DNA from: a virus
Direction: 5' to 3' (one strand)
Virus record (IMG/VR): IMGVR_UViG_3300020581_000008
Span: 33,024 to 97,023 of that record
Length of the DNA: 64,000 nucleotides
In this document: positions 1-64,000 of the stretch, in pieces
How positions within the stretch are numbered: position 1 is the stretch's first letter
Layout of the letters: each line of letters starts with the position of its first letter
Translations under genes and position numbers: made by a program
Notes under the pieces: generated by a model
The model's input: the letters and a program-made list of their open reading frames with translations, nothing else
What the model was told of the DNA's origin: nothing
Database searches by the model: none

Positions 1-260
1 TCCTGCGCTTGCGTCTTCCCCCCTGTCCACAACAGCCGCTTGCTGGACACCGCGCCATACTGCTTAACCTTGGCGCGCAGCGCGCGCCCGCACCATTGGC
101 ATTGCTCGAAACCAAACTCTGCATGCGCCGCCTCGACGGCCCACCGCGGCTCGTCGATTAGTTGCTGGAAGTCGCAGACGCAGTGTCCGCTGCGCTGTTC
201 GTGCACGGCGTTTAGAGTGCGCTGAAAGGCGCCTGCGGGCGAGTCTTGCAGTGCGATCAC
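1..260 (-). CDS. Partial zinc-finger-like protein, truncated by window start
   Basis: Reading leftward from a GTG at 260, the frame stays open to base 1 (at least 86 codons, C-terminus missing). The GTG overlaps the TGA of the upstream gene in a GTGA arrangement, which fixes the start and implies translational coupling. The visible protein has a CVC motif and a CQWC motif about 35 residues later, a likely zinc-binding site, followed by a basic stretch. No family is recognised. It is the last visible gene of the minus-strand accessory operon. Confidence 0.6.
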   Translation of the reverse strand, partial: MIALQDSPAGAFQRTLNAVHEQRSGHCVCDFQQLIDEPRWAVEAAHAEFGFEQCQWCGRALRAKVKQYGAVSSKRLLWTGGKTQAQ

Positions 261-775
261 GGCTTAAAGTGCGCGCACGTCCAGTGCTCGAAAACGACAG
301 TGCGGTCGTACTCGGACGACGGGCAGCTGCACGCGCCCCAATCTGCTCCGTGCGCTCCATCTAGGCGTATGTAGTACCGACAGCCACCGCACTGCAAGGT
401 GTAGTCAGGGTGCTCGCCGTGGCGCGGCTTGCAGTTGACTAGGTTGCCGAATGTCTCCGGCCACGCAGGATCAGAATCGCTTGGTGGCACGTTGTCAGGC
501 AGCCTTTCGCGGAGCTTTGCGATCCACCGCGCATGAACATCGTCAACAATGGCAACCGGGCCAAAAGGGAATGCGTGCTGCGCCAACGCCCACGCTAGGC
601 GTATGCCGCCGCGCGGTATTGCTTGTACCGCAGAGAACATTATGCCGCTATCGGCTACGATCTGCGCAAGTGCCGCGATGTCACTGTCCGAAAGCCAATC
701 GCAATCGATTTTCCACCTGAGCGGCCTGCGCGAGGCGGACAGAAAATCGCCGTATTGGAATATATCGCCGCTCAT
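257..775 (-). CDS. Phosphoribosyltransferase-like protein with C-terminal zinc motif
   Basis: A 172-residue protein. The middle resembles a type I phosphoribosyltransferase fold, with an IPRGGIRLA segment and then PVAIVDDV, the position of the PRPP-binding loop, but the usual Thr-Thr-Gly after the acidic pair is replaced by HARW, so catalysis is doubtful. The last 50 residues contain CGGC, then WGACSCP, then a final CAH, a Cys/His layout like DUF3027-type zinc domains. The start overlaps the end of the release-factor-like gene as ATGA. The fold call is from motif memory and is an inference. Confidence 0.55.
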   Translation of the reverse strand: MSGDIFQYGDFLSASRRPLRWKIDCDWLSDSDIAALAQIVADSGIMFSAVQAIPRGGIRLAWALAQHAFPFGPVAIVDDVHARWIAKLRERLPDNVPPSDSDPAWPETFGNLVNCKPRHGEHPDYTLQCGGCRYYIRLDGAHGADWGACSCPSSEYDRTVVFEHWTCAHFKP

Positions 776-1329
776 CGCTTGCTCTTTTCATACTTTGCGA
801 TGATCTCGTGCGCGGCAGCAAGCTCTGCTGCCGAAAGCGGGCGCTGCGGTGGCATTGGCGGCAGATCTGGTGCCTCAGGTTTGCCAGCCGCGATCCAGCC
901 CTGCATAAAGGCGCCGAGATCTCCTGCCAGCACGCCATGCACGTCCTCTGTTTCTATGCCGGTGCGATGGTCCTTGGCGCGCTTGTACGGATCAAGCGTG
1001 TAGGTGCGGATGCCAGCCCTGTCGAGGGCCGCACGAATGTGCTGCGGCACAACGATCTCCACTTCCACAAACGACGTGTGCCGGCGCCGCTGCGGATCGT
1101 ATGGGCTGATACGGCAGAGACTGTGGACGCCCACCTCGCCTGTCAGCAGCTCGTGTGCTGTCTCGTCGCAGATCATCACAAACCAGGAGCCGTCTTCCTT
1201 AAAAATGCCCACCGGGCGCCCCCGTTTGGCGCCCCATCGTTCGTAGGCGGACGCCAGCATATATGCAAAGTCCTCCGTCTCTTTGCCGCCTGCTCCGGGT
1301 GTTACGGAAATGGTGATCTCTTCTTGCAT
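772..1329 (-). CDS. Release factor 2-like protein lacking the GGQ domain
   Basis: A 185-residue protein. Residues 5-95 match domain 2 of bacterial RF2 (PCRF region): PGAGGKETEDFA, ERWGAKRG, GEVGVHSLCR, then SPY at 75-77 where RF2 has the SPF stop-codon-reading tripeptide, then RRHTSF at 82-87. Residues 107-146 match the C-terminal domain 4 (TYTLDPYKRAKDHRTGIET, then VLAGDLGAF). Domain 1 is absent. Domain 3, with the catalytic GGQ that hydrolyses peptidyl-tRNA, is missing and replaced by about ten residues. A good ribosome-binding site (GAGG, 8 bases upstream) supports this start, so the N-terminal absence is real. RF2 binds UGA/UAA in the A site; this version should bind stop codons or RF2 partners without releasing peptide. 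Mechanism is inference. Confidence 0.85.
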   Translation of the reverse strand: MQEEITISVTPGAGGKETEDFAYMLASAYERWGAKRGRPVGIFKEDGSWFVMICDETAHELLTGEVGVHSLCRISPYDPQRRRHTSFVEVEIVVPQHIRAALDRAGIRTYTLDPYKRAKDHRTGIETEDVHGVLAGDLGAFMQGWIAAGKPEAPDLPPMPPQRPLSAAELAAAHEIIAKYEKSKR

Positions 1330-1397
1330 GTTTCAATCCTCAGCAAGCATTTAACTTACGGCCAGCGGTTGACAAAGGGTTATTGGCATGCATTCGA

Positions 1398-2591
1398 TCA
1401 CTGGTCTCCCGCCGGCCGCAGTTTTCTCCATTCTTGCCAGAGGTGCTTGAGCAGCATTTTCTCGGCATACCGTTTCGCGCGGTTGTGGCAGTGGCCTTGC
1501 GAACGGTAGGCGCTTTCCTTGCCCTTGGGGATCTCTAGCGCTGGCGCCACGATTAGCCCAGCGGCTTCCGCTTGCTGTACCCCGTACGCCTTGCGCGCAA
1601 GGTAGATCTCGCGGTATGGCCCCTGCGCCTTGATCATCGCGTCGCCGATTACCCACAGCACCGAGCGGCGGCGTGGCACGTAGCCTGTCGCTACGCCAGC
1701 GACGAGCCGTTGCCGGCCGCCGCCGATGGGATCAAGGCCAACGCCCATGCGGGTCCAGAGCTTTGCCGGATTGGCGTAGCGGTTTAGATCGCCGGCCTCC
1801 GCAATGATTTGCCCGAGGCCGAGTGCGCCGAAGCCCTTTATGTCACGCGCCCACGCGGCCCAGATTGGCAACTGCTCGGCTAACTTGCGCAGTTCCTTTT
1901 CTGGTGCCAGCCGCTCCTGTGCCAGCATGTCGCGGGCGCGCAACAGTGGGGATAGGTGCCGGAGCGCAAGTTGTGCCTCGGCGATAGTCAACTCGCGCGT
2001 GTCGTTCACGATTGCGTTGTAAAGCTCGTTGGCGCGTGCCTTGTTTGTCTTTTTCGGATCGCCCACGAATGCGCGGCAGATCGCATGCACTTGCAGCGTC
2101 AGTTTGTTCGCCGCCTTAATGAAATCGTCACGGCGCCTGTGCGCCTCGATGATCTGTCCGATCAGGAGGGAAATTGCGGAGGGCGGATCGGCACACGCGG
2201 CCTGGGCACCAGCGGGCAATTGGCCTTTCCGCCCTCCGCGTACGGCTTGCTCGCTCGGCATGTCTGATATGGGTGCCAAAGGTGCCTTGGCCTTGCGAGG
2301 TGGGTTAGGGGCCGCGCTCGGCATGCCCTTAGTGGGCGCCATATCTAAGTTGGCCTTGCGTGGCTTGGAAACTCGCGGGTGCGGGGCGTTGGCATTCATT
2401 GCCCGGATATCATGAGCTTGCTGGCCTCCGCCCTGCGCCCGCGTTATTTTAGGTGCCGCGCCGGTTGACATGGCACCAATGGCTGTCAATTGAGGTATGG
2501 TCTTTCGGCGCGGCGAAGCATTAGGCGACGCGGTTGGCAAGTGCGCGTCGGTTGCCGTGCGTTCCGTGGCCTCCCGCGCCGCCCTATTCAT
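1398..2591 (-). CDS. Protein with IS110-type transposase C-terminal domain only
   Basis: A 397-residue protein. The first 140 residues are low-complexity, basic and rich in Pro/Ala. Residues from about 245 to 330 resemble the Transposase_20 domain of IS110 elements: IKGFGALGLGQIIAEAGDL, then NPAKLWTRMGVG, then a basic RRRSVLW stretch. A conserved-looking tail (HNRAKRYAEKMLLKHLW) follows. The N-terminal RuvC-like DEDD domain of IS110 recombinases is absent, and a Gly-rich stretch (IGGGRQ) sits where the catalytic Ser of the C-terminal domain is expected. No terminal repeats are seen, so it is more likely a domesticated nucleic-acid-binding protein than an active element. An AAGGA site lies just upstream of the ATG at 2591, which overlaps the upstream gene by 8 bases. 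Confidence 0.65.
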   Translation of the reverse strand: MNRAAREATERTATDAHLPTASPNASPRRKTIPQLTAIGAMSTGAAPKITRAQGGGQQAHDIRAMNANAPHPRVSKPRKANLDMAPTKGMPSAAPNPPRKAKAPLAPISDMPSEQAVRGGRKGQLPAGAQAACADPPSAISLLIGQIIEAHRRRDDFIKAANKLTLQVHAICRAFVGDPKKTNKARANELYNAIVNDTRELTIAEAQLALRHLSPLLRARDMLAQERLAPEKELRKLAEQLPIWAAWARDIKGFGALGLGQIIAEAGDLNRYANPAKLWTRMGVGLDPIGGGRQRLVAGVATGYVPRRRSVLWVIGDAMIKAQGPYREIYLARKAYGVQQAEAAGLIVAPALEIPKGKESAYRSQGHCHNRAKRYAEKMLLKHLWQEWRKLRPAGDQ

Positions 2592-3156
2592 TTTTCACAT
2601 CCTTGTTCATGCGCTCGATCTCGCGCTCCGGCAGCACCTCGCGGATCGTCTTCTTGTCCTCGCGGTCAACGTGCTTACGTAGGCGCTTGAGAAAGCGGGC
2701 CTCGCGCATGTTGCCGGCGGCCAACGCCTCGCGCGCCTCGATGGCTCTGGTGAGATCGCTATAGCGTGCTTCGCCGAGCTTTACGCCGCCGCCTAGCGTA
2801 AAATCGTTGTACCAGGAAAAGGCAGCCACCGCACGGACGCGCTCTGTTGACTCGCGAGTGTAAGAACCGTTGCCGCTTTCTGTGCGTGCTTGTGTCCTCG
2901 TCTTATGGTTGGTGGTGTAGGCGCAGTTGGCGATGTAACCGCGCACCACCTCGCTCAAAAACTCTTCGCCTACCTGCCGCCACACATCGGGATCGCTAAG
3001 GCGATCGTATAGGTACTGCGCCGCCACCGTCCACCGCTCCTGCGGTGCGGCGCTGTCGGCCGCCTTGTTGGCCTCTTCGGTAAGCGATGCGAGCGTTAGC
3101 GGCTTGCGGCGCCTACGGCCCGGTGCAACTGTAGGTGTTGTCGCGGTCTGTAGCAT
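2584..3156 (-). CDS. Hypothetical protein of the accessory operon
   Basis: A 190-residue protein with no recognised family. The ATG at 3156 is chosen over an upstream in-frame start because GGGAGG lies 5 bases before it and the longer form would overlap the regulator gene. The N-terminus is basic (PGRRRRKPLTLAS), the middle is helical and includes AAQYLYDRLSDPDVW and AFSWYNDFTLGGG, and the C-terminus is a charged helix (VDREDKKTIREVLPEREIE). It probably acts in the cytoplasm. It lies between an XRE regulator and the IS110-like gene. Confidence 0.7.
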   Translation of the reverse strand: MLQTATTPTVAPGRRRRKPLTLASLTEEANKAADSAAPQERWTVAAQYLYDRLSDPDVWRQVGEEFLSEVVRGYIANCAYTTNHKTRTQARTESGNGSYTRESTERVRAVAAFSWYNDFTLGGGVKLGEARYSDLTRAIEAREALAAGNMREARFLKRLRKHVDREDKKTIREVLPEREIERMNKDVKNE

Positions 3157-3179
3157 CAAAGCCTCCCGTCTCTGATGGA

Positions 3180-3419
3180 TTAGGCCATGCCTGTTGCTTC
3201 GAGTATCTGTGCCCACGGTATCTTGAGCGCCGCCGCCACCGGCCGCAAGACTGTGGCCTTTGGCGTTGTGGTGCAGGCCACCTCAATCCACCGCACCGCT
3301 TCCTCTGAGATCGTCTCGTCTGATAGTTGGCTCGCTGCGTCGGCCAGCCCTGCTCGCGTCAGTTTCGCCTCTAAGCGTTTCTCGCGGATCAGCCGGTGCA
3401 GTTTGTCCAAGGCTGTCAT
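3180..3419 (-). CDS. XRE-family HTH regulator
   Basis: A 79-residue protein with the helix pattern of lambda-repressor-type (XRE/Cro) DNA-binding proteins: KLHRLIREKRLEAKLTRAGLADAAS, then EEAVRWIEVA, then VAAALKIPWAQIL. It contains only the DNA-binding domain. GGGAGG lies directly before the ATG. It is the first gene of the minus-strand operon, reads away from the structural genes, and an imperfect dyad overlaps its probable -10 box, so autoregulation is likely. It may control the accessory cassette or the flanking late genes. Confidence 0.75.
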   Translation of the reverse strand: MTALDKLHRLIREKRLEAKLTRAGLADAASQLSDETISEEAVRWIEVACTTTPKATVLRPVAAALKIPWAQILEATGMA

Positions 3420-3439
3420 CCCTCCCTATCTGCCGCAAG

Positions 3440-3463
3440 AGTGTAGCACAGCGGCGCTGCTAC
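3440..3463 (-). promoter_or_regulatory. Putative -10 box and operator of the XRE operon
   Basis: On the minus strand TACACT (3445-3440) lies about 20 bases before the regulator ATG. It overlaps an inverted repeat with arms GTAGCA (3443-3448) and TGCTAC (3458-3463) separated by 9 bases. No convincing -35 hexamer is seen at 17 bases. The overlap fits repression by the adjacent XRE protein; binding is inferred. Confidence 0.4.
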
Positions 3464-3517
3464 TTGCCGCGCCAAAATGACACCCCCAACATATAGGGCA
3501 ATACCACTATGCCAACC

Positions 3518-3539
3518 CCTACGGCCGGAAGCCCGTAGG
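3518..3539 (+). promoter_or_regulatory. Hairpin in the leader of the structural operon
   Basis: CCTACGG (3518-3524) can pair with CCGTAGG (3533-3539) around an 8-base loop in the 212-base divergent region before the scaffold gene. No T-run follows, so it is not an ordinary terminator. It may shape the 5' leader of the late transcript. No clear plus-strand promoter was found here. Confidence 0.35.
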
Positions 3540-3631
3540 CCGCTGGCACCCCACCCCGGCGAGCAGCCTGGATAGGCCAGCACCGATGACGCCGCAGGCG
3601 GAAGCCTAAAGCGCTGAAAGGACACAAGATA

Positions 3632-4405
3632 ATGCCTTGGAAAGTGGACGCAGAGGGAAAAGTAGCATCAGCCGACGGCAAGCCGGTCTTCGTGCACGCG
3701 GACGGCAAAGAGACGGGCTTTGACGGCGATCAGGCGCTGGCCAAGATCAGCTCCCTGCAAGCCGAAAGCAAGATACACCGCGAGGCGAAGGAGGCTGCCG
3801 AGCTGGCGCTGGCACCCTACAAAGCGATCGGCGATCCAGCCGAGGTGACGAGCCTTGTCGAGAAGGCCAAGAAGGTTGAGGCCAAGAAGCTGATCGACGC
3901 GGGCGATGTGGACAAGTACAACGCCGAGCGCGACAGGGGCTGGCAAGAGAAGGTGGACGCCGAGACGAAGCGCGCTACGGCGCTTGAGACGGCCCTGTTC
4001 GAGGAGAAGGTCGGCGCCAAGTTCGGCACCAGCAAGTTTGTAAAAGACAAGCTCATCGTTGCGCCCCTCTCGGCGCGCCAGTTGTTTGGCAGCAACTTCA
4101 AGCTCGAAAACGGCGAGGCAATCGGTTACCTCAACGGCACGAAGATCACCAGCAGAGAAAAGTTCGGCGAGCCGGCAGGCTTTGACGAGGCACTCGAAAT
4201 CATCGTCCAGGCGCACCCCGAAAAGGACAATCTGATGCGCAGCGCGGCCGGCAACGGCAGCGGCGCGCCGCCTTCGCCGCCGCCAGACCGCACAGCCACC
4301 AAGCAGCCAGACATGAGCAAGTTCAAGCCCGAGGAGCGTCTCACGGCGTTCTTCGCCGACAAGATGAAAGACCAACTGCCGCCGCCTGGACCAGGGGCGC
4401 GATAG
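3632..4405 (+). CDS. Capsid scaffolding protein (DUF6651-like)
   Basis: A 257-residue, highly charged, mostly helical protein placed directly before the major capsid gene, the standard place for a scaffold. It has a long Lys/Glu/Ala coiled-coil-like stretch (about 45-125), a central more globular part, and a disordered Pro-rich linker near 215 before a short C-terminal helix (KFKPEERLTAFFADKM), which in scaffolds often contacts the coat protein. The organisation matches DUF6651-type phage proteins. It should guide procapsid assembly and then leave the head. A ribosome-binding site (AAAGGA) precedes the ATG. Confidence 0.75.
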   Translation: MPWKVDAEGKVASADGKPVFVHADGKETGFDGDQALAKISSLQAESKIHREAKEAAELALAPYKAIGDPAEVTSLVEKAKKVEAKKLIDAGDVDKYNAERDRGWQEKVDAETKRATALETALFEEKVGAKFGTSKFVKDKLIVAPLSARQLFGSNFKLENGEAIGYLNGTKITSREKFGEPAGFDEALEIIVQAHPEKDNLMRSAAGNGSGAPPSPPPDRTATKQPDMSKFKPEERLTAFFADKMKDQLPPPGPGAR

Positions 4406-4453
4406 TCAACAGGCCGGCAGCAATCACGCTCTCCGGCGCGGAGGAAAATGTAA

Positions 4454-5383
4454 ATGGCTCTGACACTCATCGAGGCGTCCAAGCTGAATAGCGGCGACGT
4501 GCTCAAGAGCACTGTCATCGAGGCATTCGCACGGGAGAGCGACATCCTCAAGGTGCTGCCCTTTGAAGACATCCAGGGCGGCGGCGTTACGTACAACCGG
4601 GAGAGCACGCTGCCAGGCATTGCGTTCCGCGGCGTCAACGAGTCTTTTACGCCCAGCACCGGCGTCGTGAACCCCCTGACAGACGCACTGTCAATCATCG
4701 GCGGCGAAGTGGACGTGGACCGCTTCATCATCAGGACGCGCGGCGTGGCGGTGCGCGCCAACCACGTCATGATGAAGGTGAAGGCGCTAGCCGCGCAGTT
4801 CACCACCAGCTTCATCAAAGGTGACAGCACCGTCGATCAGCGGCAGTTCGACGGGTTGCAGGTGCGGTTGACCGGCAACCAGCTGATCAGCGCGGGCAGC
4901 GCGGCTGGTGGCGCTGCGCTTTCGCTCTCGGCCGTTGACCAAGCGATCGACCAGTGCTACAGCCCGACGCACATCATCCTGTCCAAGGCGCTGCGGCGCC
5001 GCTTCCAGCAGGCTGCACGCAACGTGAACGTTGGCGGTTATATCACGTGGGAGCCGGACGAGTTTGGTCAGAAGGTGATCAACTACCAGGGGCTGCCGCT
5101 GCTCGTGGCGTACAGCGACAACGGGGGCGACGAGGTGCTGCCTTTCACCGAGGCGGCTGCCTCTGGTGCGGCAACCGCAACCTCTCTCTACGTTGTCAGC
5201 CTCGGCCCCGAGCGCCTCACTGGCATCCAGAACGGCACCATCGACGTGCGTGACCTCGGCGAGTTGCAGGCGAATGCCGTCACGTTCCGTACGCGCGTGG
5301 AATGGTACACCGGCGTTGCGTTCTACCACCCGCGCGCCGCGGTGCGCGTCAACCAGATCGGCAACCTGGCCCTCGTGGCCTAA
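4454..5383 (+). CDS. Major capsid protein
   Basis: A 309-residue protein with the sequence character of HK97-fold coat proteins of the GP7/major-structural type: an N-terminal helix (LTLIEASKLNSGDVLKS), an extended loop (GGGVTYNRESTLPG), a long helix near residues 95-115, the SPTHIILSKALRRRF segment, and a C-terminal GLPLLVAYSDNG followed by a beta-rich end. It forms the icosahedral shell. It follows the scaffold gene by 48 bases and precedes a putative cement protein. Length is normal for the fold. Confidence 0.85.
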   Translation: MALTLIEASKLNSGDVLKSTVIEAFARESDILKVLPFEDIQGGGVTYNRESTLPGIAFRGVNESFTPSTGVVNPLTDALSIIGGEVDVDRFIIRTRGVAVRANHVMMKVKALAAQFTTSFIKGDSTVDQRQFDGLQVRLTGNQLISAGSAAGGAALSLSAVDQAIDQCYSPTHIILSKALRRRFQQAARNVNVGGYITWEPDEFGQKVINYQGLPLLVAYSDNGGDEVLPFTEAAASGAATATSLYVVSLGPERLTGIQNGTIDVRDLGELQANAVTFRTRVEWYTGVAFYHPRAAVRVNQIGNLALVA

Positions 5384-5406
5384 ACAGGAGGCAACAGAAA
5401 AGGGCT

Positions 5407-5892
5407 ATGAGCCGGAACCGCACCTTTACCTACGACTCTGGGCTGCTGCTCAGCGATGGCCTGACGGCACAGACGGCGAGCGGTAACGCGCTGGTCGGCG
5501 GCGCATCGCAGATCCTCAACCTTGGCGGCGGCCCGCCCAGCACCCTCGGCGGCCCGACCGAATACGGCATGTTCGAGGCGTATCTCGTCGTGGACATCAC
5601 GGCGATCGAGATCAACACCTTGTCGCTCTACAAGCTCGGCTGGCAGTTGTCCGACAGCTCGACATTCGCCAGCGGCGTGGTGGAGAAGGCTACCTTCCTC
5701 GTCGGCAATACCACCGCACTGGACGCAGGCGCCAGCACCGGCGTGGGGCGCTATGTCTTCATGGTGGACAACAGCTATCCCGAGGGCACGCTTTACCAGT
5801 ATGCCCGCATCTACCTGACGGCGAGCGGCACCATCACGACCGGCATCGCGTACCGTGCCTTCCTGGCACCGCTGATGGGTGCTGGCGGGTAA
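5407..5892 (+). CDS. Capsid cement/decoration protein (Bbp16-like)
   Basis: A 161-residue beta-rich protein immediately after the major capsid gene. Features such as MSRNRTFTYDSGLLLSDG at the start and a closing RIYLTASGTITTGIAYRAFL are those of the Bbp16 capsid cement family. It probably binds and stabilises the outer shell. The ATG at 5407 is preferred to an earlier in-frame start that would overlap the capsid gene; AGGAGG lies about 16 bases upstream and AAAAGGG closer. Confidence 0.7.
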   Translation: MSRNRTFTYDSGLLLSDGLTAQTASGNALVGGASQILNLGGGPPSTLGGPTEYGMFEAYLVVDITAIEINTLSLYKLGWQLSDSSTFASGVVEKATFLVGNTTALDAGASTGVGRYVFMVDNSYPEGTLYQYARIYLTASGTITTGIAYRAFLAPLMGAGG

Positions 5893-5934
5893 ACCGCAGC
5901 AGGCCGAAACCAAAACGGGGGGAGGGGGTAACGC

Positions 5935-6387
5935 ATGCTGCCTAAGGTTACGCTGTATCACAAGGAAACCGGCGAGGCGATCGAGCGCTTTGGTGTGGAT
6001 GCGCGCGAGATCCTGTCGTCCGGAGAGTGGGGGTTTGAGCCGCCGCCTGGCGTGGTGCCCGCGGCGGCCGCCGTGCAGCCTGTAAGCAGCGCTGGCGACG
6101 AGCCTGTCAAGTCACCGCTGCGCCTGATGCCGGGGCTAACTGCTGCCGGCGAAAAGTTCCTCCACGGCTACGGCGTCGAGACGTTGGAAGAACTTGCCCA
6201 AACGCCGTTGCACAAGCTCCAAGTCCTCCCCGAGTGGAGAGCGCTGGAAATCGAGGACCAGGAGCCGATCGAGGAATACCTGCAAAACGCTGCCAGCAAG
6301 GCCGACACCAAGGCGGCCGTTGCGACCAGCAGCCGGCGCGGCGGCAAGGCAACGCCTGCGCCCGCTGCGCAGCAGCCGGCGGGTTAA
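5935..6387 (+). CDS. Hypothetical protein with helix-hairpin-helix-like segment
   Basis: A 150-residue protein. An N-terminal beta stretch (KVTLYHKETGEAIERFGVDA) is followed by a Pro/Ala linker, a helical segment at about 67-117 (GLTAAGEKFLHGYGVETLEELAQ) that resembles a helix-hairpin-helix/SAM-like fold, and a disordered Ala-rich tail. It sits between the cement protein and a head-tail connector, a position often holding small head proteins. A role in binding DNA at the vertex is possible but unproven. GGGGGAGGGGG precedes the ATG. Confidence 0.65.
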   Translation: MLPKVTLYHKETGEAIERFGVDAREILSSGEWGFEPPPGVVPAAAAVQPVSSAGDEPVKSPLRLMPGLTAAGEKFLHGYGVETLEELAQTPLHKLQVLPEWRALEIEDQEPIEEYLQNAASKADTKAAVATSSRRGGKATPAPAAQQPAG

Positions 6388-6390
6388 CGC

Positions 6391-6909
6391 GTGGCGTTGA
6401 CCCTAGAGGATGGGACCGGAATAGCGAATGCCGACAGCTACGTCGCAAGCGCAACCATCGACACGTATGCAGCAGGCAGCCCCATCGGGCAGTGGTGGCT
6501 GGCGCTCGCCACGCAACTGCTCAAGGACGACTGCGCACGCCAGGCGGCGCGCTACCTCGACAGCGTGTATGCCTCGCCCAACCGCCTCACGGGGCGCCGC
6601 CAATACCCCACGCAGGGGCTCGCGTGGCCACGCGCTTACTGTTTCGACCGTGACTCCGTACCGGTCAACCAAAACTACATCCCGCCGCCATGGGTCACGG
6701 CGCAGATCGAATTGGCTCTCCGCGCTGCGCAGTATGGCAGCACCCTCACGCCCGACCTCACGCGCATCGGCGGTTTCGCGCGGCGAGAGCAGGTTGGTTC
6801 CGTCTCGATCGAATTCATGCCGGGTGCGCCCGCGCAGCGCCAGTACCCATATGTCGAGCAAGTGCTGGCGCCGATCCTCCAGCCGGCAAGCGTACTGATG
6901 AGGGGATAA
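6391..6909 (+). CDS. Head-tail connector (DnaT-like/gp6-type adaptor)
   Basis: A 172-residue protein starting with GTG three bases after the previous stop. The start [16 protein letters not shown] is characteristic of phage proteins usually annotated as DnaT-like ssDNA-binding, now seen as head completion adaptors that sit under the portal. A mid-section [16 protein letters not shown] and a late helical [12 protein letters not shown] follow the same family pattern. It should seal the portal and receive the stopper protein. The weak ribosome-binding site suggests coupling to the gene before. Confidence 0.75.
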
Positions 6910-6914
6910 CGGAC

Positions 6915-7250
6915 ATGGCTGCCGTGACACCAGTTGTAGGGCCGCAGGTGTTGCAGGCCGCTGCGGTGGCGAATGGCAACGGCACGCAGTTGGATTGCGG
7001 CGGCTTGTCCAATATCGGCGTCCAAGTTACGGGGATCACAACCGCAACGGTGAACTTCGAGGCCACAATCGACGGCAGCACTTGGTACCCGGTAAGCGCC
7101 CTTGCGCATGCCAGCGCCACACAAGTCACCAGCACGGCAGCAGACGGCCTTTTCCGTGCCGACGTCCGCGGCTTTCTGTCGTTTCGCGCACGGATCAGCG
7201 GTTGGTCCGTTGGCGCCATCACGGTCACGGCAGTAGGGGTCTACGAGTAG
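6915..7250 (+). CDS. Small beta-rich structural protein
   Basis: A 111-residue protein predicted to be almost all beta: alternating hydrophobic strands such as [21 protein letters not shown] and a closing [20 protein letters not shown]. This pattern is common in small decoration or fibre-associated proteins with an immunoglobulin-like or jelly-roll fold. It lies between the connector and the collagen-like fibre gene, so a part in head decoration or fibre anchoring is plausible. No family is recognised with certainty. The ATG at 6915 follows the previous gene by 5 bases. Confidence 0.65.
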
Positions 7251-7264
7251 GGCGCGGCGCCGCT

Positions 7265-8539
7265 ATGGCCATCAACACCACAACTCGGTTACTGACGCCT
7301 AGTCCTGTTGAGCCGTCGATCTCGATCACGGATCTACAGCAGGCTTTCGGCGCGGCCGGGCTCCTCCCGCTCTCTGGCTATGGCGGCGGCGGTAGCAGCG
7401 CGGTGTGGTACACCGGCAGCGGTGTGCCGAGCAGCGGCACGGGCAACGTAGGCGATCTATATCTCAACACCGCAACCGGCAACGTGTATCAGAAAGGCGC
7501 CGGCGGTTGGGGTGCGCCGATCGAGAACCTCGTCGGCCCTGCGGGCGCTACTGGCGCGGCTGGTGCAGCAGGCGCCACGGGGCCTGCTGGCCCTACCGGG
7601 CCAACGGGGGCTACCGGGGCCACGGGCGCAACTGGCGCCGCCGGGGCGACGGGGCCGCAAGGCCCGGCTGGCGCCACAGGTGCCACCGGCCCAACGGGGC
7701 CGCAAGGGCCTGCCGGGCTAGGCAATCCGCTCGGGGCAGGATCGCTCGGCGCGGCAGCGGCGCAGTTTGTTGCGGCTGGGGACGGTTTCTGGCAGCCCGC
7801 GGCGCATGTCGTCGGTGTCCAGGCCGACTCATTCGATGTGGAGCGCTGGGAGGCGGCGGCCTCGGCGGTCAACTACCTGCGGGTGATCGCGCCGGCGACT
7901 GGCGGCAGCGTCCAACTGGCCGCGGCTGGCTCCGACGCGACGGTTGGCTTGACGCTCACGCCGAAGAACAACGGCAACGCGCTCTTCAACAGCACTGGCA
8001 TCTTCCAGATCGGCGGTAGCGGCAACGCGAACCCCGGGCTCGCCACCTACATAGCGGGCTTCTACGGTAGCGGCCCAGGTAACGCTGTTCTCGGGCTCTT
8101 GCGGGCCGACGGCGCAGCCCTGTGCCACCTGGCGATCGCCGGCCTTGAGTTGACCGACGCAGGAGGCCTCGGTGATACGAGCCACAACATTCTGGTCTTC
8201 GATATCGCGCGCCATCAGCAGGTCTACGTCAGCGACTGGACCGCCGGCTGGTACAGCGGTTCGCTGAACCCTGGAGCTGGCCACGCGCCGGACGTTTCGG
8301 TCGGCCGCGCGAGCGCAGGGGGCGTCCTCTCCGTCAATAGCAGCGCCAGCAACGATGGACTCGGCAAGATCGCCTTCGGCGGCGGCCGAGCCATCGGCCT
8401 CACCTCTACGGCCGCCGCCGCCACCACCACTGAGTATCCAAACAGCGGCGATTGGGGTTTGCACAAGAACACCACGACCGGCGTAACGATGCTGGTCCGC
8501 AACGACGGCGGCACGATCAAGTCCGCCGCGCTGGCATAG
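7265..8539 (+). CDS. Collagen-like head or neck fibre protein
   Basis: A 424-residue protein. Residues about 1-90 form an N-terminal anchor ending in a short [15 protein letters not shown] motif that often precedes phage collagen stalks. About 20 uninterrupted Gly-X-Y triplets follow (DNA 7535-7714), then a C-terminal trimeric-fibre-like domain of some 270 residues (repeated Gly/Ser/Asn turns, ending near [19 protein letters not shown]). Its place among the neck genes rather than after the tail genes suggests a fibre on the capsid or neck, probably for adhesion. The start at 7265 is the first ATG after the previous stop. Confidence 0.75.
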
Positions 8540-8548
8540 GGAGACTCG

Positions 8549-8803
8549 ATGATCGTCAAGAATCAAGACGGAAGCGCCACTATCACCGACAAGGATGGAA
8601 ACGTCGTCCGCTACGAGATCGGACTGGATCCGAACGGTTCCGACCGCATGCAGCTGCTCTCGACCGGGAGCACGGGCAATCCTTCCCCGATTTTCGAGGG
8701 CGAAAACAGCGCCGGGCGCGCCAGCGGGCGATTCATCGATTGCGGTGGCTCGGCCGATGTGCTGACCGACCCCGAGACCGGCTTCGTTCGCTGGGCCGGT
8801 TAA
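8549..8803 (+). CDS. Hypothetical small protein
   Basis: An 84-residue protein with a strong GGGAG site 6 bases before the ATG. The first half is a beta-hairpin-like stretch (IVKNQDGSATITDKDGNVVRYEIG). No family is recognised. It lies directly after the collagen-like fibre gene and before another tiny gene, so it may be a fibre-associated protein or chaperone. Confidence 0.6.
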   Translation: MIVKNQDGSATITDKDGNVVRYEIGLDPNGSDRMQLLSTGSTGNPSPIFEGENSAGRASGRFIDCGGSADVLTDPETGFVRWAG

Positions 8804-8806
8804 CCG

Positions 8807-8998
8807 ATGGCCTTTCTCGTCCAAGATGGCCCGATGGCCCTGATTTACGAGGCGCTCGCGACGCACCCCGTAGTGCGTGCTTGGCAGATCGTGAACAACC
8901 TGCAACCGGTTGCAATCCAGGCTGCACCAGCCGCGGCTGCGCCGCCGCCCGAGCAGCCCGAGCAGGCGCCACCAAAGCCCAAGCAGCACCGCAAGTAA
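8807..8998 (+). CDS. Hypothetical small protein with Pro-rich tail
   Basis: A 63-residue protein with an N-terminal helical half (ALIYEALATHPVVRAWQIVNNL) and a C-terminal disordered Pro/Gln/Lys tail. It begins 3 bases after the previous stop, so it is probably translated by coupling. No family is recognised; the context is the fibre/neck region. Confidence 0.55.
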   Translation: MAFLVQDGPMALIYEALATHPVVRAWQIVNNLQPVAIQAAPAAAAPPPEQPEQAPPKPKQHRK

Positions 8999-9008
8999 GG
9001 ACAGCCTC

Positions 9009-9674
9009 TTGACAATCACGCCGACAGCACTAGATACCGACCTGCGCGCAATGGCGCAGTCGCTGATCGGTGCGCTTGGCCGCACCCTGCTGCTGCGTCG
9101 GCCAGTGCGGCAAGAGATCAAGGCGGGGGCCAACATCGGCACCGTTGCGGTATCGCCACTGTCCTCGGCAGCGCTGTCTGTGAACGGTAGCGCGCTTGCT
9201 GGCGCAACCGCCATCGGCCTGCGGCGGCCTATGGGCTTGTCGGGGCTGCTGGTGGCCAACGACTCGCTGCTGATCGGCGGCGCAAGCTACCGCGTCGTGG
9301 GCGGCCCATACCAACCCGACGGCGCGGGCGCGCTTGCTGCCGTTACATTCACGCCAGCGCTTGCCACACCTGCCAGCGACGGCGATCCGGTGGCTGTAAC
9401 GTTTTCCGGCACGGAGTACACCATCAAGGGGGCGGTTTCGGGGTTCTCGCTGTTTCTCATCAACAGCAGCGATAGCCAGATCGAGTCCGGTGATTTTAAG
9501 GTCACGATTGCGCAAGCAGACCTTGATGCGTTTGGCATTCAGCCGACCACCAAGGATGAGCTTTACAACGGGCCGGACACAACCTACCCGCGGTGCGCGA
9601 TCTTGAATGTCACGTCCATTGCGAGCGGCGAACAAGATGCAGCGGTTGAGCTACACGCGAGGGCTGCAAAGTAA
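9009..9674 (+). CDS. Head closure/stopper-like neck protein
   Basis: A 221-residue protein. The preferred start is TTG at 9009, preceded by AAGGA, with an in-frame ATG at 9051 as the alternative. The sequence is beta-rich with GLLVANDSLLIGGASYRVVGGPYQ and a later ATGSPVAVTF-like strand pattern. The gene lies between fibre genes and the gp10-like tail-completion gene, the usual place for a head closure protein that stops DNA leakage. The function is assigned by position and fold character only. Confidence 0.5.
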   Translation: MTITPTALDTDLRAMAQSLIGALGRTLLLRRPVRQEIKAGANIGTVAVSPLSSAALSVNGSALAGATAIGLRRPMGLSGLLVANDSLLIGGASYRVVGGPYQPDGAGALAAVTFTPALATPASDGDPVAVTFSGTEYTIKGAVSGFSLFLINSSDSQIESGDFKVTIAQADLDAFGIQPTTKDELYNGPDTTYPRCAILNVTSIASGEQDAAVELHARAAK

Positions 9675-10174
9675 TGGCCGCGTCCGCCACGTTGGCGCAG
9701 TTTAATGCGCAAATCGACAAGTGGATCGGCGTCACAATACCGGCCAAGGCCGTTGCCTTCCAGAAAAAGATCCACTTTATGGTGCTGGGCGCGGCTTTCC
9801 AGGACGCGCAAGGCAACATCCGCATGGTGTCGGGGCTGCTGCAAATGACACCCGTCGATACGGGCCGTGCGCGCGGCAACTGGCAGTCGTCGGCCGGTAC
9901 GCCGGCGAGCGGCACGATCGAGGGTTTTCCGAAGAGCGCGCGCAAGCCGGGCGATACCGCCGCGACGGCTGATTTCATCGGTGCACCGCCCACACCCGCC
10001 GAGCAAGAGGCGGCCGCTGCGGGCCTCGGCGGCTTGGTCTTTGGGCAAACCAGCTACATCACGAACAATCTGCCGTACATCGCGATCCTGAATGACGGTG
10101 GCGTCAACCGTGTGGCGCATCACATGGTGGAGCGTGCCGTGGCAAACGTGCGTAGCGTGCTGGCGGCCGGATAG
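9674..10174 (+). CDS. Tail completion/neck protein (HK97 gp10-like)
   Basis: A 166-residue protein with the hallmark of HK97 gp10-type proteins: a helical N-terminus, TPVDTGRARGNWQSS in the middle, and ITNNLPYIAILNDGG followed by a C-terminal helix (HMVERAVANVRSVL). These proteins join the filled head to the tail. The gene overlaps the preceding stop by one base (TAATG), indicating coupled translation. Confidence 0.8.
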   Translation: MAASATLAQFNAQIDKWIGVTIPAKAVAFQKKIHFMVLGAAFQDAQGNIRMVSGLLQMTPVDTGRARGNWQSSAGTPASGTIEGFPKSARKPGDTAATADFIGAPPTPAEQEAAAAGLGGLVFGQTSYITNNLPYIAILNDGGVNRVAHHMVERAVANVRSVLAAG

Positions 10175-10178
10175 ACAC

Positions 10179-10469
10179 ATGGGCGTCAAGATCAACGCAT
10201 GGGGCGGCACCGACAAGCGGGGAATCTATGAGTTCCACTGCCCTGGCTGCGGCCTTGCGCACGCTGTCAGCACCCGCGGGGAGCATGCGTGGACGTGGAA
10301 TGGCTCGGACGAGAGCCCCACGTTTACGCCGTCGATACTGTCATGTGGCAGCGACAGCGAGCGGCGTTGCCACAGCTTTGTCAAGGACGGCCGCATTCAG
10401 TTCCTCACGGACTGTTATCACAACCTTGCGGGCCAGACGGTCGATCTGCCCGATTGGAAAGATGTGTAA
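10179..10469 (+). CDS. DUF6527-family protein
   Basis: A 96-residue protein matching the DUF6527 pattern: YEFHCPGCGLAHAV (zinc-type CxxC), WTWNGSDESPTFTPSIL, then CHSFVKDGRIQFLTDCYH and GQTVDLP. Family function is unknown, though members are frequent in phage morphogenesis and lysis neighbourhoods. The several Cys and His residues suggest a bound metal. It lies between two neck/tail-joining genes and begins 4 bases after the preceding stop. Confidence 0.75.
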   Translation: MGVKINAWGGTDKRGIYEFHCPGCGLAHAVSTRGEHAWTWNGSDESPTFTPSILSCGSDSERRCHSFVKDGRIQFLTDCYHNLAGQTVDLPDWKDV

Positions 10470-10940
10470 GTGGCAACCAATGTCCATGCGAATGCTGTGC
10501 AACTCCTCCGCGCGCGCCACGAGGCGAAATTCGACGGCAGCGGTGGCCTACGGCCCGGCTTTGCGGTCAAGTACCCGAACTCACCCGATTTTGTGCAACC
10601 GGACAACGCGCCGTGGTCCGACTGGCGCCCCATGTGGGCGCACGCTACCCAACTCACAGCCAACGCTGCGGGCGGCGAGCGCCGGATCGGTACGCTCATC
10701 GAGGACATCAACGTACCGCGACTCAACGGCGAATTGTTGCCGGCGCAGATTGGTGATGACATCTGCGTCGTCTGGCGCCCCGACACGCCGGACTTGCCAT
10801 ATGTCATCCCGTCGGGCGCTGGCTACAGGTTCCGTTTCTTCCCGACAACCGTTACGGAAGTTGGGATTGCGCGAGACGACAATGCGTGGTTTCGCTGCAC
10901 GGCAGTTACACCGCTCTGGTACGACTACGTCCCGAGCTAG
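10470..10940 (+). CDS. Tail terminator-like protein (DUF4128-like)
   Basis: A 156-residue protein, GTG start immediately after the previous TAA. It sits between the gp10-like protein and the tail tube, the expected position of the tail terminator that caps the tube and binds the neck. The alpha/beta make-up, with a closing AWFRCTAVTPLWYDY strand, resembles DUF4128-type terminators. The assignment rests mainly on gene order. Confidence 0.6.
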   Translation: MATNVHANAVQLLRARHEAKFDGSGGLRPGFAVKYPNSPDFVQPDNAPWSDWRPMWAHATQLTANAAGGERRIGTLIEDINVPRLNGELLPAQIGDDICVVWRPDTPDLPYVIPSGAGYRFRFFPTTVTEVGIARDDNAWFRCTAVTPLWYDYVPS

Positions 10941-10958
10941 GCGAGAGGAGAAAAGGCC

Positions 10959-12143
10959 ATGAGTGCGAGCAGCTCCGTACGGCATACGCGCCTAGCGACG
11001 CGCGAAACGACCTACGGCACGCCCATCAGCAGTGCGGGTAGGGTTATCCGCCGCACTGGCGGAAACTTCGCCGTCACGACAACGGCTGGCGCCAGCAAAG
11101 AGGTGCGGACTGATTTGCAGTCCACGCAGACGTACCGCACCAACCAGGCTAGCACCTACACGATCGAGGACGAGTGGGTATACGGCGTCCACAACTACGA
11201 GCTTGAGGACCACTTCCTCAATACCTGGAGCCCGCTGCTGAGCAGTAGCGTAACGACCAGCAGCGCCACAGCGATCAGCGCGGCCAGCAGCGACAACAGT
11301 TTCAACCGCGCCACCGGCGACTTTACGGTCGATGGCGTCGTGGTGGGGGCGCCAATCAAGACTGGCGGCTTCACCAACGCAGGGAATAACGGCGTCTTTC
11401 GGGTGGTGTCCGTAACGGCACTCAAGATCATTGTGGCGGGCACGCTCATTACGGAGGCAGCCGGCACCAATAGCCTCGTGGTGGCGCGTTACCTGCGGCA
11501 AGGCACCACGGACATGTTTGTGACGTTCGAGGAGTATTACAGCGACCTCGCGACGCCGCAGTACATCGTCTATCCCGGCATGGTGAACGACATGTGGGAG
11601 TGGAAGTTCTCTCACCCCGGCGAGATCACCACCAAGTTTGACTACAAGGGCCGGCCGCCGATTCCAGCTGCCACCACAGGCAGCAACAACGGCACCATCA
11701 CGGCGTACGCGGCTAACCCCGTGATGAACAGCAGCGACAGCTGGAAGGTGGCGATCGAGGGCGGCACGCCCATTACCGTGTGGGTGAAGGACTTCACGAT
11801 CACTTGCAAGAACAACAAGCGCGAGATCGGCAGCGCCGGCACGCTGGGCGCCAAGCTGCAAGGCAAGTCCACCTTCGACGTGGCGGGCCAGGTAGTGCTG
11901 TACAACGACGCCAACGGCCTGCTGATCGCCAACAAGCACTTTGCCTTTACTGATTCCGCCTGGGAGTTTCAGTGCATCGATGCGCTGGGCAACACCCAGC
12001 ACTTCTATATCCCGAAGCTCAACTACACCGCTGGCGCGCCGCTTTCCGGGCCAAAGGACCAGGACGTCATGATTACGTTGCCGTTCACGGCGAAGCAGGA
12101 TCCTGTGACCGGCACGATGATTCAGATCTCGGCGTTTTCGTGA
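10959..12143 (+). CDS. Major tail tube protein with inserted beta domain
   Basis: A 394-residue protein at the tail-tube position, just before the tail chaperones. It begins with an extended arm (SVRHTRLATRETTYGTP) typical of tube proteins that contact adjacent rings. Residues about 105-168 are a separate beta domain (SDNSFNRATGDFTVDGVVV, then NNGVFRVVSVTALKIIV) whose relative is found in the LamG tail protein at 20936-24247. It should polymerise into the tail tube. The inserted domain probably decorates the tail surface. GAGAGGAG lies upstream of the ATG. Confidence 0.8.
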   Translation: MSASSSVRHTRLATRETTYGTPISSAGRVIRRTGGNFAVTTTAGASKEVRTDLQSTQTYRTNQASTYTIEDEWVYGVHNYELEDHFLNTWSPLLSSSVTTSSATAISAASSDNSFNRATGDFTVDGVVVGAPIKTGGFTNAGNNGVFRVVSVTALKIIVAGTLITEAAGTNSLVVARYLRQGTTDMFVTFEEYYSDLATPQYIVYPGMVNDMWEWKFSHPGEITTKFDYKGRPPIPAATTGSNNGTITAYAANPVMNSSDSWKVAIEGGTPITVWVKDFTITCKNNKREIGSAGTLGAKLQGKSTFDVAGQVVLYNDANGLLIANKHFAFTDSAWEFQCIDALGNTQHFYIPKLNYTAGAPLSGPKDQDVMITLPFTAKQDPVTGTMIQISAFS

Positions 12144-12154
12144 CGCCGGGGGCT

Positions 12155-12214
12155 GGCGCTGCCGGGTGGCGTAAAGCCTAGGGCCGAAAGCCCGCCTCCC
12201 GGCCCGGCAGCGCC
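12155..12214 (+). promoter_or_regulatory. Strong stem-loop before the tail chaperone genes
   Basis: In the 147-base spacer, a perfect 12-base inverted repeat GGCGCTGCCGGG (12155-12166) and CCCGGCAGCGCC (12203-12214) encloses a second hairpin (GGGC 12181-12184, GCCC 12190-12193). There is no T-run, so it is not a classical terminator. It may act as an RNA stability or processing element that sets tube versus chaperone expression. Confidence 0.55.
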
Positions 12215-12290
12215 GGTTGTAGCAATTGGTAGATATGGGTGCTACGCGCTGCACCAATACGGGGGGCAGAAACCGGGAGGTAACAACAAC

Positions 12291-12758
12291 ATGCCTTTAG
12301 ATGTGCAAGGCTACAACGCAGACCCTCTGTTGGTGAAGTGCGGGCGCCCCGTCGATCTCGGCCGCAACAAAGACGGTACGATGCGCCGCATTTGGGTGCG
12401 CCCCTTTGGGCACGCCTACGATGCGCGGCTTTCGGCACTGCGCAAGAACGCTGGCGAGCGTGCGTGCCAAAAAGACCCAGAGCTCGACCGCGAATGCCAG
12501 ATTGTGACGATGGCCGAGCTGATCCTTTGCCGGCGCGACCCGCAAGGCGCCGACATGGACGCATGGGAAAACTTCAAGGGCGCAGACGGGACAACGTACC
12601 CACCAACGCTCGAACATAAGAAGGACATGTTGCGCGGCGGCCTCCAGGGAGAAGACCCCAACAGTTACACCCGGCAGTTCTTTCTCGACGTCGCAACTGT
12701 TGCGGGCGAGCAGGCGACATTCGTTGCGGAGGAGAAGGAGGCAGCAGCAAAAAACTGA
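12291..12758 (+). CDS. Tail assembly chaperone G
   Basis: A 155-residue protein located between tail tube and tape measure, the position of lambda gpG-type chaperones. It contains CRRDPQGADMDAWENFKG and ends in an acidic/Ala tail (EEKEAAAKN). Its last codons form a -1 slippery site directly before the TGA, so a fraction of ribosomes should make the G-T fusion with the next frame. The chaperone coats the tape measure during tail assembly and is absent from the virion. GGGAGG precedes the ATG. Confidence 0.8.
   Translation: MPLDVQGYNADPLLVKCGRPVDLGRNKDGTMRRIWVRPFGHAYDARLSALRKNAGERACQKDPELDRECQIVTMAELILCRRDPQGADMDAWENFKGADGTTYPPTLEHKKDMLRGGLQGEDPNSYTRQFFLDVATVAGEQATFVAEEKEAAAKN
12728..12758 (+). 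promoter_or_regulatory. Programmed -1 ribosomal frameshift site
   Basis: The heptamer A AAA AAC occupies 12749-12755 in the correct phase of the G frame and is followed at once by TGA (12756-12758). A purine-rich internal Shine-Dalgarno-like stretch, including AAGGAGG at 12735-12741, lies 7 bases upstream and can stimulate slippage as in dnaX. Slipping back by one base joins the G frame to the downstream frame in phase. Confidence 0.8.
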
Positions 12759-13171
12759 TGGAGTGCCTCGCTTACGAGCTGAGGCACAGCGGCAGCCCAG
12801 AGATCAGCCAGTTCGAGCGTGACATTGCGGAGCGCGGCAACGAGGAAGCGCGGGCCAGGATTGAAAAGCGTGAGCGCAACAAACCAGAGCTCTGGGCTGC
12901 CAACCGCTTGGCGTGGCGCGTCTTCTGGCACACGACGCGCGGGCGCAGTAACGGCATGGGCATGGGGCTCATTGCGCCAAGCGAGGTGGCGACTTACCTG
13001 CACACTTGGCTGCCGGAGCTGCACCTCGACGAGGAGGAGCGCGAGGATTTGCTGCTTGCCGTCGAGCGCCTCGACGAGCGGTACTACAACCACCACAACA
13101 AGAAAAAGGACACACGGCCGCCCATTGTTGGCCCCGATGGGCGGCCCGTAGTGCCGAGCGGCGATGGCTGA
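12758..13171 (+). CDS. Tail assembly chaperone T region
   Basis: A 137-codon frame overlapping the G stop as TGATG. It is in the -1 frame relative to G, so it is probably expressed mainly as the C-terminal half of a G-T fusion, though reinitiation at the ATG is also possible. It has helical, charged segments (ERDIAERGNEEARARIEKRE) and a LHTWLPELHLDEEEREDLLL stretch. T domains recruit the tail tube protein. The end overlaps the tape measure start by 8 bases. Confidence 0.75.
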   Translation: MECLAYELRHSGSPEISQFERDIAERGNEEARARIEKRERNKPELWAANRLAWRVFWHTTRGRSNGMGMGLIAPSEVATYLHTWLPELHLDEEEREDLLLAVERLDERYYNHHNKKKDTRPPIVGPDGRPVVPSGDG

Positions 13172-16100
13172 TAGCGAGAGCTTGCTCATCAGCGTGGACC
13201 CCGGAGGAGTTGTATCCGGGGTCCGTGTCGCGGCTGCATCACTCGATCAGCTCAAGGCCAGTGCTGCATCTGCCCTAACGGGCGTTTCGGGCGTCACACA
13301 AGCGGCAGGCGCCTTTACGGGCGCGGCCAGCGGCATGGCGCAGGCCGCCGGGACCGTCACAGTCGCACTCCGTACGCAGTCCGGGGCCATAAGCCAGATA
13401 GCGGCCCAGCAAGCCGTCATGGCGCAAGCCACGCAGGCGCTCGCCACAAAGTATGCCGGCGCGACGGGCGACATGGCGGCTGCCACAACCGAATGGAAAG
13501 CAAAAGTGCAGGAGGTCTATACCTACCTGCTGACCGGCAAGGAGGCGTTCGGCAGTTGGGCCACTGCCGGCGTCACGTCGTACCGCGAGGTCATCGACGC
13601 GGTTGCGGAAGTGGAGACATCGCTTGGGCTGCTGATGCTGACGCAGGGCACCTACACCACAACTGCCGCCACCGCCACGAGCGCGACGATTACCGAAGCA
13701 GCCGCGATGGATGCCCTTGCGGCTGCGATCGTCCAGGTACGGGAGGCGCAGGCCGCGACGGCCGGCACAGGCGCCGTAGCGGGCGCCACGCAGGCCACGA
13801 CGGGCGTCGTAAACGTGACGGCGATCGAAGCAGAGGCAGCGGCGCGCGGTGCTGACACAACGGCGCTCAATGCCGAGGCCGCTGCCGCAGCACGCCTCGA
13901 TGCCGTACTGACAGATCTCGCCGGCAAAACGACAGCCGCCAGCTTGCGCGTGATGGTAGCGGGCGATGCCCCTGCGCTCGCGTTGGTGAATGCGGAGCTA
14001 GAACAGCGCGACGCGCTGATCGCTGCCGGCGCCGCGATGTACAGCAAGGAAGGCGAATTTATCATCCTGAACGAGGCTGGCGCTGCCGCTGTGCGTACGC
14101 AGGTCGTGGCGCTACAGGAACAGCAGGCTGCGCTTGCGGCTGTAAACGCCGAACAGGCCGAAACCGCCGGTGCCTTGGGCAACATCGAGGCGATCGGTGC
14201 CCGAATGGTGATCCGCATGGTGCTAATGGGCATCGTGCTGGCGCTCGGTGCAGTCGTCACGAAGAGCGTCGAGGCGGCCACAGCCTTCGAAAACAGCATG
14301 ACGCGGTTGCAGACGCTCGTGGGTGTCTCTAAAACTGAAGCCGACAGCTATCGCGGCGCGATGGCTGATATCGCCGTCTCAACAGGCCAGACGGCAGACG
14401 AGAACGCCAAGGCGATGTTTGCCATTACGTCCGAGGGCATGCGCGGGCAGAGTGCGCTCGACCTGCTTAAGGCGAGCGCCGAAGGCGCGGCCGTTGGGTT
14501 GGGCGATCAGACGGTCGTGGCGCGGACAGCCGCTGCCGCGATTGAGGCGTATGGTGCGCAAAACCTGTCCGCAAAGGAAGCGATCGGCGGCCTGATCCTT
14601 GCGGCGCGCGAGGGTAACACTACAGTCGAGTCTATTGCGTCAGCCTTCGGCCGCGTTTTGGGTGTTGCGGCGGCCGTCCATGTCGGCTTCGATGACGTCA
14701 TCTCCTCGATCGCATCCTTCACACGGATGGGGGTGAGCGCGCAAGAAGCCGCCACCGGCCTGCGTAGCACTATCCAAGCACTCGAACTACGGAACACGAA
14801 GGGCGCCAACGATGCGCTCAAGACAATCGGCATGTCGGTGGCATCGCTCCGCGAGGAGATCCAAAGCAAGGGCCTAGCAGCATCGCTCGTGGATATCGTG
14901 GCTAAATTCAACGCCGCAGGTAGTGGCGCCGAGGCGATGGCCAAAATCATCCCCAACATTCGCGGCTTGGCAGAGGTGCTTTCCAACGCCAACAGCCAAG
15001 CGACAGCGTATGTTGGCATCTCTGAGCGCGTACATGCAGAGATGGGCACAGCGCTCGACGACGCTAACAAGATAGCGGAACAAAACCCGGCCAATGTCTT
15101 CCGGCAGATGACGGCAGCGGTAGGCGTGGCAGCAATCGCGATCGCAAGCGGCCTGCTCCCGCAACTTGTAGGGGTGGCGAATGCGATCAAGGAGGCCGCC
15201 ACCTCGGGCGACTTACAAAAGTGGGCATCGGTAGCGGCTACCGCGTTCGGCGGCGTGGTGGAAATCGGCAAGGTGCTGGCCGCGATACTGGCTAACCTGC
15301 CGTTTCTGATCACAGCTTATGCCGGCTCGCTCGCCATAGCCGCCGCCGCAGAAACCAGCGTTGCCGATGCTGGGGCCTTTGTTGCACTCCGGCTTGAGGC
15401 GATCGGCGCTGCCATCGCGGCCAACCCGGTCGGCGCTGCCGCGGCGGCATTTGTGTTGCTCGCGCTGGCCATGAACCGCGTGGCTGTCGAATCGATAGCC
15501 GATTCAAACGCCTTTTTGGACGAAACTGCCCGCATGGCTGCACAGGAGCCGGTGCTCGCTCGCCTACGCCAGGGGTATGACGTATTGACAAAGTCGATCC
15601 GTGACCAGGGTGATGCACTGCGCGAAAACCGCGACAAGGGCACCGTGACGGCTGTGCCGGCCAGCACGCCAAGCGGTTCTGTTACGCCAGGTTTTGGTGC
15701 CCAAGCGTCCACTAGCGCTAACTCATTCCTGGGGCAGATGGATGCAATCAACAAGGCGTACCAAGTACAGGTGCAGGCGGCCGGGCAGGATAAGACGGCC
15801 GTTGCGGCTGCCGATGCTGAGCGGACACACGAGATCACAAATCTACAGGTGAGCACGCAGGCGTTTCTTGACCACGCCCGCGCTGTGCTAACCGACCGCG
15901 ATGCTGCGCTCAAGGATCAGATCGCCAACCGCGATCTCGTGGCGGAGCAACTACGCCAAGCGCAACAGCGCCCGACGGTTAGAATCGGGGGCGCCGACCC
16001 CATCACGGTACGTAACCCGGCGATTGACCAGAATGCGGCCGCGCTACAAAACCTCAATAACCAGATTAAGACCAACACGACGCAGCTTGCGAACGACAAG

Positions 16101-19100
16101 GCGGGTCTCGATGCACAGCAGGCGGCGCTCAACAAGAGCAAGGTAGCGGCACAGCAAACCGGCACAGCACACCAAGATCTTGCTAAGGGCGTTCAGTCGG
16201 CCATCACGGCGATCAAGGATCAGATCGCCCTACAGGCTGTGGAAGCGGCCGATGCAGCGAAGGTAGCCCAGGCCGAGCTTGGCGGCGCCGAAGCCGTGCG
16301 CCAAGCCAGCATTGCGGCCGCTGCTGACAAGCAGATCCGCGAGGATGTCAACAAGCTGGTCAAGGCCGGCATGTCGGATAAGGCAGCCGAAACGCTTGTA
16401 GAAAAAACCTACGGCGACCAGATCAGAAAAAATGCTACCGATCTTTCCAACGCGGCGCAAGAAAAGGCGCGGGATGCAGCGATCTACCAGCAGGGCAAGA
16501 CGCTTGCCGAAGCCGAGGCGGTAGCGCAAGCAAAGGTTGCGGATGCTGCCAACGGCAACACATTCGCGAGCCAGCAGTTGACGGCGCAGTACCGCACAGA
16601 GCAAGAGATCGAACGCCTTTTTCCCAATATCCACTCGGCTGATGCCGAGGCGTTCAGCGCGAAGCAAGCCGCTATCGAAAACGCGCGGGTAGCGGGGGAA
16701 AAAGACAGCGCCGCCATGAAGGTGCAGGTGGAGGATTCTACCAAGCTCCGCGAGGCGGAAGCGGCGCTCAAGGACGCGATCGGCAACACTACGGCCAACA
16801 GCAAGGAGTTGGCGATCCAGCTTGAAGCAGAAAAGCGCATCAAGGAGCAGGGGGCGGCGGGCGACGCCGTAAAGGTTGCGGCAATCACAGCCGAGGTGCG
16901 CAGCACGCGCGACAGTGTTGATGCAGACAAAAACAAGATCGAAGTGCTGAAAGATCTCGCCAAATACACAGATGACGAGGTGAAAGCGGAAGCCAAGGTA
17001 CAGGATCTAGCTACGCGGCTGGGCATCGAGCGGCAGATGTCGCCTGCACTCGCTGCGATCGTTGCGCAATACAAGGAGCTGCGCACCGCATCCGAGGCTG
17101 TCAAGACGGAGGAGTTGGTCCAGATCGAGATCGCTAAAAAGAAGATCGATCTTAACGCCACGGGCGCGGCAGCGGCTATTGCCCAGATCCGCGCCGAGGT
17201 GATCGAGCGCGAAAAGACTCTCGATACGCTCGGCAAACAAGAGGAGGCACTCAAGCAGCTTGCCGATACCGAAAAGAGCGCGTCCGCGACGTTTGGTAGT
17301 GATCTCAAGAAGAGCGGCGAGGATGCCGTAGTCGCATGGTTAACCGGCACGCAGGTCAGTTTCAAGAACCTGCTTGTCCAGATGGATAAGGATTTTGCCG
17401 ATTGGTTGTTAAAGGCCGGCGAGCGGGCGCTACAGGAGAATCTCGCACAAAAGGCGCTCGGCAACCTCGATTCCACCTTTGGGGGCGGTGGCCTGCCGGG
17501 GCAGATCTCAGTAGCATTTTCAGGCTTGGATGCCGCAGCACAAAAAATAGCGCGGGCTGGCGACACGATGGCCGGAGCGGGGACCGTGCTTAGGGATTCC
17601 GCCGATATACATACGGCTGCCGCCGCTACGCAAACCGGCGCCGCCGCTACCCAGACGACGGCGGCCGTTGCCCACGGCGCCGCCGCTACGACGCAGGGCG
17701 CAGCGGCTGCCACAAATGTGGGGGCGGCGGCCACCCATGTTGTAGCTGCCGGGACGCAAGTTGGTGCGGCAGGTACGCAGGTGGGGGCAGGCACAACGCA
17801 AGTAGGGGCGAGCAGCACGCAGACGGGCGCCGCCGCCACCCAGTCCGTCGCGGCCGACACACAAGTGGCGGCGGCAAATGAGAATGCGGCCAGCGGCGCA
17901 GGCAATGCGGCCGGTGGGGGCGGCGGGCTCTTCGGGAACATCGGCAGTTGGTTTAGCGGGCTCGGTGCCGGCGCCATCGTGGGGTTGATCGGGGCGGCTG
18001 TAGTAATAGGCGCAGCGCTGATCGATTCACACCAGGTTGACGCTTGGCGCGCACGCCAATATTCCACGGAAGCCAACGTCAGCCTTACGTCTGGGCCGCA
18101 GTATAGCGCCACCGGCCACCTCCTCTCGGATTTCCCTGCCGGCGCTGTCAACCTTGGCATCGGCAACATGGATGCGACGGGGCAGAAGTTCTCCGAGGCA
18201 CTGCAATCATTTTTCATGAAGTTTGAACAAGCTACCGGCAGCATCTTGACGCAACTGCCCCATATCGAATTGCAGATCAAGGCCGACGGCAAGGATTATG
18301 CCGTCGTGGTCGCTGGCCAAGTCATTGGGTTCTTCCAGGACGTGGCGTCGGCCACAAATGCGGCTATCATTGCTGGCCTCAAGGCGGGTAATTGGAAAAA
18401 CCTGCCGCAGATCATCCAAGATTACATAACGAGCGCGACATCCCCCACGGGAAACCAGCCGGCAGGCGTTGACCCGAATGTCGTCCTGCAAAATGCCACG
18501 ACACTGAAGACCATTATGGACAACTATGCGCTTGCCCTCCAGGGGGCTGGCGCGGCGGTGTCCACTACGATGCAGGGCTTCATCGATGAAGCCGACAAGA
18601 TGCGCCAAGCCGTGCTGAGCATGCACCTGTCGGCACAAGACACCGCAACGATGCTTAGCCAGATCGACGCCACGTTGGCGATCAACATACAGGCCGAGCG
18701 CGATGCGCTTACAGGGCATAAAGAGTCGAATGCCCAGATGCAGGCGGAGGAGGCCGCGGCTTTCAACGCCAAGAAGGCTATCGCGGTGGCCCAGGTTCTA
18801 ATCGATGAACAGACCATCCTCAATATGATTGCCACGGCGGACGCAACGGCCGGCTTTGGGAATGCGATCGGCGGTGTAGGTGCTGGCATCGCCAGGACGG
18901 CCGAGGGGATGCTCAAGATCGTCGGAGTCGTTACGGGCGGCAGCCAAGCCTTGGTTGACGCTTACAACCAACTGGTGGCCGTAGAGCAGCAGCTCCAAAA
19001 GATACCCGACCTTAAGCCCGGCGATGTCAAGATCCCGGGCGGCAGCAGTTCCGGGGCCAGCAACGCGCAACAGCTTGCGGACATTTTTAAGCAATTTGAT

Positions 19101-20939
19101 GAGCGCAATCTCGGGGCCTACGGCAAGTCCCTCGCCGCGATCAACAAGACTTGGGACGACGCCGAGAAGCTCGCAGGCAAGAACCATGCGGCGCTCGAAA
19201 AAATCAACAAGGACCGCGCCATAGAGATCGCAGAGCTAAACGCACAGAGCCGTGCGGATATTTTTACTAAGGTGCGCGACTTCACGATGAACGGCAACGA
19301 TAGCGTTGCGAAGCAAATGGACCAGGTTGGCGATAGCGCCAATACGCTGATCGCCTCGCTGCGCGAGCTGTGGAAGGCGGGTGTTATCACAACCCAAGAG
19401 CTACACCAAAATGCCAACGCTGTCCGCGCAGCCGCAAAGGCGCAGCAGGCGGCGCTCCTCGCGGCCTTTGAAAAAACCGTCAGCGATTTTATCAATGCGG
19501 GTAGCGGCAAAGCGTTCGCCGTTACGAGCGCTGTCGATGCCGTGGGGGACAGCGCTGACAAGCTGATCGCGAGCCTTACGGCGCTTGCACAGTCTGGCTA
19601 CATCACGGCACAGCAGCTTGCGGACCAGTCCGCCGCCATCCGGCAAGCCGAGTTGCGGCAGCAGCAGGATATCGTCACGAATGCGGGTAACCAGTTGCTC
19701 CAAGAGCTTTACGGCTATCTGAAGGACGATAAGGATGCCGCGAAACTCAAGTATGACCTCACGGTAGCGGATCTCCAAATGCGGCGCGCGGAACTGGAAA
19801 TCGAGCTGACGACGCTCAATATGTCGAAGAGCATTTTGGCAGAGCTGGACCCGCTCATCGCAAAGGTGATCGCTGGCGGCCCAGCGCTCTTCGAAACAAA
19901 TAGCAGCACCAACGCGGCAGCGGCGAGTAGCGCGACAGCCCTGTCAAACGCGCTCGATAGCGCCGTCACGTCGCTTAAGGAATTCCGCGACAGCTTGGGG
20001 CTCGACACCGCGCTGTCACCCTACACGCCGATGCAGCAATTCCAGATGGCGCAGGCCACCTATCAGCAGACTGCGCAGTTGGCGCTTACCGGAAATGCCC
20101 AAGCGATTCAGCAGCTCTCGACCGATGCGAAACAATATCTCACTGCCGCGCGCGCTTATCTGGGGAGCACCGAGGGTTATACAGAGATTTTCGACGCCGT
20201 GATGGCGTTGCTCAACAACATCCTGGCGGCGTTCCCCCCCGCTAGCACTACGGGCAACCAGCCGGCGGGACAGTTGACCGGGCCGGCCGGCCAGCCGCCG
20301 GATTACGTACTGGCATACGGCCCGAATGGTCAAACGGTACTCGTGCCGCCTGGCGCTGCCCTTGGCCCCGGGTGGAGTTTTGATCCGCAGCCACCCCCGC
20401 CGCCGGGCGGAGGCCCGAACATCGGCGGCGATCCGACGCACGGCCATGGCCCCGTGCCACCACCTAGTGGCGTGACGCCCCCCCCACCTGATCCGGCGGC
20501 GGCACTACAGACTCTGGCTGACAATGCAACTACGGCCGCTGCGAATCTCGGGGCACTCGCCACCGGCTTCACTACGCTCGCGCAGGCACTTGCCGCAATG
20601 GCGGCGTCATTGCACGGACATGTGCCGGGCTTTGCGCTGGGAGGCGTTGTGTCGGGTGACCAGTTGGTGCGGGTAGGTGAGGGTGGGCCGGAGGCAATTA
20701 TCCCGCTGGCGGGCGGCAGGGCCGTGCCTGTGCGGATTCAGGGCGGCGGCGCGCCAGCGGCCAGTAGTGACACCGGTGCGGTTGCAGCAGAAATCAGGGC
20801 GCTGCACGGCACGCTGATGACCGGTATCGTGCGGCTTGAGAAGGCGATTCTGAGCCAAGCTAGAGAGAACGCCACCACAAAGACTGCCGCGCAGCGCGCC
20901 AGCTCGCTTGTGCTTGTGGGGCGCCAAGTGAAGCAATGA
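13164..20939 (+). CDS. Tape measure protein
   Basis: A 2591-residue protein after the tail chaperones. A membrane-like helix near 345-365 is followed by a TP901-type core domain at about 365-640 (FENSMTRLQTLVGVSKTEA, then AVHVGFDDVISSIASFTRMG, then AAKIIPN-like segments). Long Ala-rich coiled coils, hydrophobic segments near 730-780, twelve heptads of AATQxGA type (DNA 17622-17873), a glycine-rich membrane-like segment near 1600, and Pro-rich stretches near 2350-2440 follow. A typical end motif (GFALGGVVSGDQLVRVGEGGPE) is present. At roughly 1.5 angstrom per residue the tail would be nearly 0.4 micrometre, long for a siphovirus. Confidence 0.9.
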   Translation: MADSESLLISVDPGGVVSGVRVAAASLDQLKASAASALTGVSGVTQAAGAFTGAASGMAQAAGTVTVALRTQSGAISQIAAQQAVMAQATQALATKYAGATGDMAAATTEWKAKVQEVYTYLLTGKEAFGSWATAGVTSYREVIDAVAEVETSLGLLMLTQGTYTTTAATATSATITEAAAMDALAAAIVQVREAQAATAGTGAVAGATQATTGVVNVTAIEAEAAARGADTTALNAEAAAAARLDAVLTDLAGKTTAASLRVMVAGDAPALALVNAELEQRDALIAAGAAMYSKEGEFIILNEAGAAAVRTQVVALQEQQAALAAVNAEQAETAGALGNIEAIGARMVIRMVLMGIVLALGAVVTKSVEAATAFENSMTRLQTLVGVSKTEADSYRGAMADIAVSTGQTADENAKAMFAITSEGMRGQSALDLLKASAEGAAVGLGDQTVVARTAAAAIEAYGAQNLSAKEAIGGLILAAREGNTTVESIASAFGRVLGVAAAVHVGFDDVISSIASFTRMGVSAQEAATGLRSTIQALELRNTKGANDALKTIGMSVASLREEIQSKGLAASLVDIVAKFNAAGSGAEAMAKIIPNIRGLAEVLSNANSQATAYVGISERVHAEMGTALDDANKIAEQNPANVFRQMTAAVGVAAIAIASGLLPQLVGVANAIKEAATSGDLQKWASVAATAFGGVVEIGKVLAAILANLPFLITAYAGSLAIAAAAETSVADAGAFVALRLEAIGAAIAANPVGAAAAAFVLLALAMNRVAVESIADSNAFLDETARMAAQEPVLARLRQGYDVLTKSIRDQGDALRENRDKGTVTAVPASTPSGSVTPGFGAQASTSANSFLGQMDAINKAYQVQVQAAGQDKTAVAAADAERTHEITNLQVSTQAFLDHARAVLTDRDAALKDQIANRDLVAEQLRQAQQRPTVRIGGADPITVRNPAIDQNAAALQNLNNQIKTNTTQLANDKAGLDAQQAALNKSKVAAQQTGTAHQDLAKGVQSAITAIKDQIALQAVEAADAAKVAQAELGGAEAVRQASIAAAADKQIREDVNKLVKAGMSDKAAETLVEKTYGDQIRKNATDLSNAAQEKARDAAIYQQGKTLAEAEAVAQAKVADAANGNTFASQQLTAQYRTEQEIERLFPNIHSADAEAFSAKQAAIENARVAGEKDSAAMKVQVEDSTKLREAEAALKDAIGNTTANSKELAIQLEAEKRIKEQGAAGDAVKVAAITAEVRSTRDSVDADKNKIEVLKDLAKYTDDEVKAEAKVQDLATRLGIERQMSPALAAIVAQYKELRTASEAVKTEELVQIEIAKKKIDLNATGAAAAIAQIRAEVIEREKTLDTLGKQEEALKQLADTEKSASATFGSDLKKSGEDAVVAWLTGTQVSFKNLLVQMDKDFADWLLKAGERALQENLAQKALGNLDSTFGGGGLPGQISVAFSGLDAAAQKIARAGDTMAGAGTVLRDSADIHTAAAATQTGAAATQTTAAVAHGAAATTQGAAAATNVGAAATHVVAAGTQVGAAGTQVGAGTTQVGASSTQTGAAATQSVAADTQVAAANENAASGAGNAAGGGGGLFGNIGSWFSGLGAGAIVGLIGAAVVIGAALIDSHQVDAWRARQYSTEANVSLTSGPQYSATGHLLSDFPAGAVNLGIGNMDATGQKFSEALQSFFMKFEQATGSILTQLPHIELQIKADGKDYAVVVAGQVIGFFQDVASATNAAIIAGLKAGNWKNLPQIIQDYITSATSPTGNQPAGVDPNVVLQNATTLKTIMDNYALALQGAGAAVSTTMQGFIDEADKMRQAVLSMHLSAQDTATMLSQIDATLAINIQAERDALTGHKESNAQMQAEEAAAFNAKKAIAVAQVLIDEQTILNMIATADATAGFGNAIGGVGAGIARTAEGMLKIVGVVTGGSQALVDAYNQLVAVEQQLQKIPDLKPGDVKIPGGSSSGASNAQQLADIFKQFDERNLGAYGKSLAAINKTWDDAEKLAGKNHAALEKINKDRAIEIAELNAQSRADIFTKVRDFTMNGNDSVAKQMDQVGDSANTLIASLRELWKAGVITTQELHQNANAVRAAAKAQQAALLAAFEKTVSDFINAGSGKAFAVTSAVDAVGDSADKLIASLTALAQSGYITAQQLADQSAAIRQAELRQQQDIVTNAGNQLLQELYGYLKDDKDAAKLKYDLTVADLQMRRAELEIELTTLNMSKSILAELDPLIAKVIAGGPALFETNSSTNAAAASSATALSNALDSAVTSLKEFRDSLGLDTALSPYTPMQQFQMAQATYQQTAQLALTGNAQAIQQLSTDAKQYLTAARAYLGSTEGYTEIFDAVMALLNNILAAFPPASTTGNQPAGQLTGPAGQPPDYVLAYGPNGQTVLVPPGAALGPGWSFDPQPPPPPGGGPNIGGDPTHGHGPVPPPSGVTPPPPDPAAALQTLADNATTAAANLGALATGFTTLAQALAAMAASLHGHVPGFALGGVVSGDQLVRVGEGGPEAIIPLAGGRAVPVRIQGGGAPAASSDTGAVAAEIRALHGTLMTGIVRLEKAILSQARENATTKTAAQRASSLVLVGRQVKQ
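17622..17873 (+). repeat. Heptad repeat array inside the tape measure gene
   Basis: About twelve tandem seven-residue units with consensus A-A-T-Q-x-G-A are encoded here, just before the glycine-rich hydrophobic segment. The DNA units are not identical, so this is an old amino-acid repeat rather than a recent duplication. It may form a coiled or beta-roll spacer and allow tail length to vary. Confidence 0.7.
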
Positions 20940-23900
20940 GCGCCTATACGGACTTGCTGGCCGATGCGGACGCGCAGCTTGCGCTCCTTGTGGTGGTGTC
21001 GGGGCTCAACGCGCAATCCGGCCTCGTGGAGACGTACTACTTCTGCGACCAGGGGACGGCCAATACACCCGCGAGCGGCTTCATCACGGAGCCAACCGAT
21101 ACGCCGGCCAACCAGATCTTCGAACCGCGAATCATCTCGGCGCTATCGATCGACGCGTCTGTCGCGCAAAAGGACCAGTTTGGGGGCGAGAGCTTTCCCG
21201 CCTATGGCCCGTGGCAGTTTGACAACACGGATGGCGGCAGCGCAACGCTCACGTCCCTCGTGGTTAGCGGCAATATCGCAACGGCTGCGTGTGCAAACCC
21301 GCACCCGTGGGGCAACGGCGCCCTAATCTCGATCCGCGGTGCGGCAAGCGCCGTCTACAACGTCACGCGGCAGCCCGTCACGGTGCCGGACGGCCCAGCG
21401 CCCACCACGTTTAGCTTTCCACTCGTGACGGCCAACGCCACGGTCAGCGGGCCGCTTACCGCCACAAGCGGCCTCGACAATTGGCGGACGCTTTCGTTTG
21501 ATGGGCAGTTGCTCATCGCGTACATCGTCGGCACGCGCTTTAACGGTACGGTTGTGGGTTGGGCGCAGGCAGGCGTCCCGTTTACCGGTACGGTGGCGGG
21601 TGACGCACTGGTGGACGAGCAGAAAGCCACCCTGAATGCGCGTGACCTATCGGCGTATCTTTCGCGCGACGTGCAGACCCACCTCTACCGCGGCATGTCG
21701 AATTGCCTTGCGCTGGATGGCGCCACGCAGTATGCCGTCCTGACGAGTTTCGCAAGCAGCGCCGAAAAGACGTACGAGTGCTGGTTCCGCTGCAAGGGCA
21801 ACAACGGCGCGGCCAACACCCAGACGGTTGCGTTTCAGGGGGTGCAGACCGGCGCGAATAACGAGGACTGGCACATTCAGATCGACACCGCGGGGCACGT
21901 TGGGTTTGTGGTATACAACGGGGGCGCCAGCAGCGTGGCCGTGACGGCAAGCACCGCAGACTACCGCGACGGAAAATGGCACCACGCGGCTTTGGCCATC
22001 ACGACGGCTGGCGCGCTGATGTCAGCCTATTTGGACGGCGTGCTGGTCGGCACCGCGACACCGGGTGCCTTCACGGTGCGTACCGGGAACCTCGTGGCGG
22101 GTGTCGGCACGGGTGGCAACTATTTCTACGGCGAGATCGACGAGATCCGGTTCTGGTCCGTCGCGTTGGGGCAGCTTGAGATCCAGCAAAACATGGCACG
22201 CGAGCGCGTAGCGGACAGCCGCATGCGCGGCTATTGGCGTTGTAACGACAACATCAATAACTCGCTCTTTGACGCCAGCAACAACGGGCTCACCGGCAGG
22301 CTCACGGGCAACGTTGCGAACAATATGTGGACGTGGTCGGGCGAAGGTTACCCCGACATTGCGGGCCAGCAGAAGCCCTTTGCCGTAGGGCCAATTGCAG
22401 AATTTTCCCCTACGCTCGTGGACCCCGGCAGGCTTATCTACCAGGCCCATGACGGCGCCATCCTTGGTGTCCCGTGGGTTTGGGACAAGACGGGGCCGCT
22501 CACGCCGGCTGTGAGTTGGCAGATACTAGACGCGGCGCGCGGCTTTCTCCAATTGCTCGTCGCGCCGCAAGGTAAGATCTCATGCAGCGTCCAGCCGGCT
22601 ACGAACATCTTTGGTAGTTGCCTGAGCTTTGACGGCGCTACGGGCTTTGCGAGTGCCACCTCGATGCCGTGCCCTGCCGGCAGCATGTCGCTCGAGGCAC
22701 TCGTGCGCCTGCGGGCGATGAACGCGGCAAACGTAAAGATCGCTACCTTTTCGGCAAGTGGCGGCGTTGCGGCCGGGTTGCGGCAAGTGCAGTTTATGGC
22801 TGCTGGCCTAGCGCAGTTTAGCGTCCGGAACGACGCTGGCACTGCCTATAGCGCGACAGCTGCCGTGCCGGCAACACCAGGCTTGTGGTATTGGGTGGCG
22901 GGCGTGCTGGACGTACCGAACTTGCTGTTGACTCTCTATGTCAACGGCATTTCTGTCGCCACTGCCGCTGTGACAGGCACATTCAACACCGTGCTGTCCA
23001 ACTTTTACATCGGGCGCCGCGATGATGCTGCGCAATACTTCCCTGGCGAGATCGACGAGGTACGCATCTGGAATGTTGTGCTCTCGGCCGCGACGATCAA
23101 CGCCAACATGATGCGCGAATTGGCCGGCAACGAAACAGGCCTCGTGCACTATTGGGACTTTGACGACAACGCCGGCACCACAACGGCCGATGAGGTAGCG
23201 GGTGGCGCTACCGTGACGCTTGGCGGCCCAGCGGGTGTTGCGGCCTCAAGCACCGCCATCAGTGTGTCGAGCACGGACAACAGCTACAACCGTGCGGCGG
23301 GTAGTTTCGTGGCGGACGGCTTTACGGTGGGGCAACTGGTGCAGGCTTTTGGTTTCGCCAACGGCGCCAACAACGTGCAGTCCCGGATCGTGACGGTTGC
23401 GGCTGGCAAGATCACGGTCAACGTCTTGCTCACCACCGAGGCGGCTGCCACTGGCCAGACGCTTATCACAGCGGCCGGCTGCGCATGGGCGCCGTCGCGC
23501 TATTCGCGGGCAGACCTCGCGTACTGGCTCGTGACGGCCTCGCCCAATGCGCCGCTCAAGCCGGCGCAGATCGCCCTCGCGTCTTTCGTGCAGTTCAACA
23601 TCGACGATAGCAGCGACAACGGCGAGTTGTGCGAGGCAAAGAAGGCGCGCACCTTCCTATCTGTCCTGGACGCGCTCATCAATTGGGACGGCTACTACGG
23701 CGGTACGCGCGCTGGCCTATTGCAGGTTGCATGCTTCAACCCGCCGACCGGCCTGACGTCAGCTGGCGACTTTGACGACAGCGCCATTACGGGCGATCTC
23801 GTACCAGTTGCACAGGCGCTCCCGGTCTACGGCGTACAGGTCCAATATGCCCAAAATTGGGCAGTTTCTAGCCCGCAAGATATCATCGGGATCATTCAGT

Positions 23901-24247
23901 CGAACAGCGCGCGGTACAGCTTCGCCACTAACCAATGGCGCACGGCGCCCAGCGGCCAGACGGTGCCGACCAGCACGTACCCAGATGGCGGCCTGCTGCT
24001 CGTCCCCACGACGCTACAGAGCCAAGCCGCGGCCCAAACGCTGTCGGACCGCCTTTACGGTATATACTCCGTACGGCATGACTACTACGAGGCGCCGCTA
24101 ACGATCGTGCCGCTCTCCCTCGATACGGGTGCGGAGATCACCTTGCAGCGCAACCGGCTGGGCCTAGATGGCAAGCGGTGGTTCCGCCTCGTGGGGTACA
24201 AGACGGATGTCGATTTGCGGCAGATGACCGCTAAAGTGTGGGCCTGA
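20936..24247 (+). CDS. Tail tip protein with two LamG-like domains
   Basis: An 1103-residue protein that overlaps the tape measure stop as ATGA. The N-terminal 250 residues and the C-terminal 250 residues look like baseplate hub/distal tail modules. Between them are two LamG/concanavalin-type jelly rolls at about 260-425 and 560-735, each with a DGxWHHAALAI- or WYWVAGVLD-like strand and a final GEIDEIRFWSVAL or GEIDEVRIWNVVL motif. A small beta domain at about 773-845 is related to the insert in the tail tube. LamG domains bind glycans, so this is probably a receptor-contacting tail tip component. Confidence 0.75.
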   Translation: MSAYTDLLADADAQLALLVVVSGLNAQSGLVETYYFCDQGTANTPASGFITEPTDTPANQIFEPRIISALSIDASVAQKDQFGGESFPAYGPWQFDNTDGGSATLTSLVVSGNIATAACANPHPWGNGALISIRGAASAVYNVTRQPVTVPDGPAPTTFSFPLVTANATVSGPLTATSGLDNWRTLSFDGQLLIAYIVGTRFNGTVVGWAQAGVPFTGTVAGDALVDEQKATLNARDLSAYLSRDVQTHLYRGMSNCLALDGATQYAVLTSFASSAEKTYECWFRCKGNNGAANTQTVAFQGVQTGANNEDWHIQIDTAGHVGFVVYNGGASSVAVTASTADYRDGKWHHAALAITTAGALMSAYLDGVLVGTATPGAFTVRTGNLVAGVGTGGNYFYGEIDEIRFWSVALGQLEIQQNMARERVADSRMRGYWRCNDNINNSLFDASNNGLTGRLTGNVANNMWTWSGEGYPDIAGQQKPFAVGPIAEFSPTLVDPGRLIYQAHDGAILGVPWVWDKTGPLTPAVSWQILDAARGFLQLLVAPQGKISCSVQPATNIFGSCLSFDGATGFASATSMPCPAGSMSLEALVRLRAMNAANVKIATFSASGGVAAGLRQVQFMAAGLAQFSVRNDAGTAYSATAAVPATPGLWYWVAGVLDVPNLLLTLYVNGISVATAAVTGTFNTVLSNFYIGRRDDAAQYFPGEIDEVRIWNVVLSAATINANMMRELAGNETGLVHYWDFDDNAGTTTADEVAGGATVTLGGPAGVAASSTAISVSSTDNSYNRAAGSFVADGFTVGQLVQAFGFANGANNVQSRIVTVAAGKITVNVLLTTEAAATGQTLITAAGCAWAPSRYSRADLAYWLVTASPNAPLKPAQIALASFVQFNIDDSSDNGELCEAKKARTFLSVLDALINWDGYYGGTRAGLLQVACFNPPTGLTSAGDFDDSAITGDLVPVAQALPVYGVQVQYAQNWAVSSPQDIIGIIQSNSARYSFATNQWRTAPSGQTVPTSTYPDGGLLLVPTTLQSQAAAQTLSDRLYGIYSVRHDYYEAPLTIVPLSLDTGAEITLQRNRLGLDGKRWFRLVGYKTDVDLRQMTAKVWA

Positions 24248-24248
24248 G

Positions 24249-25667
24249 ATGCCGGGTAGTGTTCTGCTCAACACGAACATCGCGTTGCTTGGGCTGCCCA
24301 ACCTCGCCGACAGCGCCACTCTAACGAGCAGCCCCGTTGCAGTCAGTGCAAACGGGCAACCGCTCTCTGCGGCCAACCTACAAAACCCTGCGCTCCCGGT
24401 TGTCTGGCGCAGCGCCAGTAGGGCCAGTCCCTTTGCCACCTATATTGCGGGTAATATGGGCGGCTTTGCACGTACCGTGTCGGGCATTGCGTTCATCGGC
24501 CATTCTCTTAACGGCTATACGCAAGCGTATAACTCGCCACCCGTTGCGACAGCGCAGTGGCGGTGGCGCAGTGCTGGTTGGGCAGGCAGCCAAATCTACC
24601 CTATTTTGTGCAAAACTACTCCGCTTGCGATCTTAACATCAACGAATCTCTCCGGTGCCGTTAGTGCAATTCAAGACCCCGATCCAGAGAATTGGGACGC
24701 GAATTGGCTCACTGCGACTAGCGGTGGTAGCAATACGTCCCTTCGGATATCGTTTGCAAATCCTACATATATGCAATTGGGTACGGCCGCAACAACCAAT
24801 AACAACACCACAACTTTACCAATCGCACAGATCTTTTACGTAACGGTGCGGCGCACCTCGGGCGGCGGCGGCACAGCCCCGACCGTTGCGTTTACGCTCT
24901 ACGAAAATGGCGTGTCCAGGGGCACGATTACTGGCGGTGGACCAGTGTCATCAACTACCGGCGTCACATATGTTATTTTTTGGTCTGGCGCGTCCCTGTC
25001 TAACCAGGGGGACGATGGGCGCGTGCAGTTACAGATCGACGGCGCAGCGGCCGGTGGCAATACGGTGGAGATCGGGGCCGCTGGTTGGGCTAAAGAAATA
25101 GTGGCGGGCAGCGGCTACACCTACAATGATTCCGGCTGGATGCCGGTAGTGTTGCCGTTGTCGTACCCGTCCTATACCTCGCCGTTGACGGAGACGTACT
25201 TCCCCGGGGCTATCAACGTAGATAGCTTTTTCCTCGACTTTCAGGATTCAGGGAACGTCAATAACTATCTCCAAGCCGGCCGGCTAATTGTCTCAGTAGC
25301 GTATACCTTTGCGGTGGGCGTGGACTATGGGTGGGGCATCTCCTACAATGACTATTCAGGTAAAGCGCGCACCAAAGGCGGCCAGCCGGTAAACAACCGC
25401 ACGTATCGGGTGCGTGAATTTGTGGGCCAGCTGACAGCCCTGACGCAGACCGAGGCATATACAATTCTCGACAACTTGGACAGAATGAAGGGCACGACGG
25501 GAGATTTCCTCTGCATCGTGCACCCGGACGATCCCAACTACCGCTATATGCGCACCATGTATTGTCAGCAGTTGCTACTCAATGGTGCGCAAAACCAAGA
25601 CGCACTGATTTCGCAGTGGAACATCGATCACTACCAACGCAAACTGCTCTTCGAGGAACGCCTGTAA
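24249..25667 (+). CDS. Putative distal tail/baseplate protein
   Basis: A 472-residue beta-rich protein one base after the LamG tail protein. It has many Gly/Ser/Thr/Asn turns and a C-terminal helical part with LTALTQTEAYTILDNLDRMKG, then MRTMYCQQLLLNG and WNIDHYQRKLLFEERL. Such C-termini are seen in tail tip proteins of siphoviruses. No specific family is recognised. It is the last gene of the tail module. Confidence 0.6.
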   Translation: MPGSVLLNTNIALLGLPNLADSATLTSSPVAVSANGQPLSAANLQNPALPVVWRSASRASPFATYIAGNMGGFARTVSGIAFIGHSLNGYTQAYNSPPVATAQWRWRSAGWAGSQIYPILCKTTPLAILTSTNLSGAVSAIQDPDPENWDANWLTATSGGSNTSLRISFANPTYMQLGTAATTNNNTTTLPIAQIFYVTVRRTSGGGGTAPTVAFTLYENGVSRGTITGGGPVSSTTGVTYVIFWSGASLSNQGDDGRVQLQIDGAAAGGNTVEIGAAGWAKEIVAGSGYTYNDSGWMPVVLPLSYPSYTSPLTETYFPGAINVDSFFLDFQDSGNVNNYLQAGRLIVSVAYTFAVGVDYGWGISYNDYSGKARTKGGQPVNNRTYRVREFVGQLTALTQTEAYTILDNLDRMKGTTGDFLCIVHPDDPNYRYMRTMYCQQLLLNGAQNQDALISQWNIDHYQRKLLFEERL

Positions 25668-25669
25668 TG

Positions 25670-26083
25670 CTAGGGGCAACTCGCGGGCAACGAGAAGACG
25701 TCAACGATATAGGTCTGCCCGAACTCGTCGCGCAGCGCGTTGACGTGGCCGGCCACCCGGATACAGGTGCCCGCGCTCATCAGCCGGCAGTTGATCGGGC
25801 TGTCGGGCGGCACATAGACGCCACCCGGGAGGTGCAGGGCGCTGTTGATCTGCTGGGTAGTGACTTCAATGTACGGATCACCCACACTAGGGCCGTAGGT
25901 GTTGTCCACCAGCGCGCAGATCGTGCGTCCGTCGGGCGCCTGCATGAAGATGGAGGTTGCCTGTCCAAACTCGCGCGGGTCTGCCACGGTGCCCTTGACG
26001 GGGCCAAAATAGCCGACTATCTGCGCTGGTACCTGACTGGCGGTAAGGGCCAAACCGAGTGCGGCGATCAACAAACTGCGCAT
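25670..26083 (-). CDS. Secreted protein encoded against the late genes
   Basis: A 137-residue protein with a clear signal peptide (MRSLLIAALGLALTASQVPA, then QIVG). The ATG at 26083 is preceded by GGAGG at 5 bases, better than an upstream in-frame start. The mature part holds two Cys pairs that could be disulphides (ICALVDNTY, INCRLMSAGTCIRVAG, and a final Cys-Pro) and a small beta fold. It is convergent with the tail gene (2-base gap) and the only minus-strand gene among plus-strand late genes, which suggests a moron with its own promoter. A cell-envelope role such as superinfection exclusion is speculation. Confidence 0.65.
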   Translation of the reverse strand: MRSLLIAALGLALTASQVPAQIVGYFGPVKGTVADPREFGQATSIFMQAPDGRTICALVDNTYGPSVGDPYIEVTTQQINSALHLPGGVYVPPDSPINCRLMSAGTCIRVAGHVNALRDEFGQTYIVDVFSLPASCP

Positions 26084-26113
26084 GGTGTCCTCCGACAATA
26101 CCCCGGCGGCAAC

Positions 26114-26591
26114 GGCCTACGGCTTGCGCCTGGCAAGGTGGGCCGCCAGCGCGCTGCGCACCGGGGTAACGTTGGGCCAGTTGTGGGTAACTGCCAGGCG
26201 CCCCACCAAAGGCGAGCGTACCAGTTTGCGGCTGCGATGACAAGTGCAGCCGTTACCGTGTTAGGGTGTATAGCAGGAGAAGATTTAGTGGAGGGCGCCA
26301 AGCTTTTGAGGGCCTGGCGCCCGGCCAACCGGACGGGTTGGTTGCAAGCCGAGGGGAATACTACCAGGATGCTACCCAGAGTGCAAGTCTCAAACTGCAT
26401 CCAGGAGTTGCATGGGCCACGAGCGGCGGCGGCCCACGAGTGGAGCGACCAGGAAACCCGGGCTCCGGGCCGATAATAGATTCGGCGCGAAACCCCTACG
26501 TCCCGGTCACGGCACGGCCGAAAGGCCGCCATTGTACTAACTGGCTGCTCCGCCCGCCTCCCCTCAAATGCCAAGGGAAGGGGTGTAGGCC
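26114..26591 (+). ncRNA. Putative structured RNA or long leader
   Basis: The 508 bases between the inverted secreted-protein gene and the lysis genes hold no convincing gene. GGCCTAC (26114-26120) can pair with GTAGGCC (26585-26591), closing the whole region. Inside are a 10-base stem (26126-26135 with 26192-26201) interleaved with GGTGGG (26137-26142) pairing CCCACC (26202-26207), which is an H-type pseudoknot order; CGGCTGC/GCAGCCG (26229-26252); an 8-base stem GGGCGCCA/TGGCGCCC (26293-26322); CCAACC/GGTTGG (26325-26341); TGGGCC/GGCCCA (26413-26436); CCCGG/CCGGG (26457-26469); and a GAAA-capped hairpin (26515-26528). No match to tmRNA, RNase P or a group I core is recognised. Either strand is possible. 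High GC raises the chance-stem rate. Confidence 0.5.
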
Positions 26592-26921
26592 ATGGGACAA
26601 GGAATCGCTGACCACTTGGCGCTGATTGCACTCGGCACGCTGGCAACACAGTTGGTGCTCGGGTTCATCGCGTTCTATGGCTTTTACGCCGTCGGTAGGC
26701 GCATTATATCGGTGGAGATACCGGGTGTCATCTCCAACGTCAACGAGCGCATGGAGAAGTTCGAGCGCGGGTTGGAAACGCTGCACAAAGATCTAGTGGA
26801 ATTGCGCCGGGACTTCGCAGCGTTCCGCGAGACGGCGGCCGAGCGCCAAGGGCTGCTCCAAACGCTGAACGAAAGAATCAAATGGATGGAAGACGCAAAG
26901 CGGAGAACGCCGCGGAGTTAA
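26592..26921 (+). CDS. Membrane protein with coiled coil, lysis module
   Basis: A 109-residue protein with an N-terminal hydrophobic segment (ALGTLATQLVLGFIAFYGFYAV) followed by a charged helix (NERMEKFERGLETLHKDLVELRR) typical of a coiled coil. This topology, one membrane span plus a long helix, is seen in spanin- or holin-accessory proteins. The stem that may close the preceding RNA region ends directly before the ATG. It starts a run of small membrane-associated genes, so a lysis-related role is likely. Confidence 0.6.
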   Translation: MGQGIADHLALIALGTLATQLVLGFIAFYGFYAVGRRIISVEIPGVISNVNERMEKFERGLETLHKDLVELRRDFAAFRETAAERQGLLQTLNERIKWMEDAKRRTPRS

Positions 26922-26924
26922 GGC

Positions 26925-27272
26925 ATGGAGCCGCAACCGCAGCCAGTGCACCTCGAAGCAAGGCTCGAGGTCAAGGGAATGGTGATGCCGGCGTGGTTTT
27001 GCATGGTTTTGATAGGTGCTTTTGTGCTAGCGGTAGCAACTATGTTGATCGGCGCCGCGACGATCAGCGCACAAACTAGGGAGATGCGCGTGCTTGAATT
27101 GCATGTCCAGGACATCGAAAGCGTTTTGATACGGGCCGGTATCGCGCGGCGTAGCGATTTCGCCGCTTGGGTCAACGGTCAAGTAAAGGCGCGCGATGAG
27201 CAAGATAGCGATAGCGGCGCCGTTAGTATTAAGCCGCATACACAGAGCAACGCAGGAGGCGGGAGGCGTTGA
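26925..27272 (+). CDS. Small membrane protein
   Basis: A 115-residue protein with a single strong hydrophobic segment (WFCMVLIGAFVLAVATMLIGAA) near residues 23-46, then a helical part (MRVLELHVQDIESVLIRAGI) and a polar tail. The gene follows the previous one by 3 bases with GGAG upstream. It is probably part of the lysis or envelope-interaction module. No family is recognised. Confidence 0.6.
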   Translation: MEPQPQPVHLEARLEVKGMVMPAWFCMVLIGAFVLAVATMLIGAATISAQTREMRVLELHVQDIESVLIRAGIARRSDFAAWVNGQVKARDEQDSDSGAVSIKPHTQSNAGGGRR

Positions 27273-27291
27273 CAATGTGGGGAGATGTAAA

Positions 27292-27666
27292 ATGTCTGGC
27301 GCACGTTGTAAAGAGATCATCGACAACCTCGCGACAATTGCCGCGGCAGCCATCTACTACCAGCACCAGCCGCAACAGTCCGGGCTACTGGAAAGCCACG
27401 AGCAGGTGGCTCCTGCCGATCTACAACTGATCTGCATGAAGTGCATGTGCCTTGGGCCTACGACCGCGCTAGTGGGCAGCAGCAGCGGTGCGTACGTAGT
27501 CCAACAGGATGACGTGGACAAGATCTCGGTGGCATGTGCAGGCGTGGTGGCGGCCTTCAAGACACGCGCACGCGCCACCATTCATGCGGCAGCCGTAGCG
27601 TTCGGCGCCGCTGTGGACCAACTGCTGACGGAGTATGGCTACCCGCCGGCAGGCGCGGGCACCTGA
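27292..27666 (+). CDS. Hypothetical protein upstream of PAS gene
   Basis: A 124-residue protein. The ATG at 27292 is preferred because GGGGAGA precedes it and earlier in-frame starts overlap the gene before. It is helical and rich in Ala, with a central CMKCMCLGP Cys cluster. No membrane segment is evident. The stop overlaps the start of the PAS gene (TGATG), so the two are coupled. Confidence 0.6.
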   Translation: MSGARCKEIIDNLATIAAAAIYYQHQPQQSGLLESHEQVAPADLQLICMKCMCLGPTTALVGSSSGAYVVQQDDVDKISVACAGVVAAFKTRARATIHAAAVAFGAAVDQLLTEYGYPPAGAGT

Positions 27667-28040
27667 TGGCCGTTCGCGCCCTCCCTGACCCGGAGCTGCT
27701 CGCCGAGATCGTCGAGTCGCTACCCGACGCGGTAGTCATCGCCGACCGCAGCGGCACGATCGTCCTCGCCAACCGGCAACTTGAGCTGCTCTTCGGCCAC
27801 CCCCGTGCCCACATGCTCGGTAAGCCGGTCGAGTCGCTTCTGCCGGAGGCCCTGCGCGAGCGCCACCAATCGCACTTTGCCGGCTTCGCGAAGGACCCGC
27901 GGGTGCGCCCAATGGGCGTCGGCCTTACCCTGACAGCCGTCAACCGCAGCGGCGAGGAGTTTCCGGTCGAGATCAACCTGGCGCCACTGGTGGTGACCGA
28001 GGGAATCTACTTCTGTGCGGTGATCCGAAAGAAGGCGTAG
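27666..28040 (+). CDS. Stand-alone PAS-domain protein
   Basis: A 124-residue protein that is essentially one PAS domain: LVESLPDAVVIADRSGTIVLANRQLELLFG-type N-cap, then MLGKPVESLLPEALRERH, then LTAVNRSGEEFPVEINLAP and a final strand IYFCAVIRKKA. PAS folds bind small ligands or cofactors and signal to a partner. No output domain is attached. The gene overlaps both neighbours by one base (TGATG upstream, TAGTG downstream), linking its expression tightly to the holin-like gene that follows. A role in sensing a cue for lysis is inference. PAS proteins are unusual in phages. Confidence 0.8.
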   Translation: MAVRALPDPELLAEIVESLPDAVVIADRSGTIVLANRQLELLFGHPRAHMLGKPVESLLPEALRERHQSHFAGFAKDPRVRPMGVGLTLTAVNRSGEEFPVEINLAPLVVTEGIYFCAVIRKKA

Positions 28041-28402
28041 TGGCCGAAACATTCGAGCTGTCGGGCTGGGGCGAGTTGAAGGAGCGCATCAACCGCGACA
28101 TCGGCCGGGTAGAGGCCGCTCAGGAGAGGATTGAAAGATCGGTGCAGGACGTGCGCGAACTCATCGGCTCCAAGATCGACGCCTTCCGTAAGGAAGAACT
28201 CGAAAAACTGCGCGGTGAACAGCAGCGAGAGGCCGAACGCGCCCGCAAGCTGGCGGAGGATCTCGAAGACAAGCTCTCCAAGCTTGCGACCCAGACCGCC
28301 GCGCAGATCTCGGCGCTCCAAGTCAAGGCAGGTGTCTGGGGCGCGCTCGCCGGCGGAATCCCGGTAGCGGTCATGGTCCTCTGGCAGGCACTCAAACACT
28401 AG
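28040..28402 (+). CDS. XhlA/holin-like coiled-coil membrane protein
   Basis: A 120-residue protein, GTG start overlapping the PAS stop. A long N-terminal coiled coil (about residues 8-88, for example RKEELEKLRGEQQREAERAR) leads to a single C-terminal membrane span (VWGALAGGIPVAVMVLWQAL). This layout is that of XhlA-type hemolysin/holin-accessory proteins, which tether to the membrane and assist holins. It may be the effector coupled to the PAS sensor. Confidence 0.65.
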   Translation: MAETFELSGWGELKERINRDIGRVEAAQERIERSVQDVRELIGSKIDAFRKEELEKLRGEQQREAERARKLAEDLEDKLSKLATQTAAQISALQVKAGVWGALAGGIPVAVMVLWQALKH

Positions 28403-28418
28403 GGAAAGGAGAAGGGCC

Positions 28419-28571
28419 ATGGGGGTTCTGCTCGTCGTTGTCCTGTTACTCCTGCTTTTTGGCGGCGGTTGGGGTGGTTACCGCCAGTGGGGGCCGCGTG
28501 GCGGCATCGGCATCGTCGGGATCGTCTTGTTGGTGTTGCTGTTGCTCTGGGCCTTCGGCGCCCTACGCTAA
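28419..28571 (+). CDS. 50-residue double-span membrane peptide (DUF3309-like)
   Basis: MGVLLVVVLLLLLFGGG is followed by a short GYRQWGPRGG loop and a second span IGIVGIVLLVLLLLW. The two-helix hairpin with a Gly-rich turn resembles DUF3309-type small membrane proteins and small holins. GGAGAAGGG lies just upstream. Good candidate for a membrane-perforating or modulating peptide in the lysis module. Confidence 0.65.
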   Translation: MGVLLVVVLLLLLFGGGWGGYRQWGPRGGIGIVGIVLLVLLLLWAFGALR

Positions 28572-28588
28572 AAGGGGGGGGGTACACA

Positions 28589-28780
28589 ATGAGACATACC
28601 ACAGTCCCACCGCCGCACCGTCCGCATCACAAACAGCCGCCGGTTGCGCCACCACTAGACCACGAGCGCGAGCGGGCCGAGGTACTGGCACGCGAGGCGG
28701 CCGAACGCGAGCAGGCACGTACCACCGCGCCGCAGTGCTGGTGGCGCCGGTTGTGGTGGTGGCTCACCAACGCATGGTAA
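28589..28780 (+). CDS. Trp-rich small protein
   Basis: A 63-residue protein with a His/Pro-rich N-terminus, a charged helix (DHERERAEVLAREAAEREQA) and a Trp-rich end (CWWRRLWWWLTNAW) that should sit at a membrane surface. It begins after a run of nine or more G residues that provides a ribosome-binding site. Likely membrane-associated accessory protein; no family known. Confidence 0.55.
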   Translation: MRHTTVPPPHRPHHKQPPVAPPLDHERERAEVLAREAAEREQARTTAPQCWWRRLWWWLTNAW

Positions 28781-28799
28781 CGAAAGGGGGCAACACGCG

Positions 28800-28970
28800 A
28801 TGCATTACTTGAGCTGGTTTGCGTTTTTCGGCTTCTTGCTCACGGGTTGGTTCGGTGTCCAGCACGTCGGGACTTCGAATCCCCTCACGACGCGTGGCAT
28901 CGTAGCGCTGGCGGTCTTCGTTGTGGCAGTGGTGCTGTACCTGCTGCTTGTCATCCACGGCGGCGCCTGA
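28800..28970 (+). CDS. 56-residue two-span membrane protein
   Basis: Two hydrophobic segments (YLSWFAFFGFLLTGWFGV and IVALAVFVVAVVLYLLLVI) are separated by a short polar loop. AAAGGGGG precedes the ATG. The size and hairpin topology fit a small holin or antiholin. It lies between other small membrane genes in the lysis region. Confidence 0.6.
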   Translation: MHYLSWFAFFGFLLTGWFGVQHVGTSNPLTTRGIVALAVFVVAVVLYLLLVIHGGA

Positions 28971-29013
28971 CGGCTATCAGCGGCAGCCTAAAGGCCACGG
29001 GAGGAACCAAGCG

Positions 29014-29481
29014 ATGCGTATAGGCAGCAGTACCACCACCATAGCGGCAGCTCTACTGCTCGCCCTGCTGGCCGCGCCAGCGGGCCTGTGGGCGCAGGCG
29101 GCCCCTAGTGGCCTGTCGGCCATAGGGGGCACAGTCTTCGCCAGCGGCAGGGGCAACCCACAAGCGGGAATCGGCTATCCGCTGGCCGAATGGGCCAGCA
29201 TCTTCGGGCGCGGCCATGCAGGTTGGGGCCACGGCACCGTCGAGGGCATCGTCACGACCACGGACGTGGGGATCGGGCTCGGACACCGGTTTGAGGATTT
29301 TCTGTCCGGCCAGGGACAGCGCGTGTCGTTTACCATCGGGCCGGCCTATACGGTCCGCTGGAAAGCAACGCGTGCAGGGAGCGGCGGCCTACGCGGTGGC
29401 ACCCTCGGGATCTTCGCCACGGTTGCGTTGCGGGCGCCAAACCCCGCGCTTGCGCCGGCCGCACCGCCGGCAGAAAAATAA
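29014..29481 (+). CDS. Secreted or outer-membrane-type protein
   Basis: A 155-residue protein with a signal peptide (TTIAAALLLALLAAPAGLWAQA) and a mature part made of alternating Gly-rich strands (GIGYPLAEWASIFGRGHAGWG, then RVSFTIGPAYTVRWKA, then GGTLGIFATVALR), the pattern of a small beta barrel. GGGAGGAA precedes the ATG. It is probably exported and may modify the host envelope. No family is recognised. Confidence 0.6.
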   Translation: MRIGSSTTTIAAALLLALLAAPAGLWAQAAPSGLSAIGGTVFASGRGNPQAGIGYPLAEWASIFGRGHAGWGHGTVEGIVTTTDVGIGLGHRFEDFLSGQGQRVSFTIGPAYTVRWKATRAGSGGLRGGTLGIFATVALRAPNPALAPAAPPAEK

Positions 29482-29500
29482 GAGAGAGAGGGCATTCCCC

Positions 29501-30667
29501 ATGCCACAGGCGAAACAGGCGAAACTAGAACACATACGGCAAGCGGCGCTGGCGCCGCTCTGCCTCGGCCAACAGGATCCCCCCACGGTCGATGTCCCAG
29601 ACGGGGAGCCGATCGCCATCAACCCGCCACCGCCGGTTGTCTACAGTGGCCTGCAAGGGACAATCAACCAGTGGTTCCTGCGGCTGGTGGCCGCCATTGT
29701 GGTGGCGCGCCGCTGGCCGGCGCTTTTCTCCCGCGTTACGGCCGCCACTGAGTTGCTAGCCTTTCTCGCGTTGCAGCGCACGCTTGGGCACCAGTGCGTC
29801 AATGCGACAGCTTTTGACGGGCAAGAACCGTGGCCGCCCGAGCCGCACAACCACCTGCACCTGAGCGCGGCGGCTGCCGCCCTCTACGAGGCCATGCGGC
29901 ACGGGCCTGCGGAAGTGCTGTCGGCCATCATCGATTGGTGGGCTGTCCACTTCCTTGGGATTTCGTACTACTGGACGCCGGGACATGGTTTCGCAACGCC
30001 ATGCGGTAGGGCACTTTCTCTTCCCCCCCAATGGATATGGGACGCTAGGGCGTACGCCTTGGTGATGCTGGGCGAGGATGGAGACGCCGCCAAGGCGCGG
30101 TATGGCAACCCAGCGCCCCCCTCGCGGCCAGCATGGGAGCTGTTCCGCCAATGTTTTGCGCAGTTTCCTGCGATCCGGGAGCGGATGAAGTCCATAGAGC
30201 TAAAGCTAACGACTCCCGTGCGCCTGTGGAAATCGCCAAACGGCGACTTCGCCGCCATCCTGACGGAGGATTCACCCTCGATTTTCATGCCTTGCGCTGG
30301 TGTCGTGGTCCAGGGCGGTAAGATCGTAAAGAGCGAGCGCAAGGTGGGGGACTTCGTTATCCCGCCTGGGGAGCCTACGATCATCGGTGCCGGCGGTACG
30401 GCACTGCCCCCCCCGGCGCCGCCGCCGCAAGGGCCACCGCCTGCTGCTGACAACACAGCAGCCCTCAAGGCCATCTCGGCACAGATCGCCGCATGGCACC
30501 TGCCCGACAAGCAGAGCTTCGACCTATTGCGCGCCAAGCAAGCGGCGCTGGTGGCCGAACTAGCCGCCGGCACGCCGACGCGCCCGCTGGCCGCTATCGC
30601 GGCCGACGTAGCGTCCTTCGGCGCATGGGCGCACGAGCTAGCAGACAAGATCCGCGCGCTGGGTTAG
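29501..30667 (+). CDS. Hypothetical protein, last gene of late operon
   Basis: A 388-residue protein of unknown function. The start at 29501 follows an AGAGAGAGGG stretch. Features: a Pro-rich start, a hydrophobic helix (LRLVAAIVVARRWPALFS), an EPHNHLHLSAAAAALYEAM motif with clustered His, a Trp-rich part (DWWAVHFLGISYYWTPG), a Pro-rich linker near residues 300-320 and a helical C-terminal domain. The His cluster could bind metal. It precedes the terminator at 30685-30717. Confidence 0.6.
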   Translation: MPQAKQAKLEHIRQAALAPLCLGQQDPPTVDVPDGEPIAINPPPPVVYSGLQGTINQWFLRLVAAIVVARRWPALFSRVTAATELLAFLALQRTLGHQCVNATAFDGQEPWPPEPHNHLHLSAAAAALYEAMRHGPAEVLSAIIDWWAVHFLGISYYWTPGHGFATPCGRALSLPPQWIWDARAYALVMLGEDGDAAKARYGNPAPPSRPAWELFRQCFAQFPAIRERMKSIELKLTTPVRLWKSPNGDFAAILTEDSPSIFMPCAGVVVQGGKIVKSERKVGDFVIPPGEPTIIGAGGTALPPPAPPPQGPPPAADNTAALKAISAQIAAWHLPDKQSFDLLRAKQAALVAELAAGTPTRPLAAIAADVASFGAWAHELADKIRALG

Positions 30668-30684
30668 GGCCGGAAGGGTAGGGG

Positions 30685-30717
30685 GGCCGGCCCCGTGCAG
30701 GGAGCCGGCCTCTTTTT
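30685..30717 (+). terminator. Rho-independent terminator of the late operon
   Basis: GGCCGGC (30685-30691) pairs with GCCGGCC (30704-30710), continued inside by CCC/GGG with a bulged A, and is followed by TCTTTTTG. It lies 18 bases after the last plus-strand late gene and separates it from the convergent minus-strand operon. On the minus strand no T-run follows, so termination is directional. Confidence 0.85.
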
Positions 30718-30803
30718 GCTTGCGGTTAGGTGTTGCGGGTGTTGGAGCGTTGTGCGCAGCAGTTACCCGCTGGTGCTAGCAGCGGAGGCGGGGGGTACGA
30801 CGC

Positions 30804-31832
30804 TTAGTGTATCACCTGCGCGCTGCCTGGCAGCGCGATCATCGGGACGGGCGATGCGCCGCCGCCAATGTAGAGCGGGTATTTCCCATCCCACTTTGAC
30901 TGTAGGATCTCTAGCCGCTTCCATTCAAGCAAGGTGGGGGTGATGGACGAGGTAAGCGCGGCATTCGCCCTTGCTTCGCCCTCGGCAACCGCCACCCGCT
31001 TGTTGGCCTCGGCCTGCGACACTTTCAGCTCATTTACCGCCTGCTCTGCCTTCTGCACCGCCGCTACCTTGGCGTTGATCGCCTGCTGGATCTCGGGCGG
31101 ATAATGCAGCTTCCCGATGATGCCCAGCTGTTCGATAGTCAAGCCGTATTGGGCAGTCATCTGGCTTAGTAGCGCGAGCACGGCATGTTCGTAGGCAGCG
31201 CGTTTCGTGCTATTGATCTCGTCGGCCGTGAAGTTACCCGAAAGGCGCCCAAACGCGATACGGGCCGTGTTGTGCAGGAACCCGTCAGTGAACGTTTTCA
31301 GATCATCGCTACGGAACTTGACATAGAACGCCGGCACGTCCTTGTCCACGAGGTGGTAGGAAAGCGATACGTCGGCGCCCACCACCATGTTGTCACTGGT
31401 GTTGAATGTGATCTCCTCGTTGGGGTTTCCCTCGGCGGCATCCTTGGACCACACGACGGTTTGCACGTATGTCGGATATTGGAAGACCGTCGATCCGAAC
31501 GGCATGTAGAAAACCCACCCGGTGGAGAGTGGCAGTTGGTTGACGCCGCGGTTGTCGCCTGCGTTCGATACCTTGATCCCCACATGGCCCGGGCCGATGC
31601 GCGTGCAGCCGGTAAGCAGCGGCACGAAAAGCGCCACCGCTACGAGGCGCAGCATCCACCGCCATGCGCTGGGAAAAACGGCGACACAGGCAGCGCACAG
31701 GCCGAGAATCAAAAAGATCCCCGCTGCATTCTCCGCGTCGTCGCGCTGGTTGAGTAACGGCAGTATGAGAGTAAACAGATAGGCGCACACCACCGCGCCC
31801 AGGATCATGCATGCGATTTTCAGCGGCCTCAT
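30804..31832 (-). CDS. SPFH/prohibitin-like membrane protein
   Basis: A 342-residue protein with two N-terminal hydrophobic segments (IACMILGAVVCAYLFTLIL and an Ala/Val-rich one near 40-55), a third ending in LLTGC near 70 that resembles a lipobox, then a band-7/SPFH domain (GPGHVGIKVSNAGDN through about residue 220, with VVGADVSLSYHLVD) and a helical region with the usual Ala/Glu-rich NAKVAAVQKAEQAVNELK. SPFH proteins form membrane-attached oligomeric cages. GGGAGGAG precedes the ATG. It is the last gene of the minus-strand operon. A role in remodelling the host membrane or protecting against proteases is possible. Confidence 0.75.
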   Translation of the reverse strand: MRPLKIACMILGAVVCAYLFTLILPLLNQRDDAENAAGIFLILGLCAACVAVFPSAWRWMLRLVAVALFVPLLTGCTRIGPGHVGIKVSNAGDNRGVNQLPLSTGWVFYMPFGSTVFQYPTYVQTVVWSKDAAEGNPNEEITFNTSDNMVVGADVSLSYHLVDKDVPAFYVKFRSDDLKTFTDGFLHNTARIAFGRLSGNFTADEINSTKRAAYEHAVLALLSQMTAQYGLTIEQLGIIGKLHYPPEIQQAINAKVAAVQKAEQAVNELKVSQAEANKRVAVAEGEARANAALTSSITPTLLEWKRLEILQSKWDGKYPLYIGGGASPVPMIALPGSAQVIH

Positions 31833-31946
31833 TTCGTCTGCTCCTCCCGTCTACATTTGCGGCCGGACTTGGCAACCGGCCCCGTGGTTTACGGCGGCCG
31901 AAGCCGCCGGCCTCGCCTCAAGCGTTCCTCTCCATCGGCCCCGAGC

Positions 31947-32189
31947 CTAAACGCACCTGGCGGTATCGCAATTTTTCAGCGAGCAGCCGTTCGTGCAGTC
32001 CGTGATGCAGGTTAGCCCCTGCGTGCACTGACAACTGATCGTGCAGCCGGCCCCCGTTCTGCAGTCTCCAGTCGCCGGGGGCTCCGACTGATCGCCGCAA
32101 CCGCCACGGGCCACTCTCAGAAGCGCCGTCCGATCCAACGCCCGGATGGTTTCCTTGTTGAGGCTGAGCCGCCTTCGGTTCTTCTTCAT
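31947..32189 (-). CDS. Class I lanthipeptide-like precursor peptide
   Basis: An 80-residue peptide. The leader, residues 1-30, reads KKNRRRLSLNKETIRALD and ends in VARGG, the leader signature (LSLNKETIR, hydrophobic helix, double glycine) of a class I lanthipeptide precursor family. The 50-residue core contains 10 Cys and 11 Ser/Thr, in alternation such as GCTISCQCTQG and CITDCTNGCS, suitable for many thioether rings. A strong site (GAGGAGAAGG) lies 3 bases before the ATG. No LanB, LanC or protease gene is in the window, so modification would need host enzymes or genes outside it. Ring formation is inferred, not visible; a disulphide-rich peptide is the alternative. Confidence 0.75.
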   Translation of the reverse strand: MKKNRRRLSLNKETIRALDRTALLRVARGGCGDQSEPPATGDCRTGAGCTISCQCTQGLTCITDCTNGCSLKNCDTARCV

Positions 32190-32273
32190 GTCCTTCTCCT
32201 CTCTTGTCGATCGAGCATTTGAGCGCTCGCGGAGGCCGCCCGCAGGCGGCTACCGTCAGGGCTCAAGCCTTTT

Positions 32274-32531
32274 TCAGCGGCATGTGTGCACAGCAAGGCT
32301 CACGAGTGCCAACGTACAGCGCAACTCGTTGCCCTCAACGTACGGGACATAGACCAACTGCTCCGCATCAAGTTGCACCTCGTCAACGCCAACGTCGGGC
32401 CGCGCGCGATACACCAGCGCGCCGCATAGCCGGCAAGCAACTGGCGCATAGCCTGCGATCCGCGGCCGCGCTAACGGCATGCGCGCCCCGCGCCGCGGCG
32501 CACTGCGCGTTCCGTTCTGTTCTTGCGCCAT
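32274..32531 (-). CDS. Putative small zinc-finger protein
   Basis: An 85-residue frame with CRLCGALVY, then a later Cys and a final HTC, a possible zinc-binding set, plus a beta-like middle (EQLVYVPYVEGNELRC). The ATG at 32531 lacks a clear ribosome-binding site, and a TTG three codons upstream is possible. Coding is plausible from the Cys spacing and its fit between neighbours, but it is among the less certain calls. Confidence 0.45.
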   Translation of the reverse strand: MAQEQNGTRSAPRRGARMPLARPRIAGYAPVACRLCGALVYRARPDVGVDEVQLDAEQLVYVPYVEGNELRCTLALVSLAVHTCR

Positions 32532-32634
32532 GCGCGCCAATCGACAAGGTAAGGGCAGCTACAAAAGTTTCTGTCCACCGCGCGGCGCCGGAGCCCAGAC
32601 CAGGGGCAGCGCTGGTGCCGGTTGTCATGTCCGT

Positions 32635-32820
32635 TCACGTCGGCCTCCGCTTTGGGTCTTCCCACTTGTAGTGCGTCGCCTTGAAGGCGCGGACCCGTAT
32701 TCGGTGGGGCCGCCGCGCGTCCCGTTGATTTTCCGTCTGGCACAGTTTACCGGGCCGCGCGCCGCACTTGGGGCACGCTGTCTCGACTTCGCACTGCCAC
32801 TGGTAGCGCGGTGTCATCAT
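32635..32820 (-). CDS. Zinc-finger protein
   Basis: A 61-residue protein with CPKCGARPGKLCQTENQRD followed by RRPHRIRVRAF, the pattern C-x2-C-x-A-x-x-G-x-x-C followed by a His/Arg helix seen in many small phage zinc fingers. The start (32820, or 32817) overlaps the TGA of the PurA-like gene. It probably binds nucleic acid or a host protein. Confidence 0.7.
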   Translation of the reverse strand: MMTPRYQWQCEVETACPKCGARPGKLCQTENQRDARRPHRIRVRAFKATHYKWEDPKRRPT

Positions 32821-34091
32821 GGTGTATCCTCCACAAACTGCATAACCTCGGTTTCGCGTGCTGTCGCGGCCGTAGGTCCATGCAGCGTAAGTGCTACCGG
32901 CACGTAGCAGCTGTCCTCGATAGCCGCAATAAGGTCCTCTGCGTACGAATATTGCGGCGCGGCGTGCTCCATTACGTGGGTGCGTGAGTCTGCCTGTATA
33001 TTCGAGAGCTTGACGCGGTCGGGCAGGCGCTTTAGTCCGGCATAAAGGTAGTTGTTGGCGTAGCGCGCCGTCGGCCTTCTGTCCATGTGCGTTATGGCGA
33101 GCACATCAGGCTTGGCGGAGGCGCAGGCGTAGCGCGCCGTCACCATGTCGAAGCACCCGACGCGGAATGGCCCCATCCAGTGGTGCAGGCTGTTGTGCTG
33201 CTCGGGCACTCGTTGTGCTAGCGCGGCGTATTCTGTAGGAAACGGCCCGGGGCCGTGGCGCGTAGCGTAGCTGCGCAGGACGCCGATATGTAGCCGGTCG
33301 GTGCAGCCAACCTCATTGAGCAGTGTGTCTGCATTGTGAAACGTAGCGTCTGTCCAACTGTTGTAAGGCGCAAAGCCGTGTACCGCATCGATGAGCAAGC
33401 CCTGTGCGCCCTCAAAGACGACGGCGTCCGCTTTGGCGAGCACGTTGTTTGTGGTGCGTAGCTCCATTTCCCCGAGCGCGTCCTGGTAATTAGCAACGAT
33501 CTCGGCCGGTACGATCTTTTGCGCCTCGCGGTATTGTTGGTTTGCAGTGCCGAGCGGCCGTAATTGAGACAACGTCAGTGCGCGGATGAATGTCAGTAAT
33601 GCTTCGCCCGCTGCCGCAGCGTCAGCGCGGCCCACAACGTCGCCCACACGCAGGGCCAGATCCTGCGATGCACTTACCAGCGCCTCGCCCACACCGAGCC
33701 CTACGCTGCCGTGCCGCGCGGCACCGCGCTCTATCTCGCGTGCCTGACACAGCAGCCGGTGCCAAGGCGTCACGATCACGCACCGCGGATCTATCGAGAT
33801 GCGCGGGCGCAGCCCCTTGCAGGTGAGCACTTGGCGCTCGACGTCGAGAGCCAGCGGATCGACGATCATAAAGCGCGATAGGTGGGTAGCGGCGCCAGCG
33901 AGCGTGCCGGCGCCGAATTGGCTAAAGCCGTGCGTGGTGCCGGTTTCGGCGTCCACGACGTGGTGCAACGCTTGCGGGCCGCCGTTGTAGCGCACCACAA
34001 TGTCGGCCTTGTGCTTGCGCACCAGGAAGTCGGTCAGGCAACCTTTCCCCTCATCGCCGTATCCCAAGCCCGCAACGCAATAAGCTCTCAT
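32817..34091 (-). CDS. Adenylosuccinate synthetase paralogue (PurA-like)
   Basis: A 424-residue protein. The N-terminal GTP loop is GYGDEGKG (residues about 9-16), keeping the catalytic Asp. VVRYNGGPQALHHVV stands where PurA has GGHNAGHT; the His is kept. FEGAQGLLIDAVHG and GPGPFPTE are also PurA-like, while the arginine-rich loop and the guanine-specifying motif are altered (THMDRR in place of TKLD). PurA joins aspartate to IMP using GTP. Phage PurZ uses dGMP to make 2-aminoadenine DNA, but the retained Asp and the GGPQA loop resemble uncharacterised bacterial paralogues more than PurZ as I recall them. Substrate is unknown. The start at 34091 overlaps the previous gene as ATGA. Confidence 0.75.
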   Translation of the reverse strand: MRAYCVAGLGYGDEGKGCLTDFLVRKHKADIVVRYNGGPQALHHVVDAETGTTHGFSQFGAGTLAGAATHLSRFMIVDPLALDVERQVLTCKGLRPRISIDPRCVIVTPWHRLLCQAREIERGAARHGSVGLGVGEALVSASQDLALRVGDVVGRADAAAAGEALLTFIRALTLSQLRPLGTANQQYREAQKIVPAEIVANYQDALGEMELRTTNNVLAKADAVVFEGAQGLLIDAVHGFAPYNSWTDATFHNADTLLNEVGCTDRLHIGVLRSYATRHGPGPFPTEYAALAQRVPEQHNSLHHWMGPFRVGCFDMVTARYACASAKPDVLAITHMDRRPTARYANNYLYAGLKRLPDRVKLSNIQADSRTHVMEHAAPQYSYAEDLIAAIEDSCYVPVALTLHGPTAATARETEVMQFVEDTP

Positions 34092-34261
34092 GAGCAGCGC
34101 TCCGCCGGCTTGTGCGTGGCGCGCCACTCTGCGATGGCCTGCTGCTGCGTGAGGCCGCGCGCCGCAGCGCAGAGGAGCCAAAGGCCAGGGATTTCGTACC
34201 GTGCGCCAGCGTGCGTGCTGACGCCAACCTTGCCGTCGAAACAATTCAACTCGTAATCCAT
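34088..34261 (-). CDS. 57-residue hypothetical protein
   Basis: A short frame MDYELNCFDGKVGVSTHAG continuing to a helical LTQQQAIAEWRATHKPAE end. It is supported by its exact ATGA junction with the PurA-like gene and by filling the gap before the vWA gene. No family is recognised; translation is probably coupled to the PurA-like protein. Confidence 0.6.
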   Translation of the reverse strand: MDYELNCFDGKVGVSTHAGARYEIPGLWLLCAAARGLTQQQAIAEWRATHKPAERCS

Positions 34262-34298
34262 AGCCTTTGGCCCTCCCGGTGCCGTATGCCGATGTTCG

Positions 34299-35315
34299 TT
34301 ACAGCCGCTCGACCTCGCTGGCGTCGCCCACCACAGCCGGCAGGCCGGCTGCAGAGTATTTGTCCAGCGCGCCGCCGCCGCCAGCCTTTGCGAGCGGCAC
34401 GAGCGCCTTGGCCATCGCGTCCGTGATGACGCCGTCCGTGAGCATGTCCTGGACGCCGACGTGCTCCTCGCACAGCGCCACGGCCGCCACGATCGTCTCG
34501 CAGATCTTGTTGGGCTCGTCCAGCTTGAGGACGTTTTGCTGGCCGAGGAGCGCCTGCCAGTAGCGGCGCAGCTCGTCGTCGTGGTAGTGCTGTGTCATGT
34601 TGGGGATGACGAAGAAAACGTGGTACCGCTGCTGCGCCTCCCGCACGATCTCTTCCAGCGGGATGTTGGCCTGGATCTTGTCGCCGATGATCGCCGCCAC
34701 TTGCTCGCGCGACACCTGCGGGTAGGCGTGCTCGTCGCCGATGAGAAAGAGGTAGCCGCGTCGCCCCCTTTTCTCCCAATTGTCGTGCGCCGTCTTGCGG
34801 GCGTAGAAGTACAGGCCCAGCTCGTATGACTCCTGGTAGGTGCCCCCGCCGTTAGCTGTCAACCAGATGTTTTCGAGGTCGTTGTCGATCTCAAGGCCGG
34901 ACTCGAACTGGCCGACTTGTAGTGCGCCCTCGCCACGTATGCTACTCATCGCGTCGTAGTCATCCACCGCGCCGATGCAGATGGCTGGGTAGGCGTCGCC
35001 GATGTAGCGCTTGCCGCTGGCCTTGTCGTCGAGAAAGGCGCCCATCAGTTTGGTGAGCCGTTCTTCGATGATGCCCGGCACATCGCGCATGCTGCCGGTG
35101 GTGTCGAGCAAGAGCCCGATCGGGAGAGAGACGGGGTGCGCGTCGCTGTCGCGCGCCTCGCGCACCTTGACGCCCTTGGGGCTCAGGCTCGCATGGACGC
35201 CGTGCGCCTTGCCGCTGGCCACCGCTGCGGTGTGCTTGAACACCGGCGTGGCGGTCGCCAACCGGGCCGCTACGCGGGCACTGTAAGCCGTGCTGCTGTA
35301 AACGCTGCCTCCCAT
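34299..35315 (-). CDS. vWA-domain protein (TerY-like)
   Basis: A 338-residue protein with a von Willebrand factor A fold. The MIDAS metal site is complete: DTTGS at residues 71-75, a GGGTYQES threonine near 165, and LIGDEH near 200. A C-terminal helical tail follows. vWA proteins are metal-dependent adaptors. Here it lies directly downstream of a J-domain kinase-like gene, an arrangement reminiscent of TerY-type vWA/kinase signalling sets described in bacteria, but no PP2C phosphatase is present. AGGAG lies 7 bases before the ATG at 35315, chosen over a longer frame that runs into the neighbour. Confidence 0.8.
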   Translation of the reverse strand: MGGSVYSSTAYSARVAARLATATPVFKHTAAVASGKAHGVHASLSPKGVKVREARDSDAHPVSLPIGLLLDTTGSMRDVPGIIEERLTKLMGAFLDDKASGKRYIGDAYPAICIGAVDDYDAMSSIRGEGALQVGQFESGLEIDNDLENIWLTANGGGTYQESYELGLYFYARKTAHDNWEKRGRRGYLFLIGDEHAYPQVSREQVAAIIGDKIQANIPLEEIVREAQQRYHVFFVIPNMTQHYHDDELRRYWQALLGQQNVLKLDEPNKICETIVAAVALCEEHVGVQDMLTDGVITDAMAKALVPLAKAGGGGALDKYSAAGLPAVVGDASEVERL

Positions 35316-35334
35316 GGTGTTGCTCCTTTTCCTG

Positions 35335-36318
35335 TCAATTGACTGGTATGTCCAGCCGGACGAACTGCGGTTTGCCGTATTCGGTGAGGGCCACTTCGCG
35401 CCAGCGGTCGTGGAGTTGAAACACGCTTTCTGGCCGCGCGGCCGGAGACTCTGCCGTGCACCACTCAAACAGGCCACGAAAGCGCTTGGGTATCGTATCG
35501 CCCTTGCCCGCCGCGCGGCTGGCGGCGTACCACATCGCGGCAGCCGCCATGTAGATATCGGTGGCACAGTAAGCGTCTTTCTTGAACACCTCGGGCGGGT
35601 AGTGTGCCCGCCACTTCTTAGAAACCAACGGTATGTGCCACTTGCTTGGAAAATCGACACTGCACACCCAATCCACCAGGACAAGTCCGTGGTCGTCCGG
35701 CCTGTAGAGAAGATGGTGCGGCAGCACAGCGCCGTGGATCAGGCCGTGGCTGTGGGCATAGCCGAGAATTTCTAGTAGCCGGTTCATCATCCACACCACA
35801 TGCCGAAACGGCAAGCCACCAGGAAACGCCTGCCGGATGTGCGTCAGCGGCAAGCAGCCTTGCGCCAGAGACAGCACGTTAACCGCGCGGCCAGATGCCT
35901 CAAAAGCATCGTGCACTAGCGGCAGGTAACGCTTGAAAGCGTCCGTTTTATTGTCTGCGTGCAGCGTCTTAAGAGCTGCGCGTTCTTGCGCGAGCAGCGC
36001 GTTGTCGCTAGCGGTGCGCACGATCTTGGCTACCGCCTCGGTGCCATCGAAAGCCACGAGGTAAAGATCGGAGATCGCGCCGCGCGCCAACGGCGCAGTG
36101 ACGGTCCACTTACCCAGCTTGATGGCCGGCGCGTTGCCGTTGACAAGTGCATGCATCTCGCCTAGCCGCTTAAAGGCGCGCTCGGCCCTGTCGCGCTGGG
36201 CGGCCTCGATCCTGTCCGGGTGGCAGAGTGCGGCTAACTGCTTAAAGGTGGCCGCCGCAAAGATGTCCGCCGGCACCTTGGCGCACTCGATCAGGCGCAG
36301 CGCAGCTTCGGTTGTCAC
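35335..36318 (-). CDS. J-domain/protein pseudokinase fusion
   Basis: A 327-residue protein. Residues 1-60 resemble a J domain with FKQLAALCHPD (HPD at 33-35). A protein-kinase-like domain follows: glycine loop LARGAISDLYLV (77-88), Lys98, Glu112 of helix C, then HGAVLPHHLL (195-204) where kinases have HRDLKPEN, and DWV (216-218) in place of DFG. The catalytic Asp (Ala197), the Lys and the Asn are all replaced, so it is probably a pseudokinase that binds nucleotide. It pairs with the vWA gene downstream. GTG start at 36318 overlaps nothing upstream but shares GTGA with the gene before. Confidence 0.75.
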   Translation of the reverse strand: MTTEAALRLIECAKVPADIFAAATFKQLAALCHPDRIEAAQRDRAERAFKRLGEMHALVNGNAPAIKLGKWTVTAPLARGAISDLYLVAFDGTEAVAKIVRTASDNALLAQERAALKTLHADNKTDAFKRYLPLVHDAFEASGRAVNVLSLAQGCLPLTHIRQAFPGGLPFRHVVWMMNRLLEILGYAHSHGLIHGAVLPHHLLYRPDDHGLVLVDWVCSVDFPSKWHIPLVSKKWRAHYPPEVFKKDAYCATDIYMAAAAMWYAASRAAGKGDTIPKRFRGLFEWCTAESPAARPESVFQLHDRWREVALTEYGKPQFVRLDIPVN

Positions 36319-36626
36319 AGCGCTGGCCTCTCGGAAAGCTGGCGCCCGCGCGATGCGCGCACGTAAGCGCGGTGCCAGAAAGCCTCTGCCGGCGTGCGCC
36401 CGTCATCGTATTCACGGCGCCACGCGTCTGCCTTCCACTGGTCAGCTTCATGCTGCTTGACACCGCCTTTTGATACGGCATAGGCACGCAGCTCATCAAA
36501 CCAAGGCGGGAATGCCGCGAGGCTCCTACGGCGCAGCAGCAGCCACCCCGCAAGCGCACCGAACGCGCCGCATCCGAAGGAGTAAAGGCCAATCGAGACG
36601 GCCGGGAGCCACCATAAACCGTCCAT
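36315..36626 (-). CDS. Membrane-anchored hypothetical protein
   Basis: A 103-residue protein. The ATG at 36626 has GGGGGAG upstream. An N-terminal hydrophobic segment (GLYSFGCGAFGALAGWLLL) is followed by a soluble helical tail with WKADAWRREYDDG and TPAEAFWHRAYV. It is predicted to be inner-membrane anchored with the tail in the cytoplasm. Its end overlaps the GTG of the kinase-like gene, suggesting the three are made together. Confidence 0.65.
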   Translation of the reverse strand: MDGLWWLPAVSIGLYSFGCGAFGALAGWLLLRRRSLAAFPPWFDELRAYAVSKGGVKQHEADQWKADAWRREYDDGRTPAEAFWHRAYVRASRGRQLSERPAL

Positions 36627-36910
36627 TAGTCTCCCCCCGCACCTTGCGCGAGCGAATGGGGGCGCAGTAACTTCGTGTCGTGTGGCGCCTCCGGCCGGCC
36701 GGAGGCGCCCCACAACTCCCACCGCGTCTCGAAACGCACGCGCTCCATCCGCAATTGAATCAACTCGTCTTCCAGTTGCGCCGACGTTTGGTTCATCGCG
36801 GGTGCTGGCGATTCCTGGCAACGGTGGATCGCTTCGATCACTGCCGCTTCGAGGTGGTCGAGCACTTCACGGTTTACCCCAACTACCGGTGCTATTTCCC
36901 CGTTGGACAT
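36626..36910 (-). CDS. Hypothetical helical protein
   Basis: A 94-residue protein, mostly helical (VLDHLEAAVIEAIHRCQ, then LEDELIQLRMERVRFETRWELW), possibly a coiled-coil dimer. It overlaps the RuvC-like gene end by 19 bases and the next start by one base. No family is recognised. Confidence 0.6.
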   Translation of the reverse strand: MSNGEIAPVVGVNREVLDHLEAAVIEAIHRCQESPAPAMNQTSAQLEDELIQLRMERVRFETRWELWGASGRPEAPHDTKLLRPHSLAQGAGGD

Positions 36911-37425
36911 GGCGGCTCCTCGTATTGCAATTGGAGTGGTGGCAACGCAGGCGCACCGGCCCTAGTGGCGGCCTGATCGGCATAAGTGACAGCAACGGCG
37001 AGTGCGCTCCATAGGTGTCCAGAAACGTTATAGCACGGCCCTTGGTTCTTCTTCGTGCCTACGGGGCCGAGCTTGTCGATGAGAGCTTGACGGATGTTGG
37101 CGTCCTTCGCGCGCATGCTCATGCACAAATGCATCTTGATGTCTTTGCGATAGAGCAGCGCCGGCTCTTGGCCCGTGATGGCATACCAGCGCTCGGTAAA
37201 GCGCCCAATCGCCAAGACTGTTTCAAACACCTCTTTCCCTACCGCCATGCCGTAACTGGCCACCATCTCAATCGCGCAGACCGCGTCATCTGCCCACTGG
37301 ATCAATACGTCACGCTTTAGGCGCCAGTTTTCTATCTGCTCAGCCTTTACTACACGCCCCCCGGCCAGCACTACATAGCCGCTGGTTTCCGGCCCCGGAT
37401 CAATCGCCAACACATGCGCCCTCAT
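36892..37425 (-). CDS. RuvC-like Holliday junction nuclease
   Basis: A 177-residue RNase H-fold protein resembling phage RuvC-like resolvases: AIDPGPETSGYVVL carries the first catalytic Asp (residue 9), AIEMVASYGM the Glu, and a C-terminal helix region KDANIRQALIDKLGP followed by SGHLWSALAVAV supplies further acidic positions more weakly than in classical RuvC. It should cut branched replication or recombination intermediates before packaging. Start ATG overlaps the upstream TGA (ATGA). Confidence 0.75.
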   Translation of the reverse strand: MRAHVLAIDPGPETSGYVVLAGGRVVKAEQIENWRLKRDVLIQWADDAVCAIEMVASYGMAVGKEVFETVLAIGRFTERWYAITGQEPALLYRKDIKMHLCMSMRAKDANIRQALIDKLGPVGTKKNQGPCYNVSGHLWSALAVAVTYADQAATRAGAPALPPLQLQYEEPPCPTGK

Positions 37426-37679
37426 GACACTGCCCCGATGACCTCGACGTACAACGACTCAGCAAAGTGTCCCTTGCTCTCCCTGCCGTCGTGGTCGAAG
37501 CGCACATCGATCAGCGATTCGTACGGATAACTGCCGAGCACCTTGCATGCCCTGCGCCCGTACCAGCGCAGCACGGTAGCGGGCTGCACCGTCATGGAAA
37601 GGGGTGTCGTGATGTCGTCGCGGAACAGCATACTGTCGAACACCATGACACGCGTGCCGGGGTAGTAAATCTCAGGCAT
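37422..37679 (-). CDS. Hypothetical small beta protein
   Basis: An 85-residue protein with a beta-barrel-like sequence (ATVLRWYGRRACKVLG, then LIDVRFDHDGRESKGHF), possibly a small SH3/KOW-like fold that binds nucleic acid or protein. It overlaps the RuvC-like start as ATGA. No family is recognised with certainty. Confidence 0.6.
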   Translation of the reverse strand: MPEIYYPGTRVMVFDSMLFRDDITTPLSMTVQPATVLRWYGRRACKVLGSYPYESLIDVRFDHDGRESKGHFAESLYVEVIGAVS

Positions 37680-38217
37680 GCGCCTCTCCCGGCGGCGGCC
37701 AGTGTGGCGCCACGAGCGTCGCGTAGTTGGAGAGGAATCGTCCCACAGTTGCGGCTCCCCCCGCGGTGTTCCACACCCGCTTATAGGTGGGCCATAGTGC
37801 CCCAGGATCGATTATCGTCGGCAACGGCTCTGGGTCGAGCCAGTACTTCATCCTGGCGATGGCGCAGGCATAGGCAAGATTCCAAATCAACTGATCTCCT
37901 GTCTCCACAGCCCCGACGATTGCGCCGCCAGTTGTCTCCGGCACCATGGTTTTACGGAGCACGAGCCAAGCCCTGCCGCTGATGCGACGCAGCGTATCTT
38001 GCTCGGTCGCCCGCTCCATCTGCCACAACCCGTAAGCGCCAACGCCTTCGCGCACGCCTAGTTGCCGGAGATCACGGAATTGGCTTTCCTGCGCTGCCGT
38101 GGCAAGCAGCAGCGCCTCGGCGACGGCGCCGTCAATGCCGGGCACGGCTACCGCTAGGGCGGCAAGCGTAGGCCGTATCACGTACACGCCTAACTGCTGC
38201 ACGTCCAATCCGCTCAT
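37672..38217 (-). CDS. Lytic transglycosylase/lysozyme-like protein
   Basis: A 181-residue protein with ALLLATAAQESQFRDLRQLG, where Glu44 fits the catalytic glutamate of lytic transglycosylases, and GAYGLWQMERAT, the usual second motif. A Trp-rich C-terminus (LWPTYKRVWNT) follows. It has no signal peptide. It could be the endolysin, but it lies in the minus-strand early cluster far from the holin-like genes. The ATG at 38217 overlaps the previous TGA (ATGA). Confidence 0.7.
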   Translation of the reverse strand: MSGLDVQQLGVYVIRPTLAALAVAVPGIDGAVAEALLLATAAQESQFRDLRQLGVREGVGAYGLWQMERATEQDTLRRISGRAWLVLRKTMVPETTGGAIVGAVETGDQLIWNLAYACAIARMKYWLDPEPLPTIIDPGALWPTYKRVWNTAGGAATVGRFLSNYATLVAPHWPPPGEAHA

Positions 38218-38420
38218 GCAACCCTCCCGTAAGCGATGCCCTCTACGTAAGTGCCGTAATGCGGCAGCGCTGGCCCGCGTTTGGTGCTGCACTCTGCGCA
38301 CCTGTCGCGAACCTCCTCGGTACTGATATCGCTCGCCGGCACGTTTACCCACGTCGCGCCTGACAGATCGGCCGGGAAGAACCTCCCGCAGGTATCGCAC
38401 TTGCACGCCGGCTGTCTCAT
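38214..38420 (-). CDS. Zinc-ribbon protein
   Basis: A 68-residue protein with CKCDTCGRFF and, 30 residues later, CAECSTKRG, two CxxC knuckles forming a zinc ribbon. GGAGG precedes the ATG at 38420. Small zinc ribbons in phages often bind host transcription or replication proteins. Function is unknown. Confidence 0.7.
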   Translation of the reverse strand: MRQPACKCDTCGRFFPADLSGATWVNVPASDISTEEVRDRCAECSTKRGPALPHYGTYVEGIAYGRVA

Positions 38421-38647
38421 GGCGCCCCCTCCGGCGCCTTGCGCCAGCACGCCTTGCAAGTGCCGTCATTCCGGCGCGGCTCTGGCCCACGCGTTTGGTT
38501 TCCTGCCCACCGCGGCACACCGATCGCCAACCACCTGCCGCAAAGCGAGCGGCCGTCGGCGCCGAAATAATGCGCTGCATTCGCGCCCGCTACGGTGCCC
38601 CACCCTTGGCTGCGGGCAGTCATTTGTTGTTCGCTTTGGCCGGTCAT
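38417..38647 (-). CDS. Small Cys-containing protein
   Basis: A 76-residue protein with AAHYFGADGRSLCGRW and a later CKACWRK, a split CxnCxxC set that likely binds zinc. ATG at 38647 overlaps the upstream TGA and its own TGA overlaps the next ATG. The pattern is common among phage early proteins of unknown function. Confidence 0.65.
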   Translation of the reverse strand: MTGQSEQQMTARSQGWGTVAGANAAHYFGADGRSLCGRWLAIGVPRWAGNQTRGPEPRRNDGTCKACWRKAPEGAP

Positions 38648-38871
38648 GGCGTCACCTCGCGCTCTACCCAGCGGCGAAAGTTGGCGATGAAGACCGTGTT
38701 GCCGCCCACCTCTTTGCCGTTTGGCGCAATGCGGACGAAAGACAGCATGCTGCCGCGCTCGTCCTCTGGCGGCGCCGTCTGCGCCATCCGCGTCACCCGG
38801 CGCCGCATGCCGAGGAAGTTCTCGTACAGCTTGCCGACCTCGATCGTGCCTGTGTAGGGCTGGTGCGTCAT
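38644..38871 (-). CDS. Hypothetical small protein
   Basis: A 75-residue protein with YTGTIEVGKLYENFLGMRRRV and a C-terminal NTVFIANFRRWVER. GGGAGG lies 4 bases before the ATG at 38871. Beta-rich N-terminus and helix at the end; no family known. Confidence 0.6.
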   Translation of the reverse strand: MTHQPYTGTIEVGKLYENFLGMRRRVTRMAQTAPPEDERGSMLSFVRIAPNGKEVGGNTVFIANFRRWVEREVTP

Positions 38872-39107
38872 CGTGCCTCCCATTGCACTGCGCTGATGTC
38901 TTGCGGCAAGCGACCTTGTTCTTCGCACCAGTCCTGATCGCAATGCGCCACCAGTGCCTTGCTACGCAGTAGGCCGCGCTCGAAAAGGATCGCCAGCACT
39001 TCTGACGCACCGAGCCTGTGCCCCTCGACGACCAACCGGCCGCCGATGTACAGCCCGCTCCAATCGTCGGCATGCACCAGCACGATATCAGCCGTAGGCG
39101 CCGTCAC
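38868..39107 (-). CDS. Hypothetical small protein
   Basis: A 79-residue protein, GTG start overlapping the previous TGA. It contains DDWSGLYIGGRLVVEGHRL and a helical VLAILFERGLL segment, ending with an acidic CDQDWCEEQG pair of Cys. No family is recognised. Part of the overlapping minus-strand chain. Confidence 0.6.
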   Translation of the reverse strand: MTAPTADIVLVHADDWSGLYIGGRLVVEGHRLGASEVLAILFERGLLRSKALVAHCDQDWCEEQGRLPQDISAVQWEAR

Positions 39108-39331
39108 GATATGTCGCCCCCCAACGGCAACGCCGCCGAATCGCTGGCGTCACAACCGGCATCGTAGCCCGCGTTGTAGGCAAGCTCCCATGCGCGGCGG
39201 ACTGCTGCGTTGATTTCGCTGGCCGCCTTGGGATCGAGCGCGCCAACGCGGCGTGCGTCGTGTGCCCTACCGGCGGCAATCGCTTCCCAAACGGCAGCCT
39301 CGAAAACAGCCGATGGTGCAGGCGCGCTCAT
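39104..39331 (-). CDS. Hypothetical helical protein
   Basis: A 75-residue Ala-rich helical protein (FEAAVWEAIAAGRAHDARR, then AAVRRAWELAYNAGYDAGC). ATG overlaps the stop of the preceding gene (ATGA). No family is recognised. Confidence 0.6.
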   Translation of the reverse strand: MSAPAPSAVFEAAVWEAIAAGRAHDARRVGALDPKAASEINAAVRRAWELAYNAGYDAGCDASDSAALPLGGDIS

Positions 39332-40101
39332 TCCTGTTCCTCTGCGGCATCGTCTTCGTCGTCGGGCTCGTCCAGTTCGCCAAGATCCGCAACCCCCTGC
39401 GGCGCGGGCAGCGCCTCTCGCGCCCCTAGCAGCGCCTTGCGGTACGCGATCAACAGCGTCTCGTCCGCGCTGTACACCAGCGTGCCGTAGTCCGTTACGC
39501 CCTTGAATGTGCCGTCGCCGCCCTCCACCAACGCGATGCCGGCCAGCTCTTCGGGCGCCTTCTTGGCGCTGCTGTACCGCAGCGCGACGGATTTGCCCTG
39601 CATGACGCGGCCTTCATAGTAGTAGATCGGCGGCTGCCCATCCGGGCCGGTTGGGGGCGTGGCCTCATCCACGATCGGCGGCAGTGCGTCGATTTGCTCG
39701 GCCCAGAGCGCCAGTTGCGCATCGTCTGCTTCGCGGCGGCTATCGTGGAGCTTGAGCTGTTTTTCGTTCTCGTCCAGCCGCATGCGCTGCACCGCCTCGT
39801 TGGTGTCGGTACGCACCAGATACTTGTACTGCTTGTCGAAGTCGAAGTGCCAGACGCACTCCACGTCGCGGTCTTCGGTGCGGGACGTCACCTTGACGGC
39901 AAGCGCTTGTCGGTGGCCGCGCACAGCCTCGACGGCCTTCTTGAGCTGGTCCGTGGTCTGCTTTGTCTCGGCCTTGTGGGTGGCGAGCGCCAGCTCGGCG
40001 CCCGTTTCGGCCATCGAGACGCGCGCTAGCTCAAGTGCTGACGCCTCAACCTCGCTATCGTCGAGCGCAACTGGTAAAGCCCTCATTTCGGTGTCTGCCA
40101 T
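39328..40101 (-). CDS. Hypothetical protein with coiled coil and acidic tail
   Basis: A 257-residue protein. ATG at 40101 has GGAGGAG 8 bases upstream. The N-terminal third is a coiled coil (ELALATHKAETKQTTDQLK), the middle includes CVWHFDFDKQYKYLVRTDTNEAV with DENEKQLKLHD, and the C-terminus is strongly acidic (DEPDDEDDAAEEQE), which could mimic DNA or bind basic proteins. It is the largest protein in this chain of small genes. No family is recognised. Confidence 0.65.
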   Translation of the reverse strand: MADTEMRALPVALDDSEVEASALELARVSMAETGAELALATHKAETKQTTDQLKKAVEAVRGHRQALAVKVTSRTEDRDVECVWHFDFDKQYKYLVRTDTNEAVQRMRLDENEKQLKLHDSRREADDAQLALWAEQIDALPPIVDEATPPTGPDGQPPIYYYEGRVMQGKSVALRYSSAKKAPEELAGIALVEGGDGTFKGVTDYGTLVYSADETLLIAYRKALLGAREALPAPQGVADLGELDEPDDEDDAAEEQE

Positions 40102-40157
40102 GTTCAATCTCCTCCCGTTTCGTTAGGCCGCAACCCTTGCGGCGCGGTGCGCTTGTT

Positions 40158-40751
40158 TCAGTCGAAGTTGATGGCGAGCACGGGATGTAATTCGATAGCG
40201 TTGGGCGCCATCCCGTCTTGGCCGTGTGGTCTGTCAAACATGCCAACGCCTGTAACGCGTACGCGCCACTTGCTGATCAAGTGCACCAGTTTGCCCACCG
40301 TGCCGGCGTGAAAGCCTTGCGCTTCAAAGTCAGCCCGCGCCTGCCGGATCTGCGCAAGCCAGGGGCTGCCAGCCGCGCACATGGGGGCCGGTATTTCCGC
40401 GATCACCGTGTTGCCCGCGCCGTCCGTCAGAACAAGGTGGTAGTCGCAATCCTTTTCCAACTTGAAAGCCGTCAGATAGGCGACCACCATGTAGGCTGTG
40501 GTTTCGTGTGGTTTTGCTCGCCCAAGCCCCGCTTCGCTGTTAGGGCTAGGCACGGGCCATGCGCCCATCTCCGCGACGGTGGCAGCAACGGGGTTTGCTG
40601 TGTCAACGGCGCGCGCCGCATGGTCGGTGCCGCCCTTTACTGCGGCACGCTCCACCCCGCAGGTGCATGCCGGGTACGACTTGGCTGCTGCGGCCGGTGC
40701 CGCAAGGCACAACAGCAACACCGCAACAACGGCCAGACTATTTCGTCGCAT
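40158..40751 (-). CDS. Secreted hypothetical protein
   Basis: A 197-residue protein with a signal peptide (NSLAVVAVLLLCLAAPAAAA, then KSYPACTCGV). The ATG at 40751 has GAAGGGG upstream. The mature part has several Cys (PACTCGV, EKDCDYHLVLTDGAG, PAPMCAAGSPW) that may form disulphides, and a beta-like HLISKWRVRVTGVGMFD stretch resembling nuclease-associated OB-like folds seen in exported phage proteins. Likely acts in the periplasm or outside the cell. Function unknown. Confidence 0.65.
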   Translation of the reverse strand: MRRNSLAVVAVLLLCLAAPAAAAKSYPACTCGVERAAVKGGTDHAARAVDTANPVAATVAEMGAWPVPSPNSEAGLGRAKPHETTAYMVVAYLTAFKLEKDCDYHLVLTDGAGNTVIAEIPAPMCAAGSPWLAQIRQARADFEAQGFHAGTVGKLVHLISKWRVRVTGVGMFDRPHGQDGMAPNAIELHPVLAINFD

Positions 40752-40825
40752 GGTATTCACCCCTTCCAGTCGGTGCAATTCAACGGTAGCGCTCGCATTC
40801 GGCGCGGCACCAGCTGCCAACCCAA

Positions 40826-41110
40826 TCAGCGCGGCGCCCAAAGCGGCGGTGCCAACCGTAGCCGCTCTGTCTCAACAGCCCACGGCTCGCGCAACGCCAA
40901 GCAGCGGGTGAAGTAGTAGGGCGCCAGCACGCGCCCATCTTGGCAGTCCTCTGCGGTGCATAGGTGCCACTGCCCGCGCCCGTCCCACGTACCGCCGTTG
41001 CTGCAGCACACCTCGCACATCACGGTGCCGGCGTCTGGGCGTTGGCCGCAGTGCACGCAGAGCGGGCCAACGGTGTCGTCACCGCATAGGGTACAAGGAA
41101 GGCCGCTCAC
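40826..41110 (-). CDS. Multi-zinc-finger protein
   Basis: A 94-residue protein starting with GTG at 41110, overlapping TGA (GTGA). It has CTLCGDDTVGPLCVHCGQR and then MCEVCCSNGG and CTAEDCQDGR, at least three CxxC knuckles in the DnaJ-like zinc-ribbon style. It may bind nucleic acid or act as a chaperone-like adaptor. Confidence 0.6.
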   Translation of the reverse strand: MSGLPCTLCGDDTVGPLCVHCGQRPDAGTVMCEVCCSNGGTWDGRGQWHLCTAEDCQDGRVLAPYYFTRCLALREPWAVETERLRLAPPLWAPR

Positions 41111-41337
41111 CAATCGCCCCCGTCGTTGTCGATGCCCGGGATCGTGTCCACGATGTAATCGTGGTCCATGCTCCCCTCTTGGTCCATGGCGTGGCAGCCG
41201 CCGGCAGGCTTGCGCATCACGGTCAGCGTGCCGCTGGCGCTGAAGAGCCAGAGCGTGTCGGGCCAACGCTTTGCCACACGTTTGAGCGCCGCGATAGCCT
41301 GCGCCTCGGTGTAAGGCTTTGCCGGCGTGCGTCTCAC
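41107..41337 (-). CDS. Hypothetical small protein
   Basis: A 76-residue protein, GTG start at 41337 overlapping the upstream TGA. N-terminal helix (TEAQAIAALKRVAKRW) and strands (TLWLFSASGTLTVMRK), an alpha/beta layout of unknown family. It ends in an acidic tail. Confidence 0.6.
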   Translation of the reverse strand: MRRTPAKPYTEAQAIAALKRVAKRWPDTLWLFSASGTLTVMRKPAGGCHAMDQEGSMDHDYIVDTIPGIDNDGGDW

Positions 41338-41591
41338 CAGCCCGTCCTTCCGGCCGCGTCGAGCGCACGCTTGACGGCCAGCGCCTCGCGCTTGGTGCGA
41401 AAGCCGTCATGCTCCGGCAACGGCTTGTCGTAGTGCGTGCCGATCCCTTGCCGGTAAGCCCATTGGACACACCAACCGGCGCCCTCGCGGAAGATCGGCG
41501 TCACGGCCCAATGCCCGTGCGTGCCGTGCTGTAGTCTGATGCGGCGCCGCTGGCCAGTCTCGATATCCTGCACGGTGATCTCGGTGATCAT
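41334..41591 (-). CDS. Hypothetical protein
   Basis: An 85-residue protein with ITEITVQDIETGQRRRIRLQ, then GAGWCVQWAYRQGIGTHYDK and a final helix TKREALAVKRALDAAG. ATG at 41591 overlaps the upstream TGA. Alpha/beta make-up; unknown family. Confidence 0.6.
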   Translation of the reverse strand: MITEITVQDIETGQRRRIRLQHGTHGHWAVTPIFREGAGWCVQWAYRQGIGTHYDKPLPEHDGFRTKREALAVKRALDAAGRTGW

Positions 41592-41767
41592 GGCGCTGTC
41601 CAACCGTTCTTTGTCGCCAGCGTGCCGTCCGGTAGGCGTACCACCTCGCCCTCTTTCAGCCGCTGTTCTAGGCGCATGGTTGCACTGCGGCGCCCGAGCA
41701 CAGAACCGACAAATGAGGCGAAAGCCCCGTAGACCGCCAACCCCAGCACGATCCAAACGGCGGTCAT
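41588..41767 (-). CDS. 59-residue membrane protein
   Basis: An N-terminal membrane span (AVWIVLGLAVYGAFASFVGSV) and a short polar tail (EGEVVRLPDGTLATKNGW). Its TGA overlaps the next ATG, and its ATG overlaps the previous TGA, which supports this short gene. Probably an inner-membrane micro-protein. Confidence 0.6.
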   Translation of the reverse strand: MTAVWIVLGLAVYGAFASFVGSVLGRRSATMRLEQRLKEGEVVRLPDGTLATKNGWTAP

Positions 41768-41985
41768 CTGCGCTCCATCTCGCGCACAAGGGCGTCCGCG
41801 TTATTGCGGGCAAGAAGCGCCACCATATGCGACTCATGGTCTTGGTAAGCACCGCATGCTAGTAAGGCGGCTTGCGCCTGTCCCGCGAAGTGCCAGCGCC
41901 ACCAGTCGCGGTCATCTGCAATGTGGTCCGCGCAACGGATTTTGTCGGTTTCAGCCGCGGCCGGCCTTGGATGCGGCACGCTCAC
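41764..41985 (-). CDS. Hypothetical protein
   Basis: A 73-residue protein, GTG start at 41985 overlapping the TGA of the gene before. It contains CADHIADDRDWWRWHFAGQ and a helical end MVALLARNNADALVREMER. Trp-rich core; unknown family. Confidence 0.6.
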   Translation of the reverse strand: MSVPHPRPAAAETDKIRCADHIADDRDWWRWHFAGQAQAALLACGAYQDHESHMVALLARNNADALVREMERR

Positions 41986-42251
41986 CGGTACTCTCCGATG
42001 CCGGGGCGCAACGCCTCCCACTCCTCGCGCGTCTTCGGCACTCCCGGCCGGCTACGTGGGCGCCAAGCGCGCTCCAACCGGCGCGCTGCCGCTGTGCACT
42101 GCGCCGCCTGCTCGGCGTCGCCGCCCTCGCGGTACAGCGCGGCCGCCTTGTGTAGCAACTCCTGCGCCGCGCTGCGTGCGTCCGGCGCGTAGCGCAGCGC
42201 CAACAGCGCTATGGCACGGGCCAAGGAAAGCTTCGGGTTACGGGCTGGCAT
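41982..42251 (-). CDS. Hypothetical helical protein
   Basis: An 89-residue, strongly helical protein (LARAIALLALRYAPDARSA, then AAALYREGGDAEQAAQC). Ala-rich paired helices resemble a TPR-like unit. Gene lies 14 bases after the HNH gene. Confidence 0.6.
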   Translation of the reverse strand: MPARNPKLSLARAIALLALRYAPDARSAAQELLHKAAALYREGGDAEQAAQCTAAARRLERAWRPRSRPGVPKTREEWEALRPGIGEYR

Positions 42252-42265
42252 TCTGGCCTCCTATC

Positions 42266-42664
42266 TTAGGGGGTGCTGCTGCCGGTGGTGCCGTCGATCA
42301 GGGCCTGCGCCAGTCGCAGATACCTCGGCATCGCTCGCCGCACGTTACGGCGGATGTGGGCGCGGGCTGCCGGGCTGGCAAACCGCACAAGCGGCTGATC
42401 GCGACGGGAGGAGTTGCAACTGCGGCACGCCGTCACGCAGTTCTGGCTCTCGTTGCCGCCGCCGTCCGCGCGTGCCTTCAAGTGGTCGAGCGTCACGTCC
42501 CGCGGGTCAGCGCTGTGGAGATCGCGGAGGCAGTAAACGCAGCAGAATGAGTCGCGTAGGTAGAGCGCTAGCCTGCGCTTGGGGGTGATCCAAGTGCCGG
42601 TCGGCTGGTGCGGCGAGCGCGCCAGCTTGGCTTCGCGGATACCGGTTGTGGTGTGGTTGGCCAT
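42266..42664 (-). CDS. HNH endonuclease
   Basis: A 132-residue protein with a zinc-type HNH core: FCCVYCLRDL, then VTLDHLKARADGG, ESQNCVTACRSCNSSR. The His in LDHL and Asn in SQN fit the catalytic positions. It may be a homing-type nuclease or take part in DNA processing. First gene of the minus-strand operon, next to the divergent promoter region. Confidence 0.8.
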   Translation of the reverse strand: MANHTTTGIREAKLARSPHQPTGTWITPKRRLALYLRDSFCCVYCLRDLHSADPRDVTLDHLKARADGGGNESQNCVTACRSCNSSRRDQPLVRFASPAARAHIRRNVRRAMPRYLRLAQALIDGTTGSSTP

Positions 42665-42712
42665 TGGCGCTGTCTCGATCCTGTTGGGAGCGTACCATGT
42701 CCCGAAAGCTGG

Positions 42713-42761
42713 TGTCAAGCCCCCCTGTAGCTTGACATGATATCGGCATGGCCTATATACT
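42713..42761 (+). promoter_or_regulatory. Divergent promoter with operator dyad
   Basis: A perfect -35 TTGACA (42732-42737) is followed by TATATA (42754-42759, 16-base spacer) or TATACT (42756-42761, 18-base spacer), a strong sigma-70-type promoter for the plus-strand early operon. GCTTGACA is one arm of a perfect 8-base inverted repeat (42713-42720 with 42730-42737, 9-base spacer); the other arm gives TTGACA on the minus strand, a -35 for the HNH operon (its -10, about TACGCT, is weak). A regulator on this dyad would block both promoters. Confidence 0.75.
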
Positions 42762-42797
42762 GCCGCGCCAGAGAGGGAAAGGAGGACTGGTAAGCAC

Positions 42798-42983
42798 ATG
42801 CCCAATATCTACATACGGCCCGAAACTGCGGAGGAGCTCGACCGGCTGGCGGCCGCAGTCAACCTGACGAAGGCCGAGACGCTGGCCGAGCTCGTAGAGG
42901 TCTATGGCAACGCATTCAGAGATCGCCGCGTCGTTGGCGAGGTGGCGCGGGCCGAGGCAATGGCCAAGGTGGTGGCGCCATGA
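42798..42983 (+). CDS. Ribbon-helix-helix-type regulator
   Basis: A 61-residue protein beginning PNIYIRPETAEELDRLAAAV, then LTKAETLAELVEVYG, the strand plus two helices of CopG/Arc-type DNA-binding proteins. It is the first gene after the divergent promoter, so it probably binds the adjacent dyad and regulates both early operons. GGAGG precedes the ATG. Confidence 0.65.
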   Translation: MPNIYIRPETAEELDRLAAAVNLTKAETLAELVEVYGNAFRDRRVVGEVARAEAMAKVVAP

Positions 42984-43351
42984 AACCCGATGCAGTAGGC
43001 CGGCGGCGGCTGCTCAAATTGGCCGCCGTGCTGGACGAGACGAATCCCGACCATTTCGACATGACCGTGTGGGGCTGCCGGACCGCTGCTTGCGCGCTGG
43101 GTACCGCTGCGCTCATCCCCAGCTTCCGCAAGCAGGGGTTGCGCCTGAAGCGCAGCGACCGCAGGCGCTGGTTGCCGGCGCCTGGCAAGGTTACCTTCCG
43201 GCGCCATCACGGGATACTGGCGGCGATGGAGTTCTTCCGCCTTGATTATCCGGCGGCGGCGGCCATCTTTCTCTTTGGGAGTGCACGCACGCGCCCGGAC
43301 GAGGTTGCCAATCGCATCCGCGGATTGATTCGCTTGGAGGCAACACCGTGA
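42980..43351 (+). CDS. Hypothetical early protein
   Basis: A 123-residue protein overlapping the preceding TGA (ATGA). It contains HFDMTVWGCRTAACALGTAAL, a motif recurring in phage early proteins of unknown function, with two Cys, and a helical C-terminus (ILAAMEFFRLDYPAAAAIFL). Confidence 0.65.
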   Translation: MKPDAVGRRRLLKLAAVLDETNPDHFDMTVWGCRTAACALGTAALIPSFRKQGLRLKRSDRRRWLPAPGKVTFRRHHGILAAMEFFRLDYPAAAAIFLFGSARTRPDEVANRIRGLIRLEATP

Positions 43352-43704
43352 GCACTGCGCCGAATCGCAACCCTCGCCCCGGCGACCTCCGCGTCTGGTG
43401 GGCGCCCCAGATCCCATGCGAACCGTACGTCGTGCCGGTAACCAGCGTTGCCGAGGGCGCCAAGTTGCTGTCGGTGTTGGCGGCCTATGATCTATTCCAG
43501 TTGCGCATCCACGCAAAACCAGACTACAGCAACATGGGCGGCTTGCTGGTTTTCGAGGCCGACTGCGACGGCGATGGAAGACCAGGATGGAGCGAATGGA
43601 CCGACGCGGACGGCTACACGGTTAACGAAAGCCCGCTGTGCTTTGTGCCGCAAGAAGATTTCTGGCTGCGACAGGGCTCCGGGCCGCTTCCGGAGGACGC
43701 ATGA
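43348..43704 (+). CDS. Hypothetical early protein
   Basis: A 118-residue protein, GTG start overlapping TGA. It has RVWWAPQIPCEPYVVPVTS and an acidic metal-binding-like DCDGDGRPGWSEW segment near residue 70. Other phages carry a family with this look, function unknown. Confidence 0.6.
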   Translation: MSTAPNRNPRPGDLRVWWAPQIPCEPYVVPVTSVAEGAKLLSVLAAYDLFQLRIHAKPDYSNMGGLLVFEADCDGDGRPGWSEWTDADGYTVNESPLCFVPQEDFWLRQGSGPLPEDA

Positions 43705-44579
43705 ACGCCATGCTACAGCCGGACACGCACCCCTATGTGGTGGACGCCCTAGAACTCGCAGGTATTCGGCTGGATGGCGGCACGCAACCGCGCGTGGCCT
43801 ACGACGATAACACCGTCCTGTTTCTCTGCCACCAGATCCAGGCGAGTTACGACCGAGGAGGCGGCCTTCCGCCCATCGTGGTTTTCTTTGATGGCCGCGA
43901 TCACTGGCTCGCCGACGGCTTCTACCGCGTCAAGGCAGCCATGCGCGCCAACCGCACCGCACTGCCGGCCAAGATCCACCCCGGCACGCAGCGCGATGCC
44001 ATTCTGTATAGTTGCGCCGCCAACCTCCGGGGCGGCAAGCCGCGTGCCAATGCGGACAAAGCGCGCGCCGTGGACACGCTGCTGCACGACCCGGAATGGC
44101 GCAAGTGGAGCAACATGCGCATTGCGGAGCACTGCGGTGTATACCGTGGCTCTGTCGCCAAGCGTGCGGCCCTGCTTGGAATACCGCGCGCCATAGAACA
44201 GAGGCCCGCACCCCAACCGCCAAAGACCGGCAAGCGCAAGGCCGTCGAGATCGCTTTACGGCGCGACCCATTGGCTACCGGGCGTGCGATCGCTAGTGCG
44301 GCCGGTTGCAGCACGGAGCTTGTCCGCGACGTCCGCCTAGCACTTGGCATTGCGCCGCCCCCCAACCGGCATGGCGCTAGCCCGAAGGCCCGCAGTGCAC
44401 AGCTCGACAAGACAGTGCTCTCGATCGAGACCCATGCGGAGATGCTCGCCGCTTTGGATCTCGCGCCCATGGCCGGCGATCCGCGCTGTGCGCAATGGGT
44501 TAACCGCCTCAACAATACGATCGGCTTGGTGCGAAAGGTGCGCAACGCACTACAAGCCGCGAGCGGGAGGACGGCATGA
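43701..44579 (+). CDS. ParB-like DNA-binding protein
   Basis: A 292-residue protein with the phage ParB-like pattern: VVFFDGRDHWLADGFYRVKAA, then GTQRDAILYSCAAN, then ADKARAVDTLLHDPEW and MRIAEHCGVYRGSVAKRA, a helix-turn-helix. A second HTH-like part lies near GRAIASAAGCSTELVRDVR. Such proteins sense or bind DNA and may have nuclease or CTP-binding activity. CGGAGG precedes the ATG at 43701, which overlaps the previous stop. Confidence 0.75.
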   Translation: MNAMLQPDTHPYVVDALELAGIRLDGGTQPRVAYDDNTVLFLCHQIQASYDRGGGLPPIVVFFDGRDHWLADGFYRVKAAMRANRTALPAKIHPGTQRDAILYSCAANLRGGKPRANADKARAVDTLLHDPEWRKWSNMRIAEHCGVYRGSVAKRAALLGIPRAIEQRPAPQPPKTGKRKAVEIALRRDPLATGRAIASAAGCSTELVRDVRLALGIAPPPNRHGASPKARSAQLDKTVLSIETHAEMLAALDLAPMAGDPRCAQWVNRLNNTIGLVRKVRNALQAASGRTA

Positions 44580-45451
44580 CGGCAGCAGCAACACTCACCC
44601 ACATCAAGCGGCCAGCGCCAGCGAAAAGGCCGGCGGCAGACGACACTACCGTATGGCTAAAGATCTGCGACCTGGAAATCGAGCCGCGCGCACAACGCCC
44701 CTACAGCGAAAAGCGCGCGCAGCGGTACGCCAACGAGTTTGACCCTGACTATGTCGGTGTGCTGCAAATCTCCGAGCGCGAGGATGGCCGCCTGTACATC
44801 ATCGACGGCCAGCACCGCGTAGGGGCGATGCGCATCCTGGGTTGGGATGACCAACGGGCCGAATGCAAGGTGCACCGCGGGCTGACGCTCGCGGACGAGG
44901 CGCGGCTTTTCAACCATTACAACGACTTTGCACGCCCCACACGGTTCGATAACTTCATGGTGCGCATCACGGCGCGCGATCCGGACGCGGTGGCAATCGA
45001 CGAGATCGTCCGCGGCATCGGCCTGTGCTGGCAGATGGGCGGCGAAATGGCCACAAAAGAGGGGCGCATCAGTTGCGTCGCGTCACTCGAAGGCGTCTAT
45101 CGCGGCCTCAATTACAGCGCCAAGACGCGCCAGCCGATCGTGCTGCGCGATGTCTTGTTGCTCGCCAAGGGCGCTTGGGGCCTACAGCGCGACGCCTTTC
45201 GTGGTGAGATCGTCCAGGGGCTCGGCGCCTTCTTGCTGCGCTACGGCGCCAAGGTGGATAAGGAACACTTGCGCAAGCGGCTGGCAAGCGCGGACGGCGG
45301 CGCACTCGGGCTGATCGGCAAAGCCCGCACGGTGCGCAGCCTAGAAGGAGGCGCCGTGGCATCAGGTTTCGCCAAGGTGCTGGTGTTGCTGTACAACAAG
45401 GGGCTCGGCCAAAACAAGCTGCCCGGCTGGCAGGGCGAGGAGTTGGGATGA
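44576..45451 (+). CDS. ParB/Srx-fold protein (DUF6551-like)
   Basis: A 291-residue protein with a ParB/sulfiredoxin N-terminal fold: YSEKRAQRYANEFDPDYVG, then IIDGQHRVGAMRI with the conserved GQHR, and a helical C-terminal domain. DUF6551 is the closest family. It follows the first ParB-like gene as ATGA and precedes the SbcC-like ATPase. Confidence 0.7.
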   Translation: MTAAATLTHIKRPAPAKRPAADDTTVWLKICDLEIEPRAQRPYSEKRAQRYANEFDPDYVGVLQISEREDGRLYIIDGQHRVGAMRILGWDDQRAECKVHRGLTLADEARLFNHYNDFARPTRFDNFMVRITARDPDAVAIDEIVRGIGLCWQMGGEMATKEGRISCVASLEGVYRGLNYSAKTRQPIVLRDVLLLAKGAWGLQRDAFRGEIVQGLGAFLLRYGAKVDKEHLRKRLASADGGALGLIGKARTVRSLEGGAVASGFAKVLVLLYNKGLGQNKLPGWQGEELG

Positions 45452-47337
45452 AGGCAAGCGACGGTGCCAACACCAAGCGCAGCAAAACCTTCCGCGTCGA
45501 GGCTGTCGGCGGCGTGCGGTATGCCGAAGCGACCTTTGACGGCCCGGGCGTCTACGTGGTGCGCGGCCCGAATGGCGGCGGCAAGACGAGCTTTATCCGC
45601 GCGATCACCAAGACGCTCGGCGCCGATACGCCGGTGGAAGTGCGGGACGGCGAGCCGGCCGGCCGGGTGGTGGGGCCGGGCGTTACGCTCAACATCCGGC
45701 AAGTGGCGCGGGCCAGCGGCAAGGCCGAGGTACAGTTGGCGGACTGCGGCCCGCTGGCGCGGTTGATCGACCCGCCCGTCAAGGGCGTAGAGCCGCGCGC
45801 CAGAGAGCGCATTGCGGCGCTATGCGCGCTTGTAGGGCTGCCGCTGACACAGGGGGCTGCCGAGACCCTATGCACGTATATTGAGGCGCCCACAGGGGCC
45901 GCTGGCGGCGGCGGCAAGCCCACCCGCACGGTGGACGTTGCGCTGGTGCAATGGCTACTGGCCAGCAAGCCTGCCGACGTGCTGGCAGCGGCCGAGTTGC
46001 TGCGCGAGCAGTTGCAGGAGCGCGCGCGGCAGGCCGAGACAGACCGGGACCGGTGGGCTGGGCTACAACTGGCCGCAAGCGGGGAGATCGACCACGCAGA
46101 GGAAGAGATCCATGCGCTTGGCAGCGACGGCCTACCGGAGCCGGACGTGGAGGCGGCCGAAGCCAAGGCACAGGTGGCGGCGCTCGCGTACGAGCGCGTT
46201 ATGGCGAGCGCTGCCGTGCGGCAAGACGCCGAGTTTCGCATGCGCGCCATCCGCGAGGGGCGTGGCGAGCGGCCAGACATCGATGTCGCAAAGGCGGTGG
46301 CGGCCGAGGCAATGGCCGCATTGGAAGACCAAGAAGCGCTAACGCAGGAGGCGCGAGACACGGCCGCGCGTCTGACCGGTAAAGCCGACGCGCTACGCAC
46401 CAAGGCGGACGCCGGGTGGGATGCGCTCGCGCGCCCCGTGCAGGATTACGAGTGGCACGGTTTGCGCTTCGGCGAGGTCTGGGCCGGCCACCATTCGTCC
46501 GGAATGTTGGCCGATGCGGCCGGCAAGTTGCTCGAATCGGTCGAGCGCATCAAGCGCGCTGCTGGCGAGTGGGCGCTTGCCGAGGCTGCCGCGGTGGCGG
46601 CATACAGCGAGGCATCGGATGCTTCTACGGCACGCGCGGCTGCGGAAACCAAACTGCTGGCAGCGCATGAGACTGCCGATGCGGCTAACCGTGCTGCGGA
46701 GAATGCGGCACAAGCCGCAGCCGTATGGGACCGCCAGACCGCCGAGATGGACAAACCGGTCAGCGGCGCCACCGAAGACGAGATGCGGGCCGCGAAAGGT
46801 GCGCTGGACGGCGCCAATTACGTCGTCAAGGTGCATGCCGCTAGTGCACGGCTACGGGCCGCGCAGAAAAAAGAGGACGAGACAGTACACTGGCGCGAGA
46901 CGGCAACCGAGCGCGCGACAGCGCTCCGGCAAGCCGCGAAAGATGTGCACGTCCGTGTTGCGGAGTGCCTAGCGGCGCGGGGCGTGGATGAGCTGACCGT
47001 AACGCAGGGGCGGCTGCATTGGGTGGACGCCGCCGGCAAGGGGCCAGATGGCACGGCCGAGACAGCACAGCCCGGCGCGCTGTGGGATTTCGAGACGCGG
47101 CTGTCGGATGGCCAGCGCGTGGCAATCGCCCTGCGCGTTGCGGCGCGTGCACTCGGCAGCGGGCCGGACAACTGGCCGCTACTTTCGTTGGAGCCGCGCT
47201 TCTGGCTGGCACTTGACCCGGAGGCGCAGGAGGAATTCAACCGGCAGGCCGTGACAGCAGGTTTGATCGTACTGACAGAGGAGCCGGCCGAGGGCCAGCC
47301 GGGCACGTTCTCCATTACGCGGATTGGAGGAGGCTAG
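45448..47337 (+). CDS. SbcC/RecN-like coiled-coil ATPase
   Basis: A 629-residue protein. Walker A GPNGGGKT lies at 40-47, a coiled coil rich in Ala/Glu occupies about 180-470, and an LSDGQRVAIALRVAARAL signature lies near 550. The Walker B region reads WPLLSLEP, without the usual Asp before Glu, so ATP hydrolysis may be weak or use another acidic residue. It has the design of SbcC/Rad50-type DNA-end proteins but no nuclease partner of SbcD type is seen. It overlaps the ParB-like stop as ATGA. Confidence 0.75.
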   Translation: MKASDGANTKRSKTFRVEAVGGVRYAEATFDGPGVYVVRGPNGGGKTSFIRAITKTLGADTPVEVRDGEPAGRVVGPGVTLNIRQVARASGKAEVQLADCGPLARLIDPPVKGVEPRARERIAALCALVGLPLTQGAAETLCTYIEAPTGAAGGGGKPTRTVDVALVQWLLASKPADVLAAAELLREQLQERARQAETDRDRWAGLQLAASGEIDHAEEEIHALGSDGLPEPDVEAAEAKAQVAALAYERVMASAAVRQDAEFRMRAIREGRGERPDIDVAKAVAAEAMAALEDQEALTQEARDTAARLTGKADALRTKADAGWDALARPVQDYEWHGLRFGEVWAGHHSSGMLADAAGKLLESVERIKRAAGEWALAEAAAVAAYSEASDASTARAAAETKLLAAHETADAANRAAENAAQAAAVWDRQTAEMDKPVSGATEDEMRAAKGALDGANYVVKVHAASARLRAAQKKEDETVHWRETATERATALRQAAKDVHVRVAECLAARGVDELTVTQGRLHWVDAAGKGPDGTAETAQPGALWDFETRLSDGQRVAIALRVAARALGSGPDNWPLLSLEPRFWLALDPEAQEEFNRQAVTAGLIVLTEEPAEGQPGTFSITRIGGG

Positions 47338-47340
47338 GAA

Positions 47341-47667
47341 ATGGACATGGGCATTACGATACGCGGCCACAGCGACGACATCGTATATGTCGAGGGTGAC
47401 ATCACGGAGGAGTTTTATCCCCGCATGCGGGACGACAAGCCGGCCTATCTAGCTTGTTCAGATGGGACGTTATTGCGTATTACTTATGGCGCCGACGGCA
47501 GCGGGTGCTGGCGTATCGTGCCGGTGCGATATGGCACTTCGTACTACGCCAAGCGCGAGGCTACGGATGAGGACGAGGACTATTCCGATGTCGTGACGCT
47601 GATGGGCAGCATCGCATGGGTTGCGATGGCCGATCAGTACGCCGTGCCGGCGGGTGGTGCTGCATGA
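47341..47667 (+). CDS. Hypothetical phage protein
   Basis: A 108-residue protein beginning DMGITIRGHSDDIVYVEGD and then SDGTLLRITYGADG, a beta-rich pattern found in many phage early proteins of unknown function. It follows the SbcC-like gene by 3 bases. Confidence 0.65.
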   Translation: MDMGITIRGHSDDIVYVEGDITEEFYPRMRDDKPAYLACSDGTLLRITYGADGSGCWRIVPVRYGTSYYAKREATDEDEDYSDVVTLMGSIAWVAMADQYAVPAGGAA

Positions 47668-47786
47668 CGCACGACACAACGGTGGGCCGCATGGGCACCC
47701 GCAACCGGCGTGACAACCTGATCCGTGCTGGCGCGCTTATCGTCGCGGAGATCGAGCGGCTGGACCGCGCCGGCATTTTGGAGTAA
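47664..47786 (+). CDS. 40-residue hypothetical protein
   Basis: A short helix-forming peptide (RRDNLIRAGALIVAEIERL) whose ATG overlaps the upstream TGA and whose stop lies 2 bases before the next ATG. The tight spacing on both sides supports coding. Confidence 0.5.
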   Translation: MTHDTTVGRMGTRNRRDNLIRAGALIVAEIERLDRAGILE

Positions 47787-47788
47787 CC

Positions 47789-48115
47789 ATGGCACTGCAT
47801 CCAAAATACGACTTGACACTAGAGCAGGCCGCCAGACTGCTGGCGCGCGGCAGGTCGCTGTCACGCCTTGAGGCGGCGCAGATCGTCGGCGTCGTGGCCG
47901 AGCTAGCCAACATCCCCCTGCTGCGCAACATCGTGTCGCCGCTCCTTGCGTTCGACAGCCCGTTGATCGATAGGTGCATGGAGGTGACGCTACAGCCCAT
48001 CGCCACCAAGGCGTACGGCGTGGCATGCGACATATTCTCGGACAAAGATCAGGATAAATTCCTGGACATCATGGCCGACGTGGCCCACGCCCGCAACGGC
48101 GGCGTTGTGGAATGA
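47789..48115 (+). CDS. Hypothetical helical protein
   Basis: A 108-residue protein, all-helical in appearance (LTLEQAARLLARGRSLSRLEAAQIVG, split by turns), with a central IPLLRNIVSPLLAF. No family is recognised. Part of the early plus-strand chain. Confidence 0.6.
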   Translation: MALHPKYDLTLEQAARLLARGRSLSRLEAAQIVGVVAELANIPLLRNIVSPLLAFDSPLIDRCMEVTLQPIATKAYGVACDIFSDKDQDKFLDIMADVAHARNGGVVE

Positions 48116-48438
48116 GCGGCAGTGCGCCCATGACAGGCCCGCAGGTGCGCGCACTGCTGGCGCTGCAAACGGCTTGCGCTGCCAGCGCTAGCGGCCTTGT
48201 CTCTCCGCGAGAGATCGCCCATGCGCTGTGGCCCAACTCACCGGGCTGGGCCAAGCGCTCGTGGCGCAAGGGCAGCAATAACGGTGGTGCGCTGGGCGCC
48301 ACCATGCCGATGAAGGCCGCCACGTTGCTGTGGCGGTTGTGGAAACGGCGTCTAGCTGCACCAGACCGACGCGGGCGCTGGCGCCTTACTGATTCTGGCG
48401 GCGCGCTAGCCCGGCAACTCATGGAGAAACCGCGATGA
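48112..48438 (+). CDS. Putative winged-helix protein
   Basis: A 108-residue protein with helices LVSPREIAHALWP and AATLLWRLWKRRLAAPD followed by RRGRWRLTDSGG, the helix-helix-wing order of winged-helix DNA-binding domains. ATG overlaps the previous stop. Possible transcription regulator. Confidence 0.6.
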   Translation: MSGSAPMTGPQVRALLALQTACAASASGLVSPREIAHALWPNSPGWAKRSWRKGSNNGGALGATMPMKAATLLWRLWKRRLAAPDRRGRWRLTDSGGALARQLMEKPR

Positions 48439-48605
48439 CATATTTAAGGCACACACGAGAGGCGCAGCGGGAGTTGGACATAGAAATCGATCTGCTGGCC
48501 GCAAAGCTGATCCGCGAGCGGGGTTACGACCAATCGGAGGCAATCCACGAGGCGCAGCGGCGCATCCGGGAGCGGCGCGAGCGGTGCGGCTACTGCGTAA
48601 CTTGA
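48435..48605 (+). CDS. 56-residue charged helical protein
   Basis: MTYLRHTREAQRELDIEIDL continues into a basic helix and ends in CGYC, a possible zinc or disulphide pair. The ATG overlaps the previous TGA (ATGA). Last gene before a small promoter-containing gap. Confidence 0.55.
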   Translation: MTYLRHTREAQRELDIEIDLLAAKLIRERGYDQSEAIHEAQRRIRERRERCGYCVT

Positions 48606-48606
48606 C

Positions 48607-48635
48607 TTGCGCCAGCCGCCTCGAACTGGTACACT
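48607..48635 (+). promoter_or_regulatory. Possible internal promoter
   Basis: TTGCGC (48607-48612) and TACACT (48630-48635) with a 17-base spacer lie in the 70-base gap before the HTH gene at 48676. The -35 matches consensus poorly. The same TACACT is seen at the XRE operon start. Confidence 0.35.
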
Positions 48636-48675
48636 CCGGCCGTAATAAACCAGACCAACCACGGGAGGAAAGCAG

Positions 48676-48984
48676 ATGGCCAAGAAAGCAACAAACGGAG
48701 AGGACGCGCCCAAGAGCGAGCCAGCAGCCAAGCGCAACAACAAGGCACTCGCCCTGCGGCGCAGGGGGTGGAGTTACACAGAAATTGCCGCGGAGCTCGG
48801 TCGCGCGGCCGACAGCACCAAGCCGGTGACGCGCGATCGTGCTTGGCAAATGGTTGTGGATGGGCTGCGGGCCGAGGCGGCGGCAGCGGTCGAGCGCGGC
48901 GAGCCGGTGGCGGACGAAGCGGCGACGCTCAAGATCTTGAACGCAAAGGCCCGCAAGCGGGCCGCTGCGCAAGCGGGGGCGTGA
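48676..48984 (+). CDS. HTH-type DNA-binding protein
   Basis: A 102-residue protein with a basic disordered start, then NKALALRRRGWSYTEIAAELG, a helix-turn-helix like those of sigma-70 region 4 or transposase-type binders, and a helical end. GGGAGGAAAG lies upstream. It may regulate the following metabolic genes. Confidence 0.6.
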   Translation: MAKKATNGEDAPKSEPAAKRNNKALALRRRGWSYTEIAAELGRAADSTKPVTRDRAWQMVVDGLRAEAAAAVERGEPVADEAATLKILNAKARKRAAAQAGA

Positions 48985-49265
48985 TGGCCGCACCGGTAGC
49001 GGTGGCATACCCTGCTGGGGCGCCACGAAAGAAGATCGACCTGCTGCGCGGTTATATGTCAGCGGGCTCTTGGCATGCGGCATTGCACATGGCCGCGCGT
49101 TTCCCGCGCCTCGGCGGACACAAGGTCCGCATTACGCGCGCTTGGGACGCGCTCGCAAACCCACGAATCTACCGCGAGATGGGCCGAGACGTGGACGCGC
49201 TCGTAGCGGACGGCATCGCTGCGCTCAAGGAGCGCTACGGGGATTGCCGGAATGTTACCGTTTGA
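48984..49265 (+). CDS. Hypothetical protein
   Basis: A 93-residue protein with KKIDLLRGYMSAGSWHAALH and HKVRITRAWDALANPRIYREM, a helical fold seen in small phage terminase-like or DNA-binding proteins, though no family is certain. TGATG coupling with the HTH gene; overlaps the PLP-enzyme start by 14 bases. Confidence 0.55.
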   Translation: MAAPVAVAYPAGAPRKKIDLLRGYMSAGSWHAALHMAARFPRLGGHKVRITRAWDALANPRIYREMGRDVDALVADGIAALKERYGDCRNVTV

Positions 49266-50055
49266 AACAGTTACGGCGGCACCGGCGCCGTCCCTAACGC
49301 CTGTCGAAAAAATCGGCGACATATGGGTGAAACGCGACGACCTCTATACCTTTGGTGGCGTCTGCGGCGGAAAGGTGCGCACCTGTGTGGCACTTGCCAG
49401 CGGCGCAACAGGGGGCCTTGTGACGGCCGGGTCCCGCAGCAGTCCGCAGGTCAATATCGTGGCGCATGTGGCCGCCGCCATGGGTTTGCCCGCGTGCGTG
49501 CATACACCCGCGGGCAAACTATCGCCAGAGGTGGAGGCAGCGGTGGCGGCCGGCGCAGCGCTCGTACAGCATACGGCTGGCTACAATAACGTGATAATTG
49601 CGCGGGCGCGGGACTGCGCCAAGGTTAGGGGCTGGTGTCTTATTCCTTTTGGGATGGAGTGCGCGGCGGCAATCGAAAACACTGCTGCACAGGTAGCAAA
49701 TGTGCCGGCTGGCGTCAAGCGCATCGTCGTGCCGGTTGGGAGCGGTATGTCGCTCATTGGCATACTCCACGGCTTGCGGAACGCCGGGCGGCTGGTACCG
49801 ATACTTGGTGTCGTGGTTGGTGCCGATCCGGCGGCTCGCCTTACGCGGACAGCGGCGTGGTGGCAGTGTGGAGCGCCATTCGAGATCTTTAAGGCACCTG
49901 TTCCCTATTCTCGGTCCGTATCCAGGAGCCTCGGGGCAATAACCCTCGACCCGATTTACGAAGCGAAGTGCGTGGACTATTTGCGTGCAGGCGATCTATT
50001 CTGGATTGTCGGTATTAGGCAAACGGCACTGGCGCAGGGTGTGGCGGCTGCATGA
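49252..50055 (+). CDS. PLP-dependent enzyme (ACC deaminase/tryptophan synthase-beta fold)
   Basis: A 267-residue fold-type II PLP enzyme, about 50 residues shorter than bacterial ACC deaminase/D-cysteine desulfhydrase. LTPVEKIGDIWVKRDDLY leads to GGVCGGKVR, where Lys41 should hold PLP. GSRSSPQVNIVAHVAA and IVVPVGSGMSLIGIL (phosphate-binding glycine loop) agree. The family acts on small amino acids. In some phages PLP enzymes build hypermodified bases; the next gene is a DNA methyltransferase, so DNA modification is a plausible use. Substrate is unknown. Confidence 0.8.
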   Translation: MLPFETVTAAPAPSLTPVEKIGDIWVKRDDLYTFGGVCGGKVRTCVALASGATGGLVTAGSRSSPQVNIVAHVAAAMGLPACVHTPAGKLSPEVEAAVAAGAALVQHTAGYNNVIIARARDCAKVRGWCLIPFGMECAAAIENTAAQVANVPAGVKRIVVPVGSGMSLIGILHGLRNAGRLVPILGVVVGADPAARLTRTAAWWQCGAPFEIFKAPVPYSRSVSRSLGAITLDPIYEAKCVDYLRAGDLFWIVGIRQTALAQGVAAA

Positions 50056-51398
50056 CGTTGTTTCTTCCGGGGCTTGAACCCGGCAGCGCCCAGGAGATCG
50101 CCGATCGCAAACTCGCTACCCGCTTCGGAGTTCCGCCCTTCACCGTGCTGGACGCGCGGCAGGGCTATTGGCGGCAACGAAAAAACGCATGGCTGCAACT
50201 CGGCATCCAGAGCGAGATAGGACGTGGCTTCAATCTCCCGAGCCAATCCAGTGATGGTGATCCGGCCATGCGCACTTTTGATACTGAATACAAGGGTGGC
50301 GACGCATGGGCTGGCCGCGGCGCATTCTGGGGCGGCGCTATGGCGGACGGACGCGCGATCTTTCGCAGTGCCGTGGATGGCGCCAACAGAGAGCATCCCG
50401 CGACGCAGCGCAAGCGTGCTGGTGCATTCCACGATCCCGGATCGCGCGCGTCTAATTACACATCAGCATTCGACATTAACGGCCCCGACGGTAGAAGGCG
50501 ATTGGATAGGGAGGAGATTGCCGCACAGGGCAGCAGCGGCCTCTCTGGCCTAACGTATGGCGCAGCGCCAGCAGCCGCTTTCGACTACTACCGCGTCAAA
50601 GAGGGCGCCAAAGAGAGCAGTACGGTGTCAGGCACCAGCGTCTTCGACCCTGTACTGTGCGAGCTTTTCTACAGTTGGTTTACGCCGCCCGGCAGCACGG
50701 TGCTGGACCCCTTTGCCGGCGGCAGCGTGCGCGGCATAGTGGCGTCGCGTCTAGGGCGCCGGTACGTTGGCATCGAGCTGCGCGAGGAGCAACTGGACGC
50801 AAACCAAGAGCAGGCGTGCGATATCTGCCGGACAGATGATCCGGTCCCGCGGTGGCTGCTGGGCGATGCGCGGGAGGTGGCGGCGCTCGCCGGCAGCATG
50901 GGGCCTTACGGAGCTGTCTTCGGATGCCCGCCTTATGGGAATCTCGAGCGCTACAGCGACGACGAGCGCGACCTATCTACGCTGGATTGGCCCGAGTTTG
51001 CAGCTGAGTACCGCAAGGTGATCGCCGCATGTTGTGCACTGTTGGCGCCCAACCGTTTCGCGGCCTTCTGCGTGGGTGACTTTCGGGACAAGGCAGGCGC
51101 TTACCGCTGCTTCCCTGAATACACAGCGGCGTGCTTTGCCGCCGCAGGGCTCACGAAATACAACCATTTTATTCTCGTGACGCCGGCCGGTAGCTTGCCG
51201 CTGCGCGTGGGTGCACAGTTCTCTGCTGGCCGCAAGGCCGGCACCAGCCACCAGCATTTGCTCGTGTTCGTCAAAGGTGATGGCCGTGCGGCTGCCGATG
51301 CGTGCGGGCCGGTGGACGTGAATCTCGATTGGGTGCGGCAGGAAACAGATGCCGGCGAGACGGAGCCGGAAACCGAGGACGCGCCGTGCACGACCTGA
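50052..51398 (+). CDS. DNA methyltransferase (N4/N6 type)
   Basis: A 448-residue protein. DPFAGGSVRGIVASRLG is the SAM-binding motif I, GIELREEQ follows, and GCPPYGNLERYSDD is motif IV, with Cys in place of the first Asp/Asn/Ser; CPPY is common in related phage enzymes as I recall. An N-terminal 200-residue part (TRFGVPPFTVLDARQGYW) recalls ParB-linked phage methylases. It probably methylates phage DNA against restriction. It overlaps the PLP gene as ATGA. Confidence 0.75.
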   Translation: MTLFLPGLEPGSAQEIADRKLATRFGVPPFTVLDARQGYWRQRKNAWLQLGIQSEIGRGFNLPSQSSDGDPAMRTFDTEYKGGDAWAGRGAFWGGAMADGRAIFRSAVDGANREHPATQRKRAGAFHDPGSRASNYTSAFDINGPDGRRRLDREEIAAQGSSGLSGLTYGAAPAAAFDYYRVKEGAKESSTVSGTSVFDPVLCELFYSWFTPPGSTVLDPFAGGSVRGIVASRLGRRYVGIELREEQLDANQEQACDICRTDDPVPRWLLGDAREVAALAGSMGPYGAVFGCPPYGNLERYSDDERDLSTLDWPEFAAEYRKVIAACCALLAPNRFAAFCVGDFRDKAGAYRCFPEYTAACFAAAGLTKYNHFILVTPAGSLPLRVGAQFSAGRKAGTSHQHLLVFVKGDGRAAADACGPVDVNLDWVRQETDAGETEPETEDAPCTT

Positions 51399-51475
51399 CG
51401 CCTGTCGAAACCTATGGCGTTGGCGACGCCCGGTGGTGCGCCAAGCGCGAGGATCTGCCATGCCTGCGAAATGCA
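51386..51475 (+). pseudogene. Remnant N-terminus of a second PLP enzyme
   Basis: From GTG at 51386 the frame reads HDLTPVETYGVGDARWCAK and REDLPCLR, which parallels the start of the intact PLP enzyme (LTPVEKIGDIWVKRDDL) but stops resembling it after about 25 residues; no catalytic Lys region or phosphate loop follows. The frame runs on into the next small gene, which has its own AGGAGG site. It looks like the stump of a deleted paralogue. Confidence 0.5.
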
Positions 51476-51511
51476 CCGCAGAGATCAGGCGCATGCAGCA
51501 CGAGGAGGCTT

Positions 51512-51721
51512 ATGACAACAGCTAGTTGGGGGCTTGATAGCCATAGCCATGTTGCGTCCTTTCGCGTCAAGGGCCGGCGCCGCGGCAGCTTGGTACCGCG
51601 CTGTATCTGCGGGCACACCTACGGCGAGCACATACCGCTGCCAGGCCATCCCGATGGCGTCGAAGAATGCCAAGCTGCCCGCTGCACATGCGGACAGTGG
51701 CGCCCGGAGGTACTGCGGTGA
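51512..51721 (+). CDS. Small zinc-binding protein
   Basis: A 69-residue protein with VPRCICGHTYGEH and later CQAARCTCGQW, a four-to-five Cys set with a His, likely one zinc site. AGGAGG lies 6 bases upstream of ATG. The C-rich motif with GHTYGEH occurs in small phage proteins of unknown role. Confidence 0.65.
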   Translation: MTTASWGLDSHSHVASFRVKGRRRGSLVPRCICGHTYGEHIPLPGHPDGVEECQAARCTCGQWRPEVLR

Positions 51722-52608
51722 GCTTTCCCCCCGTGCCGCCCCCATTGTGGAGGCCGGACAATCGCGAATATCACGCTGACACAAGCCGCTGGTCGGCCTC
51801 GATGCTGCGCACCTTTCGGGAGTCGCCCGCCATGGCGTACGGGCGCTACATTGCGAAAGACATACCGCCCGAGCCACCAACGCCCAGCCTGATCACTGGC
51901 TCGATCGCCAACATCCTACTGCTCGAACCGCAGCGCGTGGACGAGCTGATCGCGATTGCGGACTGCAAGACGCGCGGTGCTGCCGCGTTCAAGGCGATCA
52001 AGGACGGCGACAGGCTGGCCGTCACGGCGCAGGAATACGAGGAGGCGCTGGGCATTGCTGCCGCTATCCGGGTGCCGCGCACCAAGGCGGCCGAGGTGGC
52101 GCAAGCCCTGCTGATGGGGCCGGGGCACAGCGAATATGCACACCGCTGGGATGACGCCAGCGGACTAGCGTGCAAGTGCATGGTTGACAGGTTGGCGCCG
52201 CTGCCGTCCGGCGAGCCGGTGCTGGTGGAGCTAAAAACCACAACCGATCCGCGCGACGAGCCGTTTGCCGCTACCGTTACGCGTTACGGCTACGACGCGC
52301 AAGCAGCATTCAACCTGCGCGGCATCCAGCATGCGCTCGGCGGCTACATGCCGCGCTTCTTTTGGATCGCGGTACGAAACGAGCCGCCGTACGAGGTATA
52401 TGTCTCGCAACTAAGCGCGGAGTTTTATGCGTCTGGTGAGCAGCAAATTGAGCGCGACATCGCCGGCATTGTAAAGTGCCTGCGGGGCGACGCGCCGTGG
52501 TGCAGCGGGGAAGAAACTCTGCGCGACGGCATCAAACCGTTGATGCCGCCCGCATGGCGGCTGCGCGAGCTGTACCGCGACATGCGCCACACGGTTGACA
52601 ACTTTTAG
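51718..52608 (+). CDS. PD-(D/E)XK exonuclease (RecE/Exo VIII-like)
   Basis: A 296-residue protein, GTG start overlapping the previous TGA. It has an N-terminal YHADTSRWSASMLRTFRESP, a TPSLITGSIANILLLEP helix and the nuclease core CKCMVDRLAP (with the Asp) then VLVELKTTTDPRD (E-x-K), followed by YDAQAAFNLRGIQ. This is the RecE/YqaJ-like PDDEXK pattern. It should resect DNA 5' ends and hand ssDNA to the annealing protein encoded at 54772. Confidence 0.8.
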   Translation: MSFPPVPPPLWRPDNREYHADTSRWSASMLRTFRESPAMAYGRYIAKDIPPEPPTPSLITGSIANILLLEPQRVDELIAIADCKTRGAAAFKAIKDGDRLAVTAQEYEEALGIAAAIRVPRTKAAEVAQALLMGPGHSEYAHRWDDASGLACKCMVDRLAPLPSGEPVLVELKTTTDPRDEPFAATVTRYGYDAQAAFNLRGIQHALGGYMPRFFWIAVRNEPPYEVYVSQLSAEFYASGEQQIERDIAGIVKCLRGDAPWCSGEETLRDGIKPLMPPAWRLRELYRDMRHTVDNF

Positions 52609-52630
52609 GACACCGGCACGGGAGGCCAAA

Positions 52631-53482
52631 ATGTCAAAGCCAAAGCTAGTAACCCAGAAGCCGCAACAAGTCGCGCAGGCGGATGATCCGGTGCAGACAG
52701 AAAGGCGCGTCATTACGCCAGCGCAAGCCCTTGAGTGGCTTTCTCAAAAGGCGCCCAACCGGACGCTATCCAAGCCGCTCGTGGGCCGAATGGCACGCGA
52801 TATGTCCGCCGGCAGGTGGAAGATTACCCACCAAGGGATCGCCTTTGGTGGAGATGGGCGCCTCATCGACGGCCAGCACCGCCTCGCGGCGATCGTTGCA
52901 GCCGATGTGCCAGTGGAAATGCTTGTCACGGTGGGCTTGAACGAGGGTACGCAAGTGCTGATCGATGACCACCGGCGCCGTGCCCTACACGATATCTTGA
53001 GAATGCAGATGGGCGAGGCGGTATCGACGCTCGATACTGCGGTCCTGCGCTTAGTCCTGTCCGCCCCCGGCGCGCCTGACTACGTAAAGACAAAGGCAGA
53101 GTTGGTGCCGGAGTGGCCGCGTTATGTGGAGGCTGTGCAGTTCGCTACCCGCGCCCACACAGGCCCCGCCGCTGGCATTCGCGTCGCGCCAGTGCTAGCG
53201 CCTGTGGCGCGCGCCTACTTGACGCATGAACATGCGCGGCTGGCGTGCTTCCTGCGGGTGGTGATGACTGGCATACCAGAACAAGTCCCCGACGACACGG
53301 CTGCGCTAAAGCTCCACAACTGGCTGTTGAATAACCGCGCCGCCAAACGAAAGGCCTCTACTGAAAGCCTCTATTTCATGAGCCAGACCGCGCTGCGGCA
53401 CTTCCTTGACCGCAGAGACATCCGGCAGTTGCGTGAAACGAGAGATGATCTCTTTCCTGTGCCGAAAGCTGTAAACTCATAA
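52631..53482 (+). CDS. ParB/Srx-like DNA-binding protein
   Basis: A 283-residue protein with LVGRMARDMSAGRWKITHQG and DGRLIDGQHRLAAIVAADV, the conserved GQHR turn of ParB/Srx-fold phage proteins, then IDDHRRRALHDIL and a helical C-terminal domain. Start at 52631 has GGGAGG upstream; a longer form from 52595 would overlap the nuclease gene. It is the third ParB-like protein in the window. Confidence 0.7.
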   Translation: MSKPKLVTQKPQQVAQADDPVQTERRVITPAQALEWLSQKAPNRTLSKPLVGRMARDMSAGRWKITHQGIAFGGDGRLIDGQHRLAAIVAADVPVEMLVTVGLNEGTQVLIDDHRRRALHDILRMQMGEAVSTLDTAVLRLVLSAPGAPDYVKTKAELVPEWPRYVEAVQFATRAHTGPAAGIRVAPVLAPVARAYLTHEHARLACFLRVVMTGIPEQVPDDTAALKLHNWLLNNRAAKRKASTESLYFMSQTALRHFLDRRDIRQLRETRDDLFPVPKAVNS

Positions 53483-53500
53483 GCAAAGAAGCAGACGAAG

Positions 53501-54187
53501 ATGATGCTGACTCGGCAGTGCCTCGATCGCACGATGGAGAAGCGCGGCGTATTGCAGCCAACTCTTGCTTGGCATTTTCTCCCGGCGACACGCAAACTAA
53601 TGCATGTAACTGATGACCGCAAGCCCTTGCGCAGGGGGAGTGTGCTGCACCACAAATGGCCGCTCGTGGCATGCGAAGCCGGCCTACACGCATCTACCGA
53701 CCCCTTGATTGCGCTCCAATACTCCCCCGGCTGCATCATCTGTCGCGTGTTGGTTTGGGGGCAGTATGTAGAGCGTTACGGCAAATTGTGTTGTGAGCAC
53801 CGTAAACTGTTGGCGTGGGCCGACGCCACTGCGGCCTTACGCCTATTCGCCGCCGATTGCGCAGCGCGCATGCTTCGCATCGAGGAAATGGACAACAAGG
53901 TAGACAAGCGCGCTTGGGGCGCTGTACGCGCAGCACGCGCTTTCGCTCGCGGCCGGATCTCTACTGTCCAGTTGGATGCAGCCCACAAAGCTGCCAGATA
54001 CCCGCCGTTTATCATCGCGGGCATCTCCATAGCCGGAAGCGCTGCCGCCGCACCACTAGCCAACCACGCAGCGGCCATATTGTCGGAAAGCCTCTCAGAT
54101 TGGCACAGGAAACGCCTGCTGCGCTATATCAAGGCGCTACTGCCGCCGGATGCGGCGCTGGTATCGCGCCGCCCGCAGAGACGGTGA
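53501..54187 (+). CDS. DUF7666-like phage protein
   Basis: A 228-residue protein with GLHASTDPLIALQYSPGCIICRV and then a KLCCEHRKLLAWADAT motif and a helical FAADCAARMLR segment, matching a widespread phage family of unknown function (DUF7666-like in my recollection). C-terminal half is Ala-rich and helical. Slightly lower GC and rarer codons than its neighbours. Confidence 0.6.
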   Translation: MMLTRQCLDRTMEKRGVLQPTLAWHFLPATRKLMHVTDDRKPLRRGSVLHHKWPLVACEAGLHASTDPLIALQYSPGCIICRVLVWGQYVERYGKLCCEHRKLLAWADATAALRLFAADCAARMLRIEEMDNKVDKRAWGAVRAARAFARGRISTVQLDAAHKAARYPPFIIAGISIAGSAAAAPLANHAAAILSESLSDWHRKRLLRYIKALLPPDAALVSRRPQRR

Positions 54188-54738
54188 TGACTAGGTTTGC
54201 CCAAGCCGAAGCGTGGGAGATCCTTGACGAACTCGACAGGAGAGGAAAGCGTATGCGCGACGTAACAGAACATTTGACACCAAGGGCGCCACAAGATGGC
54301 GCCGTAGCTGCGCTGGTCGATGCCGACTTGAAGCACAACGACGAGGCGTCCGTCACTGTAAAAACCGGCGAGCAATGGGAGCCTGTTGGCATGAAATTGA
54401 TGCATTCTGCCGCCTCTGGCGTGTTAACATATTCGCTGCTCACCAAGCGTTTGCCGGTAGCGGGCGGCCATCTCTACTTCGTCAGCTCAACGTATTACGA
54501 AACCACGCCCATGGTCCACACGGTTGGGTTATGCTTCGTCCCGGACAACTCGCCCCATGCTGCGATTGCCCCTACCCCGGCCGGCGGTGCCTACGCGCCG
54601 ATTACCGAGGAAGAGATCAAGAATCTCATCGACAAGGATCTTGCCTTTGGCGCGAAGTGGGCACGACGCGCAGCGCTCATGGACGCGGCGAGCGCACGGC
54701 TCGGCAGGCCCGTCAGAAATCTTCTACCGATGGACTAA
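54187..54738 (+). CDS. Hypothetical protein
   Basis: A 183-residue protein starting in a TGATGA junction with the previous stop. It has a helical start (QAEAWEILDELDRRGKRM), a beta-rich centre (LTYSLLTKRLPVAGGHLYFV) and a helical tail (KNLIDKDLAFGAKWARRAAL). No family is recognised. Confidence 0.55.
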   Translation: MTRFAQAEAWEILDELDRRGKRMRDVTEHLTPRAPQDGAVAALVDADLKHNDEASVTVKTGEQWEPVGMKLMHSAASGVLTYSLLTKRLPVAGGHLYFVSSTYYETTPMVHTVGLCFVPDNSPHAAIAPTPAGGAYAPITEEEIKNLIDKDLAFGAKWARRAALMDAASARLGRPVRNLLPMD

Positions 54739-54771
54739 AGACAAGCGGGCACGGGAGGCCCAACCAACACC

Positions 54772-56073
54772 ATGGCAGACAAAGGCAAGGACGACGGCAC
54801 CACGCTGGAAGGCGAGATCATCGACGAGCAGACTGGCGTCGTGAGCCAGGCGCTTACTTTCGATCCCATCACGCGGGCTGAGATCGACATCCAAATCTCG
54901 ACCGCCAAGCGCTACCCGCGCGACATCGCGAAGGTCAAAAAAGACATCATCGAGATGGCGACGCTGGACGAGGAGACGGCCCAAAGCTGCTACTACTCGC
55001 TCAAGCGCCGCGATGCTGACGGCAGCGACAAGATCATCCAGGGGCCAAGCGTGCGCCTAGCGGAAATCGCGCTTTCCTGCTTCGGTAACATTCGGGCCGG
55101 AACACGGTCGCTTGGCGAGACAGAGGACGGCCGGTTCGTGCGCGAGTTGGGGATGTGCCATGACGTGGAAAGGAACGTCATGCGTTCGGTAGAGGTAACG
55201 CGCCGGATCACAAACAAGCGTGGCCAGCGCTACGGCGACGACATGATCGGCGTGACGCGTGCAGCAGCTGGCGCCATCGCGTTCCGCAACGCCACTCTCA
55301 CGGTGGTGCCGCGCGCCATCATCAAGCCTGCTTATGAGCGCGCCAAGGAAGTAGCTGTCGGCAAAACAAAATCGCTCACTGTCCAGCGCAACCTCGTGAT
55401 CGAAAAGCTCAAAAAGCTTTCGCCCCTCATCACAACCGAGCGTATCCTGGCGGCCCTTGGAAAACCGGACATCGAAGCGATCGGTTGGGCCGAAGTTGAG
55501 CATCTGATCGGGTTGGGCACCGCGATCAAGGAAGGGATGCAGCCCGTCGAGGAGGCATTCCCCGCGCCGCAGGCGGCCGGCACTGGCGTTGCCGAGGTGC
55601 TGGGCGATAAGCCGCAGGCGCCGGCAGCACCACCCAAGGTTAGCGAGGGCGCACAGCAGGCCGTAGCGCCGCAGCAGGCGCCAACGGCACCCACCACGGC
55701 ACCAGAGCCGCCCCCTGCCGCCACGGCCCCGCCAGCGGCCCCACAGCAGCCGCAGGCGCCAGCCCCGGTGCAGGCAGCCGTCCAGTTGCCAGATCAGCAG
55801 CCACAGCCTGCGCCAGCCGCCCCCGCGCTGGCACCTACGCCAGAGCCAGATGCGCCGCCCAAGGCCGCAAGCCCGGACTACCTGACGGGCGGCGAGATCA
55901 CCACCATCCGGCGAATCGCGGAAAAGTCGCGCGTCAAGCTGGTGCGCCTCGCTGAAATCGTGGCGGAAGTGACGAGCAAAACGGCCAGCGAGACGGAGCC
56001 CAATACATGGCAGATCACGCCGCAGCAGGGACAAGAGATCGCACGGCGCGTGAAGGCCGAGGGGGCGAAATGA
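54772..56073 (+). CDS. Putative single-strand annealing/recombination protein
   Basis: A 433-residue protein. Residues about 35-200 form a conserved-looking domain (TAKRYPRDIAKVKKDIIEMA, then CYYSLKRRDADGSDKIIQGP, ARAAAGAIAFRNA-like helix) found in phage recombination neighbourhoods. Residues about 265-370 are a Pro/Ala/Gln linker, and a helical C-terminal domain follows. It lies downstream of a RecE-like exonuclease, as expected of an annealing protein. The annealing assignment is mainly from context. Confidence 0.55.
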   Translation: MADKGKDDGTTLEGEIIDEQTGVVSQALTFDPITRAEIDIQISTAKRYPRDIAKVKKDIIEMATLDEETAQSCYYSLKRRDADGSDKIIQGPSVRLAEIALSCFGNIRAGTRSLGETEDGRFVRELGMCHDVERNVMRSVEVTRRITNKRGQRYGDDMIGVTRAAAGAIAFRNATLTVVPRAIIKPAYERAKEVAVGKTKSLTVQRNLVIEKLKKLSPLITTERILAALGKPDIEAIGWAEVEHLIGLGTAIKEGMQPVEEAFPAPQAAGTGVAEVLGDKPQAPAAPPKVSEGAQQAVAPQQAPTAPTTAPEPPPAATAPPAAPQQPQAPAPVQAAVQLPDQQPQPAPAAPALAPTPEPDAPPKAASPDYLTGGEITTIRRIAEKSRVKLVRLAEIVAEVTSKTASETEPNTWQITPQQGQEIARRVKAEGAK

Positions 56074-56240
56074 GCTCCTTTGTCTTCTACGTCTTTGCGA
56101 TCGCTGCCGCTCTCCTGCTCGATATCGCACTCGGTTGTACTACGCGCGCCGCCGCTGCCGGCGCCTGCTTGATCTCGCTGTGCGCCTTTGCCGACTTACA
56201 AGTAGACCGCATCGTGGTGGCCATAAGGGGGCGCGAATGA
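56070..56240 (+). CDS. 56-residue membrane protein
   Basis: FVFYVFAIAAALLLDIALG and a second hydrophobic stretch ACLISLCAFADL make a two-span micro-protein. The ATG overlaps the previous TGA (ATGA). Function unknown. Confidence 0.55.
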   Translation: MSSFVFYVFAIAAALLLDIALGCTTRAAAAGACLISLCAFADLQVDRIVVAIRGRE

Positions 56241-56506
56241 CAACCTCATCTGACCAGTGGGCAAACGACGTAAAGGCTGCTATCCGCGCGGGGTGGAGTT
56301 ACGACATGGCCGCGGCACCGCTGCTTGAGATGGTATTAGTTGCCATCCAGCGAAAGGGGTACGCCGGCTATCCGCGCGTGGTGGCTGCCTACCGCGCTAG
56401 CGGTGGCGGTTGGCAGAAAGAAACCGTCGGTGCGCCACTCCGCGGGTTTACCTACGCCTGGCGCCCATTGCTACAGCCACCACCGCTGCCGGAGCCACAG
56501 CCATGA
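56237..56506 (+). CDS. Hypothetical protein
   Basis: An 89-residue protein with helices (WANDVKAAIRAGWSYDMAAA, then MVLVAIQRKGYAGYPRVV) and a Pro-rich end. ATGA overlap at its start. No family known. Confidence 0.55.
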   Translation: MTTSSDQWANDVKAAIRAGWSYDMAAAPLLEMVLVAIQRKGYAGYPRVVAAYRASGGGWQKETVGAPLRGFTYAWRPLLQPPPLPEPQP

Positions 56507-56838
56507 AAAAACGCTACCGCCCAGTATTGGAGCCGTACGAAGGCCCGCGCATGCAGGAGGACCCCAACGGCGAATGGTGCCGCTACGGCGCTGATGGCTG
56601 GTGCTACGACCTTGGCCTAGCACCAACCTACAACGAAGCCAACCCGTTCATAATCACAGAGCTTGCCGTATGCGATGGAAATGCGCGCACTGCTGGCGAG
56701 CGCGATCATTCGCGCCGGATTGTGGACGCGCACCGGAGCCCCGCCAACGTGTGGCTGATGCCCGACTACAGCGCGGTTACCGGCCACATTTACGCCTGGA
56801 GGCACCCGCAGGAAGCGCCTCCGTTACCATTAGAGTAG
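56503..56838 (+). CDS. Hypothetical protein
   Basis: A 111-residue protein with WCRYGADGWCYDLGLAPTYN and later IVDAHRSPANVWLMPDYSAV. Aromatic-rich alpha/beta character; ATGA overlap with the gene before. No family is recognised. Confidence 0.55.
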   Translation: MKKRYRPVLEPYEGPRMQEDPNGEWCRYGADGWCYDLGLAPTYNEANPFIITELAVCDGNARTAGERDHSRRIVDAHRSPANVWLMPDYSAVTGHIYAWRHPQEAPPLPLE

Positions 56839-56840
56839 AA

Positions 56841-57173
56841 ATGTTTATGACGATTCTGCTCGACACGCCGCGCGTCTATGCGGCTGCGGATGACAAGCGC
56901 GCCCCGCGCTGCTTTCGCGGCAAGCCCAGCTGCCACATGCAAAGCGACATACCGGGCGGCGCCGGCACGGCCGAGCTGCTGGCCTTTGCCAAGCGCATCA
57001 AACTGAAGGCCGAGTGGATACAGGACGCCGGCACCGCACGCGAGCATTTCGATCTCGTCGGCGCGCGCATCTCGGCCGCCGTGCTGGCCGGTGCCGTGGT
57101 GGACGACGCACGCTCGCAAGCGGCGTTTGCCGCCAAGGCGGCACTGGCGTCGGCGGCGCGTGGGCACCCCTAG
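56841..57173 (+). CDS. DUF4031-family protein
   Basis: A 110-residue protein with ILLDTPRVYAAADD, then CHMQSDIPGGAGTAELLAFAKRI-type motif and HFDLVGARISAAVLAGAV, which is the DUF4031 pattern (usually a conserved His-leading LVSD and ELHxFA). The central motif is altered (HMQSD). Family function is unknown. The start may be 56841 or 56847. Confidence 0.65.
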   Translation: MFMTILLDTPRVYAAADDKRAPRCFRGKPSCHMQSDIPGGAGTAELLAFAKRIKLKAEWIQDAGTAREHFDLVGARISAAVLAGAVVDDARSQAAFAAKAALASAARGHP

Positions 57174-57204
57174 TGTAGCAAACAGGCACAAAGCGCAAGG
57201 TATC

Positions 57205-57348
57205 GTGGACTTGGCAATTGAGAGAATGTATGATATCCTTTCAATCGAGCCTGACGACGGGAGGTATGCGACCTTCGGTCGCAGGATGCAAGCCATGCTG
57301 GAAGCCCTAGCCAATAGAGAAACGGAACTGGCTGCCACCTATGAATGA
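57205..57348 (+). CDS. 47-residue hypothetical protein
   Basis: A helical peptide from GTG 57205 (AIERMYDILSIEPDDGRYAT, then RRMQAMLEALANRETEL) with AAGG upstream. Its TGA overlaps the start of the next membrane gene. Plausible but weakly supported. Confidence 0.45.
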   Translation: MDLAIERMYDILSIEPDDGRYATFGRRMQAMLEALANRETELAATYE

Positions 57349-57823
57349 CGGCGTAACTCAGAAGGAATCGGCGGCGCAGCTTCGCGAGGATCTTTATCCT
57401 TGGGTGCTCGGCGTATCCGGGCCAGTGATTCTCTTTGCGTACGAACGGCTTTGCGTCCATTCGCTGGAGCCGAGTGCGATCACGCAGCTTCTTAGCGGTG
57501 CGCTTACGATTGAAGGCGTGATCGTTGGTTTTGTGGCAACAATCTTGGCGATCCTTTTCGCTCTCCCTGGGGGTGCAGCCACCGAAGCGATTAAGGCGAC
57601 CAAGCACTTCGCGCGACTTGTCGGATTTGCGCAGCAGACAATATACGTCTCGCTGGTGGTGACGTGCTCTGCCCTGACGCTTCTAGTTGTGCAGTCGCCT
57701 CAGACGCCACAGTGGTTTCATTGGGCTCTTCTGGCGTGGGTCTATCTTCTGGCGGCGGCGCTGCTGACCTTTCAGCGTCTGGTAGCAATAATCGTCGTAA
57801 TGCTGAAGGCTCCGCCCAAGTGA
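57341..57823 (+). CDS. Multi-span membrane protein
   Basis: A 160-residue protein with about four hydrophobic segments (LGVSGPVILFAYERL, IEGVIVGFVATILAILFAL, IYVSLVVTCSALTLLVV, ALLAWVYLLAAALLTF). The GC content and codon choice are lower than in the neighbours, suggesting more recent gain. Small membrane proteins of this type in phages can mediate superinfection exclusion; here that is only a guess. Confidence 0.65.
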   Translation: MNDGVTQKESAAQLREDLYPWVLGVSGPVILFAYERLCVHSLEPSAITQLLSGALTIEGVIVGFVATILAILFALPGGAATEAIKATKHFARLVGFAQQTIYVSLVVTCSALTLLVVQSPQTPQWFHWALLAWVYLLAAALLTFQRLVAIIVVMLKAPPK

Positions 57824-57841
57824 GGGGTGCTATCATTCCAC

Positions 57842-58081
57842 ATGCTTAAGCGTCCACGCAGATCCCGCGATCCCGTCCAGGCGGCGCACCAGGTCTACAT
57901 GGAAATCATCGGGGAGGCGCCCCGGCAGGTGCCCCCGACCCCGGACGACAGCCCGGCCGCCGTCGCCAAGCGCAAGGGCGCGAGCCAGGGCGGGGCAAAG
58001 CGGGCGAAGGGGCTGACGCCCGAGCGGCGCCGAGAGATCGCCCGCAAGGCCGCTCAGAAGCGCTGGAACAAGCCGATCTGA
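57842..58081 (+). CDS. Basic histone-like protein
   Basis: A 79-residue, strongly basic protein with KGASQGGAKRAKGLTPERRR followed by EIARKAAQKRWNK, the Lys/Ala-rich helix pattern of small histone-H1-like phage and bacterial proteins. It likely coats nucleic acid. GTG at 57827 (5 codons longer) is an alternative start. Confidence 0.6.
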   Translation: MLKRPRRSRDPVQAAHQVYMEIIGEAPRQVPPTPDDSPAAVAKRKGASQGGAKRAKGLTPERRREIARKAAQKRWNKPI

Positions 58082-58126
58082 TCCCGCCAAGGCGCGAGTT
58101 AGCCCAACAACGGCACATCTAGCGGC

Positions 58127-58155
58127 TTGACAACCAGCGCCGCCAAGCGCATGCT
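58127..58155 (+). promoter_or_regulatory. Possible promoter of the replication genes
   Basis: TTGACA (58127-58132) is followed after 17 bases by CATGCT (58150-58155). The -35 is perfect, the -10 only half matches. It lies in a 120-base gap before the excisionase-like and replisome organiser genes. Confidence 0.4.
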
Positions 58156-58201
58156 TTCCTGTACCTTTGGCTTGCGTACCTGCTTGGAGGTCACCAGTTA
58201 A

Positions 58202-58441
58202 ATGCCGATGCCCAGCCGTGCTGACGCGCGCCAGCGCCACCACCAGCAATACCTCAACAGCACAGAAGCAGCAGCCTATCTCGGTGTGTCGCCGTCATAC
58301 CTCGCCCACATGCGCCTGCATGGCATTGGCCCGCGCTATTTCAAAGTGGGCCACCAAGCACGCTACGACCGGGGCGACCTAGAGGCGTGGATACGCGGCC
58401 AGCCGCAAGGAGGAACGCCACCAGCGGCGGACGAGAGATAG
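58202..58441 (+). CDS. Excisionase/AlpA-like HTH protein
   Basis: A 79-residue protein with YLNSTEAAAYLGVSPSYLAH and RYFKVGHQARYDRGDLEAWI, the MerR-type winged helix of excisionase/HTH_17 proteins. Since no integrase is in the window, it could be a regulator for the replication genes it precedes. GGAGG lies 13 bases before the ATG. Confidence 0.8.
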   Translation: MPMPSRADARQRHHQQYLNSTEAAAYLGVSPSYLAHMRLHGIGPRYFKVGHQARYDRGDLEAWIRGQPQGGTPPAADER

Positions 58442-58449
58442 GCGCCGGC

Positions 58450-59514
58450 ATGAGCCGTTATCGCCGCGTGTCGTTACGCATGAACGCTGACGCCCGCTAT
58501 CGCAGGCTTTCAGACCCCCAACCCTGCGGAAAGTTTTTGTGGCACCACCTTCTTTTTGGTCCGCATACCGGCATCATTCCAGGGCTCTCAGTGGCCGGCG
58601 AAGCTCAACTTGCCGAAGCGATCGGTTGGCCGCTGAAAGGCTTTCGGGAAGCCTTTCAGGAAGTCTTTCGGGAAGGCATGGCCGAAGCTGATTGGGGGGC
58701 GCGTGTAATCTGGCTTTCCAAGGCGATTGCGCACAACCCGCCAGCCTCGCCAAACGTCATAAAATCTTGGCGCGAAGCCTGGGAAGAGATACCTGAATGC
58801 GCATTGAAAGTTAAGGCGTATCAAACACTTAAAGCCTTCACGGAAGGCATGGGGAAAGGCTTTGCGGAAGCTTTTGTGTATGCCTTCGGCAAAGACATCC
58901 CCGAATCAGGAGCAGGAACAGGAGCAGTAACAGAAGCAAGAGCAGGATCTACACAAGAACCCCCTTATAGCCCCCCTGTTGGCCCTGTAGCCGCGCCTGC
59001 GGCGCTTGTGTCAGACAGACAAGTGGCGGCACCACGTAGAAAGCGTGCGCCAGCGGCAGGGGGACACTTATCGGAGTTCGCGGAGTTTTGGGCCATATAC
59101 CCACGGCACGAGTCGAAGGATAGGGCTGTTAAGGCTTGGTTGAAGACTGCCCCCCTTAGGCCGCCACTGGAAGACCTGCTCGCGATACTTGTGCAACAAA
59201 AACGGACCATTTGGCGCGATAAGGAACGCGACTTTATTCCACACGCATCCACTTGGCTAAACGGCCGCCGCTGGGAAGACGAAACCGGCACTGATAACGG
59301 TAGGGGCACCACAGCAGCCGCTTCGCCAACAACCGAGTTTTCGCAGTTAGTCGGCACGATACGCGATGGCCTGTTCTGTAACGATGCACTGCCAGATGAA
59401 GAACGCGACGGGTTGGTAGACAAGCTTGACGCGCTAGCACTTGGCGACACAGCAGGCGCCGAGGCGATCCGTGCGGCTGGCGCTGCACACACCGCAGGCG
59501 GCCCAACATGCTAA
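58450..59514 (+). CDS. Replisome organiser/replication initiator
   Basis: A 354-residue protein. The N-terminal part has a DNA-binding appearance (GKFLWHHLLFGPHTGIIPGL, with the helix GEAQLAEAIGWPLKGFREAF), the centre is a flexible linker, and the end FWAIYPRHESKDRAVKAWLK with FIPHASTWLNGRRWED is the C-terminal motif of phage initiators that load DnaB. It is followed by DnaB. Three 12-base direct repeats inside the gene may be the replication origin, as in lambda O. The ATG at 58450 is the first suitable after the HTH gene. Confidence 0.75.
   Translation: MSRYRRVSLRMNADARYRRLSDPQPCGKFLWHHLLFGPHTGIIPGLSVAGEAQLAEAIGWPLKGFREAFQEVFREGMAEADWGARVIWLSKAIAHNPPASPNVIKSWREAWEEIPECALKVKAYQTLKAFTEGMGKGFAEAFVYAFGKDIPESGAGTGAVTEARAGSTQEPPYSPPVGPVAAPAALVSDRQVAAPRRKRAPAAGGHLSEFAEFWAIYPRHESKDRAVKAWLKTAPLRPPLEDLLAILVQQKRTIWRDKERDFIPHASTWLNGRRWEDETGTDNGRGTTAAASPTTEFSQLVGTIRDGLFCNDALPDEERDGLVDKLDALALGDTAGAEAIRAAGAAHTAGGPTC
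58641..58676 (+). repeat. Iteron-like direct repeats (possible origin)
   Basis: CTTTCGGGAAGC, CTTTCAGGAAGT and CTTTCGGGAAGG are three adjacent 12-base repeats inside the initiator gene. A weaker copy lies near 58855-58875. They encode a repeated FREAFQEVFREG helix, so the repeat may serve protein, DNA or both. Confidence 0.45.
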
Positions 59515-60884
59515 GTGCGAGCGACGTACCGCAAGTAAAAACGCTACCGCACAGCGAGGAGTCTGAGCGTGCTGTGCTGGGTGCCGTGCTGCTCGACAAC
59601 GGTAGCCTCGCGGATGTACGTCTTAATTCAAACGATTTCTATTTCGAGCGCCACCGCATTCTGTATGAGTGCTTCTGTGAGCTTGCGGCAGACCGGCAGC
59701 CGATTGATACGCGCACTGTGCAGGCGCACCTTGAACGCATCGGCGAATTTGATGCGGTTGGCGGTTTGGCCTACATCGCAGGGCTCGATATCGATCTGCC
59801 GGATATTGGGCGCATTGCAGCGTATGCCGAGATTGTCAAGCAGCGTGCTATTGCGCGCGAGTTGATTATTGCGGCTGGTGCCCTTGTCCGCAATTCACTA
59901 GATGGCGCGCAAGAACGCAGCACAGCCGCCGTAATCGAACAACATGCAGCAAAAATAGAAAGCATACGCCGGGAACTAGCCGGCGTGGAAAATGCAGCGG
60001 GCTTTCGTAAGTTGGCAGCATTCCTTGGCGACTCGGATGCAGATTACCTGATGGGGCGTGGCCACCCCAAGCCGCCAGACAATACGGTTGCTACCGGCCT
60101 TGCGAAAGTTGACCACATGACGGGCGGCCTGCGCCCTGGTGCGCTGTGGGTTGTGGCAGCACGCACCGGCGTGGGCAAGACGGCCTTAGCGCTACAGATC
60201 GCCGCACACCACGCCTGCCGCTGCGGAAAGGGCACGGGGTTTGTCTCGCTTGAGATGTTGGGTGTGGAGTTGCTAGAGCGCCTCGCGGCAGCGCGCGCTA
60301 TGCTGAATTACTCTCTCGTCCGCAAGCGACAGTTAACAACCGAAAACCGCGCACGGGTAGCGCGCTGCATGCGGGAAATCGAAAACGCACCGCTGCACAT
60401 CGACGACTCAAGCGGCCTCTCGGCGCAGGAGATCGGCGCCCGCGTGCGGCGCCTACACCAACAGGCTGGTGCGCAATTCGTTGTGGTTGACTATCTTGGC
60501 CTTGTGCGGCTGGATGGCAACGACCGCGAAAAGCACTACCTGCGCCTCGGCGAGGTGAGCTTCGAGATGGCGCACCTCGCGAAGGCGTTGAAAATCGTAG
60601 TAATGCTTGTCGTGCAGTTGAGCCGCCGCAACGAACAGGAGCGCCGCAAGCCGCTGCCATCCGACCTCGCGGACTCTGCAAATATCGAGCGCGATGCCTA
60701 CGGCCTCATGCTGCTACACCGCGAAAGCAAGCCGGACGTACGGGCCATCCTGGAGCCGCAGGGGTGCGTGATCATTGCGAAGCACCGCGGCGGCGAGACG
60801 GGCGAGGTGGGGATCTATTTCGACGGCCCTACGCAGACGTTCCGCGAGTTGACAGCAGATGATTTTGCAGGGGGTGGGCGATGA
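59508..60884 (+). CDS. dnaB: Replicative DNA helicase DnaB
   Basis: A 458-residue DnaB-type helicase. N-terminal helical domain begins HSEESERAVLGAVLLDN with YFERHRILYECFCEL and GGLAYIAGL. RecA-fold ATPase: Walker A ARTGVGKT at about 219-226, SLEMLGVELLERL, FVVVDYLGLVRL as Walker B, QLSRRNEQERRKPLPSDLADS and a final AKHRGGETG arginine-finger region. Unwinds DNA at the fork. It overlaps the initiator gene by 7 bases. Confidence 0.92.
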   Translation: MLSASDVPQVKTLPHSEESERAVLGAVLLDNGSLADVRLNSNDFYFERHRILYECFCELAADRQPIDTRTVQAHLERIGEFDAVGGLAYIAGLDIDLPDIGRIAAYAEIVKQRAIARELIIAAGALVRNSLDGAQERSTAAVIEQHAAKIESIRRELAGVENAAGFRKLAAFLGDSDADYLMGRGHPKPPDNTVATGLAKVDHMTGGLRPGALWVVAARTGVGKTALALQIAAHHACRCGKGTGFVSLEMLGVELLERLAAARAMLNYSLVRKRQLTTENRARVARCMREIENAPLHIDDSSGLSAQEIGARVRRLHQQAGAQFVVVDYLGLVRLDGNDREKHYLRLGEVSFEMAHLAKALKIVVMLVVQLSRRNEQERRKPLPSDLADSANIERDAYGLMLLHRESKPDVRAILEPQGCVIIAKHRGGETGEVGIYFDGPTQTFRELTADDFAGGGR

Positions 60885-61246
60885 ACGGTTTGATATATCT
60901 CGCGTCACCCTATTCGCATCCAGATCCGCAAGTGCGCACCATGCGTTTCGATATGGCGTGCCGGGCAGCGGCACACCTTATGGTGCGTGGAATGTTGGTG
61001 TTTTCTCCTATAGCGCACACCCACCCAATTGCTATGGTTGGCGCGCTGCCACTAGGTTGGGATTACTGGCAGCTGTACGACAGCGTAATGCTTGGCTGTT
61101 GTGCCGAGTTGCTAATACTAACGCTGTCAGGGTGGCAAGAGTCTGCCGGCGTGATTGGTGAACTGGCAATCGCGCACAAAGACCTCGGGCTGCCAGTGCG
61201 CTACATGGCGCCGCATTCTTGGGAGATAACCGAGGCACCGCAATGA
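60881..61246 (+). CDS. DUF1937 protein, nucleoside deoxyribosyltransferase-like
   Basis: A 121-residue protein with GLIYLASPYSHPDPQVRTMR, then VFSPIAHTHPIAM and a late SGWQESAGVIGELAIAHKD, the DUF1937 pattern, related to nucleoside 2-deoxyribosyltransferases. The late Glu is the likely nucleophile position. It may act on deoxynucleosides or on nucleotide signals. ATGA overlap with dnaB. Confidence 0.75.
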   Translation: MNGLIYLASPYSHPDPQVRTMRFDMACRAAAHLMVRGMLVFSPIAHTHPIAMVGALPLGWDYWQLYDSVMLGCCAELLILTLSGWQESAGVIGELAIAHKDLGLPVRYMAPHSWEITEAPQ

Positions 61247-62652
61247 ATAATTACGAGCAGTTTATAGCGGCGCGCGCCACGGCGCGGCAGTTTGACGGCA
61301 TTGACGGTGTAGAGATCGCGCCGCACCTCTCGGGCCAGTTTGCCTTTCAGGCGGATCTCGTGCGGTGGGCGCTACGCCGCGGGCGTGCAGCGATCTTTGC
61401 CGACACGGGCTTGGGTAAGACCGCGATGCAAATCGAATGGGCGCGCCACGTCGGACAGCGCGGCAACGTGCTGATCCTTGCGCCGCTGGCGGTAGCCGAG
61501 CAAACGGTGCGCGAGGCGGCGCGCTTTGGCGTACTGGTGCGGTACGAGCGCGGCGGCCGTGCGCGGCCCATCACGATCACGAATTACGAATTACTTCACA
61601 AATTCAGCCCGGGCGATTTTGCCGGCATCGTGCTGGACGAGTCATCGATCCTGAAAGCCTACGATGGCGCCACACGCAATGCGATCATTTCAGCGTTTGC
61701 CGCGACGCCCTACCGGTTGGCATGCACCGCAACGCCAGCACCTAATGACTACACCGAGCTGGGCAACCATTCGGAATTCCTCGGTGTCAAAAGCCGTATG
61801 GAGATGCTCTCGGAATTCTTCATCCACGACGGCGGCAGCACGCAGGATTGGCGCGTTAAGGGCCACGCGGAGATACCATTCTGGCGGTGGGTGTGCAGTT
61901 GGGGTGCTGTTGTGAAGCGTCCGTCCGATCTTGGATACGATGATGGGGCATTCAGGTTGCCACCGTTAAAAATGTATGATGTGCTGGTGCGCCTCAACCA
62001 CGCGGACTTTCACGCCGAGGGGTTGCTGTTTGCGCCAACCGTCACGACGCTAGCGGCACAACGCACCACGCGGCGCGCCACCATTGGGCAGCGGGTGGCC
62101 GAAGCCGTGCGGATCGCCAACAGCGGCACCGGGCAATTACTCGTGTGGTGCGAGCTCAACCGCGAGGCCGATCTCGTAACGGCGGCGCTAGGGCCAGATG
62201 CCGTGCAGGTCCAGGGTGCTGATGACCCGGAGACGAAAACAGACCGGTTGCTTGGTTTTGCGGATGACCGCTATCGCATCTTGGTGTGCAAGCCATCTAT
62301 CGCTGGCCACGGTTTGAATTGGCAGCGGTGTCACCGCATGGTGTTTCTCGGCGCAAGCCACAGTTACGAGGGCACCTACCAGGCGATTAGGCGCTGCTGG
62401 CGTTATGGCCAAACACAGCCGGTGGACGTGTATATCATCCGCGCTGAAAACGAAGATGCGATCGTGGCCAACTATCGCCGCAAGGAGGCCGATGCCGAGC
62501 GCCTTAGCGACGCGATGGTGGGGCACATGCGCGACATAATGCGGGCCGAGATTAGCGCTGCGCAACGCGAATGGACGGACTACAACCCGCAGGTTGAGAT
62601 GGCGATACCGCCATTCGTCGCGGCTGCCGCGCGGGAGGCGGCTACAGAATGA
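61243..62652 (+). CDS. SNF2/DEAD-type helicase
   Basis: A 469-residue superfamily 2 helicase. FADTGLGKTAMQIEWA is Walker A, IVLDESSILKAY the DEAH-like box (DESS), CTATPAPND motif III, and SIAGHGLNWQRCHRMVFLG with AIRRCWRYGQTQPV motifs V/VI. Similar helicases in phages lie next to a DNA methyltransferase, as here. Role may be in replication, repair or restriction evasion. Start overlaps the DUF1937 stop. Confidence 0.8.
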   Translation: MNNYEQFIAARATARQFDGIDGVEIAPHLSGQFAFQADLVRWALRRGRAAIFADTGLGKTAMQIEWARHVGQRGNVLILAPLAVAEQTVREAARFGVLVRYERGGRARPITITNYELLHKFSPGDFAGIVLDESSILKAYDGATRNAIISAFAATPYRLACTATPAPNDYTELGNHSEFLGVKSRMEMLSEFFIHDGGSTQDWRVKGHAEIPFWRWVCSWGAVVKRPSDLGYDDGAFRLPPLKMYDVLVRLNHADFHAEGLLFAPTVTTLAAQRTTRRATIGQRVAEAVRIANSGTGQLLVWCELNREADLVTAALGPDAVQVQGADDPETKTDRLLGFADDRYRILVCKPSIAGHGLNWQRCHRMVFLGASHSYEGTYQAIRRCWRYGQTQPVDVYIIRAENEDAIVANYRRKEADAERLSDAMVGHMRDIMRAEISAAQREWTDYNPQVEMAIPPFVAAAAREAATE

Positions 62653-63521
62653 AAGTGCTCGACCAAGTTATCCGCGAGGGGTACGCGCTCTATCGCGGCG
62701 ACTGTATCGACATCTTGCGCGGCCTGCCAGATGCCAGTATCCACTACTCGATTTATTCACCACCGTTCGCATCGCTTTATGTCTACAGCGACTCACCGCG
62801 AGACATGGGCAACTGCACAACGCGCGAGGAGTTCGACCAGCACTTTCGGTTCTTGGCGCCCGAACTGTTGCGTGTCCTTAAACCCGGCAGGTTGATGTCT
62901 TTCCATTGCATGCTGCTGCCGACCAGCAAGGCGCGCGACGGGTACATCGGGCTGACTGACTTTCGCGGTGATTTGATCCGCGCGTTTACAGACTGTGGGT
63001 GGATACACCACAGTGAAGTCGTGATTTGGAAAGACCCCGTAACCGCCATGCAGCGCACCAAAGCGCTCGGCCTCCTACACAAGCAGATCAAGAAAGATTC
63101 ATGCATGTCGCGGCAGGGCATTCCAGACTACCTCGTCACGATGCGCAAGCCGGGAGACAACCCGGAGCGTGTGACACACACGGACGAGGATCTGCCCGTC
63201 CGCATCTGGCAGCGGTACGCCTCGCCCGTCTGGATGGACATCGACCCCAGCGACACCATGCAACACCGGAGCGCACGCGAGGAACGGGACGAGCGCCACA
63301 TCTGCCCGCTGCAACTCGAAGTGATCCGCCGCGCGCTGGTGCTGTGGTCCAACCCGGGCGATATCGTCCTGTCGCCGTTCGCCGGCATCGGGAGCGAGGG
63401 CTACTGTGCGCTGAAGGCCGGGCGGCGCTTCGTTGGCGCTGAACTGAAAGGCTCCTACTACCAGCAGGCGAAAGCGAACCTTGACGCCGCTATGCGCGAC
63501 CAAGCGCCGCTGTTTGCCTAA
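62649..63521 (+). CDS. DNA methyltransferase (beta class)
   Basis: A 290-residue protein with YRGDCIDILRGLPDASIHYSI then SPPFASLYVYSD (motif IV SPPF), and a C-terminal VLSPFAGIGSEGYCALKAGR (motif I with GxG), the order of beta-type N4/N6 methyltransferases. EKLKGSYYQQA-like end binds SAM. Likely protects phage DNA. It overlaps the helicase stop as ATGA. Confidence 0.85.
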   Translation: MKVLDQVIREGYALYRGDCIDILRGLPDASIHYSIYSPPFASLYVYSDSPRDMGNCTTREEFDQHFRFLAPELLRVLKPGRLMSFHCMLLPTSKARDGYIGLTDFRGDLIRAFTDCGWIHHSEVVIWKDPVTAMQRTKALGLLHKQIKKDSCMSRQGIPDYLVTMRKPGDNPERVTHTDEDLPVRIWQRYASPVWMDIDPSDTMQHRSAREERDERHICPLQLEVIRRALVLWSNPGDIVLSPFAGIGSEGYCALKAGRRFVGAELKGSYYQQAKANLDAAMRDQAPLFA

Positions 63522-63640
63522 CAGCGACGGCCGTGCAGCCCTACGCGCGCACCCGCGTAATCAGAACCACAAACAGAGAAGATAGGTACCTCTACGCTAT
63601 ACACAAATGAGAAAACAGAAGGGAGAAGCAAGAACCCAAA

Positions 63641-64000
63641 ATGAGTAAACAGACCAGAGCGAGACTACGCGAGCAGTTGGTGCCCGGCTCGGTCGTTCGG
63701 TTTCGTGGGCGGCCGGCTGTTGTGCTGCATCGCCTCGTGGGCAAGCACTCGAAAGCGCGGGTGCAGTACCGTGATGGGCAAGAGGCGACCGTGACGAGAG
63801 TCCAGGACGTGGTGCTGGGGCCCGGCGGCACGGCAGGCGCTGGTCGAGCGGAGAGGGGCAAAGAGTGGGGCTTGAGATCGTGCCTTGCACGCTGTCGTCT
63901 GCGCGGCAGTACGTTGCGGAAAACCACCGGCACCACAGGGCGCCACAAGGCGGCTTGTTTGCGCTGGCGGCTGCCCGGGGGGGGGGGGGCGGATGGGGGG
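63641..64000 (+). CDS. Small beta-barrel-like protein, end uncertain
   Basis: From ATG 63641 the protein reads REQLVPGSVVRFRGRPAVVL, then SKARVQYRDGQEATVTRVQD, a KOW/Tudor-like beta barrel of about 65 residues. The frame then stays open to the window end, overlapping the Mom-like frame for 130 bases, which is odd. A single-base change near the GAGAGGGGC stretch would end it at TGA 63873, so its true end is probably close to 63875. The 120-base gap before it is AT-rich by local standards and holds TATACA near 63586, a possible -10. Confidence 0.45.
   Translation, partial: MSKQTRARLREQLVPGSVVRFRGRPAVVLHRLVGKHSKARVQYRDGQEATVTRVQDVVLGPGGTAGAGRAERGKEWGLRSCLARCRLRGSTLRKTTGTTGRHKAACLRWRLPGGGGADGG
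63865..64000 (+). CDS. Partial Mom/XF1762-like protein
   Basis: From GTG 63865 the frame reads GLEIVPCTLSSARQYVAENH, then RHHRAPQGGLFALAAA, matching the N-terminus of XF1762-type phage proteins (xIVPxTLxxAxxFVxxxHRHH), which are related to Mu Mom, an enzyme that modifies adenine in phage DNA. The gene is cut by the window end, and the last bases are a G-run of doubtful quality. A DNA-modification role fits its methyltransferase neighbour. Confidence 0.6.
   Translation, partial: MGLEIVPCTLSSARQYVAENHRHHRAPQGGLFALAAARGGGGGWG

What the first reader, a model, noticed from the sequence alone, without database searches (positions are those of the whole stretch)
31947..32189. Orphan lanthipeptide-like precursor in a phage genome
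Seen: leader with LSLNKETIR and a double-glycine end, then a 50-residue core with 10 Cys and 11 Ser/Thr. Known: this leader type belongs to class I lanthipeptides modified by LanB/LanC. Inference: the phage may borrow host modification enzymes to make a peptide that kills competitors, acts on the host envelope, or jams a host RiPP system. No modification genes are in the window.
Basis: partly seen in the sequence, partly recalled or inferred. Interest (0 to 1): 0.85.

Follow-up and report, generated by a model that had tools for sequence, protein, structure and literature searches.

The report
Two lanthipeptide-like precursors in one phage
An environmental bacterial virus carries two small genes that look like raw material for lanthipeptides (ring-shaped bacterial peptides often used as weapons) but no enzymes to finish them, so it probably relies on, or interferes with, its host's peptide-making machinery.

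Summary
Window 31947-32189 (minus strand) encodes an 80-aa peptide: a 30-aa LSLNKETIR leader ending in Gly-Gly, then a 50-aa core with 10 Cys and 11 Ser/Thr. The leader hits NCBIfam's class I lanthipeptide leader model at 21.7 bits (cut-off 22). A leader model I built from 12 cellular precursors ranks it first of 5,812 viral ORFs. Second is an unreported peptide in the same 97-kb phage record, outside the window (contig 22128-22334), with the same leader type, Gly-Gly and 6 Cys. All nine genomes found to carry such leaders also encode LanB and LanC; LanB occurs in only 6 of 294 sampled genomes of one phylum. Half of those cellular precursor loci lie away from LanB, so modification in trans is plausible. 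The phage has no LanB, LanC, C39 exporter or tyrosine integrase. Most likely these are phage-borne orphan precursors modified in trans by the host. Whether the product acts, or the leader is a decoy against host lanthipeptide (possibly anti-phage) machinery, is undecided. A type-P5 twister ribozyme sits between this gene and the next. Host, expression and modification are untested. Phage-borne lanthipeptide clusters are known; I found no report of enzyme-less precursors.

The parts
31947..32189 (-). P0001, 80-aa lanthipeptide-type precursor gene (ATG at 32189, stop at 31949-31947)
32100..32189 (-). Leader, 30 aa, MKKNRRRLSLNKETIRALDRTALLRVARGG; fits the LxLxKx5L class I leader motif and ends in GG
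31950..32099 (-). Core, 50 aa, 10 Cys and 11 Ser/Thr
32190..32203 (-). Ribosome-binding site GAGAGGAGAAGGAC; AGGAG 6 nt before the ATG
   Evidence: sequence shown
31863..31917 (-). Type-P5 twister self-cleaving ribozyme (RF02684, 39.0 bits, gathering score 37.6), in the 114-nt gap between precursor and Band_7 gene; predicted cut between U31891 and A31890
30804..31832 (-). Next gene downstream, same strand: Band_7/SPFH protein, phage lipoprotein family phrog_200
32383..32628 (-). 81-aa ORF upstream, same strand; scanned with others, no family seen for it
32635..32820 (-). 61-aa phage zinc-finger protein (Phage_zn_bind_8)
32817..34244 (-). PurZ/PurA-like adenylosuccinate synthetase of phage type (phrog_1211), flanking phage gene

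Best explanation
The gene is one of two orphan class I lanthipeptide-type precursor genes carried by a tailed phage. During infection the leader (LxLxKx5L, ending GG) would be recognised by a LanB dehydratase and LanC cyclase of the host. Ser/Thr of the core would be dehydrated and joined to Cys as thioether rings, and a host C39-type exporter/peptidase could cut after GG. The ringed peptide would then act for the phage, most simply inside the infected cell or at its envelope (host takeover or exclusion of other phages). Shown: the two genes, their leader family, the absence of enzymes in the phage record, and the link of this leader family to LanB/LanC in cells, including precursors far from their enzymes. 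Inferred: that the host has LanB/LanC, that modification occurs, and the final action.
For: NF038153 leader hit. A leader model from 12 cellular precursors only scores P0001 26.4 bits and P0002 18.4 bits, ranks 1 and 2 of 5,812 viral ORFs; rank 3 scores 7.0; the best of 60,000 shuffled controls is 16.9. Two separate genes in one phage, 52% identical over the leader but with different Cys-rich cores. In 591 genomes of two phyla the family model gave 21 places in 9 genomes; all 9 encode LanC and LanB against 6 of 294 with LanB over cut-off in one phylum (chance P 5e-6). 7 of 14 cellular precursor loci are over 20 kb from LanB or on another contig, e.g. G001 with precursors inside three contigs and LanB/LanC on a fourth. 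The core matches cellular cores in Cys and Ser/Thr content; the G541 precursor also has 10 Cys and 11 Ser/Thr. LxLxKx5L leaders with GG and C39 peptidases are an established class I type (PMC7268733).
Against: No LanB, LanC or C39 exporter in the phage record. Host unknown; LanB-bearing hosts are rare (about 2% in the phylum sampled), so the link is not guaranteed. P0001 falls 0.3 bits below the curated cut-off, and P0002 is not found by NCBIfam at all. P0001 has one extra residue before GG compared with cellular leaders. No immunity gene was recognised. No relatives of the peptide in any other virus, so no sign of selection across phages. The record is linear and may be incomplete.
Confidence: 0.5

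Rival explanations
1. Decoy: the phage peptides compete for the host's LanB/LanC/exporter and so blunt a host lanthipeptide system, possibly an anti-phage one. The core matters little; the leader is the active part.
For: Intracellular lanthipeptides that block phage late transcription are reported in Streptomyces (review PMC12360287), and lanthipeptide clusters co-locate with defence systems (PMC12715929). No tyrosine integrase, so action within one infection is plausible; two leaders would raise the dose.
Against: Both cores keep ring-forming composition (10 Cys with 11 Ser/Thr; 6 Cys with 6 Ser/Thr), which a pure decoy does not need. No anti-phage role is known to me for this leader type in these phyla.
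Confidence: 0.2
2. Unmodified Cys-rich peptide: a disulfide- or metal-bound small phage protein that took over a precursor gene, or whose leader resemblance is not functional.
For: No modifying enzymes in the record; Cys-rich small proteins are common in phages (general knowledge).
Against: Two separate genes both carry the leader and the GG site in place; the leader would be pointless.
Confidence: 0.17
3. Precursor of another RiPP class that shares GG leaders, for example radical-SAM-modified peptides.
For: Related leaders score weakly on TIGR04149, an rSAM-modified RiPP leader model; GG leaders are shared by several RiPP classes (PMC7268733).
Against: P0001 itself does not hit TIGR04149. The leader-bearing genomes all encode LanB and LanC.
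Confidence: 0.08
4. Chance resemblance, or a chimeric contig that joined host DNA to phage DNA.
For: P0001 is below the curated cut-off; no relatives in other viruses.
Against: Shuffled and reversed controls fall far below. The gene is flanked by phage-type genes and a ribozyme type seen in other phage contigs; GC content is level across the region; a second gene lies beside the terminase gene.
Confidence: 0.05

Closest known systems
Class I lanthipeptide precursors with LxLxKx5L leaders (NCBIfam NF038153, lant_leader_L1a)
   Same: Leader motif, GG end, Cys and Ser/Thr-rich core, small gene
   Different: No lanB/lanC/lanT nearby; carried by a phage; one extra residue before GG in P0001; score 0.3 bits under cut-off
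Temperate phages carrying complete peptide clusters (SPbeta sublancin 168, PMC8270828; Dragos et al. 2021, cited in PMC10023795; class I lanthipeptide clusters in Streptomyces prophages, PMC10023795)
   Same: A phage encodes a modified-peptide precursor
   Different: Those are prophages and carry clusters (sublancin: modification, export and immunity genes); here only precursors and no tyrosine integrase
Prochlorosin-type systems with one promiscuous enzyme and many precursors (PMC10783134; scattered gene layout from my own knowledge)
   Same: Precursors away from the enzyme
   Different: Class II enzyme ProcM and Nif11 leaders, all in one cell genome
Anti-phage lanthipeptides of Streptomyces (reviewed in PMC12360287)
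   Same: Links lanthipeptide chemistry with phage infection
   Different: Host-encoded defence; here the phage carries the precursor

Membership tests
Class I lanthipeptide precursor, L1a leader (NF038153) | Leader matches curated model at or above cut-off | tested here: inconclusive
   21.7 bits against cut-off 22, E 1.7e-4; a cellular precursor in a LanB/LanC genome scores 21.0
Class I lanthipeptide precursor, L1a leader (NF038153) | LxLxKx5L motif and GG cleavage site | tested here: met
   L8-S-L10-N-K12-ETIRA-L18 and G29-G30
Class I lanthipeptide precursor, L1a leader (NF038153) | Core with Cys and Ser/Thr for ring formation | tested here: met
   10 Cys, 11 Ser/Thr in 50 residues
Class I lanthipeptide precursor, L1a leader (NF038153) | LanB and LanC encoded in the same genome | tested here: not met
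   Absent from the whole 97-kb record; only a host could supply them. So it is described as a precursor-like gene, not as a lanthipeptide cluster
Class I lanthipeptide precursor, L1a leader (NF038153) | (Methyl)lanthionine in the product | not testable with these tools
   Needs mass spectrometry
Phage-borne peptide gene cluster (sublancin type) | Modification, export and immunity genes on the phage | tested here: not met
   None recognised among the ORFs scanned
Twister ribozyme, type P5 (RF02684) | Score over gathering threshold | tested here: met
   39.0 against 37.6 bits
Twister ribozyme, type P5 (RF02684) | Conserved UAA cleavage site, intact P2, both pseudoknots | tested here: inconclusive
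   UAA present; T1 (GGC/GCC) and T2 (AC/GU) can pair by my reading of the alignment, T2 as in L066; P2 reduced to two pairs plus a C-A mismatch and L4 has one extra base (PMC5408937)

The most novel reading that the evidence does not exclude
A phage without an integrase uses two orphan precursor peptides to commandeer the host's class I lanthipeptide machinery in trans, either to make its own ringed peptides or to jam a lanthipeptide-based anti-phage defence, with a self-cleaving ribozyme separating the precursor message from the next gene.
Probability: 0.35. Interest if true: 0.88.

Novelty: new variant of a known kind. Interest (0 to 1): 0.62.

Why it matters
Lanthipeptides have been shown to act as intracellular anti-phage agents, and temperate phages can carry whole peptide clusters. 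Enzyme-less precursors on a phage would show that phages can use, or subvert, a host's peptide-modification machinery with one small gene. It gives a directly testable case: co-express the two peptides with LanB/LanC from Acidobacteria or planctomycetes and look for rings. It also warns that cluster-based mining, which looks for enzymes, will miss such genes.

Tried and rejected
Relatives of the peptide by tblastn: none in phages, viral contigs or genome contigs; plasmid hits are weak and unconvincing. Leader DNA patterns in viral contigs: none; the second pattern recovers only some of the cellular precursors, so other phage precursors could be missed. Two of four genome-contig pattern hits (L004, L007) are taken as chance: no such ORF. 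Relatives of the phage by Band_7 or PurZ-like protein: none; terminase relatives are distant, and the first four carry no leader hit. Host assignment: not achieved; tetranucleotide comparison was uninformative. Twister-P5 in 294 genomes of one phylum: none, but the control did not ring. No twister near the cellular precursors, so no link between ribozyme and peptide is claimed. Structure prediction was not run: no useful alignment depth.

Full report
What is there. The minus strand of window 31947-32189 encodes an 80-residue peptide, MKKNRRRLSLNKETIRALDRTALLRVARGG|CGDQSEPPATGDCRTGAGCTISCQCTQGLTCITDCTNGCSLKNCDTARCV. A clear ribosome-binding site (AGGAG, 6 nt before ATG) precedes it. In the 97-kb record it is the most Cys-dense of 1,005 ORFs, and the LxLNKET-type motif occurs only here.

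The record is a phage. The window is 33024-97023 of a 97,023-base linear virus record. Terminase, portal, head morphogenesis, major head protein, tape measure, minor tail, tail fibre, DnaB helicase and DNA methyltransferase genes are present. The peptide gene sits inside a minus-strand run: PurZ/PurA-like adenylosuccinate synthetase, phage zinc finger, an 81-aa ORF, the peptide, then a Band_7 protein of a phage lipoprotein family. GC content is level across the region. A chimeric contig is unlikely. No tyrosine integrase was found, in a search whose controls all rang, so lysogeny is not supported, although the record may be incomplete and serine recombinases were not searched for separately.

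The leader belongs to a real family. NCBIfam NF038153 (class I lanthipeptide leader L1a) hits at 21.7 bits, E 1.7e-4, against a cut-off of 22. PMC7268733 describes class I precursors with an LxLxKx5L leader, GG end and C39 peptidase; the phage leader fits that motif. A pattern for the leader hit an acidobacterial contig with six tandem precursors, a C39-type ABC transporter and LanC, and a Phycisphaerae contig with two precursors. Searching 591 genomes in the two phyla with NF038153 gave 21 places in nine genomes. All nine genomes encode LanC and LanB, whereas LanB over cut-off occurs in 6 of 294 genomes of the planctomycete sample; the three leader-bearing genomes of that sample all fall within those six (P about 5e-6). 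At this score level the model therefore gives almost no false positives. A cellular precursor from one of these genomes scores only 21.0 in the same scan, so 21.7 is within the range of genuine members.

A second precursor. I built a leader model from 12 cellular precursors, with no phage sequence in it, and scored 5,812 ORFs from this record and some 45 other viral loci. P0001 came first (26.4 bits, E 1.2e-6) and another ORF of the same record second (18.4 bits, E 3.7e-4); the third scored 7.0. Shuffled P0001 reached 10.3, P0001 with only the leader shuffled 16.9, shuffled P0002 11.6, and ORFs of the reversed record 5.4. The second gene, P0002, lies at contig 22128-22334, minus strand, 10.7 kb before the window and close to the terminase gene: MRKLKLHRETLRHLETGNLRCAQGG|FITLLCGGTYATCDGSVCNGFSNCICWVGSNLVPFNCDNAHHR, with 6 Cys and 6 Ser/Thr in a 43-residue core. 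The two leaders are 52% identical over 25 residues; the cores differ. NCBIfam alone does not detect P0002. Two such genes in one phage make chance a poor explanation.

No enzymes on the phage. LanC is absent. LanB is absent in a search that found LanB in nine other genomes (an earlier LanB search had no ringing control). Pfam scans of about 100 ORFs show no lanthionine synthetase, C39 peptidase or ABC exporter among the families listed.

Why modification in trans is plausible. Of 14 cellular precursor loci, 7 lie over 20 kb from LanB or on another contig. Some of that is assembly breakage, but in G001 the precursors lie inside contigs of 273, 249 and 90 kb with LanB/LanC on a fourth contig, and in G547 one precursor is 147 kb from LanB on the same contig. 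Unlinked precursors thus appear normal for this leader family, and a phage gene would be one more unlinked precursor.

What it does. Two branches remain. A product: both cores keep ring-forming composition, which argues that the core matters. A decoy: intracellular lanthipeptides that block phage transcription are known in Streptomyces (PMC12360287), so a phage peptide that occupies LanB/LanC could protect the phage. Bacteriocin production by a lysogen, as with SPbeta sublancin (PMC8270828), is less supported because no integrase and no immunity gene were seen. I put trans-modified product at 0.5 and decoy at 0.2.

The ribozyme. Rfam type-P5 twister (RF02684) matches 31863-31917, minus strand, at 39.0 bits (threshold 37.6), exactly in the 114-nt gap between the peptide stop and the Band_7 start. 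By my reading of the alignment both twister pseudoknots (described in PMC5408937) can form: T1 as GGC/GCC and T2 as AC/GU; the latter also occurs in twisters of phage contig L066. P2 is weak (two pairs and a C-A mismatch), so activity is uncertain. The same ribozyme type occurs in other phage contigs, up to four copies in one, and not near the cellular precursors. It is therefore probably a general phage RNA-processing element that here would separate the peptide message from Band_7, not a part of the lanthipeptide system.

Novelty. Phage-borne peptide clusters are known (SPbeta; Dragos et al. 2021 and Streptomyces prophage lanthipeptide clusters, via PMC10023795). I found no report of enzyme-less class I lanthipeptide precursors on a phage in the open-access library searched, and no second virus with the leader in IMG/VR by DNA pattern, a test that misses many leaders. 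I rate it a new variant of a known kind, not categorically new.

Noticed in passing
L003:2128-2334 (-), contig 22128-22334, outside the window: Second lanthipeptide-like precursor (P0002, 68 aa) in the same phage, not detected by NCBIfam
   Followed up: yes
window 31863-31917 (-): Type-P5 twister ribozyme between the precursor and the Band_7 gene
   Followed up: partly
L063 (four), L066 (three), L060, L071, L072: Type-P5 twister ribozymes in other IMG/VR phage contigs, some in several copies per contig; L060 also has a type II hammerhead
   Followed up: partly
L003:3104-4669 (-): TROVE-domain (Ro60-like) gene in the phage, upstream of the second precursor
   Followed up: no
window 32817-34244 (-): PurZ/PurA-like adenylosuccinate synthetase, nearest to mycobacteriophage I3-type proteins at about 36% identity; whether this phage makes 2-aminoadenine DNA was not tested
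   Followed up: no
window 257-775 (-) and 36315-36821 (-): Two ORFs reported 50% identical in a large alignment of unrelated proteins, possible paralogues or an alignment artefact; the first has a weak DUF3027 match
   Followed up: no
G001 (Phycisphaerae MAG): contigs C5, C6, C16 with LanB/LanC on C2: Lanthipeptide precursors scattered away from a single LanB/LanC pair, suggesting a one-enzyme, many-precursor system of class I
   Followed up: partly
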